Part shown: piece by piece, positions 1-63,929 of the stretch
How the letters are laid out: the number at the start of each line of letters is the position of its first letter
How positions within the stretch are numbered: the stretch's first letter is position 1
Assembly (NCBI GenBank): GCA_030605565.1
Contig: JAUWIB010000037.1
Location: 1-63,929, forward strand
Source of the DNA: a bacterium
GTDB taxonomy: Bacteria > Zixibacteria > MSB-5A5 > GN15 > FEB-12
Direction of reading: 5' to 3'
Length of the DNA: 63,929 nucleotides
Notes under the pieces: model-generated
What the model saw: only the letters and a program-made list of their open reading frames with translations
Told to the model about the DNA's origin: nothing
Database searches by the model: none
Position numbers and translations under genes: made by a program

Positions 1-377
1 TGTTTGACTGGATTGTAATGAACATAATCAAGGTGGCGTCTCATATCATCATCATCCCGAATCATGTGATCCCAGAACCTGTTTTGCCAGGTTCGACCCG
101 ACATCCGACCATGGTCCCTCAAGTGATGCTGGGCAAACGACAGCTTGATACATTTCATCAGTTTTGATACGTCATTTCGTTTTGGATCAATAATAAGATG
201 CCAGTGATCCGGTACAATCACCCATGCTATAAGCTGAAACGGTTCTCTCTCATTGTATTTGTGGATAGCATCCCAGAGCAGATCAACGTTATCGAGAAGC
301 ATCGTTTTGCGTTCATAAGTAACATGTGTAAGGAAGTAGGTGTTACCGGGTGAGAAGTATCTTCGTATGTTTCTCAT
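1..377 (-). CDS. REP-associated tyrosine transposase (RAYT, IS200-like Y1 family), 3' end cut by window
   Basis: The reverse strand reads MRNIRRYFSPGNTYFLTHVT and, further on, an AWVIVPDHWHLII segment. These match the Y1/RAYT N-terminal region and its HUH-like 'PDHWH' motif. A later HYNPVK motif, typical of RAYTs, lies at the window edge. The enzyme class is a single-strand DNA nuclease that acts on REP hairpins. The start ATG is at 375-377; upstream in frame there is a TGA with no other start between. The gene continues beyond base 1, so the catalytic tyrosine is only partly assessable. A GTAG-headed hairpin lies just upstream at 427-456, the usual REPtron arrangement. Confidence 0.85.
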   Translation of the reverse strand, partial: MRNIRRYFSPGNTYFLTHVTYERKTMLLDNVDLLWDAIHKYNEREPFQLIAWVIVPDHWHLIIDPKRNDVSKLMKCIKLSFAQHHLRDHGRMSGRTWQNRFWDHMIRDDDDMRRHLDYVHYNPVK

Positions 378-426
378 GTCGTGAATGTAATTGAAACAGA
401 TAAGACCGGCAAGTCATGAGCAAGAT

Positions 427-456
427 GTCGGAACCCGCAAGGGGGTTCCGACCTAC
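427..456 (-). repeat. GTAG-headed REP-like hairpin next to the RAYT gene
   Basis: On the reverse strand it reads GTAG, then GTCGGAACCC, a short CCTTGC loop and GGGTTCCGAC, a perfect 10-bp stem. The GTAG overlaps the stop codon of the neighbouring secreted-protein gene. The hairpin probably also serves as that gene's terminator. Similar elements occur at 40866, 43836 and 56650-56738. Confidence 0.75.
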
Positions 457-1694
457 TGCTGCTTGGAGTTGGTGTCGATCTCTTTCGCCCGCCGTTCGAA
501 GTAGCGCAGGTCCATTTGATAATAGCGTGAGGGTCCGTCGGGGTTCTGGGGATCGGTGATGTCGAGCGGTTCGGCTTCTGGGTGTCCGTCGGGCATGGGG
601 GAGACCTTGCTCACAACGCCATAGCTGGTCGGATAATAGGTCGCGGTCAGGATATGGTCCCAGGTGCGCGCTTCCGCCGGTGGCGCATCGTTGGCCCGTC
701 CCTCCATGCGAAACTCATGGATCCCCTGCGGTTTCCAGTAGACTCTGGTCACGTAAACAGGGAAGTACGAGTCATTGGTTGAGGCATACCCGCCCAGCCC
801 AGCCAGGGTGTAGTATGGAAACTGCGACCCGCCCCCTTCTTCCTGGTCTATCTGCACCAGGGCGATGTTTGGCCCGGTGGCGCCGCTCAGTTGCACGTAG
901 CATTTCCCCTCCAGCACAATGTAGCCGTCGGCAGGGGTCTCGATTTGCAGCGTCACCAAATCGGTCATCTCCATAGTGACCAGAGTGACCGGGCTGACCC
1001 TGATGTATGTCACATAGCCTGTTTCATTCAGGATCTCGCCGCTGCTCACGGATGCATAGGGCAGAGTCACGCTTTCGTCACCGATCAGGTCGCCGTGCAG
1101 GGCAATACCGGTCTCGCCGTCGGTTCGGTTCAGCAACAACTGCCCGCCGGAATCGGCATCGGCCTGCAGACGAATGTGCTCCTGTCCCAGTTCATCATAG
1201 AGCGACAAACGTCGTTCATCGGCGAACGTCCCGATTGCCAGCGTGTCGTTGCTGTCGGTAACGAACAGATCGCGAGTGACCAGGGCGTACGGCACGACCC
1301 CGAGGAGAGTGCGCATGTTGATTACCTCGCCTTCCGTCGTCAACTCCAGATAACGCGGGCTCCCGTCAGTGAAAAGATTGCGAGGAAAACTGTTTAGCGA
1401 TCCCATCAGGTGACTGAACAAACCATCGCTGGTGGTCACTGTGGTCGTCTCGGCCCAGAGTAGCAGGCCGCCGAGAGAATCATCGTAGATCGCAAACTGC
1501 AGGTCATAGGAACCATTTGCGACCGGACTGCCTCCGGCTCCTGTCAGTCGCCCCTGGTAATTGATCACCATCGGTGCGGCCAGGACCTGGGACATCATCA
1601 GGATTAGTATCACAATCGGTCCCGCCAGAGCGGCTCGACGCGTAGTGGTGGCATGTAGCATTCTCATCCTCACTTGAATGGTACGAAACGGCAT
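453..1694 (-). CDS. Secreted protein with N-terminal 'INYQGRL' domain
   Basis: This is a 413-aa protein with a long N-terminal hydrophobic stretch (about residues 20-40) that fits a signal peptide ending near VLAAP. The mature part opens with MVINYQGRLTGAGGSPVANG, then a beta-rich segment that includes 'PYALV'. The same architecture (INYQG opening, 'F..G.SRWL' and 'PYAYHA' segments) occurs in the protein at 48769-49623, so these are paralogues of a secreted family common in FCB-type genomes. An internal start at Met10 or Met12 would give a more usual signal peptide. No enzymatic motif is visible. The function is unknown; an extracellular or fibre-like structural role is only a guess. Confidence 0.7.
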   Translation of the reverse strand: MPFRTIQVRMRMLHATTTRRAALAGPIVILILMMSQVLAAPMVINYQGRLTGAGGSPVANGSYDLQFAIYDDSLGGLLLWAETTTVTTSDGLFSHLMGSLNSFPRNLFTDGSPRYLELTTEGEVINMRTLLGVVPYALVTRDLFVTDSNDTLAIGTFADERRLSLYDELGQEHIRLQADADSGGQLLLNRTDGETGIALHGDLIGDESVTLPYASVSSGEILNETGYVTYIRVSPVTLVTMEMTDLVTLQIETPADGYIVLEGKCYVQLSGATGPNIALVQIDQEEGGGSQFPYYTLAGLGGYASTNDSYFPVYVTRVYWKPQGIHEFRMEGRANDAPPAEARTWDHILTATYYPTSYGVVSKVSPMPDGHPEAEPLDITDPQNPDGPSRYYQMDLRYFERRAKEIDTNSKQQ

Positions 1695-1907
1695 GAAAAT
1701 CCCATCTTAGGCAATATCGTCAAATGCCGGCATTTTTGCAATGGCTTTAGCTCCGTACGCAGTGGATCCATCTGACCGCTGTGAAAAGTGCGAGGCAGCC
1801 CGGTGGGTTGTGTCACGAATCCCTTGCGGTCTGTCGCCAACGCTATGAATCTATTTGCAGGAAAGTGTTCAATACTTGAACAGTTGTGACCCTGAAGTGC
1901 TCAGGCG

Positions 1908-2036
1908 GTGTTTATGATGGACTATGAGGATGATGTCTCATCCATTCCGGAACCGGCCACGTTAGCTTTGGTGGCGCTGGGTCTGATCGGCATCGCACTT
2001 TTGCGCCGTAGACGGTCGATAAAGTCGACCACCTGA
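1908..2036 (+). pseudogene. Remnant of a PEP-CTERM protein (C-terminal sorting tail only)
   Basis: A short frame starting at GTG 1908 or ATG 1914 ends with IPEPATLALVALGLIGIALL followed by RRRR, a complete PEP-CTERM signal: PEP motif, transmembrane helix and basic tail. There is no signal peptide or substantial body, and an in-frame stop lies just upstream at 1893. It is followed by an intrinsic terminator at 2067. I read it as the surviving 3' end of a gene resembling the intact copy at 2268. Confidence 0.6.
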
Positions 2037-2066
2037 TCGTTCTAACGATGATCGTCAAAAGTTTGG

Positions 2067-2094
2067 GACCGGCCGTGATGCCGGTCTATCTTTT
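2067..2094 (+). terminator. Intrinsic terminator after PEP-CTERM remnant
   Basis: GACCGGC, a six-base loop and GCCGGTC form a 7-bp stem, followed by TATCTTTT. Confidence 0.65.
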
Positions 2095-2109
2095 CTGCTC
2101 ATAGTGGAA

Positions 2110-2127
2110 TGTGAAACAGATTTCACA
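2110..2127. promoter_or_regulatory. Palindromic operator-like site TGTGAAA-N4-TTTCACA
   Basis: This is a perfect 7-bp inverted repeat with a CAGA spacer, about 140 bp upstream of the PEP-CTERM gene. The half-sites resemble CRP/FNR-family sites (TGTGA/TCACA). The half-site spacing (N8 between TGTGA and TCACA) differs from the N6 sites in the sulfate locus. Confidence 0.35.
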
Positions 2128-2267
2128 AAAAGAGCAGCAGCCGAACAGCTTTTATGCAAACAGCATCTGGATGTTTTCATAAGTCGTTGTCTGACAGTAC
2201 ATCCGGTTCCGGTAAGACATTTGCTTACATAGCCATCAGAACAAACAACAGCACAGGCAGCTTGAAT

Positions 2268-2579
2268 ATGAGTAACTACATTCGAAAAAACACGATGACG
2301 CTGGCTCTGATCTTTGCCCTGGTAGTGATCTCTACTTCAGTGTCGGCGCTCCCCAGTGCTTACCTCGGCGGCGGCAATGACGTCGAGAGTTGGAACAACT
2401 GGCCCGGCGGCAACATGGACTATTCTTCCGGCCAGGTGTATACGAATTACTACACGCCTGCTTCACTGAACGATGATCCGCCCGACGATTCGGTTTCCGC
2501 TGTTCCGGAACCGGCGACTATCGCGCTTCTGACTTTGGGATTAGCGGGACTTGGCCTTCTCCGGCGTCGACAGGCTTAG
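2268..2579 (+). CDS. PEP-CTERM sorting-domain protein, small
   Basis: About 103 aa from the ATG at 2268 (MSNYIRKNTMTLALIF). It has an N-terminal signal peptide ending near VSALPS, a short Gly/Asn/Tyr-rich body, and a C-terminal PEP-CTERM: VPEPATIALLTLGLAGLGLL then RRRQA. By family knowledge such proteins are exported by Sec, cut by an exosortase-type transpeptidase and attached to the exterior or to exopolysaccharide. No exosortase gene lies in this window. The reading frame stays open upstream to 2154, but the signal peptide fixes the start at 2268. A GC-rich hairpin follows the gene. Confidence 0.8.
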   Translation: MSNYIRKNTMTLALIFALVVISTSVSALPSAYLGGGNDVESWNNWPGGNMDYSSGQVYTNYYTPASLNDDPPDDSVSAVPEPATIALLTLGLAGLGLLRRRQA

Positions 2580-2624
2580 CCTGTTTCCCAGCTTTTGTTT
2601 CCGATCCATCTCAATGAGAATTCA

Positions 2625-2645
2625 AAACCGGCGTCAAGCCGGTTT
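2625..2645. terminator. Hairpin between convergent genes
   Basis: AAACCGGC and GCCGGTTT form a perfect 8-bp stem with a GTCAA loop. It lies between the PEP-CTERM gene and the convergent NACHT gene. The flanking A and T tracts suit bidirectional termination. Confidence 0.65.
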
Positions 2646-2664
2646 GTGTGTGTGTGGTGGGCAG

Positions 2665-5600
2665 CTAACAGATCGGGTCGGTTTTGAGGTTTTCTTTCCA
2701 GAACTTGTTGCGCTCAATCACCTCCGGCGGCAGCTCGTCAATGTAGACCCTATGCTTCCGTAGGTAGGGGTGCAGCGCGGTAAAGTAACGATAATTGCCG
2801 GCCTTGTCCTTCTCGTCGATCTTCGGCAACAACGTTTCAGCCGTGGACTGATTCATGAGCTTGCTTAGAGTATAAGCGGCCTGCCAGCGGACAGAACCGT
2901 TCGCATCGCCGAGCAGCTCGATCAACGGCTGGATGGCTTTCTCACTTCCAATCTGTCCCACGGCTAGAGCCGCGCGCCAGCGAACATCACTATGCTCATC
3001 GTTCAACCGTTCATTCAGTGGCTCAAGCGCTTCCACACACCCGATTTGTCCTAAGGCTAAGGCCGAACGCCAACGCATATGACTATACTCGTCGTTTAGA
3101 TGTTTGATCAACGGCTGGATAGCTTGCTGATTTCCGATCCGCCCCAGAGCTTCAGCGGCGCGGCAGCGGGCGAAGCGGTTCTCATCGCCTAGCAGTTCGA
3201 TCAACGGCTCGACAGCTTGCTGATTGCCAATCCGCCCCAGGGCCTCAGCGGCGTGACCACGCACACGACCGACCTTGTCACCTAGGCGTTCGATCAACGG
3301 CTTGAGAGCTTCCTCGCTTCCTATAAGCCCCAGGGCATAAGCCGCGCGCCAGCGTTCTCTACCGTATTTATTACTGAAACGTTCGACCAAGGTCTTTACG
3401 GCCTCCTCACTTCCTAATAGCCCCAGGCCCTTTGCGGCGTGCCAGCGGACTTCACTGTCCTTATCGTTGAGACGTTCGATCAAGGGCTCAATGACTTTCT
3501 TACTGCCGATGCGCCCTAGGGCCAAAGCCGCGCTCTTTCGGGCAAACATGTCCTCATCGCTGAGCCTTTTGATCAGCGGCTCAATCACTTTCTCGCTTCG
3601 GATCCGCCCCAGGGCTAAAGCCGCGCGCCCGCGGACAAAACCGGAGTCATCCGCCAATAATCGGAGTAACGGCACGATCGCGTCAGCGCTTCGAATCCGC
3701 CCCAGGGCATCGGCAGCCCGCCAGCGGACATCAGTGTCCTCATCTTTGAAACATCCGACCAACGGTTCGAGGGCCTTCTCATTTCCAATCCGTCCCAGCG
3801 TGGAGGCCACGCGACGCCGAACATCTCTGTCCACATGGTTGAGACGTTTGATCAATGGCACGATGGCTTTCTCACTTCCGATCCGGCTCACGGCGTGGGC
3901 CACGCGACGGCGAACAGAAGCTGCCTCATCACTGAAATGTTCGATCAACGGCTCTATGGCTTTCTCACTACCCCTCTGCCCCAAGGCTAAAGCTGCTCGT
4001 CCGCGGACATAGGGGTCCTCATCGTTGAGACGTTTGATAAAACGCTCAACCGAATTCTCATCTTTGGATGCCACTAGCGCAGCTATGAGGGCAGGCCGCA
4101 GTGCCACGGAAGAAGCATGCCACCAGTAGTCATATAGTCTGTCACAGACATCTCGCCGTGTCTTTGGTGCCAGGCTCAAGGCGTCGCCTATGCAAAACCC
4201 GGCCAGGCATAGGTTGCCTAGCAGGACATCTTCGCGGCACTCCAGCAGGCGGTTGACGAACGGTGTTACGTCGCTCATACTGCACCATAGCAAAATGATC
4301 TCCCACCAGTGGGGGTTGTCCTTCTTGGCTATAAGCAGGCCGATGCCATTGTCCTGGTCTTTGACATACAATGCCGTAAGATACTCCTGAAAAGTGAGGT
4401 GCGAGAACGCGAAGATCTCCTGCCCGCTCTCGACCAGAAGCCCGGAGCGGTTCTTTACCTCGGCGATGAAGTCACCCACGGCAACACTGTCCCCGGCCAC
4501 ACTGGGCAGATAGTGACCAACTTCCCGCTTGAGCTCCTCCAGAGAAATGTTACGGGTTTCGCGACAGGCCAGGTAGTAGGCGATAGGTTTGAGCACTTCG
4601 AGCTTCTGCTCGGCACGCAGTTGGAGCGCGATTTTCAGCGCATCGTCCTTTGAACCCAGGAGGAGGTCAACGCAGTCCTTGTAGAGTGTGGATCTGCTCT
4701 TGGGCAGTCGACCGGCGTACCGATGGACGGTGCAAATTATGGTTAACAGCAGGGGATTAACCGCTAGTTTCTTGATTCTGTCGTCTTTGATGGCGTCTAT
4801 GACATCCTGAGCGGCCTTTGCGGCCTCGGCCCTGACCTGTTCGGTATCCTCCTTGAGTTGGGTATCGACGACCCTGTACCAGTTGTTGGTGAAGGATTGG
4901 ATATCATCGTGGTCGAAGTCGGAGACGTAATAGTGAGCAAAGCCGGCTCCGAGACGGGCCTGCTCGTAGCCCATGATTCGTGATGTAACAATGTACCGGT
5001 TTCGGCTGTAAACGGCCGCGAGTTCTTCAATCCAAGCGGCAATGGCGCGGCGGTTTTCGACGGCGGGAACCTCGTCGAGCCCGTCGATCAAGATTAAGCA
5101 GTTACCGTCCGCTAGTTGTTGTTCAAAAAACCCTAACGGGTACTTGCTCTTAAGCAAACCAGGCAGGCAGAACTTGTGCAAATCTTCCGTGGTGGGCGTT
5201 AAACCAGGGTCTAGGTCGCGGCACGCTATGCACACAGGTATCAGGTGCTTATTCACTCCCAGCCAGCTGGATTGTTGTTTCGAAGCAAAGGCCTGAGCCG
5301 CAAGTCCGAGGAATGTTGACTTGCCGCAGCCCGGACCGCCCAGGAGCATCAAGAGCTTTTCGCGTTTGACAAGTGTTGTGATCTCGACCGGACCGGCGCT
5401 TTCTCGGTCCTCGTACTCAAGTCGTTCCAGTCTGTCTTGGTCCGGTTGCCTTTCTGCCGGATCTTCTTGATCCAACATTTCGTCTTTCAGGTCACCGACG
5501 TAATTCCATGCCTCGCTGCCCTCCTTCACGCCTTTCAGCGGGACGTAGATGTCGCGCAAGGCGATAGACACATTAACTCGAGTTTTGATTCCGAACAACG

Positions 5601-5976
5601 GCAAATACCTGTACTTCTGTGCGACGGTGCTGAGGTAACGCCGTTCAAATGACCTATGACGGCCCAACAACTTCGCCATGTTCAGAACGGCGCCAGCGCC
5701 TCGCCCAATGGTTTTGCGGAGAAACCACACAATGGCCAGAGCCAGTAAACCAACTGTGGCCTTGGTCAGGGCCAGACTCCAGACCTCCTTAAGCCACGTC
5801 ATCACGTCACCTGCCGGTTCGCTTTCTGCTGAATCCACTTCCGCGTGACTCGTCCCGCTGTCTGCGACGACCGCCATGTCGCGCACCTCGGTAGTGTCAT
5901 CACCCACCGTGTCGGCCAGGATCGCCGTCGCACCCATCGTGAGAAACAATACCAATGCTGCAAACCCACGTTTCAT
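2665..5976 (-). CDS. Membrane-anchored NACHT ATPase with C-terminal HEAT repeat array (STAND/bNACHT-like)
   Basis: A 1103-aa protein. Residues 1-21 look like a cleavable signal peptide. An acidic stretch follows, then one transmembrane helix at about 66-86, which would place the remainder in the cytoplasm. The NACHT NTPase has a Walker A GGPGCGKST (Lys219) and a Walker B LILIDGLDEVP (Asp298), followed by a helical region including AFSHLTFQEYLTALYV, typical of NACHT proteins. Residues about 640-1040 are twelve full 31-residue HEAT/PBS-type repeats plus a partial one, each like DVRWRAADALGRI...AI.PLI. Such STAND proteins usually sense a ligand through the repeats and fire an N-terminal effector. 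Here the N-terminus is only a membrane anchor, so a membrane-acting anti-phage role is possible but inferred. It stands alone, divergent from qmoAB. Confidence 0.85.
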   Translation of the reverse strand: MKRGFAALVLFLTMGATAILADTVGDDTTEVRDMAVVADSGTSHAEVDSAESEPAGDVMTWLKEVWSLALTKATVGLLALAIVWFLRKTIGRGAGAVLNMAKLLGRHRSFERRYLSTVAQKYRYLPLFGIKTRVNVSIALRDIYVPLKGVKEGSEAWNYVGDLKDEMLDQEDPAERQPDQDRLERLEYEDRESAGPVEITTLVKREKLLMLLGGPGCGKSTFLGLAAQAFASKQQSSWLGVNKHLIPVCIACRDLDPGLTPTTEDLHKFCLPGLLKSKYPLGFFEQQLADGNCLILIDGLDEVPAVENRRAIAAWIEELAAVYSRNRYIVTSRIMGYEQARLGAGFAHYYVSDFDHDDIQSFTNNWYRVVDTQLKEDTEQVRAEAAKAAQDVIDAIKDDRIKKLAVNPLLLTIICTVHRYAGRLPKSRSTLYKDCVDLLLGSKDDALKIALQLRAEQKLEVLKPIAYYLACRETRNISLEELKREVGHYLPSVAGDSVAVGDFIAEVKNRSGLLVESGQEIFAFSHLTFQEYLTALYVKDQDNGIGLLIAKKDNPHWWEIILLWCSMSDVTPFVNRLLECREDVLLGNLCLAGFCIGDALSLAPKTRRDVCDRLYDYWWHASSVALRPALIAALVASKDENSVERFIKRLNDEDPYVRGRAALALGQRGSEKAIEPLIEHFSDEAASVRRRVAHAVSRIGSEKAIVPLIKRLNHVDRDVRRRVASTLGRIGNEKALEPLVGCFKDEDTDVRWRAADALGRIRSADAIVPLLRLLADDSGFVRGRAALALGRIRSEKVIEPLIKRLSDEDMFARKSAALALGRIGSKKVIEPLIERLNDKDSEVRWHAAKGLGLLGSEEAVKTLVERFSNKYGRERWRAAYALGLIGSEEALKPLIERLGDKVGRVRGHAAEALGRIGNQQAVEPLIELLGDENRFARCRAAEALGRIGNQQAIQPLIKHLNDEYSHMRWRSALALGQIGCVEALEPLNERLNDEHSDVRWRAALAVGQIGSEKAIQPLIELLGDANGSVRWQAAYTLSKLMNQSTAETLLPKIDEKDKAGNYRYFTALHPYLRKHRVYIDELPPEVIERNKFWKENLKTDPIC
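2830..4060 (-). repeat. 93-bp tandem coding repeats (HEAT array)
   Basis: The DNA encoding the HEAT domain repeats with a period of about 93 bp. Recurring segments such as 'ccgccccagggc' and 'gttcgatcaacggct' appear once per unit. The units are similar enough at nucleotide level to allow slippage or unequal recombination. Confidence 0.8.
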
Positions 5977-6059
5977 ACAATGTTCTCCATCTTTGTCAGC
6001 CGCCCCAAGTTAGAACATGTTCCCCGCCGAGTCAAGTAAGGCAGTCCCCCCAAAAGCGC

Positions 6060-6088
6060 TTGACAAGTATTGACCAAGGATATTACTT
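6060..6088 (+). promoter_or_regulatory. Predicted qmoAB promoter
   Basis: A consensus -35 TTGACA at 6060-6065 (context GCTTGACA) is followed 15-17 bp later by weak -10 candidates (TATTAC, ATTACT or TTACTT). The GCTTGAC context recurs at the dsrA, sat and qmoC promoters. Confidence 0.5.
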
Positions 6089-6100
6089 AGCCGGGTTAGA

Positions 6101-6118
6101 TTGTTACAAATTTCACAA
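6101..6118. promoter_or_regulatory. HcpR/CRP-FNR-like operator upstream of qmoA
   Basis: TTGTTA-CAAATT-TCACAA differs by one base from the reported HcpR consensus TTGTGA-N6-TCACAA. It lies downstream of the proposed -35, so repression or a second promoter is possible. Confidence 0.5.
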
Positions 6119-6182
6119 AGCCCCCCAGAAGGGCATGAAGGTCGATTATTGATGAATCCGATTGATTATAAAGGAGATGACG

Positions 6183-7457
6183 ATGGCTCTGTTCGAACCG
6201 GCTGAGGATCAGATCACCGCCGATACCATCGTGGTCGGTGGCGGCATCGCCGGGATGACGACCGCTATCGAAACCGCCGAGATCGGTAAGGATGTTATCC
6301 TTATCGAGAAAACACCCAGTCTCGGCGGACGAGTAGCGGCTATGCACCAGTACTTCCCGAAAATGTGTCCGCCCACCTGCGGTATCGAGATCAACTACAA
6401 ACGTATCCGCCCGAACCCGCATATCCGGGTACTCACGCTGACGGAAATCGAGTCCGTCAGTGGCGAACCGGGAGCATTTGAGGTGACCCTCAAACTGTCG
6501 CCGCGCTTTGTTAACGAAAAGTGCACTGCCTGCGGCGACTGCGAGAAAGTTTGCGAGATCGAGCGCGACAATGATTTCAACTATGATCTCGACAAGACCA
6601 AGGCGATCTACCTGCCGCATCTGATGGCTTACCCGATGCGACACGTGATCGATCCCGCGTACGTCGGTGACGAGCGGATGAAAAAGTGTGTCGACGCCTG
6701 TCAGTACGGCGCTATCGAACTCGATATGCAACCGCGCACGATCACCGCCAAGGTCGGCGCCATCGTCTGGGCCACCGGATGGAGACCTTATGACGCCGCG
6801 AAGATAGATAACCTCGGCTTCGGGCAGATCAAAAATGTCATCACTAATGTCATCATGGAGCGCCTGTCCGCTGTGACCGGTCCGACTCAAGGCAAGATCC
6901 TGCGGCCGTCGGATCAGAAAGAGCCGACCAGAATCGGCTTTGTGCAGTGCGCCGGTTCGCGCGATGAGAACCACCTGCCGTACTGTTCGACCATCTGTTG
7001 CATGGCCTCCATGAAGCAGGCGACTTACATACGCGAGCAATACCCTGATGCCGAGATATATTTGTTCTACATCGACGTTCGTACCCCCGGACGCTGGGAG
7101 GATTACTATGTCACCAAGCAGAACGACGAGAAGTTCCATTTCTATCGCGGCAAGGTGGCGAAAATCACCGAAGGCACCGACGGCAACGTGATCCTCGAGG
7201 CCGAGAATACATTGACCGGCCAGATCACCAAGACCGAAGTCGACCTGGCCATCCTGGCCACCGGCATGGTGCCGAATAATGTCGAGGCTCCACCGCCGTT
7301 GGAGACGGTGCTGGATGATTTCGGATTCATCGCCCCCGACGGCGACAAGGGCATCGTTGGCGCCGGGGTGGCGAATCGACCGCTGGATGTATCGGCGTCG
7401 ATTCAGGATGCTACCGGAGCGGCCTTAAGAGCTATCAACATCGCAGGAAGGAGGTAG
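6183..7457 (+). CDS. qmoA: Quinone-interacting oxidoreductase subunit QmoA
   Basis: A 424-aa HdrA-like flavoprotein. The FAD-binding motif GGGIAGMTTAIETA lies near residue 20. An iron-sulfur motif CTACGDCEKVC sits near residue 110, and an HdrA-type CAGSRDENHLPYCSTICC segment follows. QmoABC links the menaquinone pool to APS reductase. The start is the ATG at 6183, with AGGAG six bases upstream; an upstream in-frame TTG at 6162 is rejected. It is four bases from qmoB. The partner qmoC is not adjacent but lies 19 kb away on the opposite strand. Confidence 0.96.
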   Translation: MALFEPAEDQITADTIVVGGGIAGMTTAIETAEIGKDVILIEKTPSLGGRVAAMHQYFPKMCPPTCGIEINYKRIRPNPHIRVLTLTEIESVSGEPGAFEVTLKLSPRFVNEKCTACGDCEKVCEIERDNDFNYDLDKTKAIYLPHLMAYPMRHVIDPAYVGDERMKKCVDACQYGAIELDMQPRTITAKVGAIVWATGWRPYDAAKIDNLGFGQIKNVITNVIMERLSAVTGPTQGKILRPSDQKEPTRIGFVQCAGSRDENHLPYCSTICCMASMKQATYIREQYPDAEIYLFYIDVRTPGRWEDYYVTKQNDEKFHFYRGKVAKITEGTDGNVILEAENTLTGQITKTEVDLAILATGMVPNNVEAPPPLETVLDDFGFIAPDGDKGIVGAGVANRPLDVSASIQDATGAALRAINIAGRR

Positions 7458-7461
7458 GATC

Positions 7462-9735
7462 ATGGATACCAAAGTAGGTTGCTATATCTGCAAGGGCTGT
7501 GATATTGCCCAATCCCTCGATGTCGACAAACTGATCGAACTGGCTACGGGCGAAATGAAGGCGGCTGTTGCCAAGAGCCACGATGCACTGTGCAGTAAAG
7601 AAGGGCTCGACCTCATCAGAGCGGACGTCGAAAGCGAAGGTCTTGACCGTGTAGTGGTGGCCGCTTGCTCCGGCCGCGTTTTCCCGGAACTGTTCGAGTT
7701 CGGCGAAAAGGTCCTTACCGAACGGACTAATCTTCGCGAGCACGTGGCCTGGTGTCATGAACCGAACGATGAAGATACCCAGATGCTGGCCGAGGACTAT
7801 GTTCGCATGGGTATCGTCAAGATGCAGAGTTCCGAACCGGCGGAAGCGTACACCGAAGATACCAGTAAGGATATCCTTGTCATCGGTGGCGGCATGACCG
7901 GATTGACAGCCGCCAAAGCAGCGGCTGACGCCGGCTACAAGATTGTCCTCGTCGAGAAGGAGGATCACCTCGGCGGCTGGGCTACGAAGTTTGTCAAGGT
8001 GTTCCCCAAGCATCCGCCCTATCAGGAGCTGGAAGATTCCGGTGTCGAGCAGTTGATTAAGGATGTCGAAGGACACGATAACATAACTGTTCATACCTCG
8101 ACCACGGTCGCCAAGACTGCCGGTCAACCGGGACAGTTTGTAGTAAACCTGGAGAATGGCAACGGTGGCAAGGAACTGACAGTTGGTGCCGTGGTTCTGG
8201 CCAGCGGTTGGCAACCGTACCAGGCTGAGAAGCTGACGCATCTGGGTTACGGTTTAAGTCCGGATGTAATCACCAATGTCCAGATGGAACAGATGGCCAA
8301 AGAGGGTGCGATCAAGCGACCTTCGGACGGCAAGGCTCCGGACAGTGTCGCCTTCATCCAGTGCGCCGGGTCGCGCGATGAAGATCACCTGCCCTATTGC
8401 TCCGGCGTCTGCTGCCGCGTGTCGCTCAAGCAGGCGCGCTATGTTCGCGACATGTATCCCGACGCCAAGGTGTACATCATTTACAAGGACATTCGGTCAC
8501 CCGCGCAGTGGGAGATGTTCTATGCCCACGCTCAGAACGACGATGGGATATTCCTGACCAAAGGTGAGATCGCTGCCGTCAATAACGGGGGCGGCAAACT
8601 CTCGATCGATGTCACCGAGACATTGTTGGGCGAGGACATGAAGATTGAAGCCGACATGGTTGTGCTGGCCACCGGCATGGTGCCGAGCACCTTTGTTGAA
8701 GGCGCCAAAGGCTGGCTTGAGGGTGGATCGGAGCCGCCGTCGCCGGATGAGGCTACCAAGAAAGTAGGGGAAGCCGAGGGTGACGACGCGCCCGATGGCG
8801 AGAAAAAGGCAGCCGCCAGCGCCGAAGAGGGCGCGGGCATTTTGAACCTGACGTATCGTCAGGGGACCGATCTTCCGACCCTCAAGTACGGTTTCCCGGA
8901 TTCGCACTTCATCTGCTTCCCGTATGAGACGAGACGCACGGCGATCTATGCCGCCGGACCGGTACGCGCTCCGATGGATCTCGCTATCTCCGCCAACGAC
9001 GCTTACGGAGCTGCGCTCAAGGCGATTCAGGCGGTGGAGGCGGTAGCGCGTGGTGAGGCGGTACACCCTCGCGCCGGCGATATGAGCGTCCCGGATTTCT
9101 TCATGCAACGCTGCACTCAGTGCAAGCGATGCACCGAGGAGTGCCCGTTCGGTGCGCTGGATGAAGATGAAAAAGGAACGCCGCTGCCAAATCCGTTCCG
9201 CTGTCGGCGCTGCGGTATTTGTCTGGGCGCCTGCCCGGAGCGAATCGTGTCGTTCAAAAACTATAGTATCAACATGATCTCGCAGATGATTAAGTCCATC
9301 AATATCCCCGATGAGTTCGATGAGAAGCCGCGGATACTGGCCTTCGTTTGTGAAAACGACGCCATGCCGTCGGTCGACATGGCCGGCCTGGCCCGCCTCA
9401 AATACAACTCCATGGTTCGGATCATCCCGCTCAGGTGTCTTGGATCCATGAACACGGTTTGGGTCAGCGATGCTTTGGCCAGCGGTTTCGACGGCGTCGT
9501 TCTGATCGGCTGCAAGAAAGGGGATGACTACCAGTGTCACTTCATGCGGGGCAGTCAACTGGCCGACACCCGGATGGAGAATGTGCGAGATAAACTGAAA
9601 CAGTTGGTCCTCGAAGAGGAACGGGTGGAACTCCACGAACTGGCGATTTCGGATTACCACCAGATCCCCAAGATCTTCGACGATTTTCTGGAGACTATCG
9701 ATACGGCGGGACCGAATCCGTACAAGGGTATGTAG
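7462..9735 (+). CDS. qmoB: Quinone-interacting oxidoreductase subunit QmoB
   Basis: A 757-aa HdrA-like flavoprotein fused to a C-terminal MvhD-type domain. It opens with the short cysteine motif CYICKGC. The FAD motif GGGMTGLTAAKAA lies near residue 142. Two ferredoxin motifs, CTQCKRCTEECP and CRRCGICLGACP, are near residues 555-595. The MvhD-like tail (FVCEN...GC..GDDYQCHF) is the segment thought to contact AprBA or DsrK-like partners. A charged low-complexity insertion at about residues 420-455 separates the FAD and ferredoxin parts. It is co-transcribed with qmoA and ends at a strong terminator. Confidence 0.96.
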   Translation: MDTKVGCYICKGCDIAQSLDVDKLIELATGEMKAAVAKSHDALCSKEGLDLIRADVESEGLDRVVVAACSGRVFPELFEFGEKVLTERTNLREHVAWCHEPNDEDTQMLAEDYVRMGIVKMQSSEPAEAYTEDTSKDILVIGGGMTGLTAAKAAADAGYKIVLVEKEDHLGGWATKFVKVFPKHPPYQELEDSGVEQLIKDVEGHDNITVHTSTTVAKTAGQPGQFVVNLENGNGGKELTVGAVVLASGWQPYQAEKLTHLGYGLSPDVITNVQMEQMAKEGAIKRPSDGKAPDSVAFIQCAGSRDEDHLPYCSGVCCRVSLKQARYVRDMYPDAKVYIIYKDIRSPAQWEMFYAHAQNDDGIFLTKGEIAAVNNGGGKLSIDVTETLLGEDMKIEADMVVLATGMVPSTFVEGAKGWLEGGSEPPSPDEATKKVGEAEGDDAPDGEKKAAASAEEGAGILNLTYRQGTDLPTLKYGFPDSHFICFPYETRRTAIYAAGPVRAPMDLAISANDAYGAALKAIQAVEAVARGEAVHPRAGDMSVPDFFMQRCTQCKRCTEECPFGALDEDEKGTPLPNPFRCRRCGICLGACPERIVSFKNYSINMISQMIKSINIPDEFDEKPRILAFVCENDAMPSVDMAGLARLKYNSMVRIIPLRCLGSMNTVWVSDALASGFDGVVLIGCKKGDDYQCHFMRGSQLADTRMENVRDKLKQLVLEEERVELHELAISDYHQIPKIFDDFLETIDTAGPNPYKGM

Positions 9736-9758
9736 ACGCAACTCCATTATTGACCGTG

Positions 9759-9790
9759 ATACCCTCCACAAGTTGGGGGGTATTTATTTT
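9759..9790 (+). terminator. Intrinsic terminator of qmoAB
   Basis: ATACCCTCC, a seven-base loop and GGGGGGTAT form a 9-bp stem, followed by TTATTTT. Confidence 0.8.
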
Positions 9791-9994
9791 CGGAGATTTG
9801 AGGAGCCCTTTGGGCGGAAATCCTGCTTGAGGGCATGATATGTACATCTTTCTACAGGCAAAAAAACAGCCGCAATCTCTTTGGGGTCCGAAGTCGCCAC
9901 CCTTAGTTTTTGTTAACTATAGTGACATTAACGAGTTATGGTTACACATTGCGAATGCGATAGTGTCCCGGGAACACAAAGGCAGAATGATAGA

Positions 9995-10012
9995 TAATGA
10001 AACTTTTCACAT
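9995..10012. promoter_or_regulatory. HcpR/CRP-FNR-like site upstream of dsrA
   Basis: TAATGA-AACTTT-TCACAT matches five of six bases in the right half of TTGTGA-N6-TCACAA and a TGA core in the left half. It ends 7 bp upstream of the -35 element, an activator-type placement. The 9736-10211 gap has no convincing gene; it holds the qmo terminator, this site and the promoter. Confidence 0.4.
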
Positions 10013-10019
10013 TTTCCGC

Positions 10020-10048
10020 TTGACTCGTCTCCGGTTTTCGGTTAGATA
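10020..10048 (+). promoter_or_regulatory. Predicted dsr operon promoter
   Basis: TTGACT at 10020-10025, a 17-bp spacer and TAGATA at 10043-10048, with the shared GCTTGAC context. This implies a leader of about 155 nt before dsrA. Confidence 0.55.
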
Positions 10049-10211
10049 TGATGATGTGATAGTGAATTATTTAACATGATAAAAATTGGAGAATGCCGAT
10101 AACCTTTATCTTGAAAGAAAGCTGAAGTTTCCTGGAGGCTTTGCAGCGTTCTCATTAGAATTAGAAAACAGAGTTAACAGAAAGTTCCTTGTTGAAATTT
10201 GAGGAGTGACC

Positions 10212-11420
10212 ATGGCAGACCTTCCGAAGACACCACTGCTTGACGAGCTCGAGAGTGGGCCGTTTCCAAGTTTTGTGTCGGAAATAAAAAGGGCGGCCGA
10301 GAAGAATGACATGTCGAAAGACCTTCTCGGGCAGTTAGAACAGTCCTATCGTGAGAAAATCGGCCACTGGAAACATGGTGGCATTGTTGGTGTGATGGGA
10401 TATGGTGGTGGCGTGATCGGTCGTTATTCCGATTTGCCGAAAGAGTGGCCGAACATCTCCCATTTCCACACCATGCGTATCAACCATCCGTCCGGATGGT
10501 TCTATACCTCCAAGTCACTGCGTGAAATATGCAATATCTGGGAGAAGCATGGCTCCGGTCTTACCAATATGCATGGATCGACCGGTGACATCATTCTGCT
10601 TGGTACTACTACCGATCATCTCGAGCCGGTCTTTGAGGAATTGGGGAAGATCGACTTCGACATCGGGGGGTCCGGCAGCGATCTGAGAACGCCGAGTTGT
10701 TGCTGCGGTCAGGCGCGTTGCGAATGGGCCTGTTATGATACCATGGCTCTCACCTATGACCTGACCATGCATTACCAGGACGAATTGCATCGTCCGGCGT
10801 TTCCGTACAAATTCAAGTTCAAGATGTCTGGTTGTCCCAACGACTGCGTGGCGTCGATTGCCCGCTCAGACATGTCGATCATCGGAACCTGGCGTGACAG
10901 CATTCAGATCGATCAGGACGCTGTCCGCGAGTATGCCGACAAAGGCATGGACATACGTTCCGATGTGATCGGTAACTGTCCGGCCAAGTGCATGGATTTC
11001 GATGGCAAGGAACTGCACATTGAAAACTCGTACTGTGTCCGTTGCATGCACTGTATCAATGTGATGCCGAAGGCGCTTCGTCCCGGCAAGGACAAAGGTG
11101 CTACGGTGTTATTGGGTTCCAAGGCTCCGATCGTCGAGGGCGCGATGCTTTCCTCAGTTCTGATTCCGTTTTGGAAGCTGGAACCGCCGTATAGTGACCT
11201 TAAGGAAATCGTTGACAACATCTGGGACGTCTGGTGCGAAGACGGCAAGGCTCGTGAGCGTGTGGGTGAGTTCATTCAGCGCGTCGGCTTGGGCAATTTC
11301 CTGGATGCTATTGGTCTGGAGCCGGTGGCTGAGATGGTGGCGCACCCGCGCGAGAATCCTTATGTCTTCTACGAAGATTACTTCGAAGAAGGAGACGAGG
11401 AAGAGGAAGAAAAGGGTTAA
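10212..11420 (+). CDS. dsrA: Dissimilatory sulfite reductase alpha subunit
   Basis: A 402-aa siroheme sulfite reductase alpha subunit. The cysteine-rich segment [14 protein letters not shown] and the motif [14 protein letters not shown] bind the coupled siroheme-[4Fe-4S] centre. A ferredoxin insertion carries CVRCMHCIN. DsrAB reduces sulfite and passes sulfur to DsrC as a trisulfide. The start is the ATG at 10212, with GAGGAG five bases upstream. The C-terminus ends in an acidic tail. It is the first gene of the dsr operon. Family features and the presence of dsrD favour the reductive type. Confidence 0.97.
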
Positions 11421-11473
11421 TCAGCCCTCCGAAATGTTGGAAGATAATAACGACTTAATTGTTGAGGTATAGC

Positions 11474-12553
11474 ATGGCTGACGTACAAGAAAGACGGACC
11501 GACTTTGGACCGCCTCATTACGAACAGTTCTTACCGCCGATCATCAAGGAAAACTACGGCAAGTGGAAATATCACGAAATTCTGAAACCGGGCGTCATGG
11601 TCCACGTCTCGGAGACAGGTGACAAGCTTTTCACCATCCGGGCAGCCTCACCGCGCCTGGTCTGCATCGACAAGATCCGGGACTATTGCGATCTGGCCGA
11701 TAAGTACTGCGACGGTTACCTGCGCTTCACCAGCCGTCACAATGTCGAGTTCCTGCTGACCAAGCATGAGAACATCGAGCCGCTGGTTGCCGACCTGAAG
11801 AAGCTCGGTCATCCGATTGGCGGCATGGGGAACTCCATTACCAGTATCGTTCACACTCAAGGCTGGGTGCATTGCCACTCGGCAGCCACCGACGCGTCCG
11901 GTATCGTCAAGTCGGTTATGGACGATTTGTCGGAGTACTTTGAGAACATGAAGCTGCCGGGCAAGCTGCGTATCGCCCTGGCCTGCTGCCTGAATATGTG
12001 CGGCGCCGTGCACTGCTCGGATATAGCCATTCTTGGCATCCACCGTCGTCCGCCGAGAACCGATCACACCAGGGTCAAGGCCATGTGTGAGATCCCGAGC
12101 GTGAGCGCATCGTGTCCGACCGCGGCCATTCGACCGGCGACAGTTGATGGTCGTGCCTCGGTGGAAGTGATCGAGGAACGCTGCATGTACTGCGCCAACT
12201 GCTTCACCGTGTGTCCGGCCATGCCGATGGCTGACCCGCTCAACGACGGTGTCTCCATTTGGATCGGCGGCAAGGTATCGAACGCGCGTTCGGAGCCGAC
12301 GTTCTCCAAGCTGGCGATTCCGTTCATACCGAACAACCCGCCTCGTTGGCCGGAGGTAACCCAGGCCGTCAGGGGTCTGGTTGAGTTGTGGGCGTCTAAT
12401 GCGAACAAGTACGAACGTATGGGTGAGTGGATTAACCGCATCGGCTGGCCCAAATTCTTCAGGATGTCCGGTATCGAGTTCCAGAAGGAACACATAGACG
12501 ATTTCAAGCATGCCGGATTGACGTATAAGCGGTCAACACATTTGACCTTTTAA
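11474..12553 (+). CDS. dsrB: Dissimilatory sulfite reductase beta subunit
   Basis: A 359-aa partner of DsrA. It carries the siroheme/Fe-S region [16 protein letters not shown] and a ferredoxin motif [15 protein letters not shown]. DsrB holds the catalytically active siroheme of the alpha2beta2 enzyme. The start is the ATG at 11474 (MADVQERR), with GAGG just upstream. It ends 11 bases before dsrD, indicating tight co-transcription. Confidence 0.97.
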
Positions 12554-12564
12554 GAGGTGCCAAA

Positions 12565-12810
12565 GTGGCTAAGACAGCAGAAGAGATCGCCGATGCCATG
12601 TTTGCTCTGGTCAAGGACAGCTTCGGAGTCAAGAAGCTAAAGCCAGGCGATTTGATCAAGGCAATGAAAGAACTCTACGGCGACGAAGCGGACAAGAAGC
12701 TCTGCAAAGAGGCCATCAAGCTGCTGGTTAACAGTGGCCGATGTGTCTATACTTATTTCGGCGGGAGCTTCCTGGAGATTCCTCACAAAGAGGGTGCGGC
12801 CAACGACTAA
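12565..12810 (+). CDS. dsrD: DsrD, winged-helix activator of DsrAB
   Basis: An 81-aa protein beginning MAKTAEEIADAMFALVKDSF, with a GTG start at 12565 after AAGAGGTG. The length and position directly after dsrB match DsrD, a small winged-helix protein reported to stimulate sulfite reduction. Known DsrD genes are largely limited to sulfite and sulfate reducers and sulfur disproportionators, so it argues for reductive metabolism. Confidence 0.92.
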   Translation: MAKTAEEIADAMFALVKDSFGVKKLKPGDLIKAMKELYGDEADKKLCKEAIKLLVNSGRCVYTYFGGSFLEIPHKEGAAND

Positions 12811-12835
12811 TACTCAAGCGCACCGAATTCGATAG

Positions 12836-14266
12836 ATGGGTCTCCGCATTCCGCGATTGATGGTCGCCGGCTTGTCCGGCGACTCAGGAAAGACCGTGGT
12901 CAGCCTCAGCCTCTTGGCAGGTCTGAGGCAAAGGGGGCGGTCTGTTTCCGCTTTCAAGAAGGGTCCCGACTACATTGATGCTGCCTGGCTCAGCGCTGTG
13001 GCGGAGTCGAACTGCCGCAACCTCGACACTTATATGGCGCCGCGCGATACTGTTCGGCGGCGATTTGTCGCCCAGGCTCAGAGTGCCGGGGTGACTGTTA
13101 TCGAGGGAAATCGTGGATTGTTCGACGGTATGGACGTTGAGGGTACGCACAGCAGTGCCGCTCTGGCCCGTCTTTTGGACACGCCGGTAGTGCTTGTTGT
13201 AAACGCCACCAAGACCACGCGAACCTTGGCGGCTCTCATAAAGGGTTGTCAGTCGTTCGACTCGTCGCTGAATATCGCCGGTGTGGTTCTTAACCGGATC
13301 GCCGGATCACGCCATGAGGCGGTGATACGGGGAGCAATTGAGCAATACTGCGGCTTGGCCGTGGTGGGTGCAATTCCAAAACTTGGAGACGATGAGAGTG
13401 TGATCCCGGGACGCCATTTGGGTCTGGTCACGCCGGCCGAATTTGGATCGATGGATACTCTTATGGCGCGACTGACCGAGATCGCTACGCATCATCTGGA
13501 CATGGAGCAGCTGATCGCAATTGCCGAGAAGGCAGCACCGATGGATGAAGTATCGATCGATTCTATCGAACCGGTGCAGCGCCGGACGCGGATCGCCTTT
13601 TTCAAAGACGCCGTCTTCACATTTTATTATCCGGAGAATCTCGAGGCGCTCAAGGCTAACGGCGCCGAGTTGGTGCCGCTTTCCGCGATCGACGATGCCT
13701 CGTTGCCTGATGATATCGATGGTCTGTACATCGGTGGTGGCTTCCCTGAGACTCAGGTGGAGCGGCTGGTGGCCAATCGTGCCATGATGATTTCAGTCAA
13801 GCAGGCGGCTGAGGACGGATTGCCTATCTACGCCGAATGCGGTGGTCTCATCTACCTGTGTCGTTCTTTGGTTGCACCGGACGGTTGTTCGTACCCCTTG
13901 GCTGCGCTGTTCGATATCGACCTGAAGATGCATCAGCGCCCGGTAGGTCACGGATATGTTGAGGTGGAGGTGGACCGGCCCAATCCGTTCCTGGAGGTTG
14001 GGACAGTGCTGCGCGGGCACGAGTTTCATTACACCGGTCCCGTTGCGGACGCGCCTATAGATGGTTGCTTGACCGTACGCCGTGGCGTTGGTTTGAGCAA
14101 GGCTCGCGACGGTCTTGTTTACAAATCCGTGATGGCTTGTTATACCCACCTTCATGCCGATGGCGTGCCAAAATGGGCACCCGCGTTTGTCGAGGCAGCG
14201 TGCAGATACCGGGCGATGTGTCGTGGCAGTATCGGTGGCGGGAGCGTGGCGATGACTGTGGCTTAG
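12836..14266 (+). CDS. dsrN: DsrN / cobyrinate a,c-diamide synthase-like siroheme amidase
   Basis: A 476-aa CbiA-family protein. The N-terminal P-loop reads GLSGDSGKTVVSLSL. A DRGLFDG-like motif appears as GNRGLFDGMD near residue 96. The C-terminal class I glutamine amidotransferase half carries ECGGLIYL, with the nucleophile Cys near residue 339. In dsr operons this protein is taken to amidate siroheme to the siroamide used by DsrAB. The start ATG at 12836 lies 25 bases after dsrD. Confidence 0.92.
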   Translation: MGLRIPRLMVAGLSGDSGKTVVSLSLLAGLRQRGRSVSAFKKGPDYIDAAWLSAVAESNCRNLDTYMAPRDTVRRRFVAQAQSAGVTVIEGNRGLFDGMDVEGTHSSAALARLLDTPVVLVVNATKTTRTLAALIKGCQSFDSSLNIAGVVLNRIAGSRHEAVIRGAIEQYCGLAVVGAIPKLGDDESVIPGRHLGLVTPAEFGSMDTLMARLTEIATHHLDMEQLIAIAEKAAPMDEVSIDSIEPVQRRTRIAFFKDAVFTFYYPENLEALKANGAELVPLSAIDDASLPDDIDGLYIGGGFPETQVERLVANRAMMISVKQAAEDGLPIYAECGGLIYLCRSLVAPDGCSYPLAALFDIDLKMHQRPVGHGYVEVEVDRPNPFLEVGTVLRGHEFHYTGPVADAPIDGCLTVRRGVGLSKARDGLVYKSVMACYTHLHADGVPKWAPAFVEAACRYRAMCRGSIGGGSVAMTVA

Positions 14267-14444
14267 GGTGTGGTGAACGGCTTGCAGACCATATCATGAA
14301 GCTGAAGAAACTGGAAACAGATTGACTAAGTAATAGAATCGATCGAGTGTATATTGCCGGCATGGCAAGGATACGTGGTCCCAACCGACCGCCGATACCA
14401 AGCCGCTTGAGCCGTCAGAAAGACATGAACGGGAAAGTTTCACC

Positions 14445-16151
14445 ATGATAAAGATAGTCAAGAAAAAGAAAAAGAAGAAGCTGGGGAGTATGGGCTTTTC
14501 CGGCGGTGGCGCCGCGGGTGAACAGTCGCTCCTGCGACCCTTCGGCAAGACACAACCGGCCCCCTGCGGCGCCGAGGGCTGTCCTAATCACAACCACATC
14601 CGGCCGATGCTGATGATTATCTCCAAGGCTGAAGATATGGGTCGGTCCATGGATGATGCGTACACCGACGCCTGGAATATCTTCGCAGAAACCACGCCGT
14701 TCCATTCGGTTTGCGGTCGCGTTTGTCCGCATCCTTGTGAGAGCGCCTGTAACCGCAGGGAAAAAGAGGGTGCTGTCGGGATCAACGCGGTGGAACGGTT
14801 CATAGGTGACTTTGGGCTCGAGAAGAAACTCAAGCCACCGATGATAACCGAGGAAAAACGTACTGAGAAGATTGCGGTGGTCGGTTCCGGGCCGGCCGGC
14901 ATGTCGTGCGCCTATCAGCTGGCGCGCCGTGGCTATCCGGTCACTGTGTTCGAGGCGTTCCCCAAGTCCGGTGGCATGCTGCGTTACGGGATTCCGGACT
15001 ATCGCCTGCCGCAGGATGTCCTTGATGCCGAGATACAACGTATCCTCGACATGGGTGTCGAACTCAAGTTGAACACGATGGTCGGTCGCGACGTACCGGT
15101 GGACGATCTCAAGAAAGAGTACGCCGCGATTTTTGTCGGTCTCGGTGCTCATCAAGGCTTACAACTCAAGATCGAGAGCGAGGATGCGCCCAATGTCTGG
15201 ACCGGGACCGATTTTCTGCACAAAGTGAACGAGGGTGAGATGATCGAGGTTGGCGATCATGTGGTTGTGATCGGCGGCGGTGACACCGCTATCGATGCTG
15301 CTCGCATGGCCCGACGTCTTGGCGCGAAGGCGACCATTCTGTATCGCCGTACGCGCACTGAAATGCCTGCTATCGAGGAAGAAATCGAAGGCGCCCTGGA
15401 GGAAGGGGTCGATATCCATTTCCTGGCCGCCCCGATTGAGATCTACAAAGATGGCGATAAGGCTACCGGCATGAAATGTCAGCAGATGGAGTTGGGTGAG
15501 CCGGATGCGTCCGGTCGCCGTCGTCCGGTGCCGATCGAGGGTGATACCTTTGATCTACAGTTCACCACGTTAATTGCCGCGATCAGTCAGCAACCGGATT
15601 TCACCGGTTTCACCGATCTGATCGAAGGCAGGGACTGGATCAAGACTGACGACAAGTTCAAGACCAAAATCGAGTCGATCTTTTCCGGTGGCGACAACGT
15701 TAATCTCGGTTTGGTGATCGATGCTATCTATCACGGTCGACGGGCTGCGGAAGCAATCCACGAAATGGTTACCGGCGAAGCCATGTCCCCAGATAAGAAG
15801 GCTGAGGCTATTCACTTCGACAAGTTGTACCCCGACTTTTATGAGGAGATGCAGCGTCAACAACCTGCCGTAATGCCGGTAGAGACCAGGTTCGAGGATA
15901 TTAACGCCGAGATCACATCCACGTTCACGATTGAAGCGGCGACCGCTGAAGCCAGGCGGTGTATGAGTTGCGGTTTCTGTTTCGACTGTGGCGTCTGCTG
16001 GAGTCTTTGTCAGGACAGCGCTATCACCAAGTCGATGGTCAAGGGTGGTCCGGTAGTCGGCAAGCCGGAGTATGTTTACAAGCATGACGTCTGTACGGGG
16101 TGTAAGAAGTGCGCCGAGCAATGCCCGTGCGGCTGGCTGGAGATGCGATAG
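14445..16151 (+). CDS. dsrL: DsrL-like NAD(P)H oxidoreductase (GltD-type, iron-sulfur)
   Basis: A 568-aa protein with a Lys-rich start, an N-terminal Fe-S region (CGRVCPHPCESAC), a FAD motif GSGPAGMSCAYQLARRGY and an NAD(P) motif GGGDTAIDAARMARRLGA. The C-terminal ferredoxins are CMSCGFCFDCGVCWSLC and CTGCKKCAEQCPCG. It resembles the beta subunit of glutamate synthase and DsrL. DsrL couples DsrAB to NAD(P)H. Its co-occurrence with dsrD fits the type described in non-phototrophic reducers or disproportionators. The start ATG follows GGGAAAG by six bases. About 180 bp separate it from dsrN, so a secondary promoter is possible. Confidence 0.88.
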   Translation: MIKIVKKKKKKKLGSMGFSGGGAAGEQSLLRPFGKTQPAPCGAEGCPNHNHIRPMLMIISKAEDMGRSMDDAYTDAWNIFAETTPFHSVCGRVCPHPCESACNRREKEGAVGINAVERFIGDFGLEKKLKPPMITEEKRTEKIAVVGSGPAGMSCAYQLARRGYPVTVFEAFPKSGGMLRYGIPDYRLPQDVLDAEIQRILDMGVELKLNTMVGRDVPVDDLKKEYAAIFVGLGAHQGLQLKIESEDAPNVWTGTDFLHKVNEGEMIEVGDHVVVIGGGDTAIDAARMARRLGAKATILYRRTRTEMPAIEEEIEGALEEGVDIHFLAAPIEIYKDGDKATGMKCQQMELGEPDASGRRRPVPIEGDTFDLQFTTLIAAISQQPDFTGFTDLIEGRDWIKTDDKFKTKIESIFSGGDNVNLGLVIDAIYHGRRAAEAIHEMVTGEAMSPDKKAEAIHFDKLYPDFYEEMQRQQPAVMPVETRFEDINAEITSTFTIEAATAEARRCMSCGFCFDCGVCWSLCQDSAITKSMVKGGPVVGKPEYVYKHDVCTGCKKCAEQCPCGWLEMR

Positions 16152-16218
16152 AGCGTACAAGTATGAGTATCGAGTATAAACCAATTCACTATAGGTGGCA
16201 AACTACGGAGGTCCAACG

Positions 16219-16536
16219 ATGGCGACATTCACGCTTGGTGAAGTGAGTATTGAGGTCGACGAAGACGGGTTCATGCTGGAGCCCGAAGAGTGGAACGAAG
16301 ATATCGCCAAGGCGCTCGCAACGACCGAGGCTGTGGACATTCTGACCGAAGAGCACTGGAAACTGGTGCACTACCTGCGCGACTACTATCTGAAGTTCGG
16401 GATCGCCCCGATGATTCGGAAGCTGTGCAAAGAGACCGGTTTCCCGCTGAAGAAGGTCTACGAACTGTTCCCGTCCGGTCCGGCCAAAGGCGCCTGCAAA
16501 GTCGCCGGCCTGGCCAAACCGACCGGCTGCGTGTAA
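16219..16536 (+). CDS. dsrC: DsrC sulfur-carrier protein
   Basis: A 105-aa protein from the ATG at 16219 (MATFTLGEVSIEVDEDG), preceded by ACGGAGG. The C-terminal arm KGACKVAGLAKPTGCV keeps both conserved cysteines, the inner Cys and the penultimate Cys, needed to form the DsrC trisulfide that DsrMKJOP reduces. The length is that of the functional DsrC/TusE family. The frame extends upstream to 16195, but the ribosome site fixes the start. Confidence 0.96.
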   Translation: MATFTLGEVSIEVDEDGFMLEPEEWNEDIAKALATTEAVDILTEEHWKLVHYLRDYYLKFGIAPMIRKLCKETGFPLKKVYELFPSGPAKGACKVAGLAKPTGCV

Positions 16537-16570
16537 GCGGTTAACGCTGTGGCGATAACGAACTAGCGCA

Positions 16571-16614
16571 GGAGTCCCTGACTTCTGCAACGTCAGGACT
16601 CGTGATGTCCTGAC
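16571..16614. repeat. Overlapping hairpins after dsrC (REP-like)
   Basis: GTCAGGAC, a seven-base loop and GTCCTGAC form a perfect 8-bp stem at 16592-16614. An alternative pairing, GAGTCCCTGAC with GTCAGGACTC, starts at 16571. The bases after the stem (CTAT) are one change from the CTAC seen at the other elements. It may attenuate transcription after dsrC. The rest of the 16537-16875 gap shows nothing else I can support. Confidence 0.5.
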
Positions 16615-16875
16615 CTATTGATTAGCACAGCGCATACAAATGTCGTCAGGCCTCCCGGTCTGACGGCGTTTTTGGAATTGAGGGACATGGTATTGATGCG
16701 GTTGCAGACCTTGTTCGCTGGTTTGCGATAGCTTTGCGACTATTTGCGGCAGTGAATTCGGCAGAGCACTTGACTGACGTTTCTGAGTGTGTATCGTCTG
16801 TTCCGGTGCTCGTAGAAGTTTTAATAAGCACGTCGGTTAATCCGGATCAATCGGTGTGTGTAACGACTTGAGGTG

Positions 16876-17436
16876 ATGATTGTGACGTTGCAAGAGCTTC
16901 TGACCAAAAACAGAGAGAGAGTGGTTGAGAAGTGGCGTCAGGGAATTATCGATACTTATCCCGTCGATGGTCGCGGTTTTCTGCGGCAGCAAGATGATCG
17001 TTTCGCTAATCCCATCGGATATGTCGTTCGCGAGGAAACCGATCGACTGTTCGGGTGCCTCGTCAACGACACGGACCCCGAGGCTACGCGGTCATCGCTT
17101 GACAAGCTTATTCGCATCCGCGCTGTGCAGGATTTCCTTCCGTCTGAGGCGGTATCTTTCGTGCTGCTGCTCAAGCCGATCATCCGCGAGTTGCTGGCTG
17201 AGGAGATCGAGACGCACGCGCTTCACGACGAGTTGCAGACTACGGAGGATGCTATTGACGGCATGCAGTTGATGGCGCTTGATTGTTACACCCTGTGTCG
17301 TGATCGCATCTCTGAGATCAAAGTGAACGATGCCCGACGCAGCACGGCTAAACTGATTGAGCGTCTCAATGCTCGGCTCGCCGAGGGCTCCACAGGCAAT
17401 AGCTGCAACAACGCAGACAAAGACAACGATAGATGA
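16876..17436 (+). CDS. RsbRD N-terminal domain-like protein
   Basis: About 186 aa, all-helical in appearance, opening with VTLQELLTKNRERVVEKWRQ. This resembles the RsbRD_N-type domain (non-heme globin-like sensor fold) often encoded immediately before dsrM in sulfate reducers. It has no STAS or kinase domain. The role is unknown; a sensory or accessory function for the Dsr membrane complex is inferred from position. The start is uncertain between ATG 16876 and GTG 16882, the latter with GAGGTG six bases upstream. It ends 22 bases before dsrM. Confidence 0.7.
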   Translation: MIVTLQELLTKNRERVVEKWRQGIIDTYPVDGRGFLRQQDDRFANPIGYVVREETDRLFGCLVNDTDPEATRSSLDKLIRIRAVQDFLPSEAVSFVLLLKPIIRELLAEEIETHALHDELQTTEDAIDGMQLMALDCYTLCRDRISEIKVNDARRSTAKLIERLNARLAEGSTGNSCNNADKDNDR

Positions 17437-17458
17437 TAACGGAGGAGTAGGACAGCTT

Positions 17459-18451
17459 ATGAATTTGTTTTTTTCGCTGGTGGTTATAGCAGTTCTGATT
17501 GCCCTGCCCTGGCTTCTGGTCGGTGCGGCCGGGCTGGACTATCTGTTCGGCGTGATCGTGCCGTACGTCGCCCTGGCTGTATTCGTAGTCGGCCTGATAA
17601 TGCGGGTACTCCAGTGGGCGCGCCTGCCGGTGCCGTTCCGCACCCCGACTACCTGTGGGCAGCAAAAGAGCCTTCCATGGATCAAACCCAGCAGGCTGGA
17701 GAATCCGCACTCTACCCTTGGTGTGATCGGCCGCATGCTTCTCGAGGTGCTCTTCTTCCGCTCACTGTTTCGCAACACGAGATCGGAGCTGAGAGATAGT
17801 TCCAGGCTGACCTACTTTGCTGACAAATGGCTTTGGGCCGGTGGCCTGGCCTTTCACTGGGCTTTCTTAATCGTGGTTGCACGGCACTTCCGGTTTTTCC
17901 TTGAACCGGTACCGTGGTGCGTGAGTGTTATGGAGGGTCTAGACAGCTTCTTTCAGGTCGGCCTGCCGATCATCTATCTCACCGACGTTATCATTATCGC
18001 GGCGCTGACCTATCTTTTTTTCCGTCGCATAATCAACCCGAGACTTCGTTATATATCACTGGCCGCTGATTACTTCCCATTGTTGCTGCTTCTGGGAATT
18101 GCCGTCAGTGGTGTCTGGATGCGCTATTTCGACAAGACCGACATCGTTGGTATCAAGGAACTAACCATGGGTCTGGTGACCCTGTCTCCCGTGGTTCCCG
18201 AAGGCATCAGCGCGCTGTTTTTTGTGCACTTGTTTTTGGTCAGCGCCTTGCTGATCTATTTCCCTTTCAGCAAGCTGGTGCATGCGGGTGGCGTGTTCTT
18301 CAGTCCGACACGCAATTTGGCCAACAACAACCGCGTGAAACGGCACATCAATCCGTGGGATTACCCGGTGAAGGTGCATACCTATGAAGAGTACGAGGAC
18401 GAGTTCCGTGACGTTATGAAAGCGGCTGAGATGCCTCTGGAGAAGGAGTAG
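17459..18451 (+). CDS. dsrM: DsrM, membrane cytochrome b subunit of DsrMKJOP
   Basis: A 330-aa membrane protein (MNLFFSLVVIAVLIALPWLL) related to the NarI gamma subunit of nitrate reductase. It has about five or six hydrophobic segments with histidines for heme b (for example GLAFHWAFLIVVARHFRF and FVHLFLVSALLIYFPFSKLVH). It exchanges electrons with menaquinol and DsrK. The start ATG at 17459 has GGAGGA upstream. dsrK follows two bases later. Confidence 0.94.
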   Translation: MNLFFSLVVIAVLIALPWLLVGAAGLDYLFGVIVPYVALAVFVVGLIMRVLQWARLPVPFRTPTTCGQQKSLPWIKPSRLENPHSTLGVIGRMLLEVLFFRSLFRNTRSELRDSSRLTYFADKWLWAGGLAFHWAFLIVVARHFRFFLEPVPWCVSVMEGLDSFFQVGLPIIYLTDVIIIAALTYLFFRRIINPRLRYISLAADYFPLLLLLGIAVSGVWMRYFDKTDIVGIKELTMGLVTLSPVVPEGISALFFVHLFLVSALLIYFPFSKLVHAGGVFFSPTRNLANNNRVKRHINPWDYPVKVHTYEEYEDEFRDVMKAAEMPLEKE

Positions 18452-18453
18452 CT

Positions 18454-20079
18454 ATGGCCGAAGACGTGAAAAAACCGGAAGAACTGATTCAGATAGATTA
18501 CGGGCCGCCCAAACGCAGTTGGATGGACCCTACTGTCAAGTTTGAGCGAGGATCCTACAACTACGCCGCCGTTAAAGACAATCAGGAATATCTCAGTCTG
18601 CCGTTCCCGCGCAAGTGGCAGCCTTACGAAGATGACTGGCAGCTTCCCGACGGTTGGGAGGAGATTATCTTCAAGGGGTTTAAGGAGCGGCTGGAGAAGT
18701 ACCGTTCATTGCGCATCTTTATGGACATCTGTGTGCGTTGCGGCGCCTGCGCCGACAAGTGTCACTTCTTCATAGGAAGCGGTGATCCCAAAAACATGCC
18801 GGTGTTGCGGGCCGAACTCTTGCGGTCGGTCTACCGGAATGATTTCACAACAGCGGGCAAGGTTCTCGGCAAGTTCGCCGGCGGGCGCAAGCTGACGGTC
18901 GGCGTGTTGAAAGAGTGGTTCTACTATTTCTATCAATGCACTGAATGTCGCCGCTGCTCCGTATTTTGCCCTTATGGCATCGACACCGCCGAGATCACTA
19001 TGATGGCGCGCGAGTTGATGAACCTGATAGGTATCTCTATCGAGTGGATCGGCACGCCGGTGGCGAACTGTTTTCGCACCGGCAACCATCTGGGCATCCA
19101 GCCGCACGGTTTCAAAGATAGCATCGATTTCGCTGTCGATGAACTGGAAGAGTTGACCGGCGTGCGTGTGGAGGCTCCGATCAACAAGAAGGGCGCGGAG
19201 ATTCTGTTTGTCGCGCCGTCGGCGGACTACTTCGCCTCGCCGCACTATTACACGCTGTTGGGATACCTGCAACTGTTTCATGAGATCGGTCTGGATTACA
19301 CCTGGAGTTCATACGCATCCGAGGGCGGCAACTTTGGACTGTTCCATTCGGCCGAGATGATGAAACGACTGAACTCCAAGATTTACATGGAGGCGAAACG
19401 CCTCGGTGTGAAGTGGATCATCGGCGGCGAGTGTGGTCACATGTGGCGGGTGGTGCATCAGTACATGGACACGCTGAACGGTCCGGCTGATTTCCTGGAG
19501 GAACCGGTCTCGCCGTTTACCGGCACGCGTTTTGAAAACACGCGCGCGACCAAGATGGTTCACATTTCGGAGTTTACAGCGGATCTGATACATCATAATA
19601 AACTGAAACTCGATCCCAGCCGCAATGACCATTGGCGCGTGACCTATCACGACTCATGCAACCCCGTGCGGGCGATGGGTCTCCTGGAAGAGCCGCGTTA
19701 CGTCATAAACAGCGTCTGCAACAACTTCCACGAGATGCCGGAAAACACGATTCGTGAGCAGACCTTCTGCTGTGGCAGCGGCGCGGGTTTGGGCACCGAT
19801 GAGAACTTCGAGATGCGCATGCGCGGCGGTTTGCCTCGGGCCAACGCCGTGCAGTACGTGCATGATAAGCACGATGTGAACATTCTGCTGTGCATGTGCG
19901 CTATCGATAAAGCAACCTTGCCGCCTCTGTTGGAGTACTGGGTACCGGGAGTGGAAGTCGGTGGGGTTCACGAGATGGTCGGCAATGCGCTGATCATGAA
20001 AGGCCAGCACGACCGGCCTACCGATCTGCGTGGCACACCGTACGAACAAGACGGAAAGGAGGGCGACGATAATGTATGA
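18454..20079 (+). CDS. dsrK: DsrK, HdrD-like catalytic subunit
   Basis: A 541-aa cytoplasmic iron-sulfur protein. Two ferredoxin motifs, CVRCGACADKCHFF (near residue 92) and CTECRRCSVFCPYG (near 160), are followed by a CCG-type region ending in TFCCGSGAGLGTDE. These bind the noncubane [4Fe-4S] cluster used to reduce the DsrC trisulfide. AAGGAG precedes the ATG. The 3' end overlaps dsrJ by eight bases. Confidence 0.95.
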   Translation: MAEDVKKPEELIQIDYGPPKRSWMDPTVKFERGSYNYAAVKDNQEYLSLPFPRKWQPYEDDWQLPDGWEEIIFKGFKERLEKYRSLRIFMDICVRCGACADKCHFFIGSGDPKNMPVLRAELLRSVYRNDFTTAGKVLGKFAGGRKLTVGVLKEWFYYFYQCTECRRCSVFCPYGIDTAEITMMARELMNLIGISIEWIGTPVANCFRTGNHLGIQPHGFKDSIDFAVDELEELTGVRVEAPINKKGAEILFVAPSADYFASPHYYTLLGYLQLFHEIGLDYTWSSYASEGGNFGLFHSAEMMKRLNSKIYMEAKRLGVKWIIGGECGHMWRVVHQYMDTLNGPADFLEEPVSPFTGTRFENTRATKMVHISEFTADLIHHNKLKLDPSRNDHWRVTYHDSCNPVRAMGLLEEPRYVINSVCNNFHEMPENTIREQTFCCGSGAGLGTDENFEMRMRGGLPRANAVQYVHDKHDVNILLCMCAIDKATLPPLLEYWVPGVEVGGVHEMVGNALIMKGQHDRPTDLRGTPYEQDGKEGDDNV

Positions 20080-20452
20080 TGCCGGAAAAGTGATCCTCGG
20101 AATCGTGGTGTTCCTCGCCCTGGTTACCTTTCCCTTGTGGTATAACCTGGCTGGTGAGGTCTCGGTGGCCGCGCCGGAATTGGAGAAAGCTGAGGGGTCC
20201 CAATGTGTCCAGGACGCCGAGTGGATGCGTGGACATCACATGGACCTGCTCGACGACTGGCGCGATGAAGTCGTGCGTGACGGAGAGCGCTATTTCGTGG
20301 GACCGGATGGTCAGCGTATGGAGAAGAGTCTGTCCAACACATGTCTCAGTTGCCATGTCAACAAGGACAAGTTCTGTGACCGTTGCCACAACTATATGAG
20401 TGTGGATCCTTATTGCTGGGACTGTCATGTTATCCCCAAGGAGGTGATGTGA
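20072..20452 (+). CDS. dsrJ: DsrJ, periplasmic triheme cytochrome c
   Basis: 126 aa from the ATG at 20072 (MYDAGKVILGIVVFLALVTF). It has an N-terminal membrane anchor or signal segment and three CxxCH sites: CLSCH, CDRCH and CWDCH. An isolated upstream cysteine in GSQCVQDAEWM is the kind reported as an unusual heme ligand in DsrJ. It is part of the DsrMKJOP complex on the outer face of the cytoplasmic membrane. It overlaps dsrK and dsrO. Confidence 0.94.
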   Translation: MYDAGKVILGIVVFLALVTFPLWYNLAGEVSVAAPELEKAEGSQCVQDAEWMRGHHMDLLDDWRDEVVRDGERYFVGPDGQRMEKSLSNTCLSCHVNKDKFCDRCHNYMSVDPYCWDCHVIPKEVM

Positions 20453-21237
20453 TGGGTCTCGATAGACGAAAATTCTTCAAGGTATCCGGTCTCACCGCCC
20501 TGGGGTTGGCCGGTGGTTCTGTGAGCAAGGTGTTCTCCGGTGAGGATTCTCTCGGGACCGTTGCTCCGGTGCGACCTGAGGGACCGCTTACGGCACAGCG
20601 CTGGGCGATGGTGATCGATCTGCGCAAGTGTCACGAGCAGGCTGACTGCAATGATTGTGTGACCGCCTGTCACACGACGCACAATGTGCCCAAGTGGGAG
20701 AACCCCAAAGACGAGGTCAAGTGGATCTGGAAAGAGTCGTTCGAACACGCCTTCCATGATCAGGAGCATCCCTTCCAACAGGAGAGTCTGAAACATCTGC
20801 CGGCGCTGGTGTTGTGTAACCATTGTGACAACCCTCCCTGCGTGCGCGTCTGCCCAACGGGGGCGACGTGGAAACGCGAGAAGGATGGCATTGTCATGAT
20901 GGACTGGCATCGCTGCATCGGTTGTCGCTACTGCGTGGTTGCTTGTCCCTACGGTTCGCGCAGTTTCAACTGGCGTGACCCGCGCCCGAAGATACAGAAG
21001 ATTGAGCCGGACTTTCCGACCCGCTCTCGTGGGGTGGTGGAGAAGTGCACCTTCTGTGAAGAACGGTTAGCGCGTGGAATGTTGCCGGCCTGCGTGGAGG
21101 CGTGCAAATACGGGGCCATGCATTTCGGTGATTTGGAAGACCCGCATTCAAATGTCCGGGAACTGCTCAGCGAGCGCTATACGATACGCCGCAAGCCCGG
21201 TCTTGGTACTAACCCCGAAGTGTATTACATAGTGTGA
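20452..21237 (+). CDS. dsrO: DsrO, Tat-exported ferredoxin subunit
   Basis: About 261 aa from the ATG at 20452 (TGATG overlap with dsrJ). The N-terminus GLDRRKFFKVSGLTALGLAG is a twin-arginine signal. Four 4Fe-4S motifs follow, including CNHCDNPPCVRVCPTGA, CIGCRYCVVACPYGS and CTFCEERLARG...CVEACKYGA. It is a periplasmic electron-transfer partner of DsrP and DsrJ. Confidence 0.95.
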   Translation: MGLDRRKFFKVSGLTALGLAGGSVSKVFSGEDSLGTVAPVRPEGPLTAQRWAMVIDLRKCHEQADCNDCVTACHTTHNVPKWENPKDEVKWIWKESFEHAFHDQEHPFQQESLKHLPALVLCNHCDNPPCVRVCPTGATWKREKDGIVMMDWHRCIGCRYCVVACPYGSRSFNWRDPRPKIQKIEPDFPTRSRGVVEKCTFCEERLARGMLPACVEACKYGAMHFGDLEDPHSNVRELLSERYTIRRKPGLGTNPEVYYIV

Positions 21238-21244
21238 GGTACCA

Positions 21245-22447
21245 ATGTTAGAAAAAGCGCTTGTTGGAGATAAGAAATATTGGGTCTGGGTGATCTCACT
21301 TATGACCGTGATCGGTGTCGCCGCCCTGTTCTACTTTAAGCAGTATAACGAGGGTTTGGGTGTCACGGGGTTGGGTCGCGATGTTACCTGGGGATTTTAC
21401 ATCGCCCAACTCACGTTCCTGGTCGGTGTCGCCGCCTCGGCGGTGATGGTGGTGCTACCATACTACCTGCACGACTACAAGGCGTTCGCAAAGATCACCA
21501 TTCTGGGTGAGTTCGTGGCCATATCAGCCGTCACCATGTGCATAGCATTCGTGATGGTCGATATCGGCCAGCCTTTCCGTGCGCTCAATATGCTCCTGCA
21601 TCCTTCGCCGAAGTCGATGCTGTTCTGGGATACGATCGCACTCAACGGTTACCTGGTTCTGAACGTTATTATCAGTCATGTAACTCTCGGCGCCGAGAGG
21701 CAGGGGATGGCCCCGCCGAAGTGGATCAAACCGGTTATCATTTTGTCGATCCCCTGGGCGGTCAGTATCCATACGGTCACGGCTTTTCTCTATGCCGGGC
21801 TCGGTGCACGTCCATTCTGGATGACGGCTGTTCTGGCGCCTCGGTTCCTGGCGTCTGCTTTTGCCGCCGGTCCGGCGTTGTTGATTCTGTTCTGCCTGAT
21901 CCTGCGCAAGGTTACTAAGTTCGACGTCGGTCGCGAGCCGGTGCAGACACTGGCCAAGATTGTCACCTACGCTATGGCGATCAATATCTTCCTGATCCTA
22001 ATGGAGGTTTTCACGGCCGTCTACAGCGGCATCCCGGAGCATCTGGAGCACTTCAAGTTCATGTATTTGGGGCTTGAGGGCAACAGTACGATGGCTCCCT
22101 GGATGTGGGTGTCGTCAATACTGGCCGTCCTGTCACTGATAATGTTACTTAACCCGAAAGTGCGTCGCAAAGAGTCGTTGTTGGTCGTGGCTTGCATCGC
22201 GGTCTTCATGTCGCTTTGGATCGACAAAGGGTTGGCCCTGATAGTGACCGGTTTCGTGCCGTCCGTGTTGGGTGCGGTGCCGACATACGTACCTACCGTG
22301 ACCGAGTTGATGATCTCGCTCGGCATCTACGCGCTCGGTTTACTTATGGTGACCGTGCTATACAAGATCGCGTTGTCGGTGCGGGGCCAGTGGGTCACGA
22401 AGAGGATTATCGAAACGCAACGCAGTCCGGTGAAGGCTGGTAATTGA
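21245..22447 (+). CDS. dsrP: DsrP, NrfD-like membrane quinone subunit
   Basis: A 400-aa integral membrane protein of the NrfD/PsrC family with about ten hydrophobic segments (for example WVWVISLMTVIGVAALFYF near the start). It is expected to exchange electrons with menaquinone and pair with DsrO. GAGG lies just before the ATG. It is the last gene of dsrMKJOP; a hairpin 60 bases downstream separates it from the next reductase. Confidence 0.94.
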   Translation: MLEKALVGDKKYWVWVISLMTVIGVAALFYFKQYNEGLGVTGLGRDVTWGFYIAQLTFLVGVAASAVMVVLPYYLHDYKAFAKITILGEFVAISAVTMCIAFVMVDIGQPFRALNMLLHPSPKSMLFWDTIALNGYLVLNVIISHVTLGAERQGMAPPKWIKPVIILSIPWAVSIHTVTAFLYAGLGARPFWMTAVLAPRFLASAFAAGPALLILFCLILRKVTKFDVGREPVQTLAKIVTYAMAINIFLILMEVFTAVYSGIPEHLEHFKFMYLGLEGNSTMAPWMWVSSILAVLSLIMLLNPKVRRKESLLVVACIAVFMSLWIDKGLALIVTGFVPSVLGAVPTYVPTVTELMISLGIYALGLLMVTVLYKIALSVRGQWVTKRIIETQRSPVKAGN

Positions 22448-22508
22448 AGGTCGACGGCGCGTGAGCGTATCACCGTACTGACGGCAATAACAGGATAGTG
22501 ATTTGTGG

Positions 22509-22540
22509 GTGGGGTTGTTTTCGGACAACCCCACTGTTAT
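22509..22540 (+). terminator. Terminator or attenuator hairpin after dsrP
   Basis: GTGGGGTTGT and ACAACCCCAC form a perfect 10-bp stem with a six-base loop, followed by TGTTATCTT. The U-tract is weak, so partial read-through into the next gene is plausible. Confidence 0.6.
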
Positions 22541-22548
22541 CTTAGGTG

Positions 22549-24276
22549 ATGGACAATATCGGCGACAGATCAGATGTAATCATTGTCGGCGGCGTAGCCT
22601 GCGGTCCCAAGACCGGCGCCACGCTGGTCCGTCGACTGCCCGGTGCGAAGATCACGCTTTTTCAAAGGGAGTCATTGTTGTCCTATGGCACCTGCGGGAT
22701 GCCGTACTATGCCGCCGGTGAGATTCAGAGCTTCGACGAGTTGACGATAACTTCCTACGGTGTGCCCAGATCCGCTGACTTCTTCAAACGAACCAAAGGG
22801 TTTGATGTCTTTACTGATGCCGAAGTGACAAGTGTCAACCGTGCGCAGAAAACGGTTACCGTAAGAATGCTGACCAACGGCGAGACGTTTGAGCACGGTT
22901 ACGACAAGCTCGTTCTCGCTACCGGCGCGATTGCCAATGATCCGCCCTTTGAAGTTGCATCCACCGATCGTGTCCGACCCTTCACCCGTCCCGATGACGC
23001 CATTCGTTTTCGCAAACTGGTCGAAAAGGGGAAGGTCGGTCGAGTAGTTATCGTCGGTGGCGGGTTCATTGGATGCGAACTGGTTGAGGCCGCGGCAGGG
23101 CTCTGGGGTCTTGAGACCGTTCTGATCGAGAAGGAGAATCAGGTTCTGCCGTTACTGCTCGATCCGGAGATGGCGCGCATGGCTGAGACCGAGATGAAGC
23201 GTCAATCGGTGCAGGTGCATACATCGACAGCCGTTCAGAAGATCGATGAGGACGATTCGGGCACGGTTCTCGTGCACCTTGATGACGGCCGTACCATCGA
23301 AACGGATTACGTGGCGCTCTGTCTTGGTGTCCATCCTGAGGTTACGCTGGCTCGGCAATGCGACCTGAAGTTGGGCGAGACGGGCTGTATCGAAGTTGAT
23401 AACCACATGCGCACTTCTGATCCCGATATCTATGCCGGTGGCGACTGTGTGGAATCGCATCACCTCGTGACCGGTCGGAAGATGTTCCTGTCCATGGGGT
23501 CGCTGGCCAATCGGCACGGGCGTGTGATTGCAGAGAGTATTGCCGGTTATGAGACGACCTTTCCGGGTGTGGTCGGCGCCTGCGTACTGAAACTGTTCGA
23601 TCTCAATATCGGCATCGTCGGGCTGAGCGAGCCGGCGGCGGCTGAGGCGGGCGTCGAGGCGCAGGTGGTCACGGGCGTTTTCATGGACAAGCCCGACTAC
23701 TACCCAGAGAGTGCATCGATGGTGCTGAAGATGGTTTATGCCGTTGATGACATGCGCCTGTTAGGTCTGCAGGCTATCGGCGCCGGGGATATTTGTCGGC
23801 GCATAGACGTTTTCTCAATGTTCCTGCGGCACGGCGCCGCCGTGAGTGATCTGATCGATCACGAACATGGATATGCACCGCCTTATGCAGAAGCACTGGA
23901 TCCCTTGCACCACCTGGCGGCGATGGCGCAGGCGCAGGCTCGCGGCGTAAACTTCATGACGCCGGGGACTCCGGAGGAGATTGTTTCCCGATTCTCCACA
24001 CCGAGTGATATCGTCTGGCTTGATGTGCGCGAAACGGAGGAGGTAACAGCGGCTCCGTGGACGATCCCAGACGGTTACGGCAAGACCGTGAGCATTCCAC
24101 TGAATGACCTCCGGGATCGTCTTGAAGAGCTTGACCGGTCGGCTGAAGTAGTTATTATCTGTCGTCGCGGTCCGCGCTCTTACCAGACAGCGTTAATTCT
24201 CGCGCAGGCTGGGTTTGAAAACGTACACTTTATTGGCGGCGGCACGACCGCTGTGGGAAAAATAGCGGGATATTGA
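22549..24276 (+). CDS. CoA-disulfide/persulfide reductase with C-terminal rhodanese domain
   Basis: A 575-aa flavoprotein of the CoADR-Rhd (Npsr-like) type. The FAD motif GGVACGPKTGATLV is followed by the redox motif SYGTCGMPYY with a single active Cys49. The NAD motif is GGGFIGCELVEAA. The last 110 residues form a rhodanese domain with a cysteine loop CRRGPRS. Known relatives reduce CoA persulfide or polysulfide with NAD(P)H. Its place between dsrP and the siroheme genes suggests a role in zero-valent sulfur or sulfide handling. The start is ATG 22549; GTG 22546 is an in-frame alternative. Confidence 0.88.
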   Translation: MDNIGDRSDVIIVGGVACGPKTGATLVRRLPGAKITLFQRESLLSYGTCGMPYYAAGEIQSFDELTITSYGVPRSADFFKRTKGFDVFTDAEVTSVNRAQKTVTVRMLTNGETFEHGYDKLVLATGAIANDPPFEVASTDRVRPFTRPDDAIRFRKLVEKGKVGRVVIVGGGFIGCELVEAAAGLWGLETVLIEKENQVLPLLLDPEMARMAETEMKRQSVQVHTSTAVQKIDEDDSGTVLVHLDDGRTIETDYVALCLGVHPEVTLARQCDLKLGETGCIEVDNHMRTSDPDIYAGGDCVESHHLVTGRKMFLSMGSLANRHGRVIAESIAGYETTFPGVVGACVLKLFDLNIGIVGLSEPAAAEAGVEAQVVTGVFMDKPDYYPESASMVLKMVYAVDDMRLLGLQAIGAGDICRRIDVFSMFLRHGAAVSDLIDHEHGYAPPYAEALDPLHHLAAMAQAQARGVNFMTPGTPEEIVSRFSTPSDIVWLDVRETEEVTAAPWTIPDGYGKTVSIPLNDLRDRLEELDRSAEVVIICRRGPRSYQTALILAQAGFENVHFIGGGTTAVGKIAGY

Positions 24277-24280
24277 TAAG

Positions 24281-25528
24281 ATGAGTACGCTGAGTTCAGA
24301 CAACCTACGCGCTGCCGGATGGGGTCTCGTTATGTGCGGGATCAATCACAAGACGTCGCAGTTGGAAGAGCGGGAACGCCTTCAGATCGACAGGGAGTCT
24401 ATCGCAGCAGCCCACGCCGGTCTTGCCTCGCTTCCGGGCGTGCAAGAGGCGCTAATCGTTTCGACCTGTAACCGCATCGAGTTTTACATGGTTGCGCGGC
24501 GCAACGACGATCCCTTCAATATAGCAGTCACGTTTTACCGGAGGCTTCGCGATCTTGATATTACTGCGCTTCGTGAAAACTTCTACGTTCGCAAGGGCAA
24601 GCATGCCGCCGCTCACCTCTTTCGGGTGGCTGCAGGAATCGACTCGATGGTTCTTGGCGAAAACCAGATTCTTGGTCAGATCAAGGAAGCATATAGCTCT
24701 GCCTGCGCTGTCAAAGTAGCCGGTAAGATTATACATCGCCTTTTTCACCAGGCCTTTCGTGTCGGTAAACTGGTACGCACAGAAACTGACATGGGCAAAG
24801 GCAGTTGCTCGATGAGCTCGGCGGCGGTCGGGTTGCTCAAGAGCCATTTGGATGCCGAGGCACGCCCGGCGGTTCTGTTTGTTGGGACCAGTAAGATGAT
24901 CGCGCTGGCAGCCTCGAGTTGGAACCGGCTGCACCATGGTCGATTGATGTTCGCCAACCGCACGCAAGCTGCATCGAAAGTGTTGGCCGCGAAGTACGGA
25001 GCATCCCACTACTCATTGGACGATCTTCCGTCGCTACTGGCTGAGGCCGACATCGTCATAAGTTGTACCGGATCGCCTGAGCCGATCATAACGTGCGACA
25101 TGCTCCAGGCGCATCTGTATGCCTATCCATCGCACAAGTTGATGATAATGGACATGGCTGTCCCCCGCGATGTCGAGTTCGACAAGGACGGCCATTCAGA
25201 CCTGACTATATTCGACACCGACGATATCCAACGATACGTGAAGGAACAGCAGTCGATCCGGGCGGCGGCGGTACCGGATGCGGAACGACTCGTTGATGAG
25301 CGACTGAGCGAATTTGCGTTCTGGTATGACCACGTTCGCAACGAGATGACACCGCTGCGAACGATGGAAGATTTCGAGCGCGTCCGTCGTGAGGATCTCG
25401 CTTTGCTTCTAGGAGATTTGCCCGAGGACGTCCGCAGCAAAGTCGATGAGCAAACCAACCGGTTGGTGCAGAAGCTGGCTCAGATGAAGGTGAACACGGG
25501 GGCCGGCAGTTCCCCTGATACGGAGTAG
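24281..25528 (+). CDS. hemA: Glutamyl-tRNA reductase
   Basis: A 415-aa protein. The N-terminal catalytic domain has CGINHKTSQLEERE and the nucleophile in VSTCNRIEFY (Cys63). The NADPH-binding segment and dimerisation helix follow. It makes glutamate-1-semialdehyde, the first committed step of C5 tetrapyrrole synthesis. It lies four bases after the reductase gene and six bases before the siroheme dehydrogenase gene, which ties tetrapyrrole supply to Dsr expression. hemL, hemB and hemC are not in this window. Confidence 0.95.
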   Translation: MSTLSSDNLRAAGWGLVMCGINHKTSQLEERERLQIDRESIAAAHAGLASLPGVQEALIVSTCNRIEFYMVARRNDDPFNIAVTFYRRLRDLDITALRENFYVRKGKHAAAHLFRVAAGIDSMVLGENQILGQIKEAYSSACAVKVAGKIIHRLFHQAFRVGKLVRTETDMGKGSCSMSSAAVGLLKSHLDAEARPAVLFVGTSKMIALAASSWNRLHHGRLMFANRTQAASKVLAAKYGASHYSLDDLPSLLAEADIVISCTGSPEPIITCDMLQAHLYAYPSHKLMIMDMAVPRDVEFDKDGHSDLTIFDTDDIQRYVKEQQSIRAAAVPDAERLVDERLSEFAFWYDHVRNEMTPLRTMEDFERVRREDLALLLGDLPEDVRSKVDEQTNRLVQKLAQMKVNTGAGSSPDTE

Positions 25529-25534
25529 ATAACA

Positions 25535-26173
25535 ATGGCCAACAAGTACTTGCCGATAGGTATCTCGGTAGCCACGCGAACCTGCCTGGTGGTGGGCGGT
25601 GGGGCCGTCGCCCTGCGGAAAGTGGAGACCCTCCTCGACTATGAGACCAGGGTCACGGTGATTGCCCCCAAGCCGGATACCAAGATCGAGTACCACGCCG
25701 AACAGGGCAGAATCGAGTTGATAAAGCGTGAGTATACGTCACCCGAAGCCGGCAAGTATGGTTTGGTGATTGCGGCGTCCAGCGATGCGTACGTGAACAA
25801 GGAAGTGTACAATGATGCGATCGCCGCTCGCGTGCCGGTGAACGTCGTGGACAACCCACCCTTATGCGATTTCGTTTTTCCTGCTATCACCAAACGAGAC
25901 TGTCTAACGGTGGCGGTGTCGACCGACGGTCAGGCCCCCTTTTTGGCCGGTTTCCTGCGTGAGTTCCTGGATGGTATCTTTCCGGACCGGTGGTGTCGGA
26001 TCGCTGGGTACGCCGGCAAGTTCCGTCGCATGGTCATGAAGGAAGGTCCCAAAGAGGCTAAGGAAAAGCAGCAATGTCTCCAGCGCTTCCTCAATGCGGA
26101 CTGGAAGGTTCTGTTGAAAGAAAAGAACGAAGAAGAGATTGAGGCAGAATTCCAGGACTGGCTGAAGGTGTAG
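25535..26173 (+). CDS. Precorrin-2 dehydrogenase / sirohydrochlorin ferrochelatase (Met8/CysG-N type)
   Basis: A 212-aa protein with an NAD-binding opening (TRTCLVVGGGAVALRKVETL) and the conserved VVDNPPLCDFVFPA segment of siroheme synthase N-terminal domains. It oxidises precorrin-2 to sirohydrochlorin, and many homologues also insert iron. It is the final step toward siroheme for DsrAB. Whether it also chelates iron cannot be read from the sequence alone. Confidence 0.92.
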   Translation: MANKYLPIGISVATRTCLVVGGGAVALRKVETLLDYETRVTVIAPKPDTKIEYHAEQGRIELIKREYTSPEAGKYGLVIAASSDAYVNKEVYNDAIAARVPVNVVDNPPLCDFVFPAITKRDCLTVAVSTDGQAPFLAGFLREFLDGIFPDRWCRIAGYAGKFRRMVMKEGPKEAKEKQQCLQRFLNADWKVLLKEKNEEEIEAEFQDWLKV

Positions 26174-26212
26174 CGTCGGACGCAGTGCCTGCCAAGTAGA
26201 GCGCAAAAGACA

Positions 26213-27751
26213 ATGAGCAAGAGCACAGGAACAGTATATCTCATAGGCGCCGGTCCGGGTGATCCGGAACTGATAACGTTGCGTGGGATGCGTCTGCTCA
26301 AAGAGTGCGATGCCGTCATTTATGACCATCTGGCGCCGGACGAACTGGTCACCCTCTTGCCGCGCCGGGTCGAGAAGCACTACGTTGGAAAACTGGCCGG
26401 TTCGCACTTGATTCCGCAGAGCGAGATCAACGACTTGATGGTCAAGCTGGCCCGCGACGGCAAGAACGTGGCGCGTTTGAAAGGCGCCGATCCGCTGGTG
26501 TTCGGACGCGGCGGGGAAGAGGCACGATACTTGCGGGAACATGGCATCGAGTTCGAGTTCGTGCCCGGCGTGACGGCGGCAGTAGGTGCTGCGGCGTACG
26601 CGGGTATCCCATGCACCGACCGGAGCAAGGCCTCCTTTGTCGTATTCGCTACCGGTCACAAAGCGGTGGACAGTTCGCGTCCTCCGGTTCCTTGGGAGCA
26701 ACTGGCCAAACTGGAGGGCGGGACGCTTTCGGTCTACATGGGTGTCGGTGAGATACAGGGCATCGTGGAGAGACTCCTGACCTTCGGGATGCCTCCCGAC
26801 ACGCCCGCCGCGGTTATCGAGCGAGGCACCCATGCCACGCAAAGATGCTTTGTCGGCACGGTTGCGACGCTTCCTGATTTGGTCAACGATAACGATGTGA
26901 AACCGCCGGCGCTCTTCATGGTCGGCGAAGCGGTCGGACTGCATACTGAACTGGACTGGTTCGGGAAGGGTCCGTTGCACGGTCTTCGCATATTGGTGTT
27001 GCGCCCGGCCGATCAAGCGGGCGAACTATATCAAACGCTGCGGGACCATGGCACCGAGGTAATGCCTTATCCATCGATTGCGACCGAGGAGGTGGTTGAC
27101 GAAAAGGCATGGTCGACTTGGCGGAAAATCGACCGTGCAGACCGCTGGTTGATCATTACCAGCGAAAACGGCGTGCGCTATTTCATGCGCCAGTTCGCGG
27201 ACCGCATCGGTGACATCCGGCAGTTATCAGCTTTCAAGATAGCGGCAATTGGATTCGGCACGGCGCGGGCGCTGAAGAAGCATCACCTGGCGCCGGATTT
27301 CGTTCCGAAGGTCTCCACCGTCAAAGGACTGGCGACAGAGTTGGTCGAGAAGTACGAGTGGTCGCACGCTGCGGTGGTGCGGGTGCAGGGGAATCTGTCT
27401 GATTCCACCGTGCCCGATGCGCTCAGCAAAGCCGGGGCGAAAGTCATGCCGATGGAGGTGTACCGCACATACTTCCCGGAATGGCCGGTTGGATTCAAGC
27501 GCAAGCTCCTGCAAACGCCACCTAATGCCATTCTGTTCAGCAGCGGTTCTACGGCCGAAGGTCTACGCACGCTGTTGAGCGATGAGGAATTCACAAAGGT
27601 TACGGCGCATGCGCAGATCGTATCGATCGGTCCATCGACCACTCGCGTCATCGAGTCGTACGGACTGAAGGTGACAATTCAGGCCAGGCGCCATTCAGTG
27701 CCGGGGTTGGTAAAGGAACTGGTTGAGTTCTACCGGTCACGGCCACAGTAA
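26213..27751 (+). CDS. cobA-hemD: Fused uroporphyrinogen-III C-methyltransferase / uroporphyrinogen-III synthase
   Basis: A 512-aa fusion. The first half is SUMT with VYLIGAGPGDPELITLRG, LKGADPLVFGRGGEE and the FVPGVTAAVGAAAYAGIPCT segment. The second half (from about residue 255, GLRILVLRPADQAGELYQTL) is a HemD-type uroporphyrinogen-III synthase ending FSSGSTAEGLRTLL. Together they close the ring and methylate it to precorrin-2. It completes a three-gene siroheme supply block. A hairpin follows at 27753-27775. Confidence 0.95.
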   Translation: MSKSTGTVYLIGAGPGDPELITLRGMRLLKECDAVIYDHLAPDELVTLLPRRVEKHYVGKLAGSHLIPQSEINDLMVKLARDGKNVARLKGADPLVFGRGGEEARYLREHGIEFEFVPGVTAAVGAAAYAGIPCTDRSKASFVVFATGHKAVDSSRPPVPWEQLAKLEGGTLSVYMGVGEIQGIVERLLTFGMPPDTPAAVIERGTHATQRCFVGTVATLPDLVNDNDVKPPALFMVGEAVGLHTELDWFGKGPLHGLRILVLRPADQAGELYQTLRDHGTEVMPYPSIATEEVVDEKAWSTWRKIDRADRWLIITSENGVRYFMRQFADRIGDIRQLSAFKIAAIGFGTARALKKHHLAPDFVPKVSTVKGLATELVEKYEWSHAAVVRVQGNLSDSTVPDALSKAGAKVMPMEVYRTYFPEWPVGFKRKLLQTPPNAILFSSGSTAEGLRTLLSDEEFTKVTAHAQIVSIGPSTTRVIESYGLKVTIQARRHSVPGLVKELVEFYRSRPQ

Positions 27752-27752
27752 A

Positions 27753-27775
27753 GAAGCGCCCATGAGGGGCGCTTC
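27753..27775. terminator. Hairpin between cobA-hemD and the convergent ferritin-like gene
   Basis: GAAGCGCCC and GGGCGCTTC form a perfect 9-bp stem with a five-base loop. There is no clear U-tract on the plus strand. Confidence 0.5.
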
Positions 27776-27780
27776 AAAGA

Positions 27781-27850
27781 CTTCTGATCAGGAATATCGC
27801 CCCGCATGACTGTGGTTTCCCGCCGCGTCTGAAGACCCGGTGGGCACGAG
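27781..27850. repeat. Dispersed repeat, copy 1
   Basis: About 60 bp here (atcgccccgcatgactg, then ttcccgccgcgtctgaagac) matches the reverse complement of 34656-34716 with few differences. It lies outside the coding regions. Confidence 0.7.
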
Positions 27851-27863
27851 CAGGAATTTAGGC

Positions 27864-28301
27864 TCATCCGTAGGGATACATCCCTTTCTTGATCGTCTCC
27901 AGGTTCTCCAGAATCTTGTTGTGCTTTTCCTCGTCAATGAGCAGGTAGTCGAGCAAGTACTCCTGCACCACCATCTTCCTGCCCTTGAGAACTATCAAAG
28001 CTGCTTCGGCAAACTTGATGGTCTGTTTCTCCAGTTCAATGTGTTTCTCGATCAAACTCCAGACCTGGCCGAGCTCATCAGGGTCGAGTGATACCGTTTT
28101 GTGCTCGAGGCTGTCGGCGATAAACTCCTGGACACGATAGTGCATCTGCGAATCGCGCTGGATAATCTCCATGACCATGCGGACAACCGGGTTCTCGGTT
28201 TTCTCGATGACCTTGCCGGTCGAGGCCACCGACGCGTTTTCCACCTTCTGCCATTTCCGCATGTTGGTGACGATTTCTTGCTGGATTTCCCTGGTAGACA
28301 T
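27864..28301 (-). CDS. Ferritin-like / rubrerythrin-like protein, predicted
   Basis: 145 aa from the ATG at 28299-28301, preceded by AGGAG on the reverse strand. It is almost entirely helical. The segments LIEKHIELEKQTIKFAE and LLIDEEKHNKILENLE carry Glu/His pairs spaced as in ferritin-like diiron folds. The function is unassigned; storage or protection against oxygen and iron would fit an anaerobe. It lies downstream of qmoC on the same strand, about 300 bp away. That gap (28302-28605) holds no gene I can support. Confidence 0.6.
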   Translation of the reverse strand: MSTREIQQEIVTNMRKWQKVENASVASTGKVIEKTENPVVRMVMEIIQRDSQMHYRVQEFIADSLEHKTVSLDPDELGQVWSLIEKHIELEKQTIKFAEAALIVLKGRKMVVQEYLLDYLLIDEEKHNKILENLETIKKGMYPYG

Positions 28302-28605
28302 TTCGACTCCTCTCGTGCTGTCTTCAGACAGACATGGATTACAATAAGCTGTGTTCAGCAGAAGTAACAACCCCGGGACCGAAAAGTTTCAGTCGTTTCC
28401 CGCAGCCCGGCTTCAAGTTGATCCATGTTCTCCACGTCCGCATAAAACAGCGGCGAAGCATTGATATTATGGGACTGGTTGTGCCGCAGCACTTGGCCGC
28501 AAATGCCGGGGGGATTATCCGGAGGCAAAGAAAGCGACGACGGCAAAGAGTATCATCGTGCCGATCGACTATCTGTCTACTGCCGATCCGGCTGTGTCCG
28601 GTCGT

Positions 28606-29778
28606 TTATGTTCGCGTCTCGCGACCGATCTGTTTGGCGTACACCAAAGCCATAGTGCGGTAGAACATGTGCGCGAACTTCGAGTACGGCATGTACCACA
28701 GCAGGAAGAACACCACCAGCATATGGGCAAAGTAGTTGGCATAAGCAAGTAACGGAACACCGACCAGTCGGGTGAGCCATGAGAGCATTCCAGTCAGGCC
28801 GACCAGAAACATAATCCACAGGAAAAGATAGTCGCTGTATCCGTTGGCGCCGACCTTATCACGATTGGCTTTGCGGCGGACAATCAGCCAGATACTACCA
28901 AACATCAGAGCTACACCGCTGACGGCTCCCAGTATCTTGACCGGGTTGGGCAGATTGATAGGCAGTTCGAAGAACGGTTGCCAGTTCTCCAGACCCAGCA
29001 GATGCAGGTAATATGGTATGAAAAAGAAAACGAAAACGCAGCCGGTCGTAATCATGGCGCCGACAAAGCCAAACATCAGAACCATGTGGCCCCAATACCG
29101 AGCTTTGTTGGCTTCGCACTTGTTGAAGCGGCTGTGTGATATTATCTCAATCACCGTTTTCATTAGGGCTGAGACGAACGACAGTTTCTTGGGTTGCCCA
29201 TCGATTTGCAGCCTTTTCCAGAAGCGAAAGAAACCTATCGCTGCGAATATGAAGATCAGTATATTTCCGAACACAAACAACGCATCCACTGAACTGTGAG
29301 GCAGGAAGATGTTGTAGTCAATGACACTGCTGGTTAGAAAATCGTACGATCCGTCTGTCTGCGGCGCAAAGGCGAGAATGCAAGCCATCAATATCAGCGC
29401 CGGAACCAGAAACAGGATCGGCAGAGCCGAAGGTTTTGCCAGAGCCTTGCCCATGAACGAGGGGAAGGAGGCGCGTTTGTAAACCGACGAGCGCACAGCC
29501 GCCAGGACATCTCCCGGTCGAGCGCCACGGGGACAATAGGTGGTGCAGTCGCTACACTGGTAACAGAGCCAGATATCCGGGTCACTGATCAATCGATCAA
29601 CCTGACCCCACTGGGCCATCAACATCTCCTTACGAGGAAACGGATGATCAGCCGGTGACAGGTTGCAGACCGTGCAGCAAGTGGCACATTGGTAACATTT
29701 ATTGACATCGGCTCCGCCGGCGGATCTGAGTTCCTTAATAAACCCCATGTCGGGCGGGGTCATCTCTACGCTGGCCAT
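28606..29778 (-). CDS. qmoC: Quinone-interacting oxidoreductase subunit QmoC
   Basis: A 390-aa fusion of an HdrC-like ferredoxin region and a HdrE/NarI-like membrane part. Motifs CYQCATCCTVCNLSP and CYQCSDCTTYCPRGARP lie at about residues 28-90. About six hydrophobic helices follow, including MVLMFGFVGAMITTGCVFVF. It anchors QmoAB to the membrane and exchanges electrons with menaquinone. It is split from qmoAB by the whole dsr block and is divergent from sat-aprBA. Confidence 0.95.
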   Translation of the reverse strand: MASVEMTPPDMGFIKELRSAGGADVNKCYQCATCCTVCNLSPADHPFPRKEMLMAQWGQVDRLISDPDIWLCYQCSDCTTYCPRGARPGDVLAAVRSSVYKRASFPSFMGKALAKPSALPILFLVPALILMACILAFAPQTDGSYDFLTSSVIDYNIFLPHSSVDALFVFGNILIFIFAAIGFFRFWKRLQIDGQPKKLSFVSALMKTVIEIISHSRFNKCEANKARYWGHMVLMFGFVGAMITTGCVFVFFFIPYYLHLLGLENWQPFFELPINLPNPVKILGAVSGVALMFGSIWLIVRRKANRDKVGANGYSDYLFLWIMFLVGLTGMLSWLTRLVGVPLLAYANYFAHMLVVFFLLWYMPYSKFAHMFYRTMALVYAKQIGRETRT

Positions 29779-29866
29779 TTACGCGCTCCTTTTCCACAGT
29801 TGGGTATCGTGCTGCCTCGAAGGCACGTTTTTCCAAACGTCAGAAATTGGTGCGGCAGACCGCGAC

Positions 29867-29895
29867 TGTCAAGCTTTTTGTTATTTTTTTCACAA
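29867..29895 (-). promoter_or_regulatory. qmoC promoter with HcpR/CRP-FNR-like operator
   Basis: On the reverse strand, TTGTGA-AAAAAA-TAACAA (29878-29895) lies five bases upstream of a TTGACA -35 (29867-29872, context GCTTGACA). The -10 around 29844-29850 is weak (CAATTT). The plus-strand form TTGTTA-N6-TCACAA has the same half-sites as the site before qmoA. The 752-bp gap 29779-30530 is otherwise intergenic and holds the divergent promoters. Confidence 0.55.
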
Positions 29896-30325
29896 ACTTT
29901 GCCACGTCATAGGGACGATTCTGTAGAGGCGATCCCAATTGCGGCTGTTTCGGTAGTTCTTTCGACATCCGCAGGAAGTCGCGACAACCGACGGAACCGG
30001 TACTTGTCGGACAATCTCTGTAATCAGAGCAACCCCGATTCAGGGGATGTCTTTTGCCAGGACTACCCGGTCTCGACCGATAAGGCTGAGGTCCTCATAT
30101 ACAGGTTCGACCAATACCCCGAAAACAACGGAAAATCGCTTATTACGGAAGGTGACTGACGAGCGCCGATTAAGGAAGAAACATGACCCATGACACCCTA
30201 TTTAGTACCAATAATCCCTCCGCCGCAAAATCTCCGTATACTCATTGTTAGTAAGTATGTGGCAATTACTGGAATTTGCAACGGCTTGTCAAAGAAGATG
30301 TTAGGGTCACTAGTATTCGAACGGA

Positions 30326-30343
30326 AAGTTAAAATATTCACAA
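30326..30343. promoter_or_regulatory. HcpR/CRP-FNR-like site upstream of sat
   Basis: AAGTTA-AAATAT-TCACAA: the right half is exact, and the left half shares GTTA with the qmo sites. It ends 16 bp before the -35. A second half-site, TTGTGA, lies in the promoter spacer at 30370-30375. Confidence 0.4.
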
Positions 30344-30359
30344 AATCCGTAATTTTCGC

Positions 30360-30388
30360 TTGACAGTGCTTGTGAAAAAAAGTACTAT
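30360..30388 (+). promoter_or_regulatory. Predicted sat-aprBA promoter
   Basis: TTGACA at 30360-30365, a 17-bp spacer and TACTAT at 30383-30388. This is the best sigma-70-type promoter in the window. It implies a leader of about 135 nt. Confidence 0.7.
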
Positions 30389-30530
30389 GCGACTTGGATT
30401 GTGTTAATCGTATAGAGGACAAAACGAGTATAGAAATTCCTGATTTACCCAATAGATTGTCAAGAAAGTACATGCCCATCCCCCAACGGATCGGCTGAAG
30501 ATCACTCATAACACGACAGGTAAACGCACT

Positions 30531-31754
30531 ATGGCTGCATCAAAACTGATTCCTCCGCATGGTAGCGACAAGCTGACCATCTGCCTTCTGGAAGGCGGCG
30601 AGCGGACAGCGGAACTGAAAAAGGCCGAAGGACTACCCAAGGTAGTTATGACCACGCGAGAGACCGGTGACCTGATTTTCATGGGTATCGGCGGCTTCAC
30701 ACCCCTGACCGCCTTCATGGGTCAGGACGATTGGAAAGGCGTCTGCGAGAAGATGACTCTTGCCAACGGTACTTTCTGGCCGATTCCGGTGACGTTGTCG
30801 CACGATAAGAAGCTGGACGCGGGCACCGAGATTTGTCTGGTTTCAGGCGAGACCAGTGAGATCATGGGTACGATGAAGGTTACCGAATCTTACCAGATCG
30901 ACAAGGAATTCGAGTGCAAGCATGTCTACACCACCAACGACCCGGAACATCCCGGAGTGAAGATGGTGATGGAGCAGAAGGCATGGAATATCGCCGGTCC
31001 GGTGAAGGTGCTTTCAGAGAGCTACTTCCCCGAGGAGTTCAAGGATGTCTACCAACGTCCGGCTGAGAGCCGCAAGATATTCGAGGAAAAGGGCTGGACG
31101 ACGATCGCCGCCCTGCAGCTTCGCAACCCGATGCATCGTTCGCACGAGTACCTGGCCAAGATAGCCCTGGAAGTCAGCGACGGGCTGTACATCCACCAAT
31201 TGGTCGGCAAGCTCAAACCCGGTGACATCCCGGCCGAGGTGCGCGTGAAGTGTATCGACACTCTGGTCGAGCTTTACTTCGACAAAAAACGCGTAGTCTG
31301 CGGCGGTTATCCGCTCGACATGCGTTACGCCGGACCGCGTGAAGGTCTGCTGCACGCCGTTTTCCGTCAGAACTTCGGCTGCTCGCATATGATCATCGGC
31401 CGCGATCATGCCGGTGTCGGCAACTACTACGGTCCCTTCGATGCTCAGGATGTTTTCCACAAGCTTCCCGAGGGTGCGCTTCAGTGCAAGATGCTGCCGA
31501 TCGACTGGACATTCTGGTGTTACAAGTGCGGCGGCATGGCCTCCATGAAGACCTGCCCGCACGCCAAAGAGGATCGGCTTTTCCTCAGTGGTACGGCCCT
31601 TCGCAAATCGCTCTCCGAAAGTGGGGATGTGCCGGCTGAGTTCAGCCGTCCCGAGGTGCTGGCCATTCTGCGTGAGTACTATGCCAGCATCAAGGAAGAA
31701 GACAAGGTCGAGGTCAAGATGCACGGCCATGCCACTGGTGACGCAAAGAAGTAA
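30531..31754 (+). CDS. sat: Sulfate adenylyltransferase (ATP sulfurylase)
   Basis: A 407-aa Sat of the homomeric type. The nucleotide-binding motif is [13 protein letters not shown], and [17 protein letters not shown] carries the second conserved histidine motif. [16 protein letters not shown] segment near residue 330 could bind zinc. It activates sulfate with ATP to APS. It is the first gene of sat-aprB-aprA, 70 bases ahead of aprB. No pyrophosphatase or sulfate transporter lies in the window. Confidence 0.96.
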
Positions 31755-31823
31755 CGAGATAGAGACAGAGACAAAACGAGTTTGAATACACGTTACTAAG
31801 CATTAGTCATTAAGGAGGATTTA

Positions 31824-32267
31824 ATGCCGAGTTTTGTGATTGTTGACAAGTGCGACGGGTGCAAGGCGCTGGACAAGACCGCTTGCCAGTACATTTGCCC
31901 CAACGACTTGATGGTTCTGAACAAAGACCTGATGAAGGCGTACAATCAGGCCCCGGAAATGTGCTGGGAGTGCTACAGTTGCGTCAAGATTTGCCAGCCG
32001 CAGGCGATTGAAGTGCGCGGCTACGCCGATTTTGTACCGCTCGGTGCTATGGTAACTCCGATGCGGAGTACCGACGCCATTATGTGGACCGTCAAATTCC
32101 GCAATGGTACTTTGAAGCGGTTCAAGTTCCCGATCCGGACCACGCCTGAAGGCTCTGCGGTTCCCGATGGTGGATACTCCACGATGCCCGATGACCTGGG
32201 TGACCAGTTGCTCATGGGCGAGCCGGAGCAGCATGGATGTAAATCCGACACGGTGCCAGTCAAGTAA
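31824..32267 (+). CDS. aprB: Adenylylsulfate reductase beta subunit
   Basis: A 147-aa iron-sulfur subunit. Two ferredoxin motifs are visible: CDGCKALDKTACQYICP and CWECYSCVKICP. The C-terminal tail that wraps AprA follows. It carries electrons from QmoABC to the FAD of AprA. A strong ribosome site, AAGGAGG, precedes the ATG. Confidence 0.96.
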   Translation: MPSFVIVDKCDGCKALDKTACQYICPNDLMVLNKDLMKAYNQAPEMCWECYSCVKICQPQAIEVRGYADFVPLGAMVTPMRSTDAIMWTVKFRNGTLKRFKFPIRTTPEGSAVPDGGYSTMPDDLGDQLLMGEPEQHGCKSDTVPVK

Positions 32268-32285
32268 GAAAGGAACGGTTCAAAC

Positions 32286-34157
32286 ATGCCGAATTTTGAA
32301 ACTGTAGAAGTCACCACTGATATTCTGATTTGCGGTGGTGGCATGGCGGCCTGTGGAGCAGCCGTTGAGGCGTCTTACTGGGCGAAGAAAAACGGCCTCA
32401 AGGTTACCCTGGTCGACAAAGCTGCGATGGATCGTTCCGGTGCGGTGGCCATGGGTCTTTCGGCCATCAACCAGTACGTTGGCGTCAAGGACGGCCAGAA
32501 CAGCATCCACGACTATGTTAACTACGTTCGCAACGACCTTATGGGCATCACCCGTGAGGATTTGGTAGCGAATATCGCCCGCCACGTCGATTCCACCGTT
32601 CATCTGTTTGAAAAGTGGGGTCTCCCGATCTGGAAAGATGCCGATGGTGGTTATGTCCACGAGGGACGCTGGCAGCTCATGATCAACGGTGAGTCCTACA
32701 AGGTGATCGTGGCCGAAGCGGCCAAGAACGCCCTTGGTATGGACAACATCTACGAGCGCGTCTTCGTGACCGAGCCGATACTGGACGGTAAGGGCAATTG
32801 TGTCGGCGCGGCCGGTTTCTCGGTCCGTGACGACAAGTTCTACATCTTTAAGGCTAAAGCTGTGATCGTCGCTATGGGTGGCGCAGTGCATGTCTTCAAG
32901 CCGCGGAGTTCCGGTGAGGGCCTGGGTCGTTCCTGGTATCCTCCGTTTAACTCCGGCGCCAGCGCATATTTCACCCTCAAGGGGGGCGCTGAGATGACCT
33001 GCCAGGAAGTTCGTTTCATCCCGGTGCGCTTCAAGGACGCTTACGGTCCGGTCGGCGCCTGGTTCCTGTTGTTCAAGTCCCGCGCCACTAACGGTCTGGG
33101 TGAGAACTACATGGAGACTCGTCGTGACGAGCTTCAGAACTGGAAACCGTACGGCCTGGTCAAGCCGGTTCCGGCCAACCTGCGTAACTGGCTGATGATG
33201 CTCGACGTGATGGACGGCAAAGGCCCGATCTTCATGCGTACCGAAGAGGCCATAGGCAAGATCGCCAATGAGGTTACTGACGAGAAAGAGCGTAAGAAAA
33301 AACTCAAAGAGCTTGAGAGTGAAGCCTGGGAAGACTTCCTGGATATGACGATCTCGCAGGCGATCCTCTGGGCGGCCACCAACACCGCTCCGGAAGAGAA
33401 GCCATCTGAGATCGCGGCCTGTGAGCCGTACTTCATCGGTTCCCACTCCGGCGCTTCCGGCGCCTGGCTCAGTGGTCCCGAAGATCTCGCTCACAAGGAC
33501 TACTTCTGGGGTTATGCTCAGATGACTACGGTCAAGGGTATGTTCGCGGCCGGCGACGCTTCCGGCGCCTCCAGTCACAAGTTCTCCTCCGGCTCGCACG
33601 CTGAGGGTCGTATTACGGCTAAGGCGGCGGTGAAGTTCGCTGTCGAGAATACCGACGAGCCTAAGGTTGATGCTGCTAAGGTGGAAGAACTCAAGAAGAC
33701 GATCCTGGCTCCGCTGGATCGGTTCGAAGAGCATAAGAACTATACCTCCGATCCGGACACCAACCCGAACTACATCCGTCCGAAGATGTTCATGTTCCGT
33801 TTGCAGAAGATCATGGACGAATACGCGGGCGGTGTTTCCACGCAGTTCACCACCAGCAAGCCGCTTCTGGAGAAGGGCCTCGAGTTGCTTGACTTCCTCA
33901 GGGAAGACTCTCTGCAACTCGCTGCTGAGGACAAGCACGAACTGATGCGCTGCTGGGAAAACATCCACCGGATGTGGCAGGCCGAAGCTCACGTGCGGAC
34001 CATCCTCTTCCGTGAGGAAACGCGCTGGCCGGGCTACTACTTCCGCTCGGATACTCCGAAGATGAAGGATGACTGGGAAGTGTTTGCTAACTGCAAATGG
34101 GATCCGGCGTCCAACAAATGGGAAATGATGAAACGCGAGATTCACCACGTTTTCTAG
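32286..34157 (+). CDS. aprA: Adenylylsulfate reductase alpha subunit
   Basis: A 623-aa flavoprotein of the fumarate reductase/succinate dehydrogenase superfamily. The FAD motif ICGGGMAACGAAVEA is near residue 15. The segments RSGAVAMGLSAINQYVG and FAAGDASGASSHKFSSGSHA are characteristic of AprA. It reduces APS to sulfite and AMP. It lies 18 bases after aprB and ends at a strong terminator. A similarly long reverse-strand frame over this gene is a codon-bias shadow. Confidence 0.97.
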   Translation: MPNFETVEVTTDILICGGGMAACGAAVEASYWAKKNGLKVTLVDKAAMDRSGAVAMGLSAINQYVGVKDGQNSIHDYVNYVRNDLMGITREDLVANIARHVDSTVHLFEKWGLPIWKDADGGYVHEGRWQLMINGESYKVIVAEAAKNALGMDNIYERVFVTEPILDGKGNCVGAAGFSVRDDKFYIFKAKAVIVAMGGAVHVFKPRSSGEGLGRSWYPPFNSGASAYFTLKGGAEMTCQEVRFIPVRFKDAYGPVGAWFLLFKSRATNGLGENYMETRRDELQNWKPYGLVKPVPANLRNWLMMLDVMDGKGPIFMRTEEAIGKIANEVTDEKERKKKLKELESEAWEDFLDMTISQAILWAATNTAPEEKPSEIAACEPYFIGSHSGASGAWLSGPEDLAHKDYFWGYAQMTTVKGMFAAGDASGASSHKFSSGSHAEGRITAKAAVKFAVENTDEPKVDAAKVEELKKTILAPLDRFEEHKNYTSDPDTNPNYIRPKMFMFRLQKIMDEYAGGVSTQFTTSKPLLEKGLELLDFLREDSLQLAAEDKHELMRCWENIHRMWQAEAHVRTILFREETRWPGYYFRSDTPKMKDDWEVFANCKWDPASNKWEMMKREIHHVF

Positions 34158-34186
34158 TTGTTACTTCGGTTTTGATATGACATGAC

Positions 34187-34220
34187 AAGTCCTCCGGGCA
34201 ATTCGCCCGGAGGACTTTCA
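34187..34220 (+). terminator. Intrinsic terminator of sat-aprBA
   Basis: AAGTCCTCCGGGC and GCCCGGAGGACTT form a perfect 13-bp stem with an AATTC loop, followed by TC. It is the strongest hairpin in the window. Confidence 0.85.
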
Positions 34221-34245
34221 ATTGAAGGTGTTGATAACCGGTCCT

Positions 34246-34870
34246 CTGTCACCCCCGCCATATTCCGTCACCCCCGCGAAGGCGGGGTCCAGTCTTCCTC
34301 CGCGACATGAACGACTGGCTTTCGCCAGTATGACAGGCAAGCCTGATTCTCACACTGCGCGCGGCAACGTGATGGAGCGTTTGTCTACAGTTTTGTGGGC
34401 GGCCTATGTCCACATGCGCCGCCGTGAGACTCGACTTGATCGGGTGGCTTGACCGGACGGCAGATGTGGACATCTGCCGTTCACCTGAGGATCGTCGTCT
34501 GCGGGACTCTCCCAAAGCCAATGATTTGTTTGTGAACAGCAGACGTCCTGAGGCTGTCCCTGTGTCCACGTTTGTTGGTGTTGTCAGGCGCCTGACAGCC
34601 ATCATGTGTGAAGGCATGCGTCGGGGGGCGGGGTCGCCCGACACCACCCGAAAATCTTGTGCCCGACGGGTCTTCAGACACGGCGGGAAACCGCAGTCAT
34701 GCGGGGCGATCTGAAGATCACCCCGCCACAATATGGGCGCGTCATTACGCAGGCTACTCCACAGACTTAACCCTTGTTTCCGTCTGCGCCTATCCGGCCA
34801 CTAACATCACCATCAATGAGGCACAAACAACTTGCCGATAGGTATAAGAATGCAATATACTCCGGCTGTC
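34246..34870. repeat. Repeat-rich intergenic block
   Basis: This 783-bp gap (34158-34940) has no supportable gene. It holds a GTCACCCCCGC...GGCGGGGTCCAG element, a perfect palindrome CGGCAGATGT-GG-ACATCTGCCG (34458-34479), and a copy of the 27781-27850 repeat in opposite orientation (34656-34716). It looks like an accumulation site for short palindromic elements. Confidence 0.65.
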
Positions 34871-34940
34871 TTTGCCGCTGGTACCGGACAGAACCACCGG
34901 TGGCGATGGTTACGAGGTTGAAAACGAACAGGAAGTGCTG

Positions 34941-36314
34941 ATGATCAGACTCTTATTGATAACAACTGCTTTGACGATCCTTGGATCGCTACCGGTCTGG
35001 TCGGCGGGCGTCGCCCAGGAAGAAATCTATCGTGCCCGCGACCGCGTCATGCCGGCGGTGGTGCATATTCAGCCGGTGATCAAGAATTATCGTACCGGCG
35101 AACTGGAGAAACAGGCGGTGGTCGGCTCCGGTGTAATTTTCCACCCGGATGGCTACGTGGTGACCAACTATCATGTAGCCGGCAAGGCCGAACGAATCCT
35201 GTGCACTCTTTATGACAAGGAAGTGGTGCCGGCTGAGTTCATCGGTGGTGATCCCCCAACCGATATCGCCGTAATCAAGCTGAAACTGGATGACTACACC
35301 GGGAAGATCAGCATCGCCGAGTTCGGCGATTCCGATTCGATCGAAGTGGGCCAGTATGTTCTGGCCATGGGATCGCCGTTGTCGCTTTCGAGATCGGTCT
35401 CGGCCGGTGTCATCTCGACTCGGGATCGCTATTTCTCCAGTGAAGTGCGACTGCCCTCGGGCGAGCGGACCGGTCGCTACAATCTTTGGATACAGACCGA
35501 TGCAGCTATAAACCCCGGCAACTCCGGCGGTCCGTTGGTCGACATGGCGGGTCGCGTGGTCGGTATCAATTCGCGGGCCACAATGTTCGCCAACAATCTT
35601 GGGTTCGCTATCCCGGTCAATGTAGTCAAAGGGGTCACCGAGGCTATCATCAGGGACGGCAAAGTCACCCGTAGCTGGATCGGTCTGCACTGCCAGGCGA
35701 TGCAGGAGATGGAGGACCACTTTGGTACCGCCGTCAACACGGGGGTACTGATCTCATCGATAGATGCCGGTTCTCCGGCCGAAGCCGCCTTTCTGAAAGC
35801 GGGTGATGTTATTCTGGCCGTTGACGACCAACCGGTGTCGGCTCGGTTTGCGGAGGAACTACCCGCTTTCTACGCCCTGATCGCCAATCGCACTCCCGGT
35901 AGCGACATCGAACTCAAGCTGCTCCGCGGTGAGCAGGAGTATCGTTTCTCGCTTGAGACCAGGCTGTTGGGAGACTTGCAGGGAGAGGATTTCGAATGCA
36001 AGGACTGGGGCTTCACGGTCAAGGCTATCACTCAGCAGATGCAGATCGAAAACCAACTCGACGACACCTCCGGCGTCTTTGTGGTTGGTGTCAAAAGAGT
36101 AGGCTCGGCCGATCAGGGGGGGCTTCGGCGTGATGATGTAGTCTTGCAGGTGAACGATTACCCGGTGGCAGGGCTGAGTGACTTCATCCAGCTTTATCAG
36201 CAACTCGACGAATCCGACGCCGAGCGCGTTCTGTTGACCGTCAAGAGAGGCGGGGCCAGGCGCTTTGTGCTTCTGAAAACCGACGATGAACAGGGAGAAC
36301 CAACCGATGAATAG
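34941..36314 (+). CDS. HtrA/DegP-family serine protease with two PDZ domains
   Basis: About 457 aa from the ATG at 34941. A signal peptide (MIRLLLITTALTILGSLPVW) precedes a trypsin-like domain with a complete triad: His78 in VTNYHVAG, Asp108 in PPTDIAVIK and Ser195 in NPGNSGGPL. Two PDZ-like segments follow, at about residues 250-340 and 360-450. It is a periplasmic quality-control protease. Its last eight bases overlap the next gene, a catalytically dead paralogue, so the two are probably made together. Confidence 0.92.
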   Translation: MIRLLLITTALTILGSLPVWSAGVAQEEIYRARDRVMPAVVHIQPVIKNYRTGELEKQAVVGSGVIFHPDGYVVTNYHVAGKAERILCTLYDKEVVPAEFIGGDPPTDIAVIKLKLDDYTGKISIAEFGDSDSIEVGQYVLAMGSPLSLSRSVSAGVISTRDRYFSSEVRLPSGERTGRYNLWIQTDAAINPGNSGGPLVDMAGRVVGINSRATMFANNLGFAIPVNVVKGVTEAIIRDGKVTRSWIGLHCQAMQEMEDHFGTAVNTGVLISSIDAGSPAEAAFLKAGDVILAVDDQPVSARFAEELPAFYALIANRTPGSDIELKLLRGEQEYRFSLETRLLGDLQGEDFECKDWGFTVKAITQQMQIENQLDDTSGVFVVGVKRVGSADQGGLRRDDVVLQVNDYPVAGLSDFIQLYQQLDESDAERVLLTVKRGGARRFVLLKTDDEQGEPTDE

Positions 36315-37764
36315 CGCCAGAAGTAGAAACCTTTCGCGAACTGTGGTTTTGGCCGGGCTACTCCTGGTTTTCGTGGGTGGGCTGGCTCCATCCGGCTGGG
36401 GTCAGGAGTTCGACTTTGAACGCCTATATAAGAAAATCCGACCATTTACGGTGATCATTGATATGGAATTGGAGATATCGTTTGGTGTTCACTCCACTGA
36501 ACAACAGGAACGGTATCTCGGGACCATTGTCACCGAAGACGGGTTAGTGATGTTCAACGGTAGCGACCTTTCGGGCGCCGGTTTCATGTCTGCCATGCCG
36601 GGTCTCAGTGTGACCACCGAGCCGACCAGTATCGAAGTCTCAATCATGGACGGCGCCTCTTACAACGGCGAATACCTGGGTGTTGATCGCTTCACCGGAA
36701 TCGGTTTCATCAGGATAATCGGCGCCGATGACCAGTCTTTCCGACCGATCAAATTCAAAGACCGGAGCATGTTCGAGGTGGGTGAATGGCTGGCGCTTTA
36801 CATGCTGCTCCCGGAGTTCATTGATCCGCCGATAGCGGCTGACGTCGGCATGGTGTCATCATTGGTACAGTCGCCAATTCATTTTGCTTTGACCGTTGGC
36901 TTCCATCCGCTGCAAACGACGTCGGTGCTTTTTGACGAGGATATGGAGCCGGTGGGTGTCCTGGGGACCTTGATTGATCCGGCCGCGGCTGGTCACGATG
37001 TCGCAGGACTAATGGAGGCGCTCGGTCGATTTGGGGTACCGCTTCTTGGTGTGATCACCACCGATCGCCTTGAGCGGATTATCGCCGACCCCCCGACTCG
37101 CACCGGTGAGGACCGCGGCTGGTTGGGGATCAGACTTCAGGCGCTGACTTCCGACATCGCCGACTACTGGGGGCTGGGTACTTCCGGTGGTATTATCGTC
37201 AACGAAGCCCTCAGGAATTCGCCGGCCGCCAAAGCCGGTTTGCAGGTGGGTGATGTTATCATTCTGGTGAACGGGGAACAGGTCGATGTCGATCGTGATG
37301 AAAACCTGACCATATTCCAGCGCCGGATCGCTGAGTTGGGCCCGGGCGCCTCGGTTGAGATGACAGTCCTTCGCCCGACTAACGGAAAAGCGGACACGCT
37401 GACCCTGTTGGCTTCGTTGGAAAAAGCTCCCATCGGCCCCACCGACGCGCCTGAGTATGAGAATGAGCACCTCGAATTCAAGGTGCGCGATCTGGTGTTC
37501 GACGACTATCTCTATCTGAATCTGGACCCCGCAACCTTCAATGGTGTCTTCGTGTCAAGGATGGACCAAGGTGGTCTGGCTATTGTCGGCGGCCTCCAAT
37601 TCGGCGATATCATCCAGCGTATCGGAGAAACGGAGATCAGTACCGTCGACGATGCCCGGGCGGCAATGGAACAAGTCGAAGAGACCAAACCCAGCGAACT
37701 GATTTTGTTGGTTTGGCGCAACAACCAGACTATGTTCGTCAACATCAAGACCGATTGGGACTGA
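36307..37764 (+). CDS. Catalytically inactive HtrA-like protein with two PDZ domains
   Basis: A 485-aa exported protein (signal peptide to about residue 26). It follows the HtrA layout, but the triad positions are lost. The His site reads TEDGLVMFNGSDL instead of a TNxHV form, the Asp site reads RFTGIGFIRI, and the Ser site reads TSVLFDEDMEPVGVLG with no GNSGG. Two PDZ segments, WLGIRLQALTSDIADYWGL and the C-terminal GLQFGDIIQRIGE, remain well formed. It overlaps the active protease gene by eight bases. It probably acts as a partner, adaptor or chaperone to it (inference). Confidence 0.82.
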   Translation: MNSARSRNLSRTVVLAGLLLVFVGGLAPSGWGQEFDFERLYKKIRPFTVIIDMELEISFGVHSTEQQERYLGTIVTEDGLVMFNGSDLSGAGFMSAMPGLSVTTEPTSIEVSIMDGASYNGEYLGVDRFTGIGFIRIIGADDQSFRPIKFKDRSMFEVGEWLALYMLLPEFIDPPIAADVGMVSSLVQSPIHFALTVGFHPLQTTSVLFDEDMEPVGVLGTLIDPAAAGHDVAGLMEALGRFGVPLLGVITTDRLERIIADPPTRTGEDRGWLGIRLQALTSDIADYWGLGTSGGIIVNEALRNSPAAKAGLQVGDVIILVNGEQVDVDRDENLTIFQRRIAELGPGASVEMTVLRPTNGKADTLTLLASLEKAPIGPTDAPEYENEHLEFKVRDLVFDDYLYLNLDPATFNGVFVSRMDQGGLAIVGGLQFGDIIQRIGETEISTVDDARAAMEQVEETKPSELILLVWRNNQTMFVNIKTDWD

Positions 37765-38113
37765 GCCTTTCCGACGGCTTCCCTTGCGGCCGTTCTCCAT
37801 GCTGTGTCCTTTCATTCGCAGTGAATCTGCATCCGATTGCCGCTTGGGCAGTGTTCTGCGCATTTGCTTTGCTTGCCTGGCTTCGCTGATCACTCAAGGT
37901 CGCTGCAAAAGGATGCCTGCATACTTCAGTAACTCATTGCCAATCAACGAATCATTCTACCCGCTGTGCACCGATTGAACAGCTTGCCGACCGCGCCCCG
38001 CTGGCCCGGCCAGGGGCACGAGGTTTGCATTTGGTGACGTTGGCGGGTTCGCCGATTGCGCCGCACCCGTCATGACAGGCAACGATAATGATGCGTAAGC
38101 GAAAGGATAGTCG
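37765..38113. other. Intergenic gap, nothing supported
   Basis: 349 bases between the HtrA pair and the T9SS protein. No convincing gene or strong hairpin is visible. The promoter of the next gene must lie here, but I see no clear -35/-10 pair. Confidence 0.4.
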
Positions 38114-38962
38114 ATGAAACGACAAATGTTACCGATTCTCATAGTGATCTTGCTGGTCCTGCCATCGCTGGCTGCCGCCCAGTTCTCCAGCTTCGCGGGC
38201 ACGGTTATGGTCGATATGGTCGAGGTGAACCCCGGCGCCAGCTTTGAGGTCAATGTCAGGCTGGTCGGGAACAACATGGCCATTGCCGGTATGCAGTTGC
38301 CGCTCAAGTTCAACAGTCCGTTTCTCACGCTGGACTCAGTCTCATACGCGACATCGATCAAGCCCGCCGGTACGGGCGCCTCGGGACTGATTGATCCCGT
38401 ATCGGACACTCTTTCGATCAACTACTATCCCAACTACAACGTCTTCCCGATAGCCACCGTATCCGCTGCCGAAGGCGTGCTGGCCACTATGCATTTCACC
38501 CTCTCGTCCTTGGCGCCGGTCGGTGCGATCGCTATCGATTCGATCTACCATGGTGAGGGTCCGCTACTCTGGTCCGGAATCGGGTTCACCGATGCCGATG
38601 GTCTGGAACTCAAGCTGCCGTCCGGCTTCATCCCGGGCGAGATCATGGTGCTCATGCCGACCGCCGTCGACGACGACGCAGCCGATCAAGCCCTGCCAGG
38701 GCAATTCGGTCTGGCTCAGAACTACCCCAATCCATTCAATCCGACGACCACAATAGAGTTCGCCCTGCCGACGGCCTGCCATGTCAAGCTCGAAGTGTTC
38801 AACGTCCTGGGTCAGAAAACGGCCCTGCTGGTGAACGGTCCTGTGACTGCCGGCGTCCATCAGGTCGAGTTCGATGCTTCCTCAGCCCCCAGCGGTATTT
38901 ATTTCTACCGGTTGATCGCCGAATCAACGAGTCTGACCAAGAAAATGATCCTCGTCAAATAA
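38114..38962 (+). CDS. Secreted cohesin-like protein with type IX secretion sorting domain
   Basis: A 282-aa protein. A signal peptide ending near LAAAQ is followed by a beta-sandwich of the cohesin-like kind (VEVNPGASFEVNVRLVGNN...AIAGMQLPLKF, about residues 30-180). The C-terminal domain starts FGLAQNYPNPFNPTTTIEF and ends GIYFYRLIAES..LTKKMILVK, the type A sorting domain recognised by the Por/T9SS apparatus. Cell-surface or secreted. AAAGGA precedes the ATG. Confidence 0.88.
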   Translation: MKRQMLPILIVILLVLPSLAAAQFSSFAGTVMVDMVEVNPGASFEVNVRLVGNNMAIAGMQLPLKFNSPFLTLDSVSYATSIKPAGTGASGLIDPVSDTLSINYYPNYNVFPIATVSAAEGVLATMHFTLSSLAPVGAIAIDSIYHGEGPLLWSGIGFTDADGLELKLPSGFIPGEIMVLMPTAVDDDAADQALPGQFGLAQNYPNPFNPTTTIEFALPTACHVKLEVFNVLGQKTALLVNGPVTAGVHQVEFDASSAPSGIYFYRLIAESTSLTKKMILVK

Positions 38963-38991
38963 TGATACAGGCAGGTTCTGCCGATTATTAT

Positions 38992-39027
38992 AGGGACTGC
39001 CCATAAAGGGCCGTCCCTGTTTTTTTT
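38992..39027 (+). terminator. Intrinsic terminator after the T9SS protein
   Basis: AGGGACTGCCC and GGGCCGTCCCT pair with one mismatch around an ATAAA loop, followed by a run of eight T. Confidence 0.85.
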
Positions 39028-39038
39028 GAGTGTTTAGA

Positions 39039-40736
39039 ATGACTACCGATGTACAGGAAAAGAAGGAGGTCCGGATAGGCGACTATGTCGTCACCGGCAA
39101 AATAGGCCAGGGTGGTATCGCGGAGATTTTCCGGGCGCGGCAGGAATCGCTGGATCGTGATGTCGCTATCAAGATACTTTTCCCCAAGTTTACCTCCGAC
39201 CCTGATATAGTCCGACGCTTCGAGCGCGAGTCATTGGTCGTGGGTCGGCTGAATCATCCCAATATCGTGCATATCATAGATCGCGGCACAGCCGGCGGGC
39301 GCTATTATTTTGTAATGGAATACGTGGATGGCACCAATCTGCGGGAAGTGATCAACGCCGACAAAATTCCGCTAAGAACCAAACTGGAGGCAATCGTGTC
39401 GGTCTGCAAGGCGCTGGACTACGCCCACAAAAACGGTGTTATCCATCGCGATATCAAACCGGCCAACGTGTTGATCGACCGTCAGGGGAATGCCCTGGTA
39501 GCCGATTTCGGCATTGCGCAGATTGTCAGCACGCCGGAGAGCGAGACGACCTCGACCGACGTGATCATGGGGACGTTTGCCTATATGTCGCCGGAACAAA
39601 AAGTCAGTTCCACCAATGTCGACCACACAACCGACATCTATGCGGTCGGTGTGATGCTTTACGAAGTGTTGATCGGCCAGAAACCGATGGGACGCTTCAA
39701 ACTTCCCAGCGAGATCAATCGTCAACTCGATTCCCGCTTTGATGATATCATCCTGAAGTGCTTGTCTCAGGATCCGAAGGACCGCTACCAGTCGGCTGTC
39801 CAGCTAAAGGACGCTATCCTTGAGATAATCGGGAGTGCCGAACCGGGTGAAGGCGGCGACGGTCCCGGTTATGACGATTCCGATTCATTTCTTGGCAAGT
39901 GTCGCCATCTGGATACCATCAAAGAAACCAAATTCGGGTCCACTATCCTGGTGGAGAACAAGCTCAACAAGCGGCTCTACGTCATCAAGAAGCACAACAA
40001 GGGGGAGGCCGGGCGCAAAGAGGCCAACTTGCTGAAGTCGCTGAAACACAAAAACGTGATCAACACCTTCGGCGCCGGTGGTGACAAGAAGACCACCGTG
40101 GTCATCTCGGAGTATGCCCCCGGCGGTTCCCTGGCCGATCGGTTGGTTCGACGGTGGGATTGGGAGAAGGCCTTTGGCGTCATGCTGCAGGTTGCGGCGG
40201 GGATAGATTTCGTTCACAAGAACAATATCGTTCACGGTAATCTGAGACCGTCCAATGTCCTGTTCGACGCTAACGAAGTCGTCAAGCTATCGGACTTTGG
40301 GTTGCCGATTCACTACGATGGTCCCGGCAAGAAAAACTGGTATTCACCCCCGGAGCGTAAAGCCTCGCGTCAGGGGGATATCTACGGCATGGGTGTCATT
40401 CTGCACCAGATGCTGACTGGTCGCAACCCCGGCTACGATTCCGGCAGCAATCTGCACCTTGATGACATGCGCGGCGAACTGCCCCACGACGTCTGCGATA
40501 TTCTCGGCAAACTACTGGCTATCCGCGTGGCTCATCGCTACCAGACGGCTGAGGAGTTCATGTTTGATTGGAGCGAGGCTGACCGCCGCCGTCGTGACAA
40601 GGTCCAGCGCCAGGTACCCAAGACCGAAACCGCGCCGCCACCCAAGGAGAATCCGGCATGGATATACGCTGCCGTCGGAGTCGGCGTGATTCTCACGGTG
40701 CTGATCGTCCTATACGTCTCCGGCGCATTGTCGTAG
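39039..40736 (+). CDS. Tail-anchored Ser/Thr kinase with tandem kinase and pseudokinase domains
   Basis: A 565-aa protein. Kinase 1 (about residues 15-265) is complete: GKIGQGGIAEIF loop, VAIKILF lysine, HRDIKPANV with Asp138, and VADFGIAQI. A second kinase-like domain (about 300-510) keeps a VIKKH lysine and LSDFGL, but its catalytic loop reads VHGNLRPSNVLFD, with Asn401 where the catalytic Asp should be. A single C-terminal helix (IYAAVGVGVILTVLIVLYV) anchors it to the membrane with the kinases in the cytoplasm. The paired layout recalls regulator pseudokinases. The start is ATG 39039; GTG 39030 is also in frame. Confidence 0.88.
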   Translation: MTTDVQEKKEVRIGDYVVTGKIGQGGIAEIFRARQESLDRDVAIKILFPKFTSDPDIVRRFERESLVVGRLNHPNIVHIIDRGTAGGRYYFVMEYVDGTNLREVINADKIPLRTKLEAIVSVCKALDYAHKNGVIHRDIKPANVLIDRQGNALVADFGIAQIVSTPESETTSTDVIMGTFAYMSPEQKVSSTNVDHTTDIYAVGVMLYEVLIGQKPMGRFKLPSEINRQLDSRFDDIILKCLSQDPKDRYQSAVQLKDAILEIIGSAEPGEGGDGPGYDDSDSFLGKCRHLDTIKETKFGSTILVENKLNKRLYVIKKHNKGEAGRKEANLLKSLKHKNVINTFGAGGDKKTTVVISEYAPGGSLADRLVRRWDWEKAFGVMLQVAAGIDFVHKNNIVHGNLRPSNVLFDANEVVKLSDFGLPIHYDGPGKKNWYSPPERKASRQGDIYGMGVILHQMLTGRNPGYDSGSNLHLDDMRGELPHDVCDILGKLLAIRVAHRYQTAEEFMFDWSEADRRRRDKVQRQVPKTETAPPPKENPAWIYAAVGVGVILTVLIVLYVSGALS

Positions 40737-40795
40737 CGACTTGTCACTCTGTTTTTCCAACTGAAACTCATCGACCGACTGCCGACCGCACGCAA

Positions 40796-40857
40796 CCTCA
40801 CCCTGCACGCAACCTCATCCTGAGCGGAGTCGAAGGATGAGCGGAGTTGAAGGATCG
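40796..40857. repeat. CTGAGCGGAGTCGAAG-type dispersed repeat
   Basis: Two staggered copies (tgagcggagtcgaaggatg and gagcggagttgaaggat). Related copies are at 48340-48375 and 55981-56055, the last a pair of inverted arms. Elements of this type are widespread in bacterial genomes. Confidence 0.7.
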
Positions 40858-40865
40858 AATCCTCA

Positions 40866-40905
40866 GTAGGTCAGGATCACAATCCGCCGCGGCGGACTGA
40901 CCTAC
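40866..40905. repeat. GTAG-headed hairpin at the left edge of the islet
   Basis: GTAGGTCAG and CTGACCTAC are the outer arms; an inner TCCGCC-GC-GGCGGA stem lies between. It is followed by AATAC, the same flank as the element at 43836. Confidence 0.7.
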
Positions 40906-40937
40906 AATACTGGTTGCTCGATTTATATACTCATTTA

Positions 40938-41384
40938 TCAGTCGTAGGATAAGCGAGTTTTTTCATCAGCTAATAGTGGCTGAATAATCGCTTGCCATCC
41001 TGTATCATCCCATGTTCCCAACTGCTCATGTATATTGAGGTACTTCTGAGGTATAGGATGAGAACCATAAACGACTTCAAGACTATATTTCGTTTTAATA
41101 AAGTCACGAAAATACGTGATATAAGGACATGGAGGATAACCCACGATTAATCCGGTGGCAAGATGTATCGCCTTTGCTCCGTTCCCTTGCATTTCCTCCA
41201 CGGCATATTCAATATTACCACCCGGGCACCCATCGCATGTGGTGTATCCGATGATTTCAACTTCCATGTTCTTGTACCTACTGAAGGCACCTTCTCTGTT
41301 TCGCAATGATCTGAAGCATTTTCCGCCTGCACACCTGCGATAGCGGTCACAGATGATTATGCCGATCTTTGTTTTTTCTTTCAT
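40938..41384 (-). CDS. CGGC-domain predicted metal-binding protein
   Basis: A 148-aa protein beginning MKEKTKIGIIICDRYRRCAG. It contains CAGGKCFRSLRNREGAF and TTCDGCPGGNIEYAVEEM, the cysteine pattern of the CGGC family (predicted metal binding, unknown reaction). A further cysteine lies in GYPPCPYITYF. It stands alone on the reverse strand at the left of the low-GC islet. The biochemical function of the family is not established. Confidence 0.8.
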   Translation of the reverse strand: MKEKTKIGIIICDRYRRCAGGKCFRSLRNREGAFSRYKNMEVEIIGYTTCDGCPGGNIEYAVEEMQGNGAKAIHLATGLIVGYPPCPYITYFRDFIKTKYSLEVVYGSHPIPQKYLNIHEQLGTWDDTGWQAIIQPLLADEKTRLSYD

Positions 41385-41445
41385 ATCGCCTCCAACTGTA
41401 AGAAAATATGAAACATGTTGTTAACCACTTTATATCTAAGTCTCT

Positions 41446-41490
41446 GTCGAAACCCCTGTGCTGAAAGTCCGCCGTAGGAGGAGTTTCGAC
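41446..41490. repeat. GTCGAAAC...GTTTCGAC imperfect hairpin
   Basis: Eight-base perfect outer arms with a 29-base interior that contains CCTGTG and a GTAGG motif. It belongs to the same family as the element at 56712-56738. Confidence 0.55.
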
Positions 41491-41513
41491 ACCGTCAAGC
41501 GCTGTCTCTTGTC

Positions 41514-41535
41514 AGGAGCACAGGGCTCCTGAGCT
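41514..41535. repeat. 22-bp direct repeat, left copy (hairpin)
   Basis: The 22-bp unit at 41514-41535 (aggagcacagggctcctgag plus ct) is identical to 42339-42360. Each folds as a hairpin with an ACAGG loop. Together the copies bracket the cyclase-like gene. Confidence 0.85.
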
Positions 41536-41542
41536 ATATCGA

Positions 41543-42346
41543 TCAAATGCGTATCAAGAACACTGGGTCATTATAGAATCGCGACTGCCTGCACGAGAAG
41601 TTGTGGTACTTTGCGGTCCAGATGTACTTCTTGTATATGTCAGGGTTTTCCCGAAACCTCTCCAGATTCGATTTTATGGAACCCTTGTGATTCAGAAGTA
41701 TTATTGCTTCTTTAGAAGGATCGCGACCAGTGTGAACTGGATGTAAGTAGTTAATGAATCTTACGTTATCATAATCCACGAACACACAATCAGTATACCG
41801 CCCATTGGCTTTAATGTCAGGGCGGGCGTCAACAAACTGTTCCGCTGATTGAAGGAGAATAATCCGCGGGTACGAAGCCCGCTTTTCAGCCTCTGCCAGC
41901 TCGTTCAGAAGATGACCGAACACGAGGTTGTCCCCAATGTGGATGCTGCCAACAGCGATCCCGCCTCTTATGAACAAACCATCTCTTGCCAACTGCAATT
42001 GTAAATGAACCATGTTCCAGCATGCTTGGGAAAACTCGAATCGTACGCTGTCCGCCACAAGGGATGGATATCCAACAATCACGTTGTCGGAGAAAACCTT
42101 CATGCGCCATTTCACACCACTGGGATCATCAATGTGTGAATGTGCGTTCTGCAGTTTTTGATTGAGCCACTCGAGTTCTTCTTGCTCTGTCCCGTTTTCG
42201 TGCGCTGTGCGCATCCTGTCCTTGTAGCCAAGTATATCAACAATTGCGACCACAGATTGCTCCATGATCGGCTTGCCGTCAGCATCGAAGTATGGCTTTT
42301 GTTGATTGTTCACAATGCTGTATACGTTCCTCCCTGTTAGGAGCAC
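41543..42346 (-). CDS. Class III nucleotidyl cyclase-like protein, uncharacterised
   Basis: Up to 267 aa. It shows the order of motifs of a class III cyclase fold: VVAIVDILGYKDRM (Asp37), KVFSDNVIVGYPS (Asp87), then IRGGIAVGSIHIGDNLVFGH and a helix-strand ending RIILLQSAEQF. The two aspartates sit where metal-binding residues are expected. The remaining active-site residues cannot be assigned with confidence. There is no sensor or transmembrane part. The longest start (GTG 42346) lies inside a repeat hairpin; GTG 42310 or ATG 42265 may be the real one. Cyclases of this compact type can act in Pycsar-type defence, but no recognised effector is adjacent. Function unproven. Confidence 0.5.
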   Translation of the reverse strand: MLLTGRNVYSIVNNQQKPYFDADGKPIMEQSVVAIVDILGYKDRMRTAHENGTEQEELEWLNQKLQNAHSHIDDPSGVKWRMKVFSDNVIVGYPSLVADSVRFEFSQACWNMVHLQLQLARDGLFIRGGIAVGSIHIGDNLVFGHLLNELAEAEKRASYPRIILLQSAEQFVDARPDIKANGRYTDCVFVDYDNVRFINYLHPVHTGRDPSKEAIILLNHKGSIKSNLERFRENPDIYKKYIWTAKYHNFSCRQSRFYNDPVFLIRI

Positions 42347-42360
42347 AGGGCTCCTGAGCT
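42339..42360. repeat. 22-bp direct repeat, right copy (hairpin)
   Basis: Identical to 41514-41535. It overlaps the longest possible start of the cyclase-like gene and precedes the next gene's stop by about 20 bases. Confidence 0.85.
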
Positions 42361-42381
42361 TGTCGACTCAGTTGCGGTCAG

Positions 42382-43752
42382 CTATGCTTCGGGATCAAAC
42401 ATCTTCTGCGCATATTTGGATTTCAGTTCATCAATGTATCGCAAGAAGACTGGCTTCTCTCCAACCTTCATCTTCTGTATTACAGTTTCAAGGCCACGGA
42501 TACTGTTCCCAATCCTGGACTCGATGCGCGAAGCGATGTCATCAAGACTTAGCAGCCGCAATCCAGAGACCAGAATGTCCTTGGCTCCTACTACCGCTCC
42601 ATACGGCATAACGATAAGAGACGCAATCGTATGAACGAAATGAGCAGTTCGGCGCTGCATAAGTTCGCGGTGATGGCGAGGTAACTCACTGTTGATTGCC
42701 CGCCTATACTCCTGCAGCAAGTCCTGTTCGATCTCGTCAAGTTCATGCATTAGGTAGACAAGACGTTCTGGATCAGCCATGGTGAGCCCTGCTTTCGTCC
42801 TCGTCTGAATTGCATTGTACTTGTCGACAAACGACCCTTCGATTGCGATCCGGTGCAATTCGATGGCATCTTCAATCGTCAGTGCATCTAGAAGGTCTGT
42901 TGGAAAATAGGTGGACGTACTGGTTTTAACAAGATCGACAAAGATCTTGAAGAAGACCTCATGTTCCGATAAAGACGTTCTCGCCCCGCTCAGATCCGAT
43001 AAACGAAAGTCAATGATGTTCTCTTGGGGGAGAATTCCTTCAGAGTCAACCGCTCGCGCACCGGAGAGATAATACAGAAAATCAGCGTAAGAATTGATAG
43101 TCTCTCTGAGTGTCAATTCGTTACACTGCTTGGACGCTCGGTAGACAACACCACGGCTTAGCGACTCTGTGTTCTCTAGTTCAGAACACAAGGATTCAGG
43201 AACCTTCAGACCCTTCTCCAAAAGTATGAGGCTTGGTAGACTGTTGGTGTTCCGAAGATCGGAAATTAGACGAGACTTGAACCAGTTACTCGTTTCGCTG
43301 GTGTTCCACTTCACTGGTTGGGCACTAGTGTCGATCAGTTGAGCCATTTCGCGCTGCTCAGCACCGTGATATAGCGTTGCCTCCCCTGGTGATAGAGATT
43401 CCCGTTTGGCCTCGAGAAAATCGACGCAGGTCGGAAACTCTTCGCGGAGTGCAGGAACGATTATGCGTTCAGAGAATAGTTGGGGGTGCGGGAATATGAC
43501 CTCACGAGCAAGCTCTGATTCGAGCAAGTGAGAAGCAGCTATAATGACGTGTCCCTTTGTTAGAGCTAGTAGCTTCAGTTTTCGGATCAGGTTACGCTTG
43601 ATCCCCTCCACGTCACTAGCCGTCCACGCGACTTGGGAATAGGTAACGCGGTCGAATTCAGTGAAGTAAACTCGGTTTGTATTGAGTCCGCCCGGTTCAG
43701 CTTTGATCACTGCCCTGTTACCTTGTTTTGTCGCGAGGCCCGTCAGTCCCAT
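42382..43752 (-). CDS. Uncharacterised 456-aa protein of the islet
   Basis: I do not recognise this protein. It starts MGLTGLATKQGNRAVIKAEP (ATG 43752; TTG 43758 is two codons further upstream), has no signal peptide, and looks mainly helical. The second half is rich in charged helices (ELDEIEQDLLQEYRRAI, RIESRIGNSIRGLETVIQKM), with one hydrophobic stretch near FVHTIASLIVMPYGAVVGA. It lies immediately upstream of the cyclase-like gene on the same strand and has the same lower-GC, atypical codon look. It could be a partner of that gene, but only position supports this. Confidence 0.55.
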   Translation of the reverse strand: MGLTGLATKQGNRAVIKAEPGGLNTNRVYFTEFDRVTYSQVAWTASDVEGIKRNLIRKLKLLALTKGHVIIAASHLLESELAREVIFPHPQLFSERIIVPALREEFPTCVDFLEAKRESLSPGEATLYHGAEQREMAQLIDTSAQPVKWNTSETSNWFKSRLISDLRNTNSLPSLILLEKGLKVPESLCSELENTESLSRGVVYRASKQCNELTLRETINSYADFLYYLSGARAVDSEGILPQENIIDFRLSDLSGARTSLSEHEVFFKIFVDLVKTSTSTYFPTDLLDALTIEDAIELHRIAIEGSFVDKYNAIQTRTKAGLTMADPERLVYLMHELDEIEQDLLQEYRRAINSELPRHHRELMQRRTAHFVHTIASLIVMPYGAVVGAKDILVSGLRLLSLDDIASRIESRIGNSIRGLETVIQKMKVGEKPVFLRYIDELKSKYAQKMFDPEA

Positions 43753-43835
43753 AGGCAACCACTACGGTATCCAGACCACGTACCGTTTCTTGGAGTCCAC
43801 TATGCGGGGCTCGGTATTCCCGACATCTACTTTGC

Positions 43836-43862
43836 GTCAGGATCACAAGGATCCTGACCTAC
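43836..43862 (-). repeat. GTAG-headed REP-like hairpin at the right edge of the islet
   Basis: On the reverse strand: GTAG, GTCAGGATC, CTTGT loop, GATCCTGAC, a perfect 9-bp stem. The flank CTACAATAC is shared with the element at 40866-40905. Confidence 0.75.
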
Positions 43863-43882
43863 AATACACAAGCAACCACACC

Positions 43883-44710
43883 CTACTTCCCATACGATTC
43901 CTCATCACCGGGGTAGTCGCCGGCTTTGACGTCGGCGATGAAACGCGTGACGGCGTCTGAAATGATAGGGGAGAGGTCGGCGTATTGGCGCACGAACTTT
44001 GGTTTGAATTCACCTTCGCCCAAACCAAGAATGTCATTGATGACCAGTACCTGGCCATCGCAATGAACGCCCGCGCCGATCCCGATAGTGGCGCATGTCT
44101 TCAGGCTTTCAGTGATCTCTCTTGCGGTGTCGGTCTCGACTAACTCAAGCACCATCGAAAAGCAACCGGCATCTTCCAAAGCAAGAGCGGATTCCTTTAG
44201 ATAGGTCTGAGATTTTTTCTTCCTGCCCTGAATCTTCGGTCCACCGAAGCGATGTATCGACTGCGGTGTCAAACCAATATGCCCCATCACCGGGATACCT
44301 ACCTCGACCAGTCGCTTGATAGTCGGCGCCATCTCGGTTCCGCCTTCGAGTTTGACGGCGTGCGCGCCGCCTTCCTTGAGGAACCGCCCGGCGTTCAGGA
44401 TAGCCGTCTCGGTCGATGGTTGAAACGACAGAAACGGCATGTCGCCGACGACCAAAGCCGACTCATTCCCACGCGACACGGCAGCGGTATGGGCAATCAT
44501 AACGTCCATTGTGATCGGAAGGGTCGAGTCGTAACCATGCACTACGTTGGCGGCGGAGTCACCGACCAGGATGATGTCGATCCCACACTGGTCAAGAACC
44601 TTCGCCATGAACCAGTCGTACGCGGTCAACACGACGATCTTCTCGCCGCTCGCCTTCTTCTTGACGATCCGACCAACCGTCATTCGCTTTTTGTCGGTAA
44701 TGTATCCCAT
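43883..44710 (-). CDS. panB: 3-methyl-2-oxobutanoate hydroxymethyltransferase
   Basis: A 275-aa protein with the family motifs VVLTAYDWFMAKVLDQCGID, VGDSAANVVHGYDSTLP, VKLEGG and GHIGLTPQSIHRFGG. It makes ketopantoate from ketoisovalerate and methylenetetrahydrofolate, the first step toward pantothenate and CoA. It is the last gene of a reverse-strand operon, nine bases after the kinase gene. Use of a folate cofactor suits its place beside folB and folK. Confidence 0.95.
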   Translation of the reverse strand: MGYITDKKRMTVGRIVKKKASGEKIVVLTAYDWFMAKVLDQCGIDIILVGDSAANVVHGYDSTLPITMDVMIAHTAAVSRGNESALVVGDMPFLSFQPSTETAILNAGRFLKEGGAHAVKLEGGTEMAPTIKRLVEVGIPVMGHIGLTPQSIHRFGGPKIQGRKKKSQTYLKESALALEDAGCFSMVLELVETDTAREITESLKTCATIGIGAGVHCDGQVLVINDILGLGEGEFKPKFVRQYADLSPIISDAVTRFIADVKAGDYPGDEESYGK

Positions 44711-44719
44711 TCTGTTTCG

Positions 44720-45379
44720 TCAAAATAACACGTTGCCGGCAGGAACATAGTACTTCTTGCCGGTTACAGGTTTTCCGATCTGCTCGATCAAGTCATCGAA
44801 ATGCTCTGGGTTCTCCACGAAGTCGATTTCATCCGTCTTTATTACCAGCAGTGGTGTCTCCGTGTAGTTGAAGAAGTAATAATCGTAAGCCTGATTCAGC
44901 ATTTCTACGTAATCCGAGTTGATTACTTTCTCAAAAGTGAAATTCCGTTTGCGAATTCGCTGCAACAACACCGGGGTCGAGGCCTGAAGATAGATAGCCA
45001 TGTCCGGGTTGGGAATGTCCCTTGACAGGATCGGGGCGATTTTGTCATACAAGGTCAACTCCCGCTCGGACAGATTGACCGACGCGAAGATAGCATCTTT
45101 GGCAAAGAGATAGTCGGTAACAATGCGCTGGGCGAACAGGTCGCGTACCATCAACTGCTGCTGCTGCTGGAATCGTGACAGAAGGAAAAACAACTGGCAG
45201 GAGAAGGCGTACCGCTTGCGCTGCTTGTAGAAATCAACCAGGAAGGGGTTCTCGTGCACTTCCTCGGCGATCAGTTCCGCCTTGAGGCGATCGGCCAGCA
45301 TTTCGGCAAACGAGGTCTTGCCAACTCCGATCACTCCCTCGACAGCGATATAGTTGGGCTTATGGTTGTCGTGCAACAT
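44720..45379 (-). CDS. Deoxynucleoside kinase (dGK/dAK family)
   Basis: A 219-aa P-loop kinase: NYIAVEGVIGVGKTSFAEML near residue 10, an FQQQQQLMVRDLF segment, and YLQASTPVLLQRIRKRN as the substrate/lid region. It phosphorylates deoxynucleosides for salvage; the substrate preference cannot be read from sequence. The start overlaps the 3' end of folK by 20 bases. Confidence 0.9.
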   Translation of the reverse strand: MLHDNHKPNYIAVEGVIGVGKTSFAEMLADRLKAELIAEEVHENPFLVDFYKQRKRYAFSCQLFFLLSRFQQQQQLMVRDLFAQRIVTDYLFAKDAIFASVNLSERELTLYDKIAPILSRDIPNPDMAIYLQASTPVLLQRIRKRNFTFEKVINSDYVEMLNQAYDYYFFNYTETPLLVIKTDEIDFVENPEHFDDLIEQIGKPVTGKKYYVPAGNVLF

Positions 45380-45869
45380 GGTCCTTATAGAGCATCACTT
45401 TACTGCGATCATCATCGCTGAGAAAGTCAGACACCGGCCTCTTTGTCACGGGGTGCACCACCTCTGGGTCGATTTGCAGCATCGGCGCCATGGCGAAGGG
45501 ACGATTCAGCAACTCCCGGTGCGGTATCGAAAGCCTGTCGGTCTCGATAATCTGCTGACCGAACATGAGGATATCCAGATCGATAGAACGCGGCAGCTTC
45601 TCGCCTTTTGCCGTTCGCCCAAGTTTCTTCTCAATCAGTTCCAGGCCGTTCAGCAATTCGTTGGCGGAGTAGCGGTAGTCGGCCATGATGACCTGGTTCA
45701 TGAAAGACGGATTTTCGCCGACCATGTCCTGCGCTTCCGATACGTAGATCGCCGATGTAGCCACGATTTCCAACCCCTCGATGAGGTGCATTTTCTCCAG
45801 CGCAAGCGCGAGATTTTTCTCGCGATCACCCATATTGGATCCGGACAGGATGAAGACAGTTTCAGACAT
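45360..45869 (-). CDS. folK: 2-amino-4-hydroxy-6-hydroxymethyldihydropteridine pyrophosphokinase
   Basis: A 169-aa protein with LSGSNMGDREKNLALALEKM at the start and RSIDLDILMFGQQ...LSIPHRELLNRPFAMAPML, the HPPK signature including the metal-binding DLD. It transfers pyrophosphate from ATP to the pterin in folate synthesis. It lies nine bases after folB. Confidence 0.94.
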   Translation of the reverse strand: MSETVFILSGSNMGDREKNLALALEKMHLIEGLEIVATSAIYVSEAQDMVGENPSFMNQVIMADYRYSANELLNGLELIEKKLGRTAKGEKLPRSIDLDILMFGQQIIETDRLSIPHRELLNRPFAMAPMLQIDPEVVHPVTKRPVSDFLSDDDRSKVMLYKDHVARQP

Positions 45870-45878
45870 CGCATACCT

Positions 45879-46271
45879 CTATGACTGGTTATCGATAAGT
45901 TTTGCCGTATCGGCCTGGTGGCGTGTCAACTCCACTTCGATATGTTTGACACCACCGCGCACCGGCGGGTTCAGCTTGCGAACGCGCAGGGTCACGCTGT
46001 AGACGCCGAAGCGATCCAGCACCCGCGCCGCCAATTCTCCGGCCAACCGCTCCAACAGGGAAAAGGCTTTGCCCTCGACCGTTTCCCTTATCGTTTCGTA
46101 TACGCGGGCATAATCGACGGTGTCGGTTAATTGATCGGACTTGCCGGCCTCAGCCAGGTCAACCTCAAGCTCGCAATCAACCTCGAACATCCGGCCGGTT
46201 TCGCGTTCGGCGGCGCTGACACCATGGTAGCCGTAGAACGACATGCCGATCATGCGGATTATATCTTTCAT
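45879..46271 (-). CDS. folB: Dihydroneopterin aldolase
   Basis: A 130-aa protein: IIRMIGMSFYGYHGVSAAE with the catalytic Tyr/His region, a VDYARVYETIRETVEG segment and FSLLERLAGELAARVLDRF. It cleaves dihydroneopterin to the folK substrate. Its ATGA overlaps the stop of the preceding aminotransferase-like gene, with GAGGA as the ribosome site. Confidence 0.94.
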   Translation of the reverse strand: MKDIIRMIGMSFYGYHGVSAAERETGRMFEVDCELEVDLAEAGKSDQLTDTVDYARVYETIRETVEGKAFSLLERLAGELAARVLDRFGVYSVTLRVRKLNPPVRGGVKHIEVELTRHQADTAKLIDNQS

Positions 46272-47443
46272 TCTTCCTCGGTCAGTTTGGCAGCGCGGCG
46301 CTTCCGGAGTCGTTTGCGGGCTTGAGCAAAGGTCTCCGGCCCGGCGGTAAGGGACAGGCGCAAGTAACCTTCGCCTACATCACCGAAAGCGGCGCCGGGT
46401 GTGACGAGGATACGACTTCGTTTCAGCAGCCGATCGGCGGCGCGTTTCGAAGGGCTGCGACGGGGCAGTCGAGCCCACGCAAAAGGAACGGAATCGACCC
46501 CGGCCTTTTCCAGTTTCAGCATATCCATCAGCACGGTCGCCTCGGCGGCGGCCAATGATATCAGTCGGCGAACGTTCTGCAGCGATCTATTAGGGTACTG
46601 CCGAATTGCCTCCAACGCTGCCTGAACCTGATACGCCGATAGATGAGGACGAACCAGGCCCGAGGCCTGCTTCAGCCCGCTGATAACGTCCCGGTGGCCG
46701 ACAACAAAAGCCAGAGGCAGGGAGGGCAGACCGAAGTGATAGGCGAACGAACCGACCTCGACGCCCACTTTCCGACCACCGGCGGCACTCATCAGACTGG
46801 CCGGCTTGCGACCGGTGACGGTCTGATAGGCAGCATCATTGATCACCATGATATTCTCTTTGCCGGCCAGCCAGACCAGGTCAGCCATGTCTTTCTCGCC
46901 CAACTCTGCTCCGGTCGGGTTGTGGGGTGAATTGACGAAGAGGACGCGTGCCACCCGTCCCAGCCGTGTTCCGACCCGCTGGAAATTCGGCAGCCAGTCA
47001 TCCTGAGACGACACCGAGTAAGTCACCGGTTCTCCGCCGCAGGCTGTCACCACTTTGCGATACAACGGTAGGCCAAGAGCGGGCACGAAGGCGATATCAC
47101 CGTGATCGACAAAGGCCAAAGCCAGGCACAGCATATTGCTGGAAATCGAGTTGCCGATGAAGACTTCCCGCAGGGGGCTGAGCCGCGCGTTGTACACTGA
47201 GTTGTACCATCCAGCCAAATCTTCCTTCAGGCGCTGCATGGCTTCCTTACCAGCCGGGGCCAGGGGATGATCGTCGGATAGTGCGATGTCGGGCGGTGGT
47301 GGCCACCGGAAATCGGCCAGATTCAGAACTTCCGGTTTCTTTAGAAGGGATCGACTTTTCTCGGCCCGTCGGAACGACATCAGATCCGGCGGTGACTGGT
47401 AAAGCCGATTAGCCTTCTCGACAATGATTTTCTTGATCGGCAC
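46268..47443 (-). CDS. Class I/II aminotransferase-fold protein lacking the catalytic lysine
   Basis: A 391-aa PLP fold-type I protein. Recognisable are FVNSPHNPTGAELGEKD (Asn of NPTG), NIMVINDAAY (Asp and Tyr) and GYLRLSL (substrate Arg). The internal aldimine site, normally SxSK followed by a G.R motif, reads SFAYHFGLPSLPLAF: Tyr235 replaces the lysine and the Arg is also gone. The frame is intact and codons are normal, so it is not an obvious pseudogene. It may bind PLP-like ligands without transaminating, or use other chemistry. It is tightly packed in the operon between the class II aldolase and folB. Confidence 0.85.
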   Translation of the reverse strand: MPIKKIIVEKANRLYQSPPDLMSFRRAEKSRSLLKKPEVLNLADFRWPPPPDIALSDDHPLAPAGKEAMQRLKEDLAGWYNSVYNARLSPLREVFIGNSISSNMLCLALAFVDHGDIAFVPALGLPLYRKVVTACGGEPVTYSVSSQDDWLPNFQRVGTRLGRVARVLFVNSPHNPTGAELGEKDMADLVWLAGKENIMVINDAAYQTVTGRKPASLMSAAGGRKVGVEVGSFAYHFGLPSLPLAFVVGHRDVISGLKQASGLVRPHLSAYQVQAALEAIRQYPNRSLQNVRRLISLAAAEATVLMDMLKLEKAGVDSVPFAWARLPRRSPSKRAADRLLKRSRILVTPGAAFGDVGEGYLRLSLTAGPETFAQARKRLRKRRAAKLTEEE

Positions 47444-47455
47444 GGAAACGACCTG

Positions 47456-48115
47456 TTAGACTTTGTGGTCCCAGGTTTTGTCCATATTTTGGCGCATTTG
47501 TTCGAGTCGTTTGAAATCCTCGCTGGGGATGGCCTCGATATTCCCCAGATGTCGCGCCAGCAAGACAATCCGGGCATAGTGCTCGACCAGCTCGTGACGA
47601 TTGTAAGCCTCTTCCAGACTCCCGCCAATCGTGAGCAGACCGTGGTTTCTCAGCAGGAAGGCGTTACAAATGTCGACGTGCGGTTCGATAGATCGCGGCA
47701 CCTCATCGGTACCAGGACCGGCGTAGTCTGTCAATGGAATGCGCCCGACCGACACTACTACCTCCGGCAGGATATCCTCCTCAAGCTGAATCCCGGCCAC
47801 GGCAAATGCGGTCGCGTGCGGAGGGTGAGCGTGGATGCAGGCCTTGACGTCACTACGGCGCTGGTAGACAAGCAAATGCATAGCCAGTTCGGCCGAGGCG
47901 CGGAGATTGCCCTGGAGATGATTGCCGTTGATATCGACTATCACCATGTCCTCGGCCGCCAGGCGACCTTTGGGCAGCCCGGAGGGGGTGACCATTATGC
48001 GGTCATCGTCGAGCCGCACGGATAGATTGCCATCGGTGCCGGCGATCATGCCCTGCTCGTACAGGCGGCGGCCGTAATCGGCCAGCGCGCTCTTCATGGT
48101 AAACGGTGATGCCAT
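47456..48115 (-). CDS. Class II aldolase/adducin-family protein (fuculose-phosphate aldolase-like)
   Basis: A 219-aa protein with the zinc-aldolase layout: GMIAGTDGNLSVRLDDDRIMVTPSG at the N-terminus, CIHAHPPHATAFA with two metal histidines, and LRNHGLLTIGGSLEEAY. It probably cleaves a phosphorylated sugar or related hydroxyaldehyde; the substrate is unknown. It is the first gene of the reverse operon that continues into the aminotransferase-fold gene (12-base gap) and the folate genes. The start is taken as ATG 48115; GTG 48121 is in frame. Confidence 0.87.
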   Translation of the reverse strand: MASPFTMKSALADYGRRLYEQGMIAGTDGNLSVRLDDDRIMVTPSGLPKGRLAAEDMVIVDINGNHLQGNLRASAELAMHLLVYQRRSDVKACIHAHPPHATAFAVAGIQLEEDILPEVVVSVGRIPLTDYAGPGTDEVPRSIEPHVDICNAFLLRNHGLLTIGGSLEEAYNRHELVEHYARIVLLARHLGNIEAIPSEDFKRLEQMRQNMDKTWDHKV

Positions 48116-48215
48116 AATCACAGGGCAAGGTAGAGGCTTCGGACCGGCTTGTCAACAACTTAGACGGGTGGGCAGGCTTGGACGCGCGGAGCGCAAGAAA
48201 CAGGCTTAGGCTTGT

Positions 48216-48380
48216 CATGCCGGACTTGATCCGGCATCCAGTTCTGTATTAATGCGCGGCGGACGTCCCCGTCTGCCGCGAGCAAAAGTAGGTCGAAACC
48301 CCTGGTCCGTAGGACCGCCCTGAGCGCAGTCGATGGGTGAATTAAAGGCGCATGCTTCGACTCCGCTCAGCATGAGGTTG
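48216..48380. repeat. Cluster of dispersed palindromic repeats
   Basis: In order: GTCATGCCGGACTTGATCCG type, CGCGGCGGACG-TCCC-CGTCTGCCGCG palindrome (48255-48280), a GTAGGTCGAAACCCC head at 48288, GGTCC-GTA-GGACC, and TTCGACTCCGCTCAGCATGA. The remaining AT-rich gap to 48768 contains only the small frame at 48652. Confidence 0.65.
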
Positions 48381-48651
48381 AGTGTACTGTTTCGAACTGG
48401 CACGTCCTTTGAGGAAATGGTAGGAATCCTATGACTGACGACAATATGGAAATGATCGCCTTCAACACCAATTGATTCAAACTTAAACCAATATCTTTCT
48501 CCAATTCCTTATAATAATTCTCTAAAATATCCCAAAGGAATTCTACTGAGTAACATGTTCTTTCTACATTTCACAATAAAAACAATATGATATCTTATTC
48601 GATATGTGCAATGACATGCTCTTTCAATTTCCATCGAAAAAAGAGGTGATA

Positions 48652-48744
48652 ATGGTTCTTAGCTCTACTCAACCGCAGCAGAGTTGGGGTGTATTTTTCA
48701 GATTGATAGTCGAAAGCTCCCTTCGTCAATCACAGGTCAATTAA
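48652..48744 (+). CDS. Possible 30-aa small protein
   Basis: ATG at 48652 after AAGAGGTGATA encodes MVLSSTQPQQSWGVFFRLIV and ten more residues, ending at TAA 48742. The ribosome site is good, but the surrounding DNA is AT-rich, non-conserved in appearance and next to repeats. No function can be assigned. It could be chance. Confidence 0.25.
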   Translation: MVLSSTQPQQSWGVFFRLIVESSLRQSQVN

Positions 48745-48768
48745 GACATTTGACATAATACTTCCGTT

Positions 48769-49623
48769 TTACTTCACCCCGATAACCATGTAGTTAGCAA
48801 TGTCGTTATCAAATCCGCCATAGTGAGCATTCTGTGACTGGGCTCGAACTCTCCAGCCCCCGCTCTCCTCTGTTACGTAACACCAGTGCCGGTAGGCTTC
48901 TTGTGAACTCCCCGAGGGACCGAAGGTGTGTGGGCTAACTATGCACTTACATTGCGCGACAGTATAACCTGCGGGTGGAGTGATTAGCGAATTATGAGAG
49001 GCACTGCCGGTTATCACAGTAACGTCACTGCCTGTAGAAGCAGCTGTGGTCTGAAGTGTACCGTCGGGAAACATGATTCCGTCTACTCCGGGTGTACCCC
49101 CGACATGGAGGATTGCCTGAGGCGCATTTGTTCCGATGCCAACATAATCTGTTTCTGTGGTTAGCCTAACTACGGAGCCGTCATCTGTCCAGCCGCCGCC
49201 TGATAACGCTGTGGTTGCGACATCCGCCAATGCCGCATGATATGCATAGGGAGAAGATACAAGTCTTATGCGAGGAGCGTACTCCGAGACGTCAGGGTCC
49301 ACCAAGATACCTAGCCATCGAGAGATACCAGTAGCGAAAAGGTCTTGGGGAAGTGAAACGGATTCGCCCAGGTTATAGGTAAACATACCATTGAGTACTT
49401 CAACGGTTCTATCTCCGCTACTCCATAGATTATCTCCCGGATCAGTGGACGTTTCATGCCCCCAAATAGTAAACCTAATAAGATAATCCCCATCGTTGAC
49501 AGGCTGACCGTTGTCCTTTGTGAGAAATCCTTGGTAGTTGATGAGTTGAGGTATTTCGGCAATGGCACTTGGCGCCCAAAACACGAATGTGATGACAGCT
49601 AAAGAGATTATTGTTGTTTTCAT
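48769..49623 (-). CDS. Secreted protein with N-terminal 'INYQGFL' domain
   Basis: A 284-aa protein. The signal peptide ends near APSAIAE, followed by IPQLINYQGFLTKDNGQPVN. A central segment resembles the 453-1694 protein (NGMFTYNLGESVSLPQDLF, SRWLGILVDPD, SSPYAYHAALADVA), then short 'VGIGTNAPQAILHVGG'-like motifs as found in tail-fibre-like or surface proteins. It ends NYMVIGVK. Extracellular; function unknown. The gene has a lower GC content than its neighbours. Confidence 0.7.
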   Translation of the reverse strand: MKTTIISLAVITFVFWAPSAIAEIPQLINYQGFLTKDNGQPVNDGDYLIRFTIWGHETSTDPGDNLWSSGDRTVEVLNGMFTYNLGESVSLPQDLFATGISRWLGILVDPDVSEYAPRIRLVSSPYAYHAALADVATTALSGGGWTDDGSVVRLTTETDYVGIGTNAPQAILHVGGTPGVDGIMFPDGTLQTTAASTGSDVTVITGSASHNSLITPPAGYTVAQCKCIVSPHTFGPSGSSQEAYRHWCYVTEESGGWRVRAQSQNAHYGGFDNDIANYMVIGVK

Positions 49624-50018
49624 AATTTCCTCCTACAATGAATATGTAACTAGTAGTCCTGTTTTAGTTGTCCGGCGTGGTGTAAGTGATGGCCTTTTCT
49701 ACCGATAATATACGGCTATTAGGCCAGGTCTGTCAATGTCTATTAAACATTCAGTTACCTCCGAATTAACTGCTTGAGTTTCTGCCGATTGCCTGTTAAC
49801 CGAGATTTGCCATATAGAGATTTCAAAAACACGGTTTGTCCCTTTCAGCATTTTGAATATGCAAAAATCTCCTCGAATAGTCAAGATTCTTGTCGTTTCC
49901 CTGAGTAATCAGTTCTACGACCACAAGCACGACGCCAGGTGACCCAGACCTTCGGGCTTGTTGAAAAAGCTCCTTTTCTCATCATTGCGAGCAACTTGAC
50001 TATCACAACAAGTTTTTG
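49624..50018. other. AT-rich intergenic region
   Basis: About 400 bases with no supportable gene. A short inverted repeat, ACAACAA-GTTT-TTGTTGT, lies around 50005, just before the next promoter. Confidence 0.4.
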
Positions 50019-50047
50019 TTGTCGAGAATCCACGGGCAACGTACTAT
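50019..50047 (+). promoter_or_regulatory. Promoter placing the transcript start at the glycosyltransferase ATG
   Basis: TTGTCG (50019-50024), a 17-bp spacer and TACTAT (50042-50047). The ATG begins six bases later, so the mRNA would be leaderless. Confidence 0.45.
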
Positions 50048-50053
50048 CGCAGC

Positions 50054-51073
50054 ATGGACAGTACCGACGACAGGTTTGACATCGCCATCGTGATGCCGGT
50101 CCTGAACGAAGAAAAGTACGTAGGCGGCACCCTGGATCAGATCTACATGCAGGACTACCCGATGGATCGGGTGGAAGTAGTGGTGGTCGACGGAGGATCA
50201 TCGGACCGAACCCGCGAGATTGTCGGCTCTTTCAAGGATCGATTCGGCTCGCTGAAACTGCTGGACAACCCGCCACGCCTGCCGTCGTCGGGGCGGAACA
50301 TCGGTGTCAACAACTCAAGCGCCCCGTACATTATGGTGCTCGATGGCCACACTTATCTTCCCTCCAAAACTCTGCTGAAGGACATGCTGGAGATCTTCGA
50401 GGCTACTTCGGCGGATTGCCTTTGCCGACCGCAACCACTCACACCGCCGGACATCAGCGAGTTTGAGAAGTCGGTGGCGTTTTGTCGCGCCTCGATTCTC
50501 GGCCACAAACCGGGGTCGGAGATCTATTCGGAGGTCGAAGCCGAGGTCGACCCGACCTCATCGGGGGCCATGTATCGCCGTTCCGTTTTTGACAAGGTCG
50601 GACTGTTCGATGAGACTTTCGACGCCTGCGAGGATGTGGACTTTAACTACCGCGTTCACCAGCATGGCCTGAAAGCCTGCATCTCGCCGAAACTGACCGT
50701 CTGCTACTATCCTCGATCATCGCTGTCATCGTTGTGGCGACAGATGGTCCGCTACGGCAAGGGTCGGTTCCGGCTGGCCGCGAAACACAAGCTGTTTCAG
50801 CCGGTACAGTGGCTCGCGGCGGCGGCAGTGGCCGGGCTGGGTCTGCTTCTGTTGTTCTCTCTCGCGTCGTCGTCGGCAGCATCGCTTCTCAGGACAGTGT
50901 TGGGATTGTACCTGCTGTTAGTCGTTTTTTTCTCGGGATACCTGGCGCAGCGACACAGCCACATAGGTTGCGTGCTGCACGGACCATTGATATTCCCAGC
51001 GATACATTTCGGCTTGGGCTTCGGCTTTTTGTATGACCTGGTTGCGAGAGTGCTGGAAAAACCTCGCAACTGA
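50054..51073 (+). CDS. Family 2 glycosyltransferase, membrane-associated
   Basis: A 339-aa protein with a GT-A fold: FDIAIVMPVLNEEKYVGGTL at the start, VVVDGGSSDRTREIV with the nucleotide-binding Asp, YIMVLDGHTYLP as DxD-like region, and CEDVDFNYRVHQHG as the acceptor/base region. The last 90 residues contain two or three hydrophobic helices (VAGLGLLLLFSLASS). It is likely to transfer a sugar in surface polysaccharide or glycolipid synthesis. It has no obvious glycan operon around it and no ribosome site; see the leaderless promoter. Confidence 0.88.
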   Translation: MDSTDDRFDIAIVMPVLNEEKYVGGTLDQIYMQDYPMDRVEVVVVDGGSSDRTREIVGSFKDRFGSLKLLDNPPRLPSSGRNIGVNNSSAPYIMVLDGHTYLPSKTLLKDMLEIFEATSADCLCRPQPLTPPDISEFEKSVAFCRASILGHKPGSEIYSEVEAEVDPTSSGAMYRRSVFDKVGLFDETFDACEDVDFNYRVHQHGLKACISPKLTVCYYPRSSLSSLWRQMVRYGKGRFRLAAKHKLFQPVQWLAAAAVAGLGLLLLFSLASSSAASLLRTVLGLYLLLVVFFSGYLAQRHSHIGCVLHGPLIFPAIHFGLGFGFLYDLVARVLEKPRN

Positions 51074-51109
51074 ACAGCCAGAGCAAACATTTCGCCGCGT
51101 CGAATGCGA

Positions 51110-51138
51110 TTGCGTCCGCGCCGCCGTCAAACTATCTT
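51110..51138 (+). promoter_or_regulatory. Promoter placing the transcript start at the nuclease ATG
   Basis: TTGCGT (51110-51115), a 17-bp spacer and TATCTT (51133-51138), six bases before the ATG at 51145. A leaderless transcript is predicted. Confidence 0.35.
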
Positions 51139-51144
51139 GGGACT

Positions 51145-52386
51145 ATGTTAACCACTTTTAGTTACTCAAGTCTGAACTGCTTTCGTCAATGTCCCCGGCA
51201 GTTCAAGTTCCGCTATGTCGACAAGATCAAAGTGCCCAGAGTGGTCACGCCCGACACTTATCTTGGCACAACCATGCACCGGGTGCTGCGAAAACTCTAC
51301 CGCCTCGGCGCTGACGATATCCTGATGCCTGAAGACGACGCGGTCGCCGAATATCATCGCGAATGGGAGAAGCTTGACCTGACGACCCTCCAGGTTACCA
51401 GCGATTACTACACGGTTGATGACTACATTCGCATCGGCGAGAAGATGCTTGTTCGCCATTACGACAAGCACCGCCCGTTCAATCAGGGTACCATGCTCGG
51501 CGCCGAGTTGTACCTGAGTTTTGAACTGCCCAACTCGCCGTTCAAGATTCGCGGTTACATCGATAAACTGTGGCGCCGTGACGATGACGTGGTCGAGATA
51601 TGCGATTACAAAACCGGAATGACCGTGGCGCGTCCGCAAGACGACGCCTTCCGCTGGCAGATGGGTATTTACGAACTGGCTGTGCGCGCTACCTGGCCTC
51701 AGTACGAGACAATTGAACTGGCCCAGCATTTCCTCCGTCCGGACGAGATAGTTAGTTGCCGTCTGAGCCCGGACCAACTCGACCTGCTGACCGAAGAACT
51801 CAGAGACGTCATAGTCGCATCACATCAGGCCGAACGGTTAGGCAACTTTCCGGCTCAGGAGGGCGGTTACTGTCGTTTTTGCGATTACCAGGACTACTGT
51901 CCGGCCAAGCGCCACGAGAAGATGCTTGCCGAAGATACGACCGACGAAACTGAGGATGACGTGACCGAGTCGGTTCGTCTCGAACAGTTGGCTGACCGTT
52001 ACCTCAGCGTCTATGATCAAAGCAACGCCGCCAAAGCTGAACTGGATGCCCTCAAGGAGGAGTTGCGGCAGATAGTGCGCAACGGGGGGCCAAGCAAACT
52101 GGTCGGCTCAACCGGCGCGGTGATAGTGAAACTCGGCAGGGTGGAGAAGTTCATCACCAGGACCCGTGACGCCGTCGGCTTCGCAGAACTCTCTGCTGTA
52201 GCGCGTAAGTTGGGACTCGAGGAGTTCTTCGAACTGAATGGTCGCGCTCTTATGAAGAGCCTTTACCAGAAAGAGCGGCTGACTGCCGAACAGCTTGAGA
52301 AACTGAAACCGTTTGTCCACGAGGATGAGGAATCGCGGGTAACCGCCAAGCCGTTCAAGAAGACAGGGCCTGACGACAACAAGTAA
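51145..52386 (+). CDS. PD-(D/E)XK nuclease with Fe-S cysteines (RecB/Cas4-like)
   Basis: A 413-aa protein. The nuclease core is GYIDKLWRRDDDVVEICDYKTG with the metal-binding Asp and the D-x-K pair, plus AFRWQMGIYELAV as the QhxxY motif. One N-terminal cysteine motif (NCFRQCPRQFKF) and a C-terminal CRFCDYQDYC fit the iron-sulfur staple of AddB/Cas4-type enzymes. The C-terminal 120 residues are a helical domain without recognised motifs. It probably acts in DNA repair. There are no CRISPR or helicase genes nearby. Confidence 0.88.
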   Translation: MLTTFSYSSLNCFRQCPRQFKFRYVDKIKVPRVVTPDTYLGTTMHRVLRKLYRLGADDILMPEDDAVAEYHREWEKLDLTTLQVTSDYYTVDDYIRIGEKMLVRHYDKHRPFNQGTMLGAELYLSFELPNSPFKIRGYIDKLWRRDDDVVEICDYKTGMTVARPQDDAFRWQMGIYELAVRATWPQYETIELAQHFLRPDEIVSCRLSPDQLDLLTEELRDVIVASHQAERLGNFPAQEGGYCRFCDYQDYCPAKRHEKMLAEDTTDETEDDVTESVRLEQLADRYLSVYDQSNAAKAELDALKEELRQIVRNGGPSKLVGSTGAVIVKLGRVEKFITRTRDAVGFAELSAVARKLGLEEFFELNGRALMKSLYQKERLTAEQLEKLKPFVHEDEESRVTAKPFKKTGPDDNK

Positions 52387-52431
52387 CACCTGCGTGGGTA
52401 GCGCATCAGCGCCCCACAAAGGACTGACAAG

Positions 52432-53385
52432 GTGAAAAGACGCGAATTCCTGAAGCGAACGACGAAGGCAACGGCTCTGGCCGCCGTGTGCGGTGGCGCC
52501 GGATGGTTTTTCAACAACCGTCAATGGTTCAACTACGAACCCCCCATGGTCAGCAAACACAGTTTCGAGGTTGCCCCCGACAACCGTTTTCCGCAACTCA
52601 CTCTGACCAGAGATGAGAACCATGCTGCCGCCCTGCACGATGCTCTCGACGCCATTGGCTCCATCAAGCGGTTTGTCCAACCGGGTGAGCGGGTAACCAT
52701 CAAGCCGAACGTCGGTTGGGATCGCACCGCCGCTCAGGCGGCCACCACTTCCCCGCTACTGGTCGGTGAGATGGTGCGACTTTGTCTCGAGGCCGGTGCA
52801 TCCAAAGTGATCGTGTCCGATGTCACCTGTAGTGAAGCACGACGATGCTTCCTGCGTTCCGGGATCAGGGAAGCTGCCGAAAAAGCCGGCGCCGAAGTGA
52901 TCCTGCCGATGCGGGATGACTTTGTCGTGATGGACCTCGGCGGAGAACTGCTGACCAGTTGGCCGGTGCTGAAACACTTTGTCGAAACCGACCGTCTGAT
53001 AAACATGCCGATCGTCAAACAGCACTCGCTCACGTCGTGTACTATCAGCATGAAGAATCTCTACGGTATCCTCGGCGGTCGCCGCAATAAGTTGCACCAG
53101 GAGATCGATCGGTCAATCGTTGATCTGGCATCGTTTAGTCGCCCGACTTTGACGGTGGTCGACGCCACTCGCGTACTCATGCGCGGTGGTCCGCAGGGCG
53201 GCTCGCTGGACGATGTCAACATCGAACACACGGTGCTGTGCGCCACCGATCAGGTGGCCGCCGATGCCCGAGCGGTCGAGTTCCTGGGACTTGATGCCGC
53301 CAGGGTCGGACATATCGTACTGGCCAAAAAGGCAGGTTTGGGTGCCATCGATTACCGTTCGGTGGGTTACAAAGAGAACATCTAA
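52432..53385 (+). CDS. Tat-signal DUF362 protein
   Basis: A 317-aa protein with a twin-arginine leader KRREFLKRTTKATALAAVCG, so it is expected in the periplasm. The DUF362 body includes RVTIKPNVGWDRTAAQAATT, VSDVTCSEARRCF, INMPIVKQHSLTSCTISMKN and VVDATRVLMRGGPQGG. The GTG start follows AAAGGA. Its stop overlaps the next start (TAATG). DUF362 proteins often occur with ferredoxins; their reaction is not established. This is the first gene of redox run 1. Confidence 0.88.
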   Translation: MKRREFLKRTTKATALAAVCGGAGWFFNNRQWFNYEPPMVSKHSFEVAPDNRFPQLTLTRDENHAAALHDALDAIGSIKRFVQPGERVTIKPNVGWDRTAAQAATTSPLLVGEMVRLCLEAGASKVIVSDVTCSEARRCFLRSGIREAAEKAGAEVILPMRDDFVVMDLGGELLTSWPVLKHFVETDRLINMPIVKQHSLTSCTISMKNLYGILGGRRNKLHQEIDRSIVDLASFSRPTLTVVDATRVLMRGGPQGGSLDDVNIEHTVLCATDQVAADARAVEFLGLDAARVGHIVLAKKAGLGAIDYRSVGYKENI

Positions 53386-55082
53386 TGACGATTCAGACCG
53401 TCCGCAACCTTCGTCGATTTTCGCAAGTCCTGTTCTTTGCCGTTTTCTGCTGGCTGATTCTGAAAACCAACTTCGATATCGACATCGACCCAACAACTGT
53501 TTCGGAGATTACGCTGCCTTATCCGGTATCGATAGCGCTTCAGTTCGACCCCCTGGTGGCCCTGGCGACTCTTCTGGCCAACGGCACCCTTTTCAAGGGT
53601 CTCTTGTGGTCGCTGGTCATTCTGATCCCCACGATTTTTATCGGACGGTTCTTCTGTGGATGGGTTTGTCCGCTGGGTTCGTTGAATCACTGGCTATCCG
53701 AAATCCGGTCGGAACGACTGAGTTTCAGGGGTAAGGGCAAAATCGAATCGAATCGCTACAAGAAGTATCAACGTATCAAGTACTATATTTTTCTGTTCGT
53801 AATCGCCGCGGCTCTCTTTGGCACCCTTCAGACCGGACTACTGGACCCACTTCCTTTGATGGCGCGTTCAATCGGCACGGTGGTGCTGCCCGCCACGCAC
53901 GCCGCAGCCGACGGCGCTCTGGGTTGGGTTAAATCCTTCGGGATTCCGCCTGTGTCCAGCGCCGCCCAGTCTGTTTACGATTTTGTCGCACCGACGCTGC
54001 TGAACTTTCGCCGCGTTCACTTTCACGGTATCCTGACTATCGCTTTGTTGTTCGGCTCGATCCTTGTTCTCAACCGTGTCTTCACACGCTTTTGGTGTCG
54101 CGGTTTGTGTCCCTTGGGCGCTATGCTGGGCATCTTTTCACGCTATGCAATTTTCGGTCTTCAGAAGGACGAAAAAAGCTGCGACCACTGCAACCTTTGT
54201 CTGCTGAGTTGTCAGGGCGCGGACAATCCGGATATCGGCGCCAAATGGCGACAGCCGGAGTGCCACCTTTGTCTGAACTGTCAGGCAGTCTGCCCGCAGG
54301 GTTCTTTGAAGTTCAAGTTTTTCCCGACCCTGGAAGGCACAGTAACAAACCCTCCGCCTATTCAGAAAGTGGACATTTCGAAGCGAAAAACGATAGCATC
54401 ATTGGCCGGCGGCGCTGCGCTCTTTCCTCTGCTTCGTTCCGGCGATAGTTTCGAGGTCAATGCCAACGAGCGTCTGATCCGTCCACCCGGTTCGGTTGCC
54501 GAGGACGATTTCCTGGCTCGCTGTATTCGCTGCGGGCAGTGTATGCGCGTCTGTCCCAACAACGCCTTGCACCCGACGCTTCTGGAGTCCGGAATGGAAG
54601 GTATCTGGACGCCGATCCTGATCCCGCGCATTGGCTATTGTGAACCATCGTGTACGCTATGCGGCCAGGTCTGTCCGACCGGCGCCATTCTGGAGTTAAC
54701 GATGACCGAAAAGGTCGGCGACAAGGAAACACCGCCCAACCGTATCGGCACCGCCTTCTTCGATCGGGGACGCTGTCTGCCCTGGGCGATGGCCACCCCA
54801 TGCATCGTGTGTGAGGAATGGTGTCCCACCTCGCCCAAGAGCATCTACCTCAAAGAAGAAGTTGTCCTCGACCGAGAGGGCAATGAAGTCCGCGTGCAAC
54901 GTCCGTACATCGACCCGAATATTTGCACCGGCTGCGGCGCTTGCGAGTTCGCCTGTCCCGTAGTCGACCGACCGGCGGTGTATGTTACGTCCGTAGGCGA
55001 ATCACGCTCACCGGACAATCAGTTACTGCTCAGAAGAAAAGATCCTTCGCGACCTTCCAGGGAGATTCCGTATGAACGATAG
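53385..55082 (+). CDS. NapH-NapG fusion: membrane ferredoxin with multiple [4Fe-4S] clusters
   Basis: A 565-aa protein. The N-terminal half is NapH-like, with hydrophobic helices and two CxxxCP motifs (FFCGWVCPLGS, FWCRGLCPLGAM) followed by CDHCNLCLLSC and CHLCLNCQAVCPQG. The second half is MauM/NapG-like, starting with a Tat-like stretch KRKTIASLAGGAALFP near residue 335. It has four more cluster motifs, CIRCGQCMRVCPNNA, CTLCGQVCPTGA, CIVCEEWCPTS and CTGCGACEFACP. Such pairs move quinol electrons to periplasmic acceptors. Here they are one polypeptide between a DUF362 protein and a lipoprotein. The terminal acceptor is unknown. Confidence 0.88.
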   Translation: MTIQTVRNLRRFSQVLFFAVFCWLILKTNFDIDIDPTTVSEITLPYPVSIALQFDPLVALATLLANGTLFKGLLWSLVILIPTIFIGRFFCGWVCPLGSLNHWLSEIRSERLSFRGKGKIESNRYKKYQRIKYYIFLFVIAAALFGTLQTGLLDPLPLMARSIGTVVLPATHAAADGALGWVKSFGIPPVSSAAQSVYDFVAPTLLNFRRVHFHGILTIALLFGSILVLNRVFTRFWCRGLCPLGAMLGIFSRYAIFGLQKDEKSCDHCNLCLLSCQGADNPDIGAKWRQPECHLCLNCQAVCPQGSLKFKFFPTLEGTVTNPPPIQKVDISKRKTIASLAGGAALFPLLRSGDSFEVNANERLIRPPGSVAEDDFLARCIRCGQCMRVCPNNALHPTLLESGMEGIWTPILIPRIGYCEPSCTLCGQVCPTGAILELTMTEKVGDKETPPNRIGTAFFDRGRCLPWAMATPCIVCEEWCPTSPKSIYLKEEVVLDREGNEVRVQRPYIDPNICTGCGACEFACPVVDRPAVYVTSVGESRSPDNQLLLRRKDPSRPSREIPYER

Positions 55083-55971
55083 ACACAACCTTCTCGTGGT
55101 TACGATCATCGCAGTCATGCTCGGCCTGACTTGCGGTGGTGAGCAACCAGTCACCAATCAGACTACGGCCGGATACCTAGCCGCGAGTTATGATGCGATT
55201 GGCGTCGGGCGCAGTTCGCCGCCGCGCACTTTCATTGGGCAGGATTTGTGGGAGTACATTAACGGCGGCGCCGAACTGTACCACACCTGTGGTTTCATCG
55301 AGGTAGCCACGGCCGACTACCGGAAGGACGAAACAGAAATAGTCGTGGACCTTTATCGCTTCGATTCGGCAGTGAACGCTTTCGGGCTGTACTCAATGTT
55401 GCGTCCTGACGAAGCCGACCTGGTCAAATTCGGTGTCGAGGGCTATGTCGCGCCATCGAAAATTGAATTCGTCAAAGGCGACCTACTGGTACGAGTGATC
55501 GGATTCGACCAATCCGACGAGACCGGTCTGGCCTTGATCAACCTGGCCGATGAGATCAACAAACAGCTCCCCGGTGGGACACAACTGCCGCCGGCCTTTG
55601 GTCTTTTTCCATCCGACAATGCTGTAAGAGGTTCGACCAGGTACTATGCCGCGGCCTTTCTCGGACAGAGTTTCCTTGTCGGGGTATACTGTCAGGACTA
55701 CCTGCTTGATACTAAACGTGTCACCCTCTTCCTGTGCGAAGATGCGGGCGGCGCTAAGCTGCTTCAGTGGTCCGGTCTGGCGGAAGAAATGGGCGCGCTG
55801 GGCAGTGCACCGGATGGTCTGCCCTTCGACATCGGTAAGGCATTTACCGTCGACAATAGTTTCTATGGTCAAATCGTAGTGGGTCTGCGCGCTGGTCGCA
55901 TGGTCGGCATGGTTGGATATGTTGATGGACATCTGTCATTTCTGTCAAGTTGGCTGGAGTCGATGGAGTAG
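55072..55971 (+). CDS. Predicted lipoprotein of the redox cluster (DUF6599-like)
   Basis: A 299-aa protein with a lipobox LGLTC at residue about 20, giving a lipid-anchored periplasmic protein. The body has the recurring QDLWEYINGGAELYHTCGF segment, which I associate with the DUF6599 family, and YRFDSAVNAFGLYSML. No catalytic motif is visible. Its start overlaps the NapH-NapG gene by 11 bases, so it is co-translated with it. It probably works with that electron-transfer protein, role unknown. Confidence 0.78.
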   Translation: MNDRHNLLVVTIIAVMLGLTCGGEQPVTNQTTAGYLAASYDAIGVGRSSPPRTFIGQDLWEYINGGAELYHTCGFIEVATADYRKDETEIVVDLYRFDSAVNAFGLYSMLRPDEADLVKFGVEGYVAPSKIEFVKGDLLVRVIGFDQSDETGLALINLADEINKQLPGGTQLPPAFGLFPSDNAVRGSTRYYAAAFLGQSFLVGVYCQDYLLDTKRVTLFLCEDAGGAKLLQWSGLAEEMGALGSAPDGLPFDIGKAFTVDNSFYGQIVVGLRAGRMVGMVGYVDGHLSFLSSWLESME

Positions 55972-55980
55972 ACACAACAC

Positions 55981-56055
55981 GTCATGCTGAGCGGAGTCGA
56001 AGCAGACGTGTCACATGAGAACCGCCGCCCTTCGACTGCGCTCAGGGTGACACGG
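55981..56055. repeat. Inverted CTGAGCGGAGTCGAAG / CTTCGACTGCGCTCAG pair
   Basis: Two arms, TGCTGAGCGGAGTCGAAGCA and CTTCGACTGCGCTCAGGGTG, surround a 30-base centre, between convergent genes. It may also terminate transcription. Confidence 0.65.
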
Positions 56056-56059
56056 CTCT

Positions 56060-56392
56060 CTACGTCTGCACAAACGTCAGCTTGTCCATACCGCGGTTGG
56101 ACTTGAAATGATAGTGCACGTGGTCGACCTCCTGCCCCAGGCCATTGTTGATCTGAATCTGAAAATGGTCGCTGATACCAAGCTTCTTGGCGATCATCTT
56201 GGCCGTGCGGTTCATCATTTCGAGAGTGTCGGGTGGCGTTTCGTAAAAGTTCTTGTATTCAGCTTTGGGGATGATCAACAGATGCACCGGCGCTTGCGGA
56301 CGATGGTCAGCCATGACGAACACTTCGTCATCCTCGTAGAATATCTTAGCGGGCAACTCACGGTTCATTATGCGCGTAAAGACAGAGGGCAT
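56060..56392 (-). CDS. HIT-family (histidine triad) nucleotide-binding protein
   Basis: 110 aa from the ATG at 56390-56392 (MPSVFTRIMNRELPAKIFYE), with AGAGGA eight bases upstream on the reverse strand. The family motif appears as VDHVHYHFKS. The sequence is like HINT proteins that hydrolyse phosphoramidates of AMP. It lies convergent with the lipoprotein gene and interrupts the two redox gene runs. Confidence 0.92.
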   Translation of the reverse strand: MPSVFTRIMNRELPAKIFYEDDEVFVMADHRPQAPVHLLIIPKAEYKNFYETPPDTLEMMNRTAKMIAKKLGISDHFQIQINNGLGQEVDHVHYHFKSNRGMDKLTFVQT

Positions 56393-56555
56393 GGTGGACA
56401 ATCCTCTTGCTTTCGGGGTCGTGTTCATTTCCCACAATGAAAGCCTGGTTCTGATCGCGAACAAGATAGAACATCTTCTCGATAGCTGCTGCCCCCCCCC
56501 AACCCCCGCTTGCCAAACAAGCGCTGATTAGTTATTCTGTGGGTGATCAATAGTG

Positions 56556-56640
56556 TCATCCCGGCGAAAGCCGGGATCCAGGCCCGCGGAATACGGATGG
56601 ATTCCCGCCTGCGCGGGAATGACAGAGGCGCGGATGAGGT
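56556..56640. repeat. GTCATCCCGGCGAAAGCCGGGATCCAG-type inverted repeat
   Basis: Arms CCCGGCGAAAGCCGGGAT and TTCCCGCCTGCGCGGGAA, ending in GAATGAC. It lies in the 497-base gap before the YebC gene. The type is widespread among bacteria. Confidence 0.65.
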
Positions 56641-56649
56641 GCGTTCCAA

Positions 56650-56738
56650 GTAGGGTAGGAGCCCTGCGCTCCTGCCACCATCGGCAGGTCTGAGGACAGA
56701 CCTGCCCTACTGTCGAAACCACAGGGGTTTCGACCTAC
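56650..56738. repeat. Three consecutive GTAG-headed hairpins
   Basis: (a) 56650-56676: GTAG with a GGTAGGAGC/GCTCCTGCC stem and CCTGC loop. (b) 56683-56710: GGCAGGTCTG-AGGA-CAGACCTGCC then CTAC. (c) 56712-56738: GTCGAAACC-ACAGG-GGTTTCGAC then CTAC. (b) and (c) read GTAG first on the reverse strand; (a) reads it on the plus strand. Confidence 0.8.
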
Positions 56739-56888
56739 GGCCACGCGCGAAGCGCGAAAGAGTGGCTTGCCACCCGGCCTGCGCGGGAATGACACACGGT
56801 CAAGCCGTGTTTCTCCGCCTGCGGCGTTGTCCGTGAAGTGTGAGCGTATTGAGAATATGAGAATGTTCAGATAAGGGAGATCGGTCAA

Positions 56889-57638
56889 ATGTCAGGTCAT
56901 TCAAAATGGGCGACAATTAAGCGCAAGAAAGGGAAGACCGACGCCGAGCGCGGCAAGGTTTTCACCCGGCACATTAAGGAGATAACCATAGCCGCCCGTG
57001 AGGGCGGCGGCGATCCCGAAGGCAATCCCCGTCTGCGCACTGCCATTGCGGCAGCCAAGGCCTCTAACATGCCGGCCGACAATATCAAGCGGGGGATACT
57101 GAAAGGAACAGGTGACCTCCCGGGGGTCACCTACGAGTCGATCACCTACGAAGGCTATGGTCCCGGCGGCGTGGCGCTCTATATGGAGGCGCTGACCGAC
57201 AACAAAAACCGCTGCGTGTCCGAGGTGCGACACGCGCTGACCAAGTACGGCGGCAATCTCGGCGCTTCCGGATGCGTGGCGTGGATGTTTGAGAAACAAG
57301 GGCTTATCACGATCGATCTTGACGCCACGGATGAAGACACGATCATGGAAGTGGCTATGGAGGCCGGCGCCGAGGACATCAAGAGCGATTCCGGTACGTA
57401 CGAAGTGATCACGCAGCCGGGCGATATCGACACGGTGCGAGAGGCTATCGAGGCCAAGGGCATCGCGATGGTGTCAGCCGAGGTGACGATGATTCCCAAG
57501 GATTCGGTCAAGCTCGAAAAAGAGTCGCAGGCCGGTTCGATGTTGAAGCTGTGGGATATACTCGAAGAACTCGACGACGTACAGAAGATCTACGCCAACT
57601 TCGACATCTCTGAGGAGCTTCTGGAAAAGCTGACCTGA
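56889..57638 (+). CDS. YebC/PmpR-family protein
   Basis: A 249-aa protein with [39 protein letters not shown] and the later [19 protein letters not shown] segment, the full YebC signature. Family members act as DNA-binding regulators or, as reported for some, help ribosomes on proline stretches. AGGGAGA precedes the ATG. It is transcribed alone between the two redox gene runs. Confidence 0.95.
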
Positions 57639-57689
57639 CGCGGAGCGCCGGCCGAGCCTGAATGGTCTGTCGAACAAGTCCCTTTGGTT

Positions 57690-57798
57690 GTCATTGCGAG
57701 CGACCGAAGGGAGCGCGGCAATCTCATACGTCAAGTCTGCCAACGAATTGAGATTGCCGCGTCGCTACGACACGAGTGTCTTCGCTCCTCGCAATGAC
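57690..57798. repeat. 109-bp palindromic GTCATTGCGAG element
   Basis: GTCATTGCGAGCG...GGCAATCTCA on the left mirrors TGAGATTGCCGCG...CTCGCAATGAC on the right. It is a whole-element inverted repeat of a widely distributed type. A further repeat related to the 27781 family covers about 57871-57925. Confidence 0.75.
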
Positions 57799-57960
57799 GG
57801 CCTCTGGGGTTTTTCATCACTCCCTGAAAACTTGTCCATCACAATACTGCGAGCCAGTTCGTTGTGCCAGCGTGATCTTCAGATCGCGCCGGGCGCCGTA
57901 GCCGAGTCTGAAGACTCGTCCACCACAACACCCCATATCAATTGACCGGATCAAAAAGGG

Positions 57961-57988
57961 TTGACAGGATGCGATAGCAACGTAGTAT
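57961..57988 (+). promoter_or_regulatory. Promoter placing the transcript start at the DUF362 ATG
   Basis: TTGACA (57961-57966), a 16-bp spacer and TAGTAT (57983-57988). The ATG at 57996 is seven bases further on, so a leaderless mRNA is predicted; no Shine-Dalgarno fits. Confidence 0.55.
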
Positions 57989-57995
57989 AAACAGT

Positions 57996-58916
57996 ATGAG
58001 CCGGGTTGTTGTTGTCAAACACGAGGGCGCGATCAGCGGTGAGCCGTTACCGGTAGGCAGCTATATGAATATGCTGAAGGAAGCGCTGACCGTTCTTACG
58101 GGCGAGACGGAGGAGTCGGCGTCGTTGCGAAAGCTCCTGCCGCGCGGGACCGTTGGTATGAAGACGAATTGTCTCACCGGCAAGCTCAACTCCACGCCGG
58201 TAGCGCTGGTCGATGCGCTCTCCACTATTCTTGAGGGCGCTGGATGGGACGCCAACAACATCGTGGTGTGGGAGCGCACCAATCGTGAATTGCAGAAGGC
58301 GGGGTTCAAGCTCAACGCCTCCAGTTTCGGTCGTCGCTGCCTGGGCACGGATGCGAACGGGGTCGGGTACAGTGCTCGGTTCTACAGCGCCGGTGAGTCG
58401 TCAAGTCTGGTTAGCCGCATCCTGGAGGAAGTGGTGGCCGTGAATATCAACATGCCGGTGCTCAAGGATCACTCCATTGCCGGGCTGTCGGGCGGTCTGA
58501 AAAATATGTTCGGCGCCATCAATAATCCCAACAAGTACCACGACAATAACTGTGACCCACACGCAGCCGAGGTGTCGATGATGGATCCTGTAAGGTCGAA
58601 AAACCGACTGACTGTCATGGATGCCGTGCAGGTTCAATTCCAAAACGGTCCGGGGTACGACCAGCGGTTTCTGGTGCGCTATGGAGGTATCATACTGTCC
58701 GATGATCCGGTGGCCGCCGACCGAATAGGTCTTGAGATAGTTGAGCGCTTGCGCAATAAAGGCGGTTTGCCGAACCTGGCAGAAGCCGGACGTCCGGCAA
58801 CGTACCTCCGGACAGCCGAGAAGTTAGGACTTGGCGTGGCGACCATGTCAGACATTGATCTGAAAGTACTTGTGCTCAACAACAAGGGTCGCGCGCGACC
58901 GGGGGAGTTGCTGTGA
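57996..58916 (+). CDS. DUF362 protein, second copy, without Tat signal
   Basis: A 306-aa protein starting MSRVVVVKHEGAISGEPLPV with no signal peptide. DUF362 features include VGMKTNCLTGKLNSTPVAL, NINMPVLKDHSIAGLSGGLK and GAINNPNKYHDNNCDPHAAE. Sequence and layout parallel the Tat-exported copy at 52432, but it appears cytoplasmic. Its stop overlaps the start of the radical SAM gene (TGATG). Reaction unknown. Confidence 0.87.
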   Translation: MSRVVVVKHEGAISGEPLPVGSYMNMLKEALTVLTGETEESASLRKLLPRGTVGMKTNCLTGKLNSTPVALVDALSTILEGAGWDANNIVVWERTNRELQKAGFKLNASSFGRRCLGTDANGVGYSARFYSAGESSSLVSRILEEVVAVNINMPVLKDHSIAGLSGGLKNMFGAINNPNKYHDNNCDPHAAEVSMMDPVRSKNRLTVMDAVQVQFQNGPGYDQRFLVRYGGIILSDDPVAADRIGLEIVERLRNKGGLPNLAEAGRPATYLRTAEKLGLGVATMSDIDLKVLVLNNKGRARPGELL

Positions 58917-60055
58917 TGGACCGTCGGTTCTTCCTGAGGTGTCTCGGATGTTCCAGCGCCATAGCGGCTGCCTCACACAGTGAATTGTGGCCTGAGTTCC
59001 TGGGGGGGATTCAGAATGTCTGCGCCTTCGACAGCGCCGCCGGACTATCCTCGGTTGAGGCCAGGTACTATAAGAAGCTGGAGGAGGGTGGCATTGAGTG
59101 CGGACTCTGTCCCCGCAAATGCCAAATCACTGATCTCGAACGCGGTTACTGCGGGGTGCGGGAGAATCGCGGCGATGTCTATTACACGTTAGTTTACGGA
59201 CGACCCTGCTCAATCAACATTGATCCCATCGAGAAGAAACCGCTGTATCATTTCTACCCCGGCGCCACGGCCTTCTCGCTGGCCACCGCCGGGTGTAACG
59301 TCAACTGCAAGTTCTGCCAGAACTGGGAAATCTCGCAGGCGCGTCCGGAACAGGTCGACAACATGGAGCTACCTCCGGCGGGCGTCATCGACATCTGCCA
59401 ACAGCGCAGTGTTCCCATCATTGCTTACACCTACTCTGAGCCGATAATTTTCTATGAGTACATGTACGATATCGCCGAGCTTGGTCACAAGCATTCGATC
59501 AAGTCGGTGATGATAACCGGTGGTTACATTGAGAGACAGCCGTTGGCCGATCTGTTTCCACAGATGGATGCAATCAAGGTTGACCTCAAGTCATTTCGTG
59601 AAGACTACTACCGCAAGATCGTCAGCGGTGAACTGAAGCCGGTTCTTGATGCGTTGGTGCAGATCAAGAAGGCCGGCGTCTGGCTGGAGATAGTTTACCT
59701 GGTGGTGCCGACGCTGAACGACAGTGATGAAGAGTTCACTGATCTGGCGCGATGGATCAAGTCCAACATAGGTGTTGATACGCCGATTCATTTTTCCCGT
59801 TTTCACCCTCAGTACTTGCTGCGCCATCTGCCGCCGACACCTTTGAAAACGCTTGAGCGAGCGCATGCAATCTGTCGCGCCGAGGGACTGCAATTCGTTT
59901 ACCTTGGCAACGTCCCCGGTCATGCCGCCGAGTCCACTTATTGCCCCGGTTGTGGTGAGGTGCTGATTGAAAGGCGCGGTTACCACATCGTTCGCAATAC
60001 TCTCAAGGGGAATCGGTGTGGACACTGTGATCGCACCATACCCGGGCTGTTTTAG
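58916..60055 (+). CDS. AmrS-like radical SAM protein with an N-terminal Tat-like leader
   Basis: A 379-aa protein of the AmmeMemoRadiSam radical SAM family. The cluster motif CNVNCKFCQNWEISQ follows a cysteine-rich lead-in CGLCPRKCQITDLERGYCGV. Other family segments are IAYTYSEPIIFYEYMYD and HFSRFHPQYL. A C-terminal zinc-ribbon-like pair (CPGCGEVL, CGHCDR) is present. The N-terminus MDRRFFLRCLGCSSAIAAAS resembles a twin-arginine signal, unusual for a SAM-dependent enzyme. The partner AmmeMemo proteins (AmmeMemoRadiSam A and B) are not in the window. It follows DUF362 directly and abuts the next gene. Confidence 0.88.
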   Translation: MDRRFFLRCLGCSSAIAAASHSELWPEFLGGIQNVCAFDSAAGLSSVEARYYKKLEEGGIECGLCPRKCQITDLERGYCGVRENRGDVYYTLVYGRPCSINIDPIEKKPLYHFYPGATAFSLATAGCNVNCKFCQNWEISQARPEQVDNMELPPAGVIDICQQRSVPIIAYTYSEPIIFYEYMYDIAELGHKHSIKSVMITGGYIERQPLADLFPQMDAIKVDLKSFREDYYRKIVSGELKPVLDALVQIKKAGVWLEIVYLVVPTLNDSDEEFTDLARWIKSNIGVDTPIHFSRFHPQYLLRHLPPTPLKTLERAHAICRAEGLQFVYLGNVPGHAAESTYCPGCGEVLIERRGYHIVRNTLKGNRCGHCDRTIPGLF

Positions 60056-62203
60056 ATGAACAGAAGCAAACCGTTTCTGCTCGGTCTGTATTCGATCTCC
60101 GGGCAGGTGCTGCTGTTGCGGGAGTTGATATCATCGTTCAACGGCGATGAACTGCTCATTGGGTGGGCCATGTTCGGCTGGCTTTCAGCAGTAGCCGTCG
60201 GCGCGTATGCCGGGGGACGCGTAGGGCGAGCGGTGGGCGCTGAAGCGTTGTTCATAGGGGGAAGTATCATGCTGGTACTACTGGTACCGGCTGTGCGCCT
60301 ATGCCCGATATTGATAAGCGACGTGGTCGGTCAGGTGATCCCGTTCGGCACGGCGGCGGTTATATCGACGCTGGCGATGTTGCCGGTGGGACTGCTCTCA
60401 GGTTGGCTGTTCACCACTCTTGCCCGTGAAGGGTGGGCCACGGCGGACGCTATCGTCACGGTATATCTCTGGGAAGGGATAGGCGCTTTCGTCGGTGGTG
60501 TGATGATAGCCTGTCTTGCCGGGGGATTGATGTCCAATCTGGCCCTGACGCTTTCTGTGTCCATAGCGGTTGTTGCCTTCGTGTTGCTCATGCGCCGGGA
60601 TCGAAAACCGGTGACCACTTGGCTGTTCACTGTCGTCACGCTACTGCTCTTGACCGGCGTGTCATCCCTCGCCGGCAGACTCGACGAGTATCTGGATCAG
60701 ATTAAGTATCCCCAGTACCAGGTGCTGAAATCGTTCGACACACACTACGGGCGACAAAGCCTCTTGTCACGCGACGACATGGTGATACTCCTATCCGACA
60801 ACAAAACCGAGGCTACCCTGCCGGATCTGGAAACGGCCGAAAACCTGTTGATTCCACCGCTGTTATGCCGATCCGGCGCGTGCGATATCCTGTACTTCGG
60901 ACGTTGCGAGTTCGGGGTCGCGCAGTTGGCGCGCACCTTTCCGCAGTTGCAGATAACAGCCGTCGATCCCCGTTGGCAGTTGACCGGTGCTATTGACCAA
61001 GCCATGCAGTTCCCGGGCGGGGTCTCGCGCCTGACCGCTGACCCGGTATCGTTCATCGCGGCTCAAGCCGGTCTCGACTGGTATGACGTCATCATCGTCG
61101 ATGCCGGGGAGCCGGACAGCTATCGCACCAGTCGCCTGCTCGGTGTTGAGTTTTTCACGCAAGCACGAAGACTTCTCAGGGAGGATGGTCTCCTGATTGT
61201 GCCGACCGGCTATGATACCGACCGCTACGTGAGCAACGAAACCGCTGCGATTCTATCGACCATACACCAGAGCCTGGCCGTTTCGTTCGAGGATGTCGTG
61301 ATCTGGCCGGGCACAGGGACGGTTTTCATGGCATCAGCGTCGGAAGTCTGCCGCCCGGATGTCGACGCCTTCGTGAACAGGCTGGACTCCATGGAGTACC
61401 AGCCGGTTTATCTGAGTGAGGGTTTTCTACGTGATCGTCTGTCCGAATTCAAGATTGATAGGCTCAACGCTTCCCTGATTGGCGCCAACCAGGTGAACAG
61501 CGTGGCTCGACCTGTCTTGCCCCACTTGCAGGGAATGTATCGTTCACGCGGTGGTTTTGATCGGGCCATCCTGTCTCTTTGGTTCAACCAACCGTACGGA
61601 GTAGTGATCGGTCTGATTCCCCTGCTGGCTGTCCTGGCTTACGCCTTGTTCGGTCATGCCCGCCGTCGACGGTTCGGACTGTTCTTGTACAGCACCGCCG
61701 GTCTGGTCTCAATCGCTCTGGAGTTACTGTCGTTCTACGTCTACCAGACAACAGCCGGTTCTCTGTATGCTGAAATGGCAGCGCTGGTGGGAGCGTTTAT
61801 GCTCGGCCTGGCCGGCGGAACGTACTACTCGCACAAACTACAAAGCAAACACCTCGAGTACCCGGCGCTGATCGTGCTTTTGATCGCGGTGACAATCTTT
61901 TTTGTATCATGGCATCGTGTCGATTCGCAAGTTGCGCTCGCTTACCATCTGATGTTCCTGTTCGTGGTGGCCTTGGCGTCGGGTTCGCTTTTCGTGGCGG
62001 CTACAGTACGTTACTACGAGGATCGTCCGCTGACCAACCGTGGCGTCGGTTATGCCGTCGAACTACTCGGCTCAGCCGTAGGTGCGTTGTTGACGTTGAC
62101 GATACTCTTGCCGATGGTAGGCATTTCGTGGGTTTTGATACTTCTGGGCGCTGTCCTGGTGGTGGCCTTGGTCGGTGCTCTGCTTACCGAACGATGCTAC
62201 TGA
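60056..62203 (+). CDS. Membrane spermidine-synthase-like protein
   Basis: A 715-aa protein. About seven hydrophobic helices (residues 1-215) are followed by a Rossmann-fold methyltransferase/aminopropyltransferase-like domain (about 225-430: SFDTHYGRQSLLSRDDMVIL, DILYFGRCEFGVAQLA, YDVIIVDAGEPDSYRTSRLL). Another set of helices makes up the C-terminus. The architecture is that of 'fused MFS/spermidine synthase' proteins. Polyamine synthesis is doubtful without speD or speA nearby. It starts immediately after the radical SAM stop codon, so the two are probably one unit. Substrate unknown. Confidence 0.82.
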   Translation: MNRSKPFLLGLYSISGQVLLLRELISSFNGDELLIGWAMFGWLSAVAVGAYAGGRVGRAVGAEALFIGGSIMLVLLVPAVRLCPILISDVVGQVIPFGTAAVISTLAMLPVGLLSGWLFTTLAREGWATADAIVTVYLWEGIGAFVGGVMIACLAGGLMSNLALTLSVSIAVVAFVLLMRRDRKPVTTWLFTVVTLLLLTGVSSLAGRLDEYLDQIKYPQYQVLKSFDTHYGRQSLLSRDDMVILLSDNKTEATLPDLETAENLLIPPLLCRSGACDILYFGRCEFGVAQLARTFPQLQITAVDPRWQLTGAIDQAMQFPGGVSRLTADPVSFIAAQAGLDWYDVIIVDAGEPDSYRTSRLLGVEFFTQARRLLREDGLLIVPTGYDTDRYVSNETAAILSTIHQSLAVSFEDVVIWPGTGTVFMASASEVCRPDVDAFVNRLDSMEYQPVYLSEGFLRDRLSEFKIDRLNASLIGANQVNSVARPVLPHLQGMYRSRGGFDRAILSLWFNQPYGVVIGLIPLLAVLAYALFGHARRRRFGLFLYSTAGLVSIALELLSFYVYQTTAGSLYAEMAALVGAFMLGLAGGTYYSHKLQSKHLEYPALIVLLIAVTIFFVSWHRVDSQVALAYHLMFLFVVALASGSLFVAATVRYYEDRPLTNRGVGYAVELLGSAVGALLTLTILLPMVGISWVLILLGAVLVVALVGALLTERCY

Positions 62204-62522
62204 TTGCGTTGTCTCCGACGTACCGGTGCTGTCGTGTGTCTCTGTCCGACAGTGTCATGGTGTCGGGCGATTCCGACGTTGTGCCAAAAGCGTGTGTTCC
62301 GGCGGTTCTTGTCCGCCGCGGCAGATGTGCCCTGCCGGCATTGTCCAATAAGGAGTTATGTGTCGGGTCACAACCACGCTTTCAGCGTGTCCAAGTTGGA
62401 ATAAATCGCCGCCTGGTCAGCGGAAGGCTTTATGTTTGCGGATGTTGATGTTAAAGAGAGGGTCTCCTATCATATTAAAACGAGGTCACCATGAGATGCC
62501 TCAAACATGAAAGGAGACCGTC
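62204..62522. repeat. Repeat-like intergenic stretch
   Basis: Segments such as TGTCGGGCGATTCCGACG and CGGCAGATGTGCCCTGCCGG resemble the palindromes around 34.5 kb. No gene is supported. An IS left end probably begins around 62450. Confidence 0.4.
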
Positions 62523-62570
62523 ATGAAAACGTATTGTGGTATTGATCTGGGGGTCAAGTCAAGTGCTTAG
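62523..62570 (+). pseudogene. IS110-family transposase, only the first 15 codons
   Basis: ATG at 62523 after AAAGGAGACC encodes MKTYCGIDLGVKSSA then TAG. This matches the opening beta-strand of the DEDD nuclease of IS110-type transposases (GIDLG with the first Asp). The gene is cut off where the next element begins. Confidence 0.6.
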
Positions 62571-62636
62571 TTCCGATCAGTTCGGCCGGTTGGATGAGGA
62601 CTTTGCTGTTGGCCGTAGGTATCTGAGATTTCGGCC

Positions 62637-63209
62637 TCATCTGTTCAGCACCAGAGCGCCCTCCAGCCAGTGCTTGTAGAGCCTTTTGAGATTGAAAACA
62701 GTGCAGATCAGCGACCATTGGGTCCTGACATTCTCTATGCCCCGAACAGTCCAGCGTCGAAAACCCATGTTCTCCTTGATCTGGCCACAGATCGGTTCCA
62801 CAATCCACTTTCGGGATCTTATTATCTCTTGTTGTCGAACTGACTTCTGCTTCTCGCGTTGCCGTGACACCGCCGCTTCATGCTCCCCTCGAATAATCGT
62901 CCGACCCTTCTTATTGGGACTGCATTCCCAACGAACCGGATAGTCATTGTCGCGGCAGGCTCGCTCAAGGCCACGACTACTACGTATCTTCTGTACATAC
63001 CCGAACAGCCACGCACTCAGCAACAGTTCATTGGAATATGGTGGACGACCGGTGTCACCCAACGGTGTCCGAAAACCGAGAGCCTCAAAATCAAGACTTT
63101 CTACAAAATCACGGATGAAACGGGCCGGATGCTCGGCCCCAACCCAATCCTCAAGACTGGGCGGCAACAAAAACGTCTGGCTGTAATCGGCACGAATCGC
63201 TCTGGTCAT
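62637..63209 (-). pseudogene. IS1182-family transposase with internal deletion
   Basis: A 190-codon frame. The N-terminal half (DYSQTFLLPPSLEDWVGAEH, RPPYSNELLLSAWLFGYVQ, RSSRGLERACRDN) is the family's N-terminal domain. The C-terminal part (EPICGQIKENMGFRRWTVRG) is the end of the DDE domain. The middle, with most of the catalytic core, is missing. A full IS1182 transposase is about 450-500 aa. The frame is kept across the junction, so it may be a non-autonomous derivative. The element's ends are not certain; CTTAGT-bearing ends near 62565 and 63240 may be short inverted repeats. Confidence 0.75.
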
Positions 63210-63323
63210 GAGACTCCTCAATCTGATACTACCAACAGACTAAGAACATGATCATTCCAAATCAACTATAGAGTTCCAAGTTACTATGTCATAAAAGTCC
63301 TGAGTGTTTGTTGTTAAATAATT

Positions 63324-63398
63324 GAGGCTACCTTTTTGGATTATGAGATATCTATCAACGTGGTCGCTAAACGCCACAAACTTAAAAGAGGTAGCCTC
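63324..63398 (+). repeat. Inverted repeat upstream of the IS110 frame
   Basis: GAGGCTACCTTTT and AAAAGAGGTAGCCTC pair as a 13-bp stem with one bulge, enclosing about 47 bases directly before the transposase start at 63408. It may be part of the structured left end (bridge-RNA region) of this IS110-type element. Confidence 0.45.
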
Positions 63399-63407
63399 AG
63401 GCGCAAG

Positions 63408-63779
63408 ATGCAAGATTACGTAGTGAAAGATAATCGGATTCTTGTCGGTCTGGAGGATTCCAAGCGGACTTGGAAGCTCTGTGTTCGCTGTGATGGAATG
63501 ATGGTCCATGAGACAAGTATGCCGGCGGAATACGACAATTTGCATAGTTACTCAAAGGGTCGGTATCCTGATTGTGAGATACAACTTATGTACGAAGCCG
63601 GTTTCAGCGGTTTCTGGCTTCATGATGCTCTCATGGCGGACGGGATTGATTGTGTGGTCACGCCGCCGAACAAGAGGAGTGAGAAGAAAGCGATTGTGGC
63701 GGTGGCTCGCAAACTGGCGGTAAGGATGCGGGCGATAGAATTAACCCAACAGCGCTATTGCATTGGTGTCATCGAATAA
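63408..63779 (+). pseudogene. IS110-family transposase with internal deletion
   Basis: The frame from the ATG at 63408 (MQDYVVKDNRILVGLEDSKR) carries the N-terminal DEDD region to IQLMYEAGFSGFWLHDAL and VVTPPNK. It then jumps to the C-terminal tail KAIVAVARKLAVRMRAIEL. The DxxD motif and the serine-containing second domain are missing; full proteins are about 330-400 aa. The reading frame is preserved. An upstream TTG at 63336 is an unlikely start. Bases 63780-63929 beyond it show no gene. Confidence 0.75.
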
Positions 63780-63929
63780 ACGAGCCTTAGGAGCAGAGCT
63801 TGGATTGAGCATTCAGAAAATATCTTCACGTCCGACTTTCCGAATGGGTAACATGTGGAAGAACCACGAATAGCAGATTGTAAAGACATCTATCGAAATT
63901 CCTATCCGAAACTCTACAAAACGATAATT

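Follow-up and report, generated by a model that had tools for sequence, protein, structure and literature searches.

Within the aminotransferase fold, the reference residues are those of AAT: Lys258 forms the Schiff base with pyridoxal 5′-phosphate (PLP), Arg266 holds its phosphate, Asp222 faces the pyridine N1, Trp140 stacks on the ring, Arg386 receives the substrate α-carboxylate, and Asn194 and Tyr225 are the further reference positions. Relatives that do without the Lys are already on record. In serine palmitoyltransferase, the LCB1 subunit (SPTLC1) lacks the PLP Lys and its LCB2 partner possesses it, according to the cited part of PMC3794620, whilst the ColD/E1 sugar 3-dehydratases are presented in the relevant section of PMC8987622 as Lys-less aminotransferase relatives that employ a His base and PMP. 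Yeast Alt2, as outlined in the part of PMC3458083 referred to here, is a retained aminotransferase paralogue, catalytically inert and 65 % identical to its active sister.

The gene considered here lies on the minus strand of the window (the whole 63,929-nt stretch of DNA that was analysed), in the order class-II aldolase, Lys-less gene, folB, folK, deoxynucleoside kinase (dNK), panB (Table 1). Its GTG start is positioned 12 nt past the aldolase stop, and its own stop overlaps the folB start within a shared ATGA that is preceded by GAGGAAG. The earlier note's description of an intact gene adjoining folB is thus borne out, the reading frame running for 391 codons with no internal stop. Also on the minus strand, a pair of genes adjoining each other (41543–42346 and 42382–43758) has no Pfam match and no PADLOC defence-gene match at E 0.01; the former reads, we presume, like a degenerate nucleotidyl-cyclase-type domain.

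Table 1. The operon in the window and the codons of the catalytic-site positions in the Lys-less gene
Feature	Position	Strand	Remarks
Class-II aldolase/adducin-family gene	47456..48121	−	Pfam PF00596
Lys-less aminotransferase-fold gene	46268..47443	−	391 aa, GTG start
Asn175 of NPTG	46919..46921	−	Retained in 108/116 readable orthologues
Asp203, pyridine-N1 Asp position	46835..46837	−	Retained in 111/116 readable orthologues
Tyr235 (TAT), Schiff-base Lys position	46739..46741	−	From sequence and alignments
Pro243, PLP-phosphate Arg position	46715..46717	−	Arg in 2/112 readable orthologues
Arg362, presumed substrate α-carboxylate Arg position	46358..46360	−	Arg in 109/109 readable orthologues
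folB	45879..46271	−	TIGR00525 above cut-off
folK	45360..45869	−	TIGR01498 above cut-off
dNK	44720..45379	−	PF01712 above cut-off
panB	43883..44710	−	TIGR00222 above cut-off

With regard to the protein itself, PF00155 (Aminotran_1_2; E 1.1e-32) is the sole Pfam match at E 0.001 across all 391 aa, and no N-terminal DNA-binding domain of the type that defines the MocR/GabR regulators (in the cited part of PMC5320631) is recognised. By Foldseek and VIA-align alike, the solved structure that ranks first is BacF from Bacillus (6l1l), at 26 % identity. An AlphaFold2 model (pLDDT 87, with low confidence for residues 1–17 and 25–32) superposes on BacF with a Z of 40.5 and an rmsd of 2.7 over 351 aligned residues, and as modelled the protein keeps the aminotransferase fold (fold type I). 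The predicted fold is similarly retained in L134, an orthologue from a clade without Asp203 (pLDDT 85, Z 42.1, rmsd 2.9, 379 residues aligned).

In the phmmer alignment with BacF, SFSKTFNMAGWR of the Lys-less protein stands opposite SFAYHFGLPSLP, such that BacF displays SFSK and Arg where the Lys-less protein has SFAY and Pro. By this alignment, the Lys has been replaced by Tyr235 and the Arg, eight residues further on, by Pro243, in agreement with the earlier note, which had held both to be lost. The NPTG motif, the Asp–Tyr pair and the C-terminal Arg, which it had described as kept, are indeed found as Asn175, Asp203, Tyr206 and Arg362. We take Arg362 to occupy the position of the substrate α-carboxylate Arg; Leu125 lies at a position where a PLP-stacking aromatic is expected, a role that we likewise assume. 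The loss of PLP–lysine chemistry from this protein is well supported.

Orthologues, counted whether complete or truncated at a contig end, occur in 116 of the 132 genomes of the phylum sample, as 117 distinct sequences. Strong, near full-length matches (E < 1e-60) are present in 38 of 41 genomes when the genus, family and order are taken together, and the orthologues aligned from 30 of these (those with loci given) all lack Lys at the site. Across the phylum, the 114 readable sequences display Tyr (61), Phe (24), Thr (12), Leu (6) or His (4) at this position, as well as one each of Lys, Ala, Asp, Pro, Val, Ile and Ser, and a three-residue deletion removes the site from three further orthologues (L117, L118 and L119, of family f13). 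The earlier note had pointed to Lys in orthologues as the mark of a sequencing or strain-specific defect; with one such Lys among these 114 sequences from 116 genomes, the Lys-less orthologues rule out either explanation. Its suggestion of a non-transaminase role is well supported, since Lys is all but absent amongst the orthologues, and Tyr, the fixation of which it had raised, is fixed or nearly so within the protein's own family (50/51) and in family f2 (7/7), not in the phylum as a whole.

The one Lys-bearing orthologue, L125 of genome G101, has Asp at its phosphate-Arg position and is placed next to a congener with Thr, on a very short branch nested inside the Lys-less clade; it offers a natural experiment on whether PLP binding returns with the Lys alone. 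Two further orthologues (L028 and L029) display Arg at the phosphate position and Phe at the Lys site. The G073 bin harbours two copies of the gene (L164 and L165) on two contigs, and may represent mixed strains. Amongst the 80 loci listed by a search that extended to other phyla, all 52 that are not orthologues (L059–L110) carry the Lys, although Lys-less relatives may exist elsewhere; these 52, unfiltered for Lys, and 10 hand-chosen sequences make up the 62 Lys-bearing comparators used for the site.

The setting of the gene is conserved across most of the phylum. Counting one locus per genome, and neighbours on the same strand within 4.5 kb, the 116 genomes contain FolB in 109 cases, FolK in 107, dNK in 103, the aldolase in 97 and PanB in 73, many loci being too short for panB. 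The order seen in the window is the usual one, and a variant (aldolase, Lys-less gene, dNK, folB, folK, panB) occurs in four genomes. Of the seven loci without FolB, five stop ≤123 bases from a contig end, and G047 and G082 are true departures from FolB linkage. The aldolase is absent in 19 of the 116, just five of which lie ≤56 bases from a contig edge, and the tie to folB is therefore the stronger of the two. In 54 of the relatives' loci, some of them from the same genome, an additional ORF follows panB, which we take to be panC. At locus L142 of family f17, a partly masked stretch upstream shares the stop-to-stop frame of the gene, and reads like an AcpS fragment. The 16 most recurrent neighbour clusters with sequences given contain no recognisable aminotransferase other than the Lys-less protein, nor was any gene fusion hinting at a partner recognised in the loci viewed.

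The gene was not counted in 16 of the 132 genomes, in each of which the best remaining match is an ordinary Lys-bearing aminotransferase. Eight of these (G005, G006, G009, G054, G103, G106, G110 and G125) also have no folK match, and hence their operon is either gone or unassembled; a contig end truncates it in G046 and G118, in G129 the gene is split into two ORFs, and G050 contains folB–folK–panB alone. The Lys-less gene is cleanly gone from an operon that is otherwise present in G083/G084 and G114/G115, although the G084 contig ends within folK, leaving dNK and panB out of view there. At least two lineages have thus kept the operon without the gene, so that folB, folK and the genes around them do not depend on it in those lineages; this argues against a subunit that is strictly required.

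When 57 operon members and 20 hand-chosen Lys-bearing homologues are placed in one tree, by a quick search without bootstrap and with the site columns excluded, a single branch separates the two sets (SH-aLRT 99); the exact sister of the operon members is left open by this tree. The highest-scoring Lys-bearing homologues are LL-diaminopimelate-aminotransferase-like paralogues carried by a small number of genomes from the same class. Values of dN/dS are 0.10–0.13 in five close pairs (of six tried, the sixth being saturated), somewhat higher than the values of about 0.02–0.10 for neighbour genes; the Lys-less gene is under purifying selection, with a dN/dS of about 0.1. When 378 columns are ranked by conservation, Arg362 comes 1st, Asp203 10th and Asn175 21st, whilst the Lys site is 152nd, the phosphate-Arg site 166th and the stacking position 302nd. 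The Arg362 position is invariant down to about 25 % identity, and Asp203 is replaced by Arg in four family-f17 sequences. It is mainly because Arg362, Asp203 and Asn175 are kept, whilst the Lys and phosphate-Arg sites drift, that a retained carboxylate pocket is proposed.

The best NCBIfam profiles for the protein are those of DapL (TIGR03540 / PRK09276), with which it shares its fold, and Asp41-Leu42, Glu229 and Trp323 are common to it and the DapL-like paralogues. It scores, however, 165.2 bits with TIGR03540 against a cut-off of 593.25, and has neither the Lys nor the phosphate Arg; a true DapL is ruled out by this score and by the Lys site. The DapL-like paralogues, at 396–502 bits, also fall under the cut-off. 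A contribution of the gene to diaminopimelate (DAP) synthesis is unsupported, dapF being present in 24 of the 25 genomes searched (22 above cut-off). At locus L254, a Lys-bearing aminotransferase (169–1386, plus strand), which we take to be of the LysN/2-aminoadipate-like type, lies directly before dapF and is a candidate for the role of DAP aminotransferase in this order. Under profile-based naming, the Lys-less proteins could be labelled LL-diaminopimelate aminotransferase, with the consequence that a probably absent activity would enter metabolic reconstructions of this uncultured phylum.

Because most genomes of the phylum keep the protein in the same operon, it probably has another job. 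The explanation that best accommodates these sequence comparisons, to which we would assign a probability of about one half, is that of a pseudo-aminotransferase which has kept a carboxylate pocket and serves its operon without catalysis, by binding a ligand, by regulation or as a scaffold. An ancestor of the phylum would have gained, within the aldolase–folB–folK–dNK–panB operon, a copy of an LL-diaminopimelate-aminotransferase-like gene, and Schiff-base chemistry would have been lost, most simply once, with retention of fold type I and of the substrate-carboxylate pocket (Arg362, Asn175 and mostly Asp203). The resulting non-catalytic protein, presumably a homodimer, may bind a carboxylate metabolite, and could modulate or scaffold the enzymes made from the same mRNA. 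A more specific version, that this cofactor-free, phylum-wide family of single origin senses, at the old carboxylate site, a metabolite such as a keto acid or pantoate-like acid and tunes the folate and pantothenate enzymes of the same mRNA, is tentative, and we would not bet on it. Arg362 could also be conserved for folding rather than for a ligand, which is counted against the pocket-bearing pseudo-aminotransferase, as are the Arg in place of Asp203 in family f17 and the clean absence of the gene from the operons of G083, G084, G114 and G115. A further point against it is that, for plant LL-DAP aminotransferase, the PDB contains ligand complexes of the K270N and K270Q variants with shortened titles that read external aldimine (‘Ext’), so that a PLP adduct may still bind when the Lys alone is lost. 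For a part in folate metabolism itself, synteny offers no more than a suggestion, as the operon also holds panB, dNK and the aldolase, and two lineages have kept folB and folK without the gene.

Several other explanations bear on the same evidence. The protein might still be an enzyme, using non-covalent PMP or free PLP, or another cofactor, in the manner of ColD/E1. The cited section of PMC8987622 indicates that catalysis is possible in a Lys-less aminotransferase fold; Asp203, Asn175 and Tyr/Phe206 are mostly retained, and His is found at the Lys site in 4/114 sequences. We nevertheless hold an enzyme of this kind to be unlikely: most members have also lost the phosphate Arg and the stacking aromatic, no conserved substitute appears at the Lys site, and the family includes the three members from which that site is deleted and the four in which Asp203 has become Arg. 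If the protein served FolB/FolK or the aldolase solely as a structural scaffold or chaperone, with no ligand, the FolB linkage and the overlap of the gene with folB in the window would fit, yet an Arg that stays invariant at about 25 % identity is more than a scaffold obviously needs, and in two lineages the operon persists in the absence of the gene, making this an improbable account.

More doubtful still is a pairing with an active aminotransferase in which the protein, like LCB1, would form the non-catalytic half of a heterodimer; LCB1 itself lacks the PLP Lys that LCB2 has (in the part of PMC3794620 cited above). Distant partners do exist, with 16 PF00155 matches in the protein's own genome, the Lys-less gene included. 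A close Lys-bearing paralogue (TIGR03540 ≥ 396 bits), on the other hand, is present in nine of the 132 genomes, and it is the presence of such a strong DapL-like match in just 7 of the 116 carriers that disfavours a heterodimer with a close active paralogue; G105 has an additional DapL-like fragment at a contig edge (307 bits). The top TIGR03540 match of the protein's own genome, at 269 bits, is an ordinary Lys-bearing homologue, and the recurrent neighbour clusters surveyed above do not supply a second aminotransferase either. Finally, the combined loss of Lys, Arg and stacking residue might suggest a decaying pseudogene or an assembly error, and the gene is indeed in two ORFs in G129 and has an internal stop in G076. 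All other operon matches listed are open, however, and with dN/dS at about 0.1 and the operon kept, decay or misassembly is barely credible for the family and is refuted by the orthologues.

Among the papers listed from the open-licence PMC literature, none was recognised as describing the Lys-less family. Comparison is made with the systems introduced at the outset. LCB1, as far as the cited text describes it, has a related active subunit as its partner, whereas no close active paralogue was found in 109 of the 116 carriers of the Lys-less gene. The ColD/E1 enzymes, in the section cited, place a His at the Lys site; the Lys-less protein has Tyr, and its family no fixed residue. The likeness to Alt2 is that of a retained, catalytically inert aminotransferase paralogue; Alt2 differs as a yeast protein with an active sister at 65 % identity. 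Earlier Lys-less folds related to aminotransferases were single cases (LCB1, ColD), whilst the family described here combines phylum-deep retention and a mostly fixed place in a vitamin operon with a drifting catalytic site and a frozen carboxylate Arg, and as such offers a clear test case for the transition from enzyme to non-enzyme.
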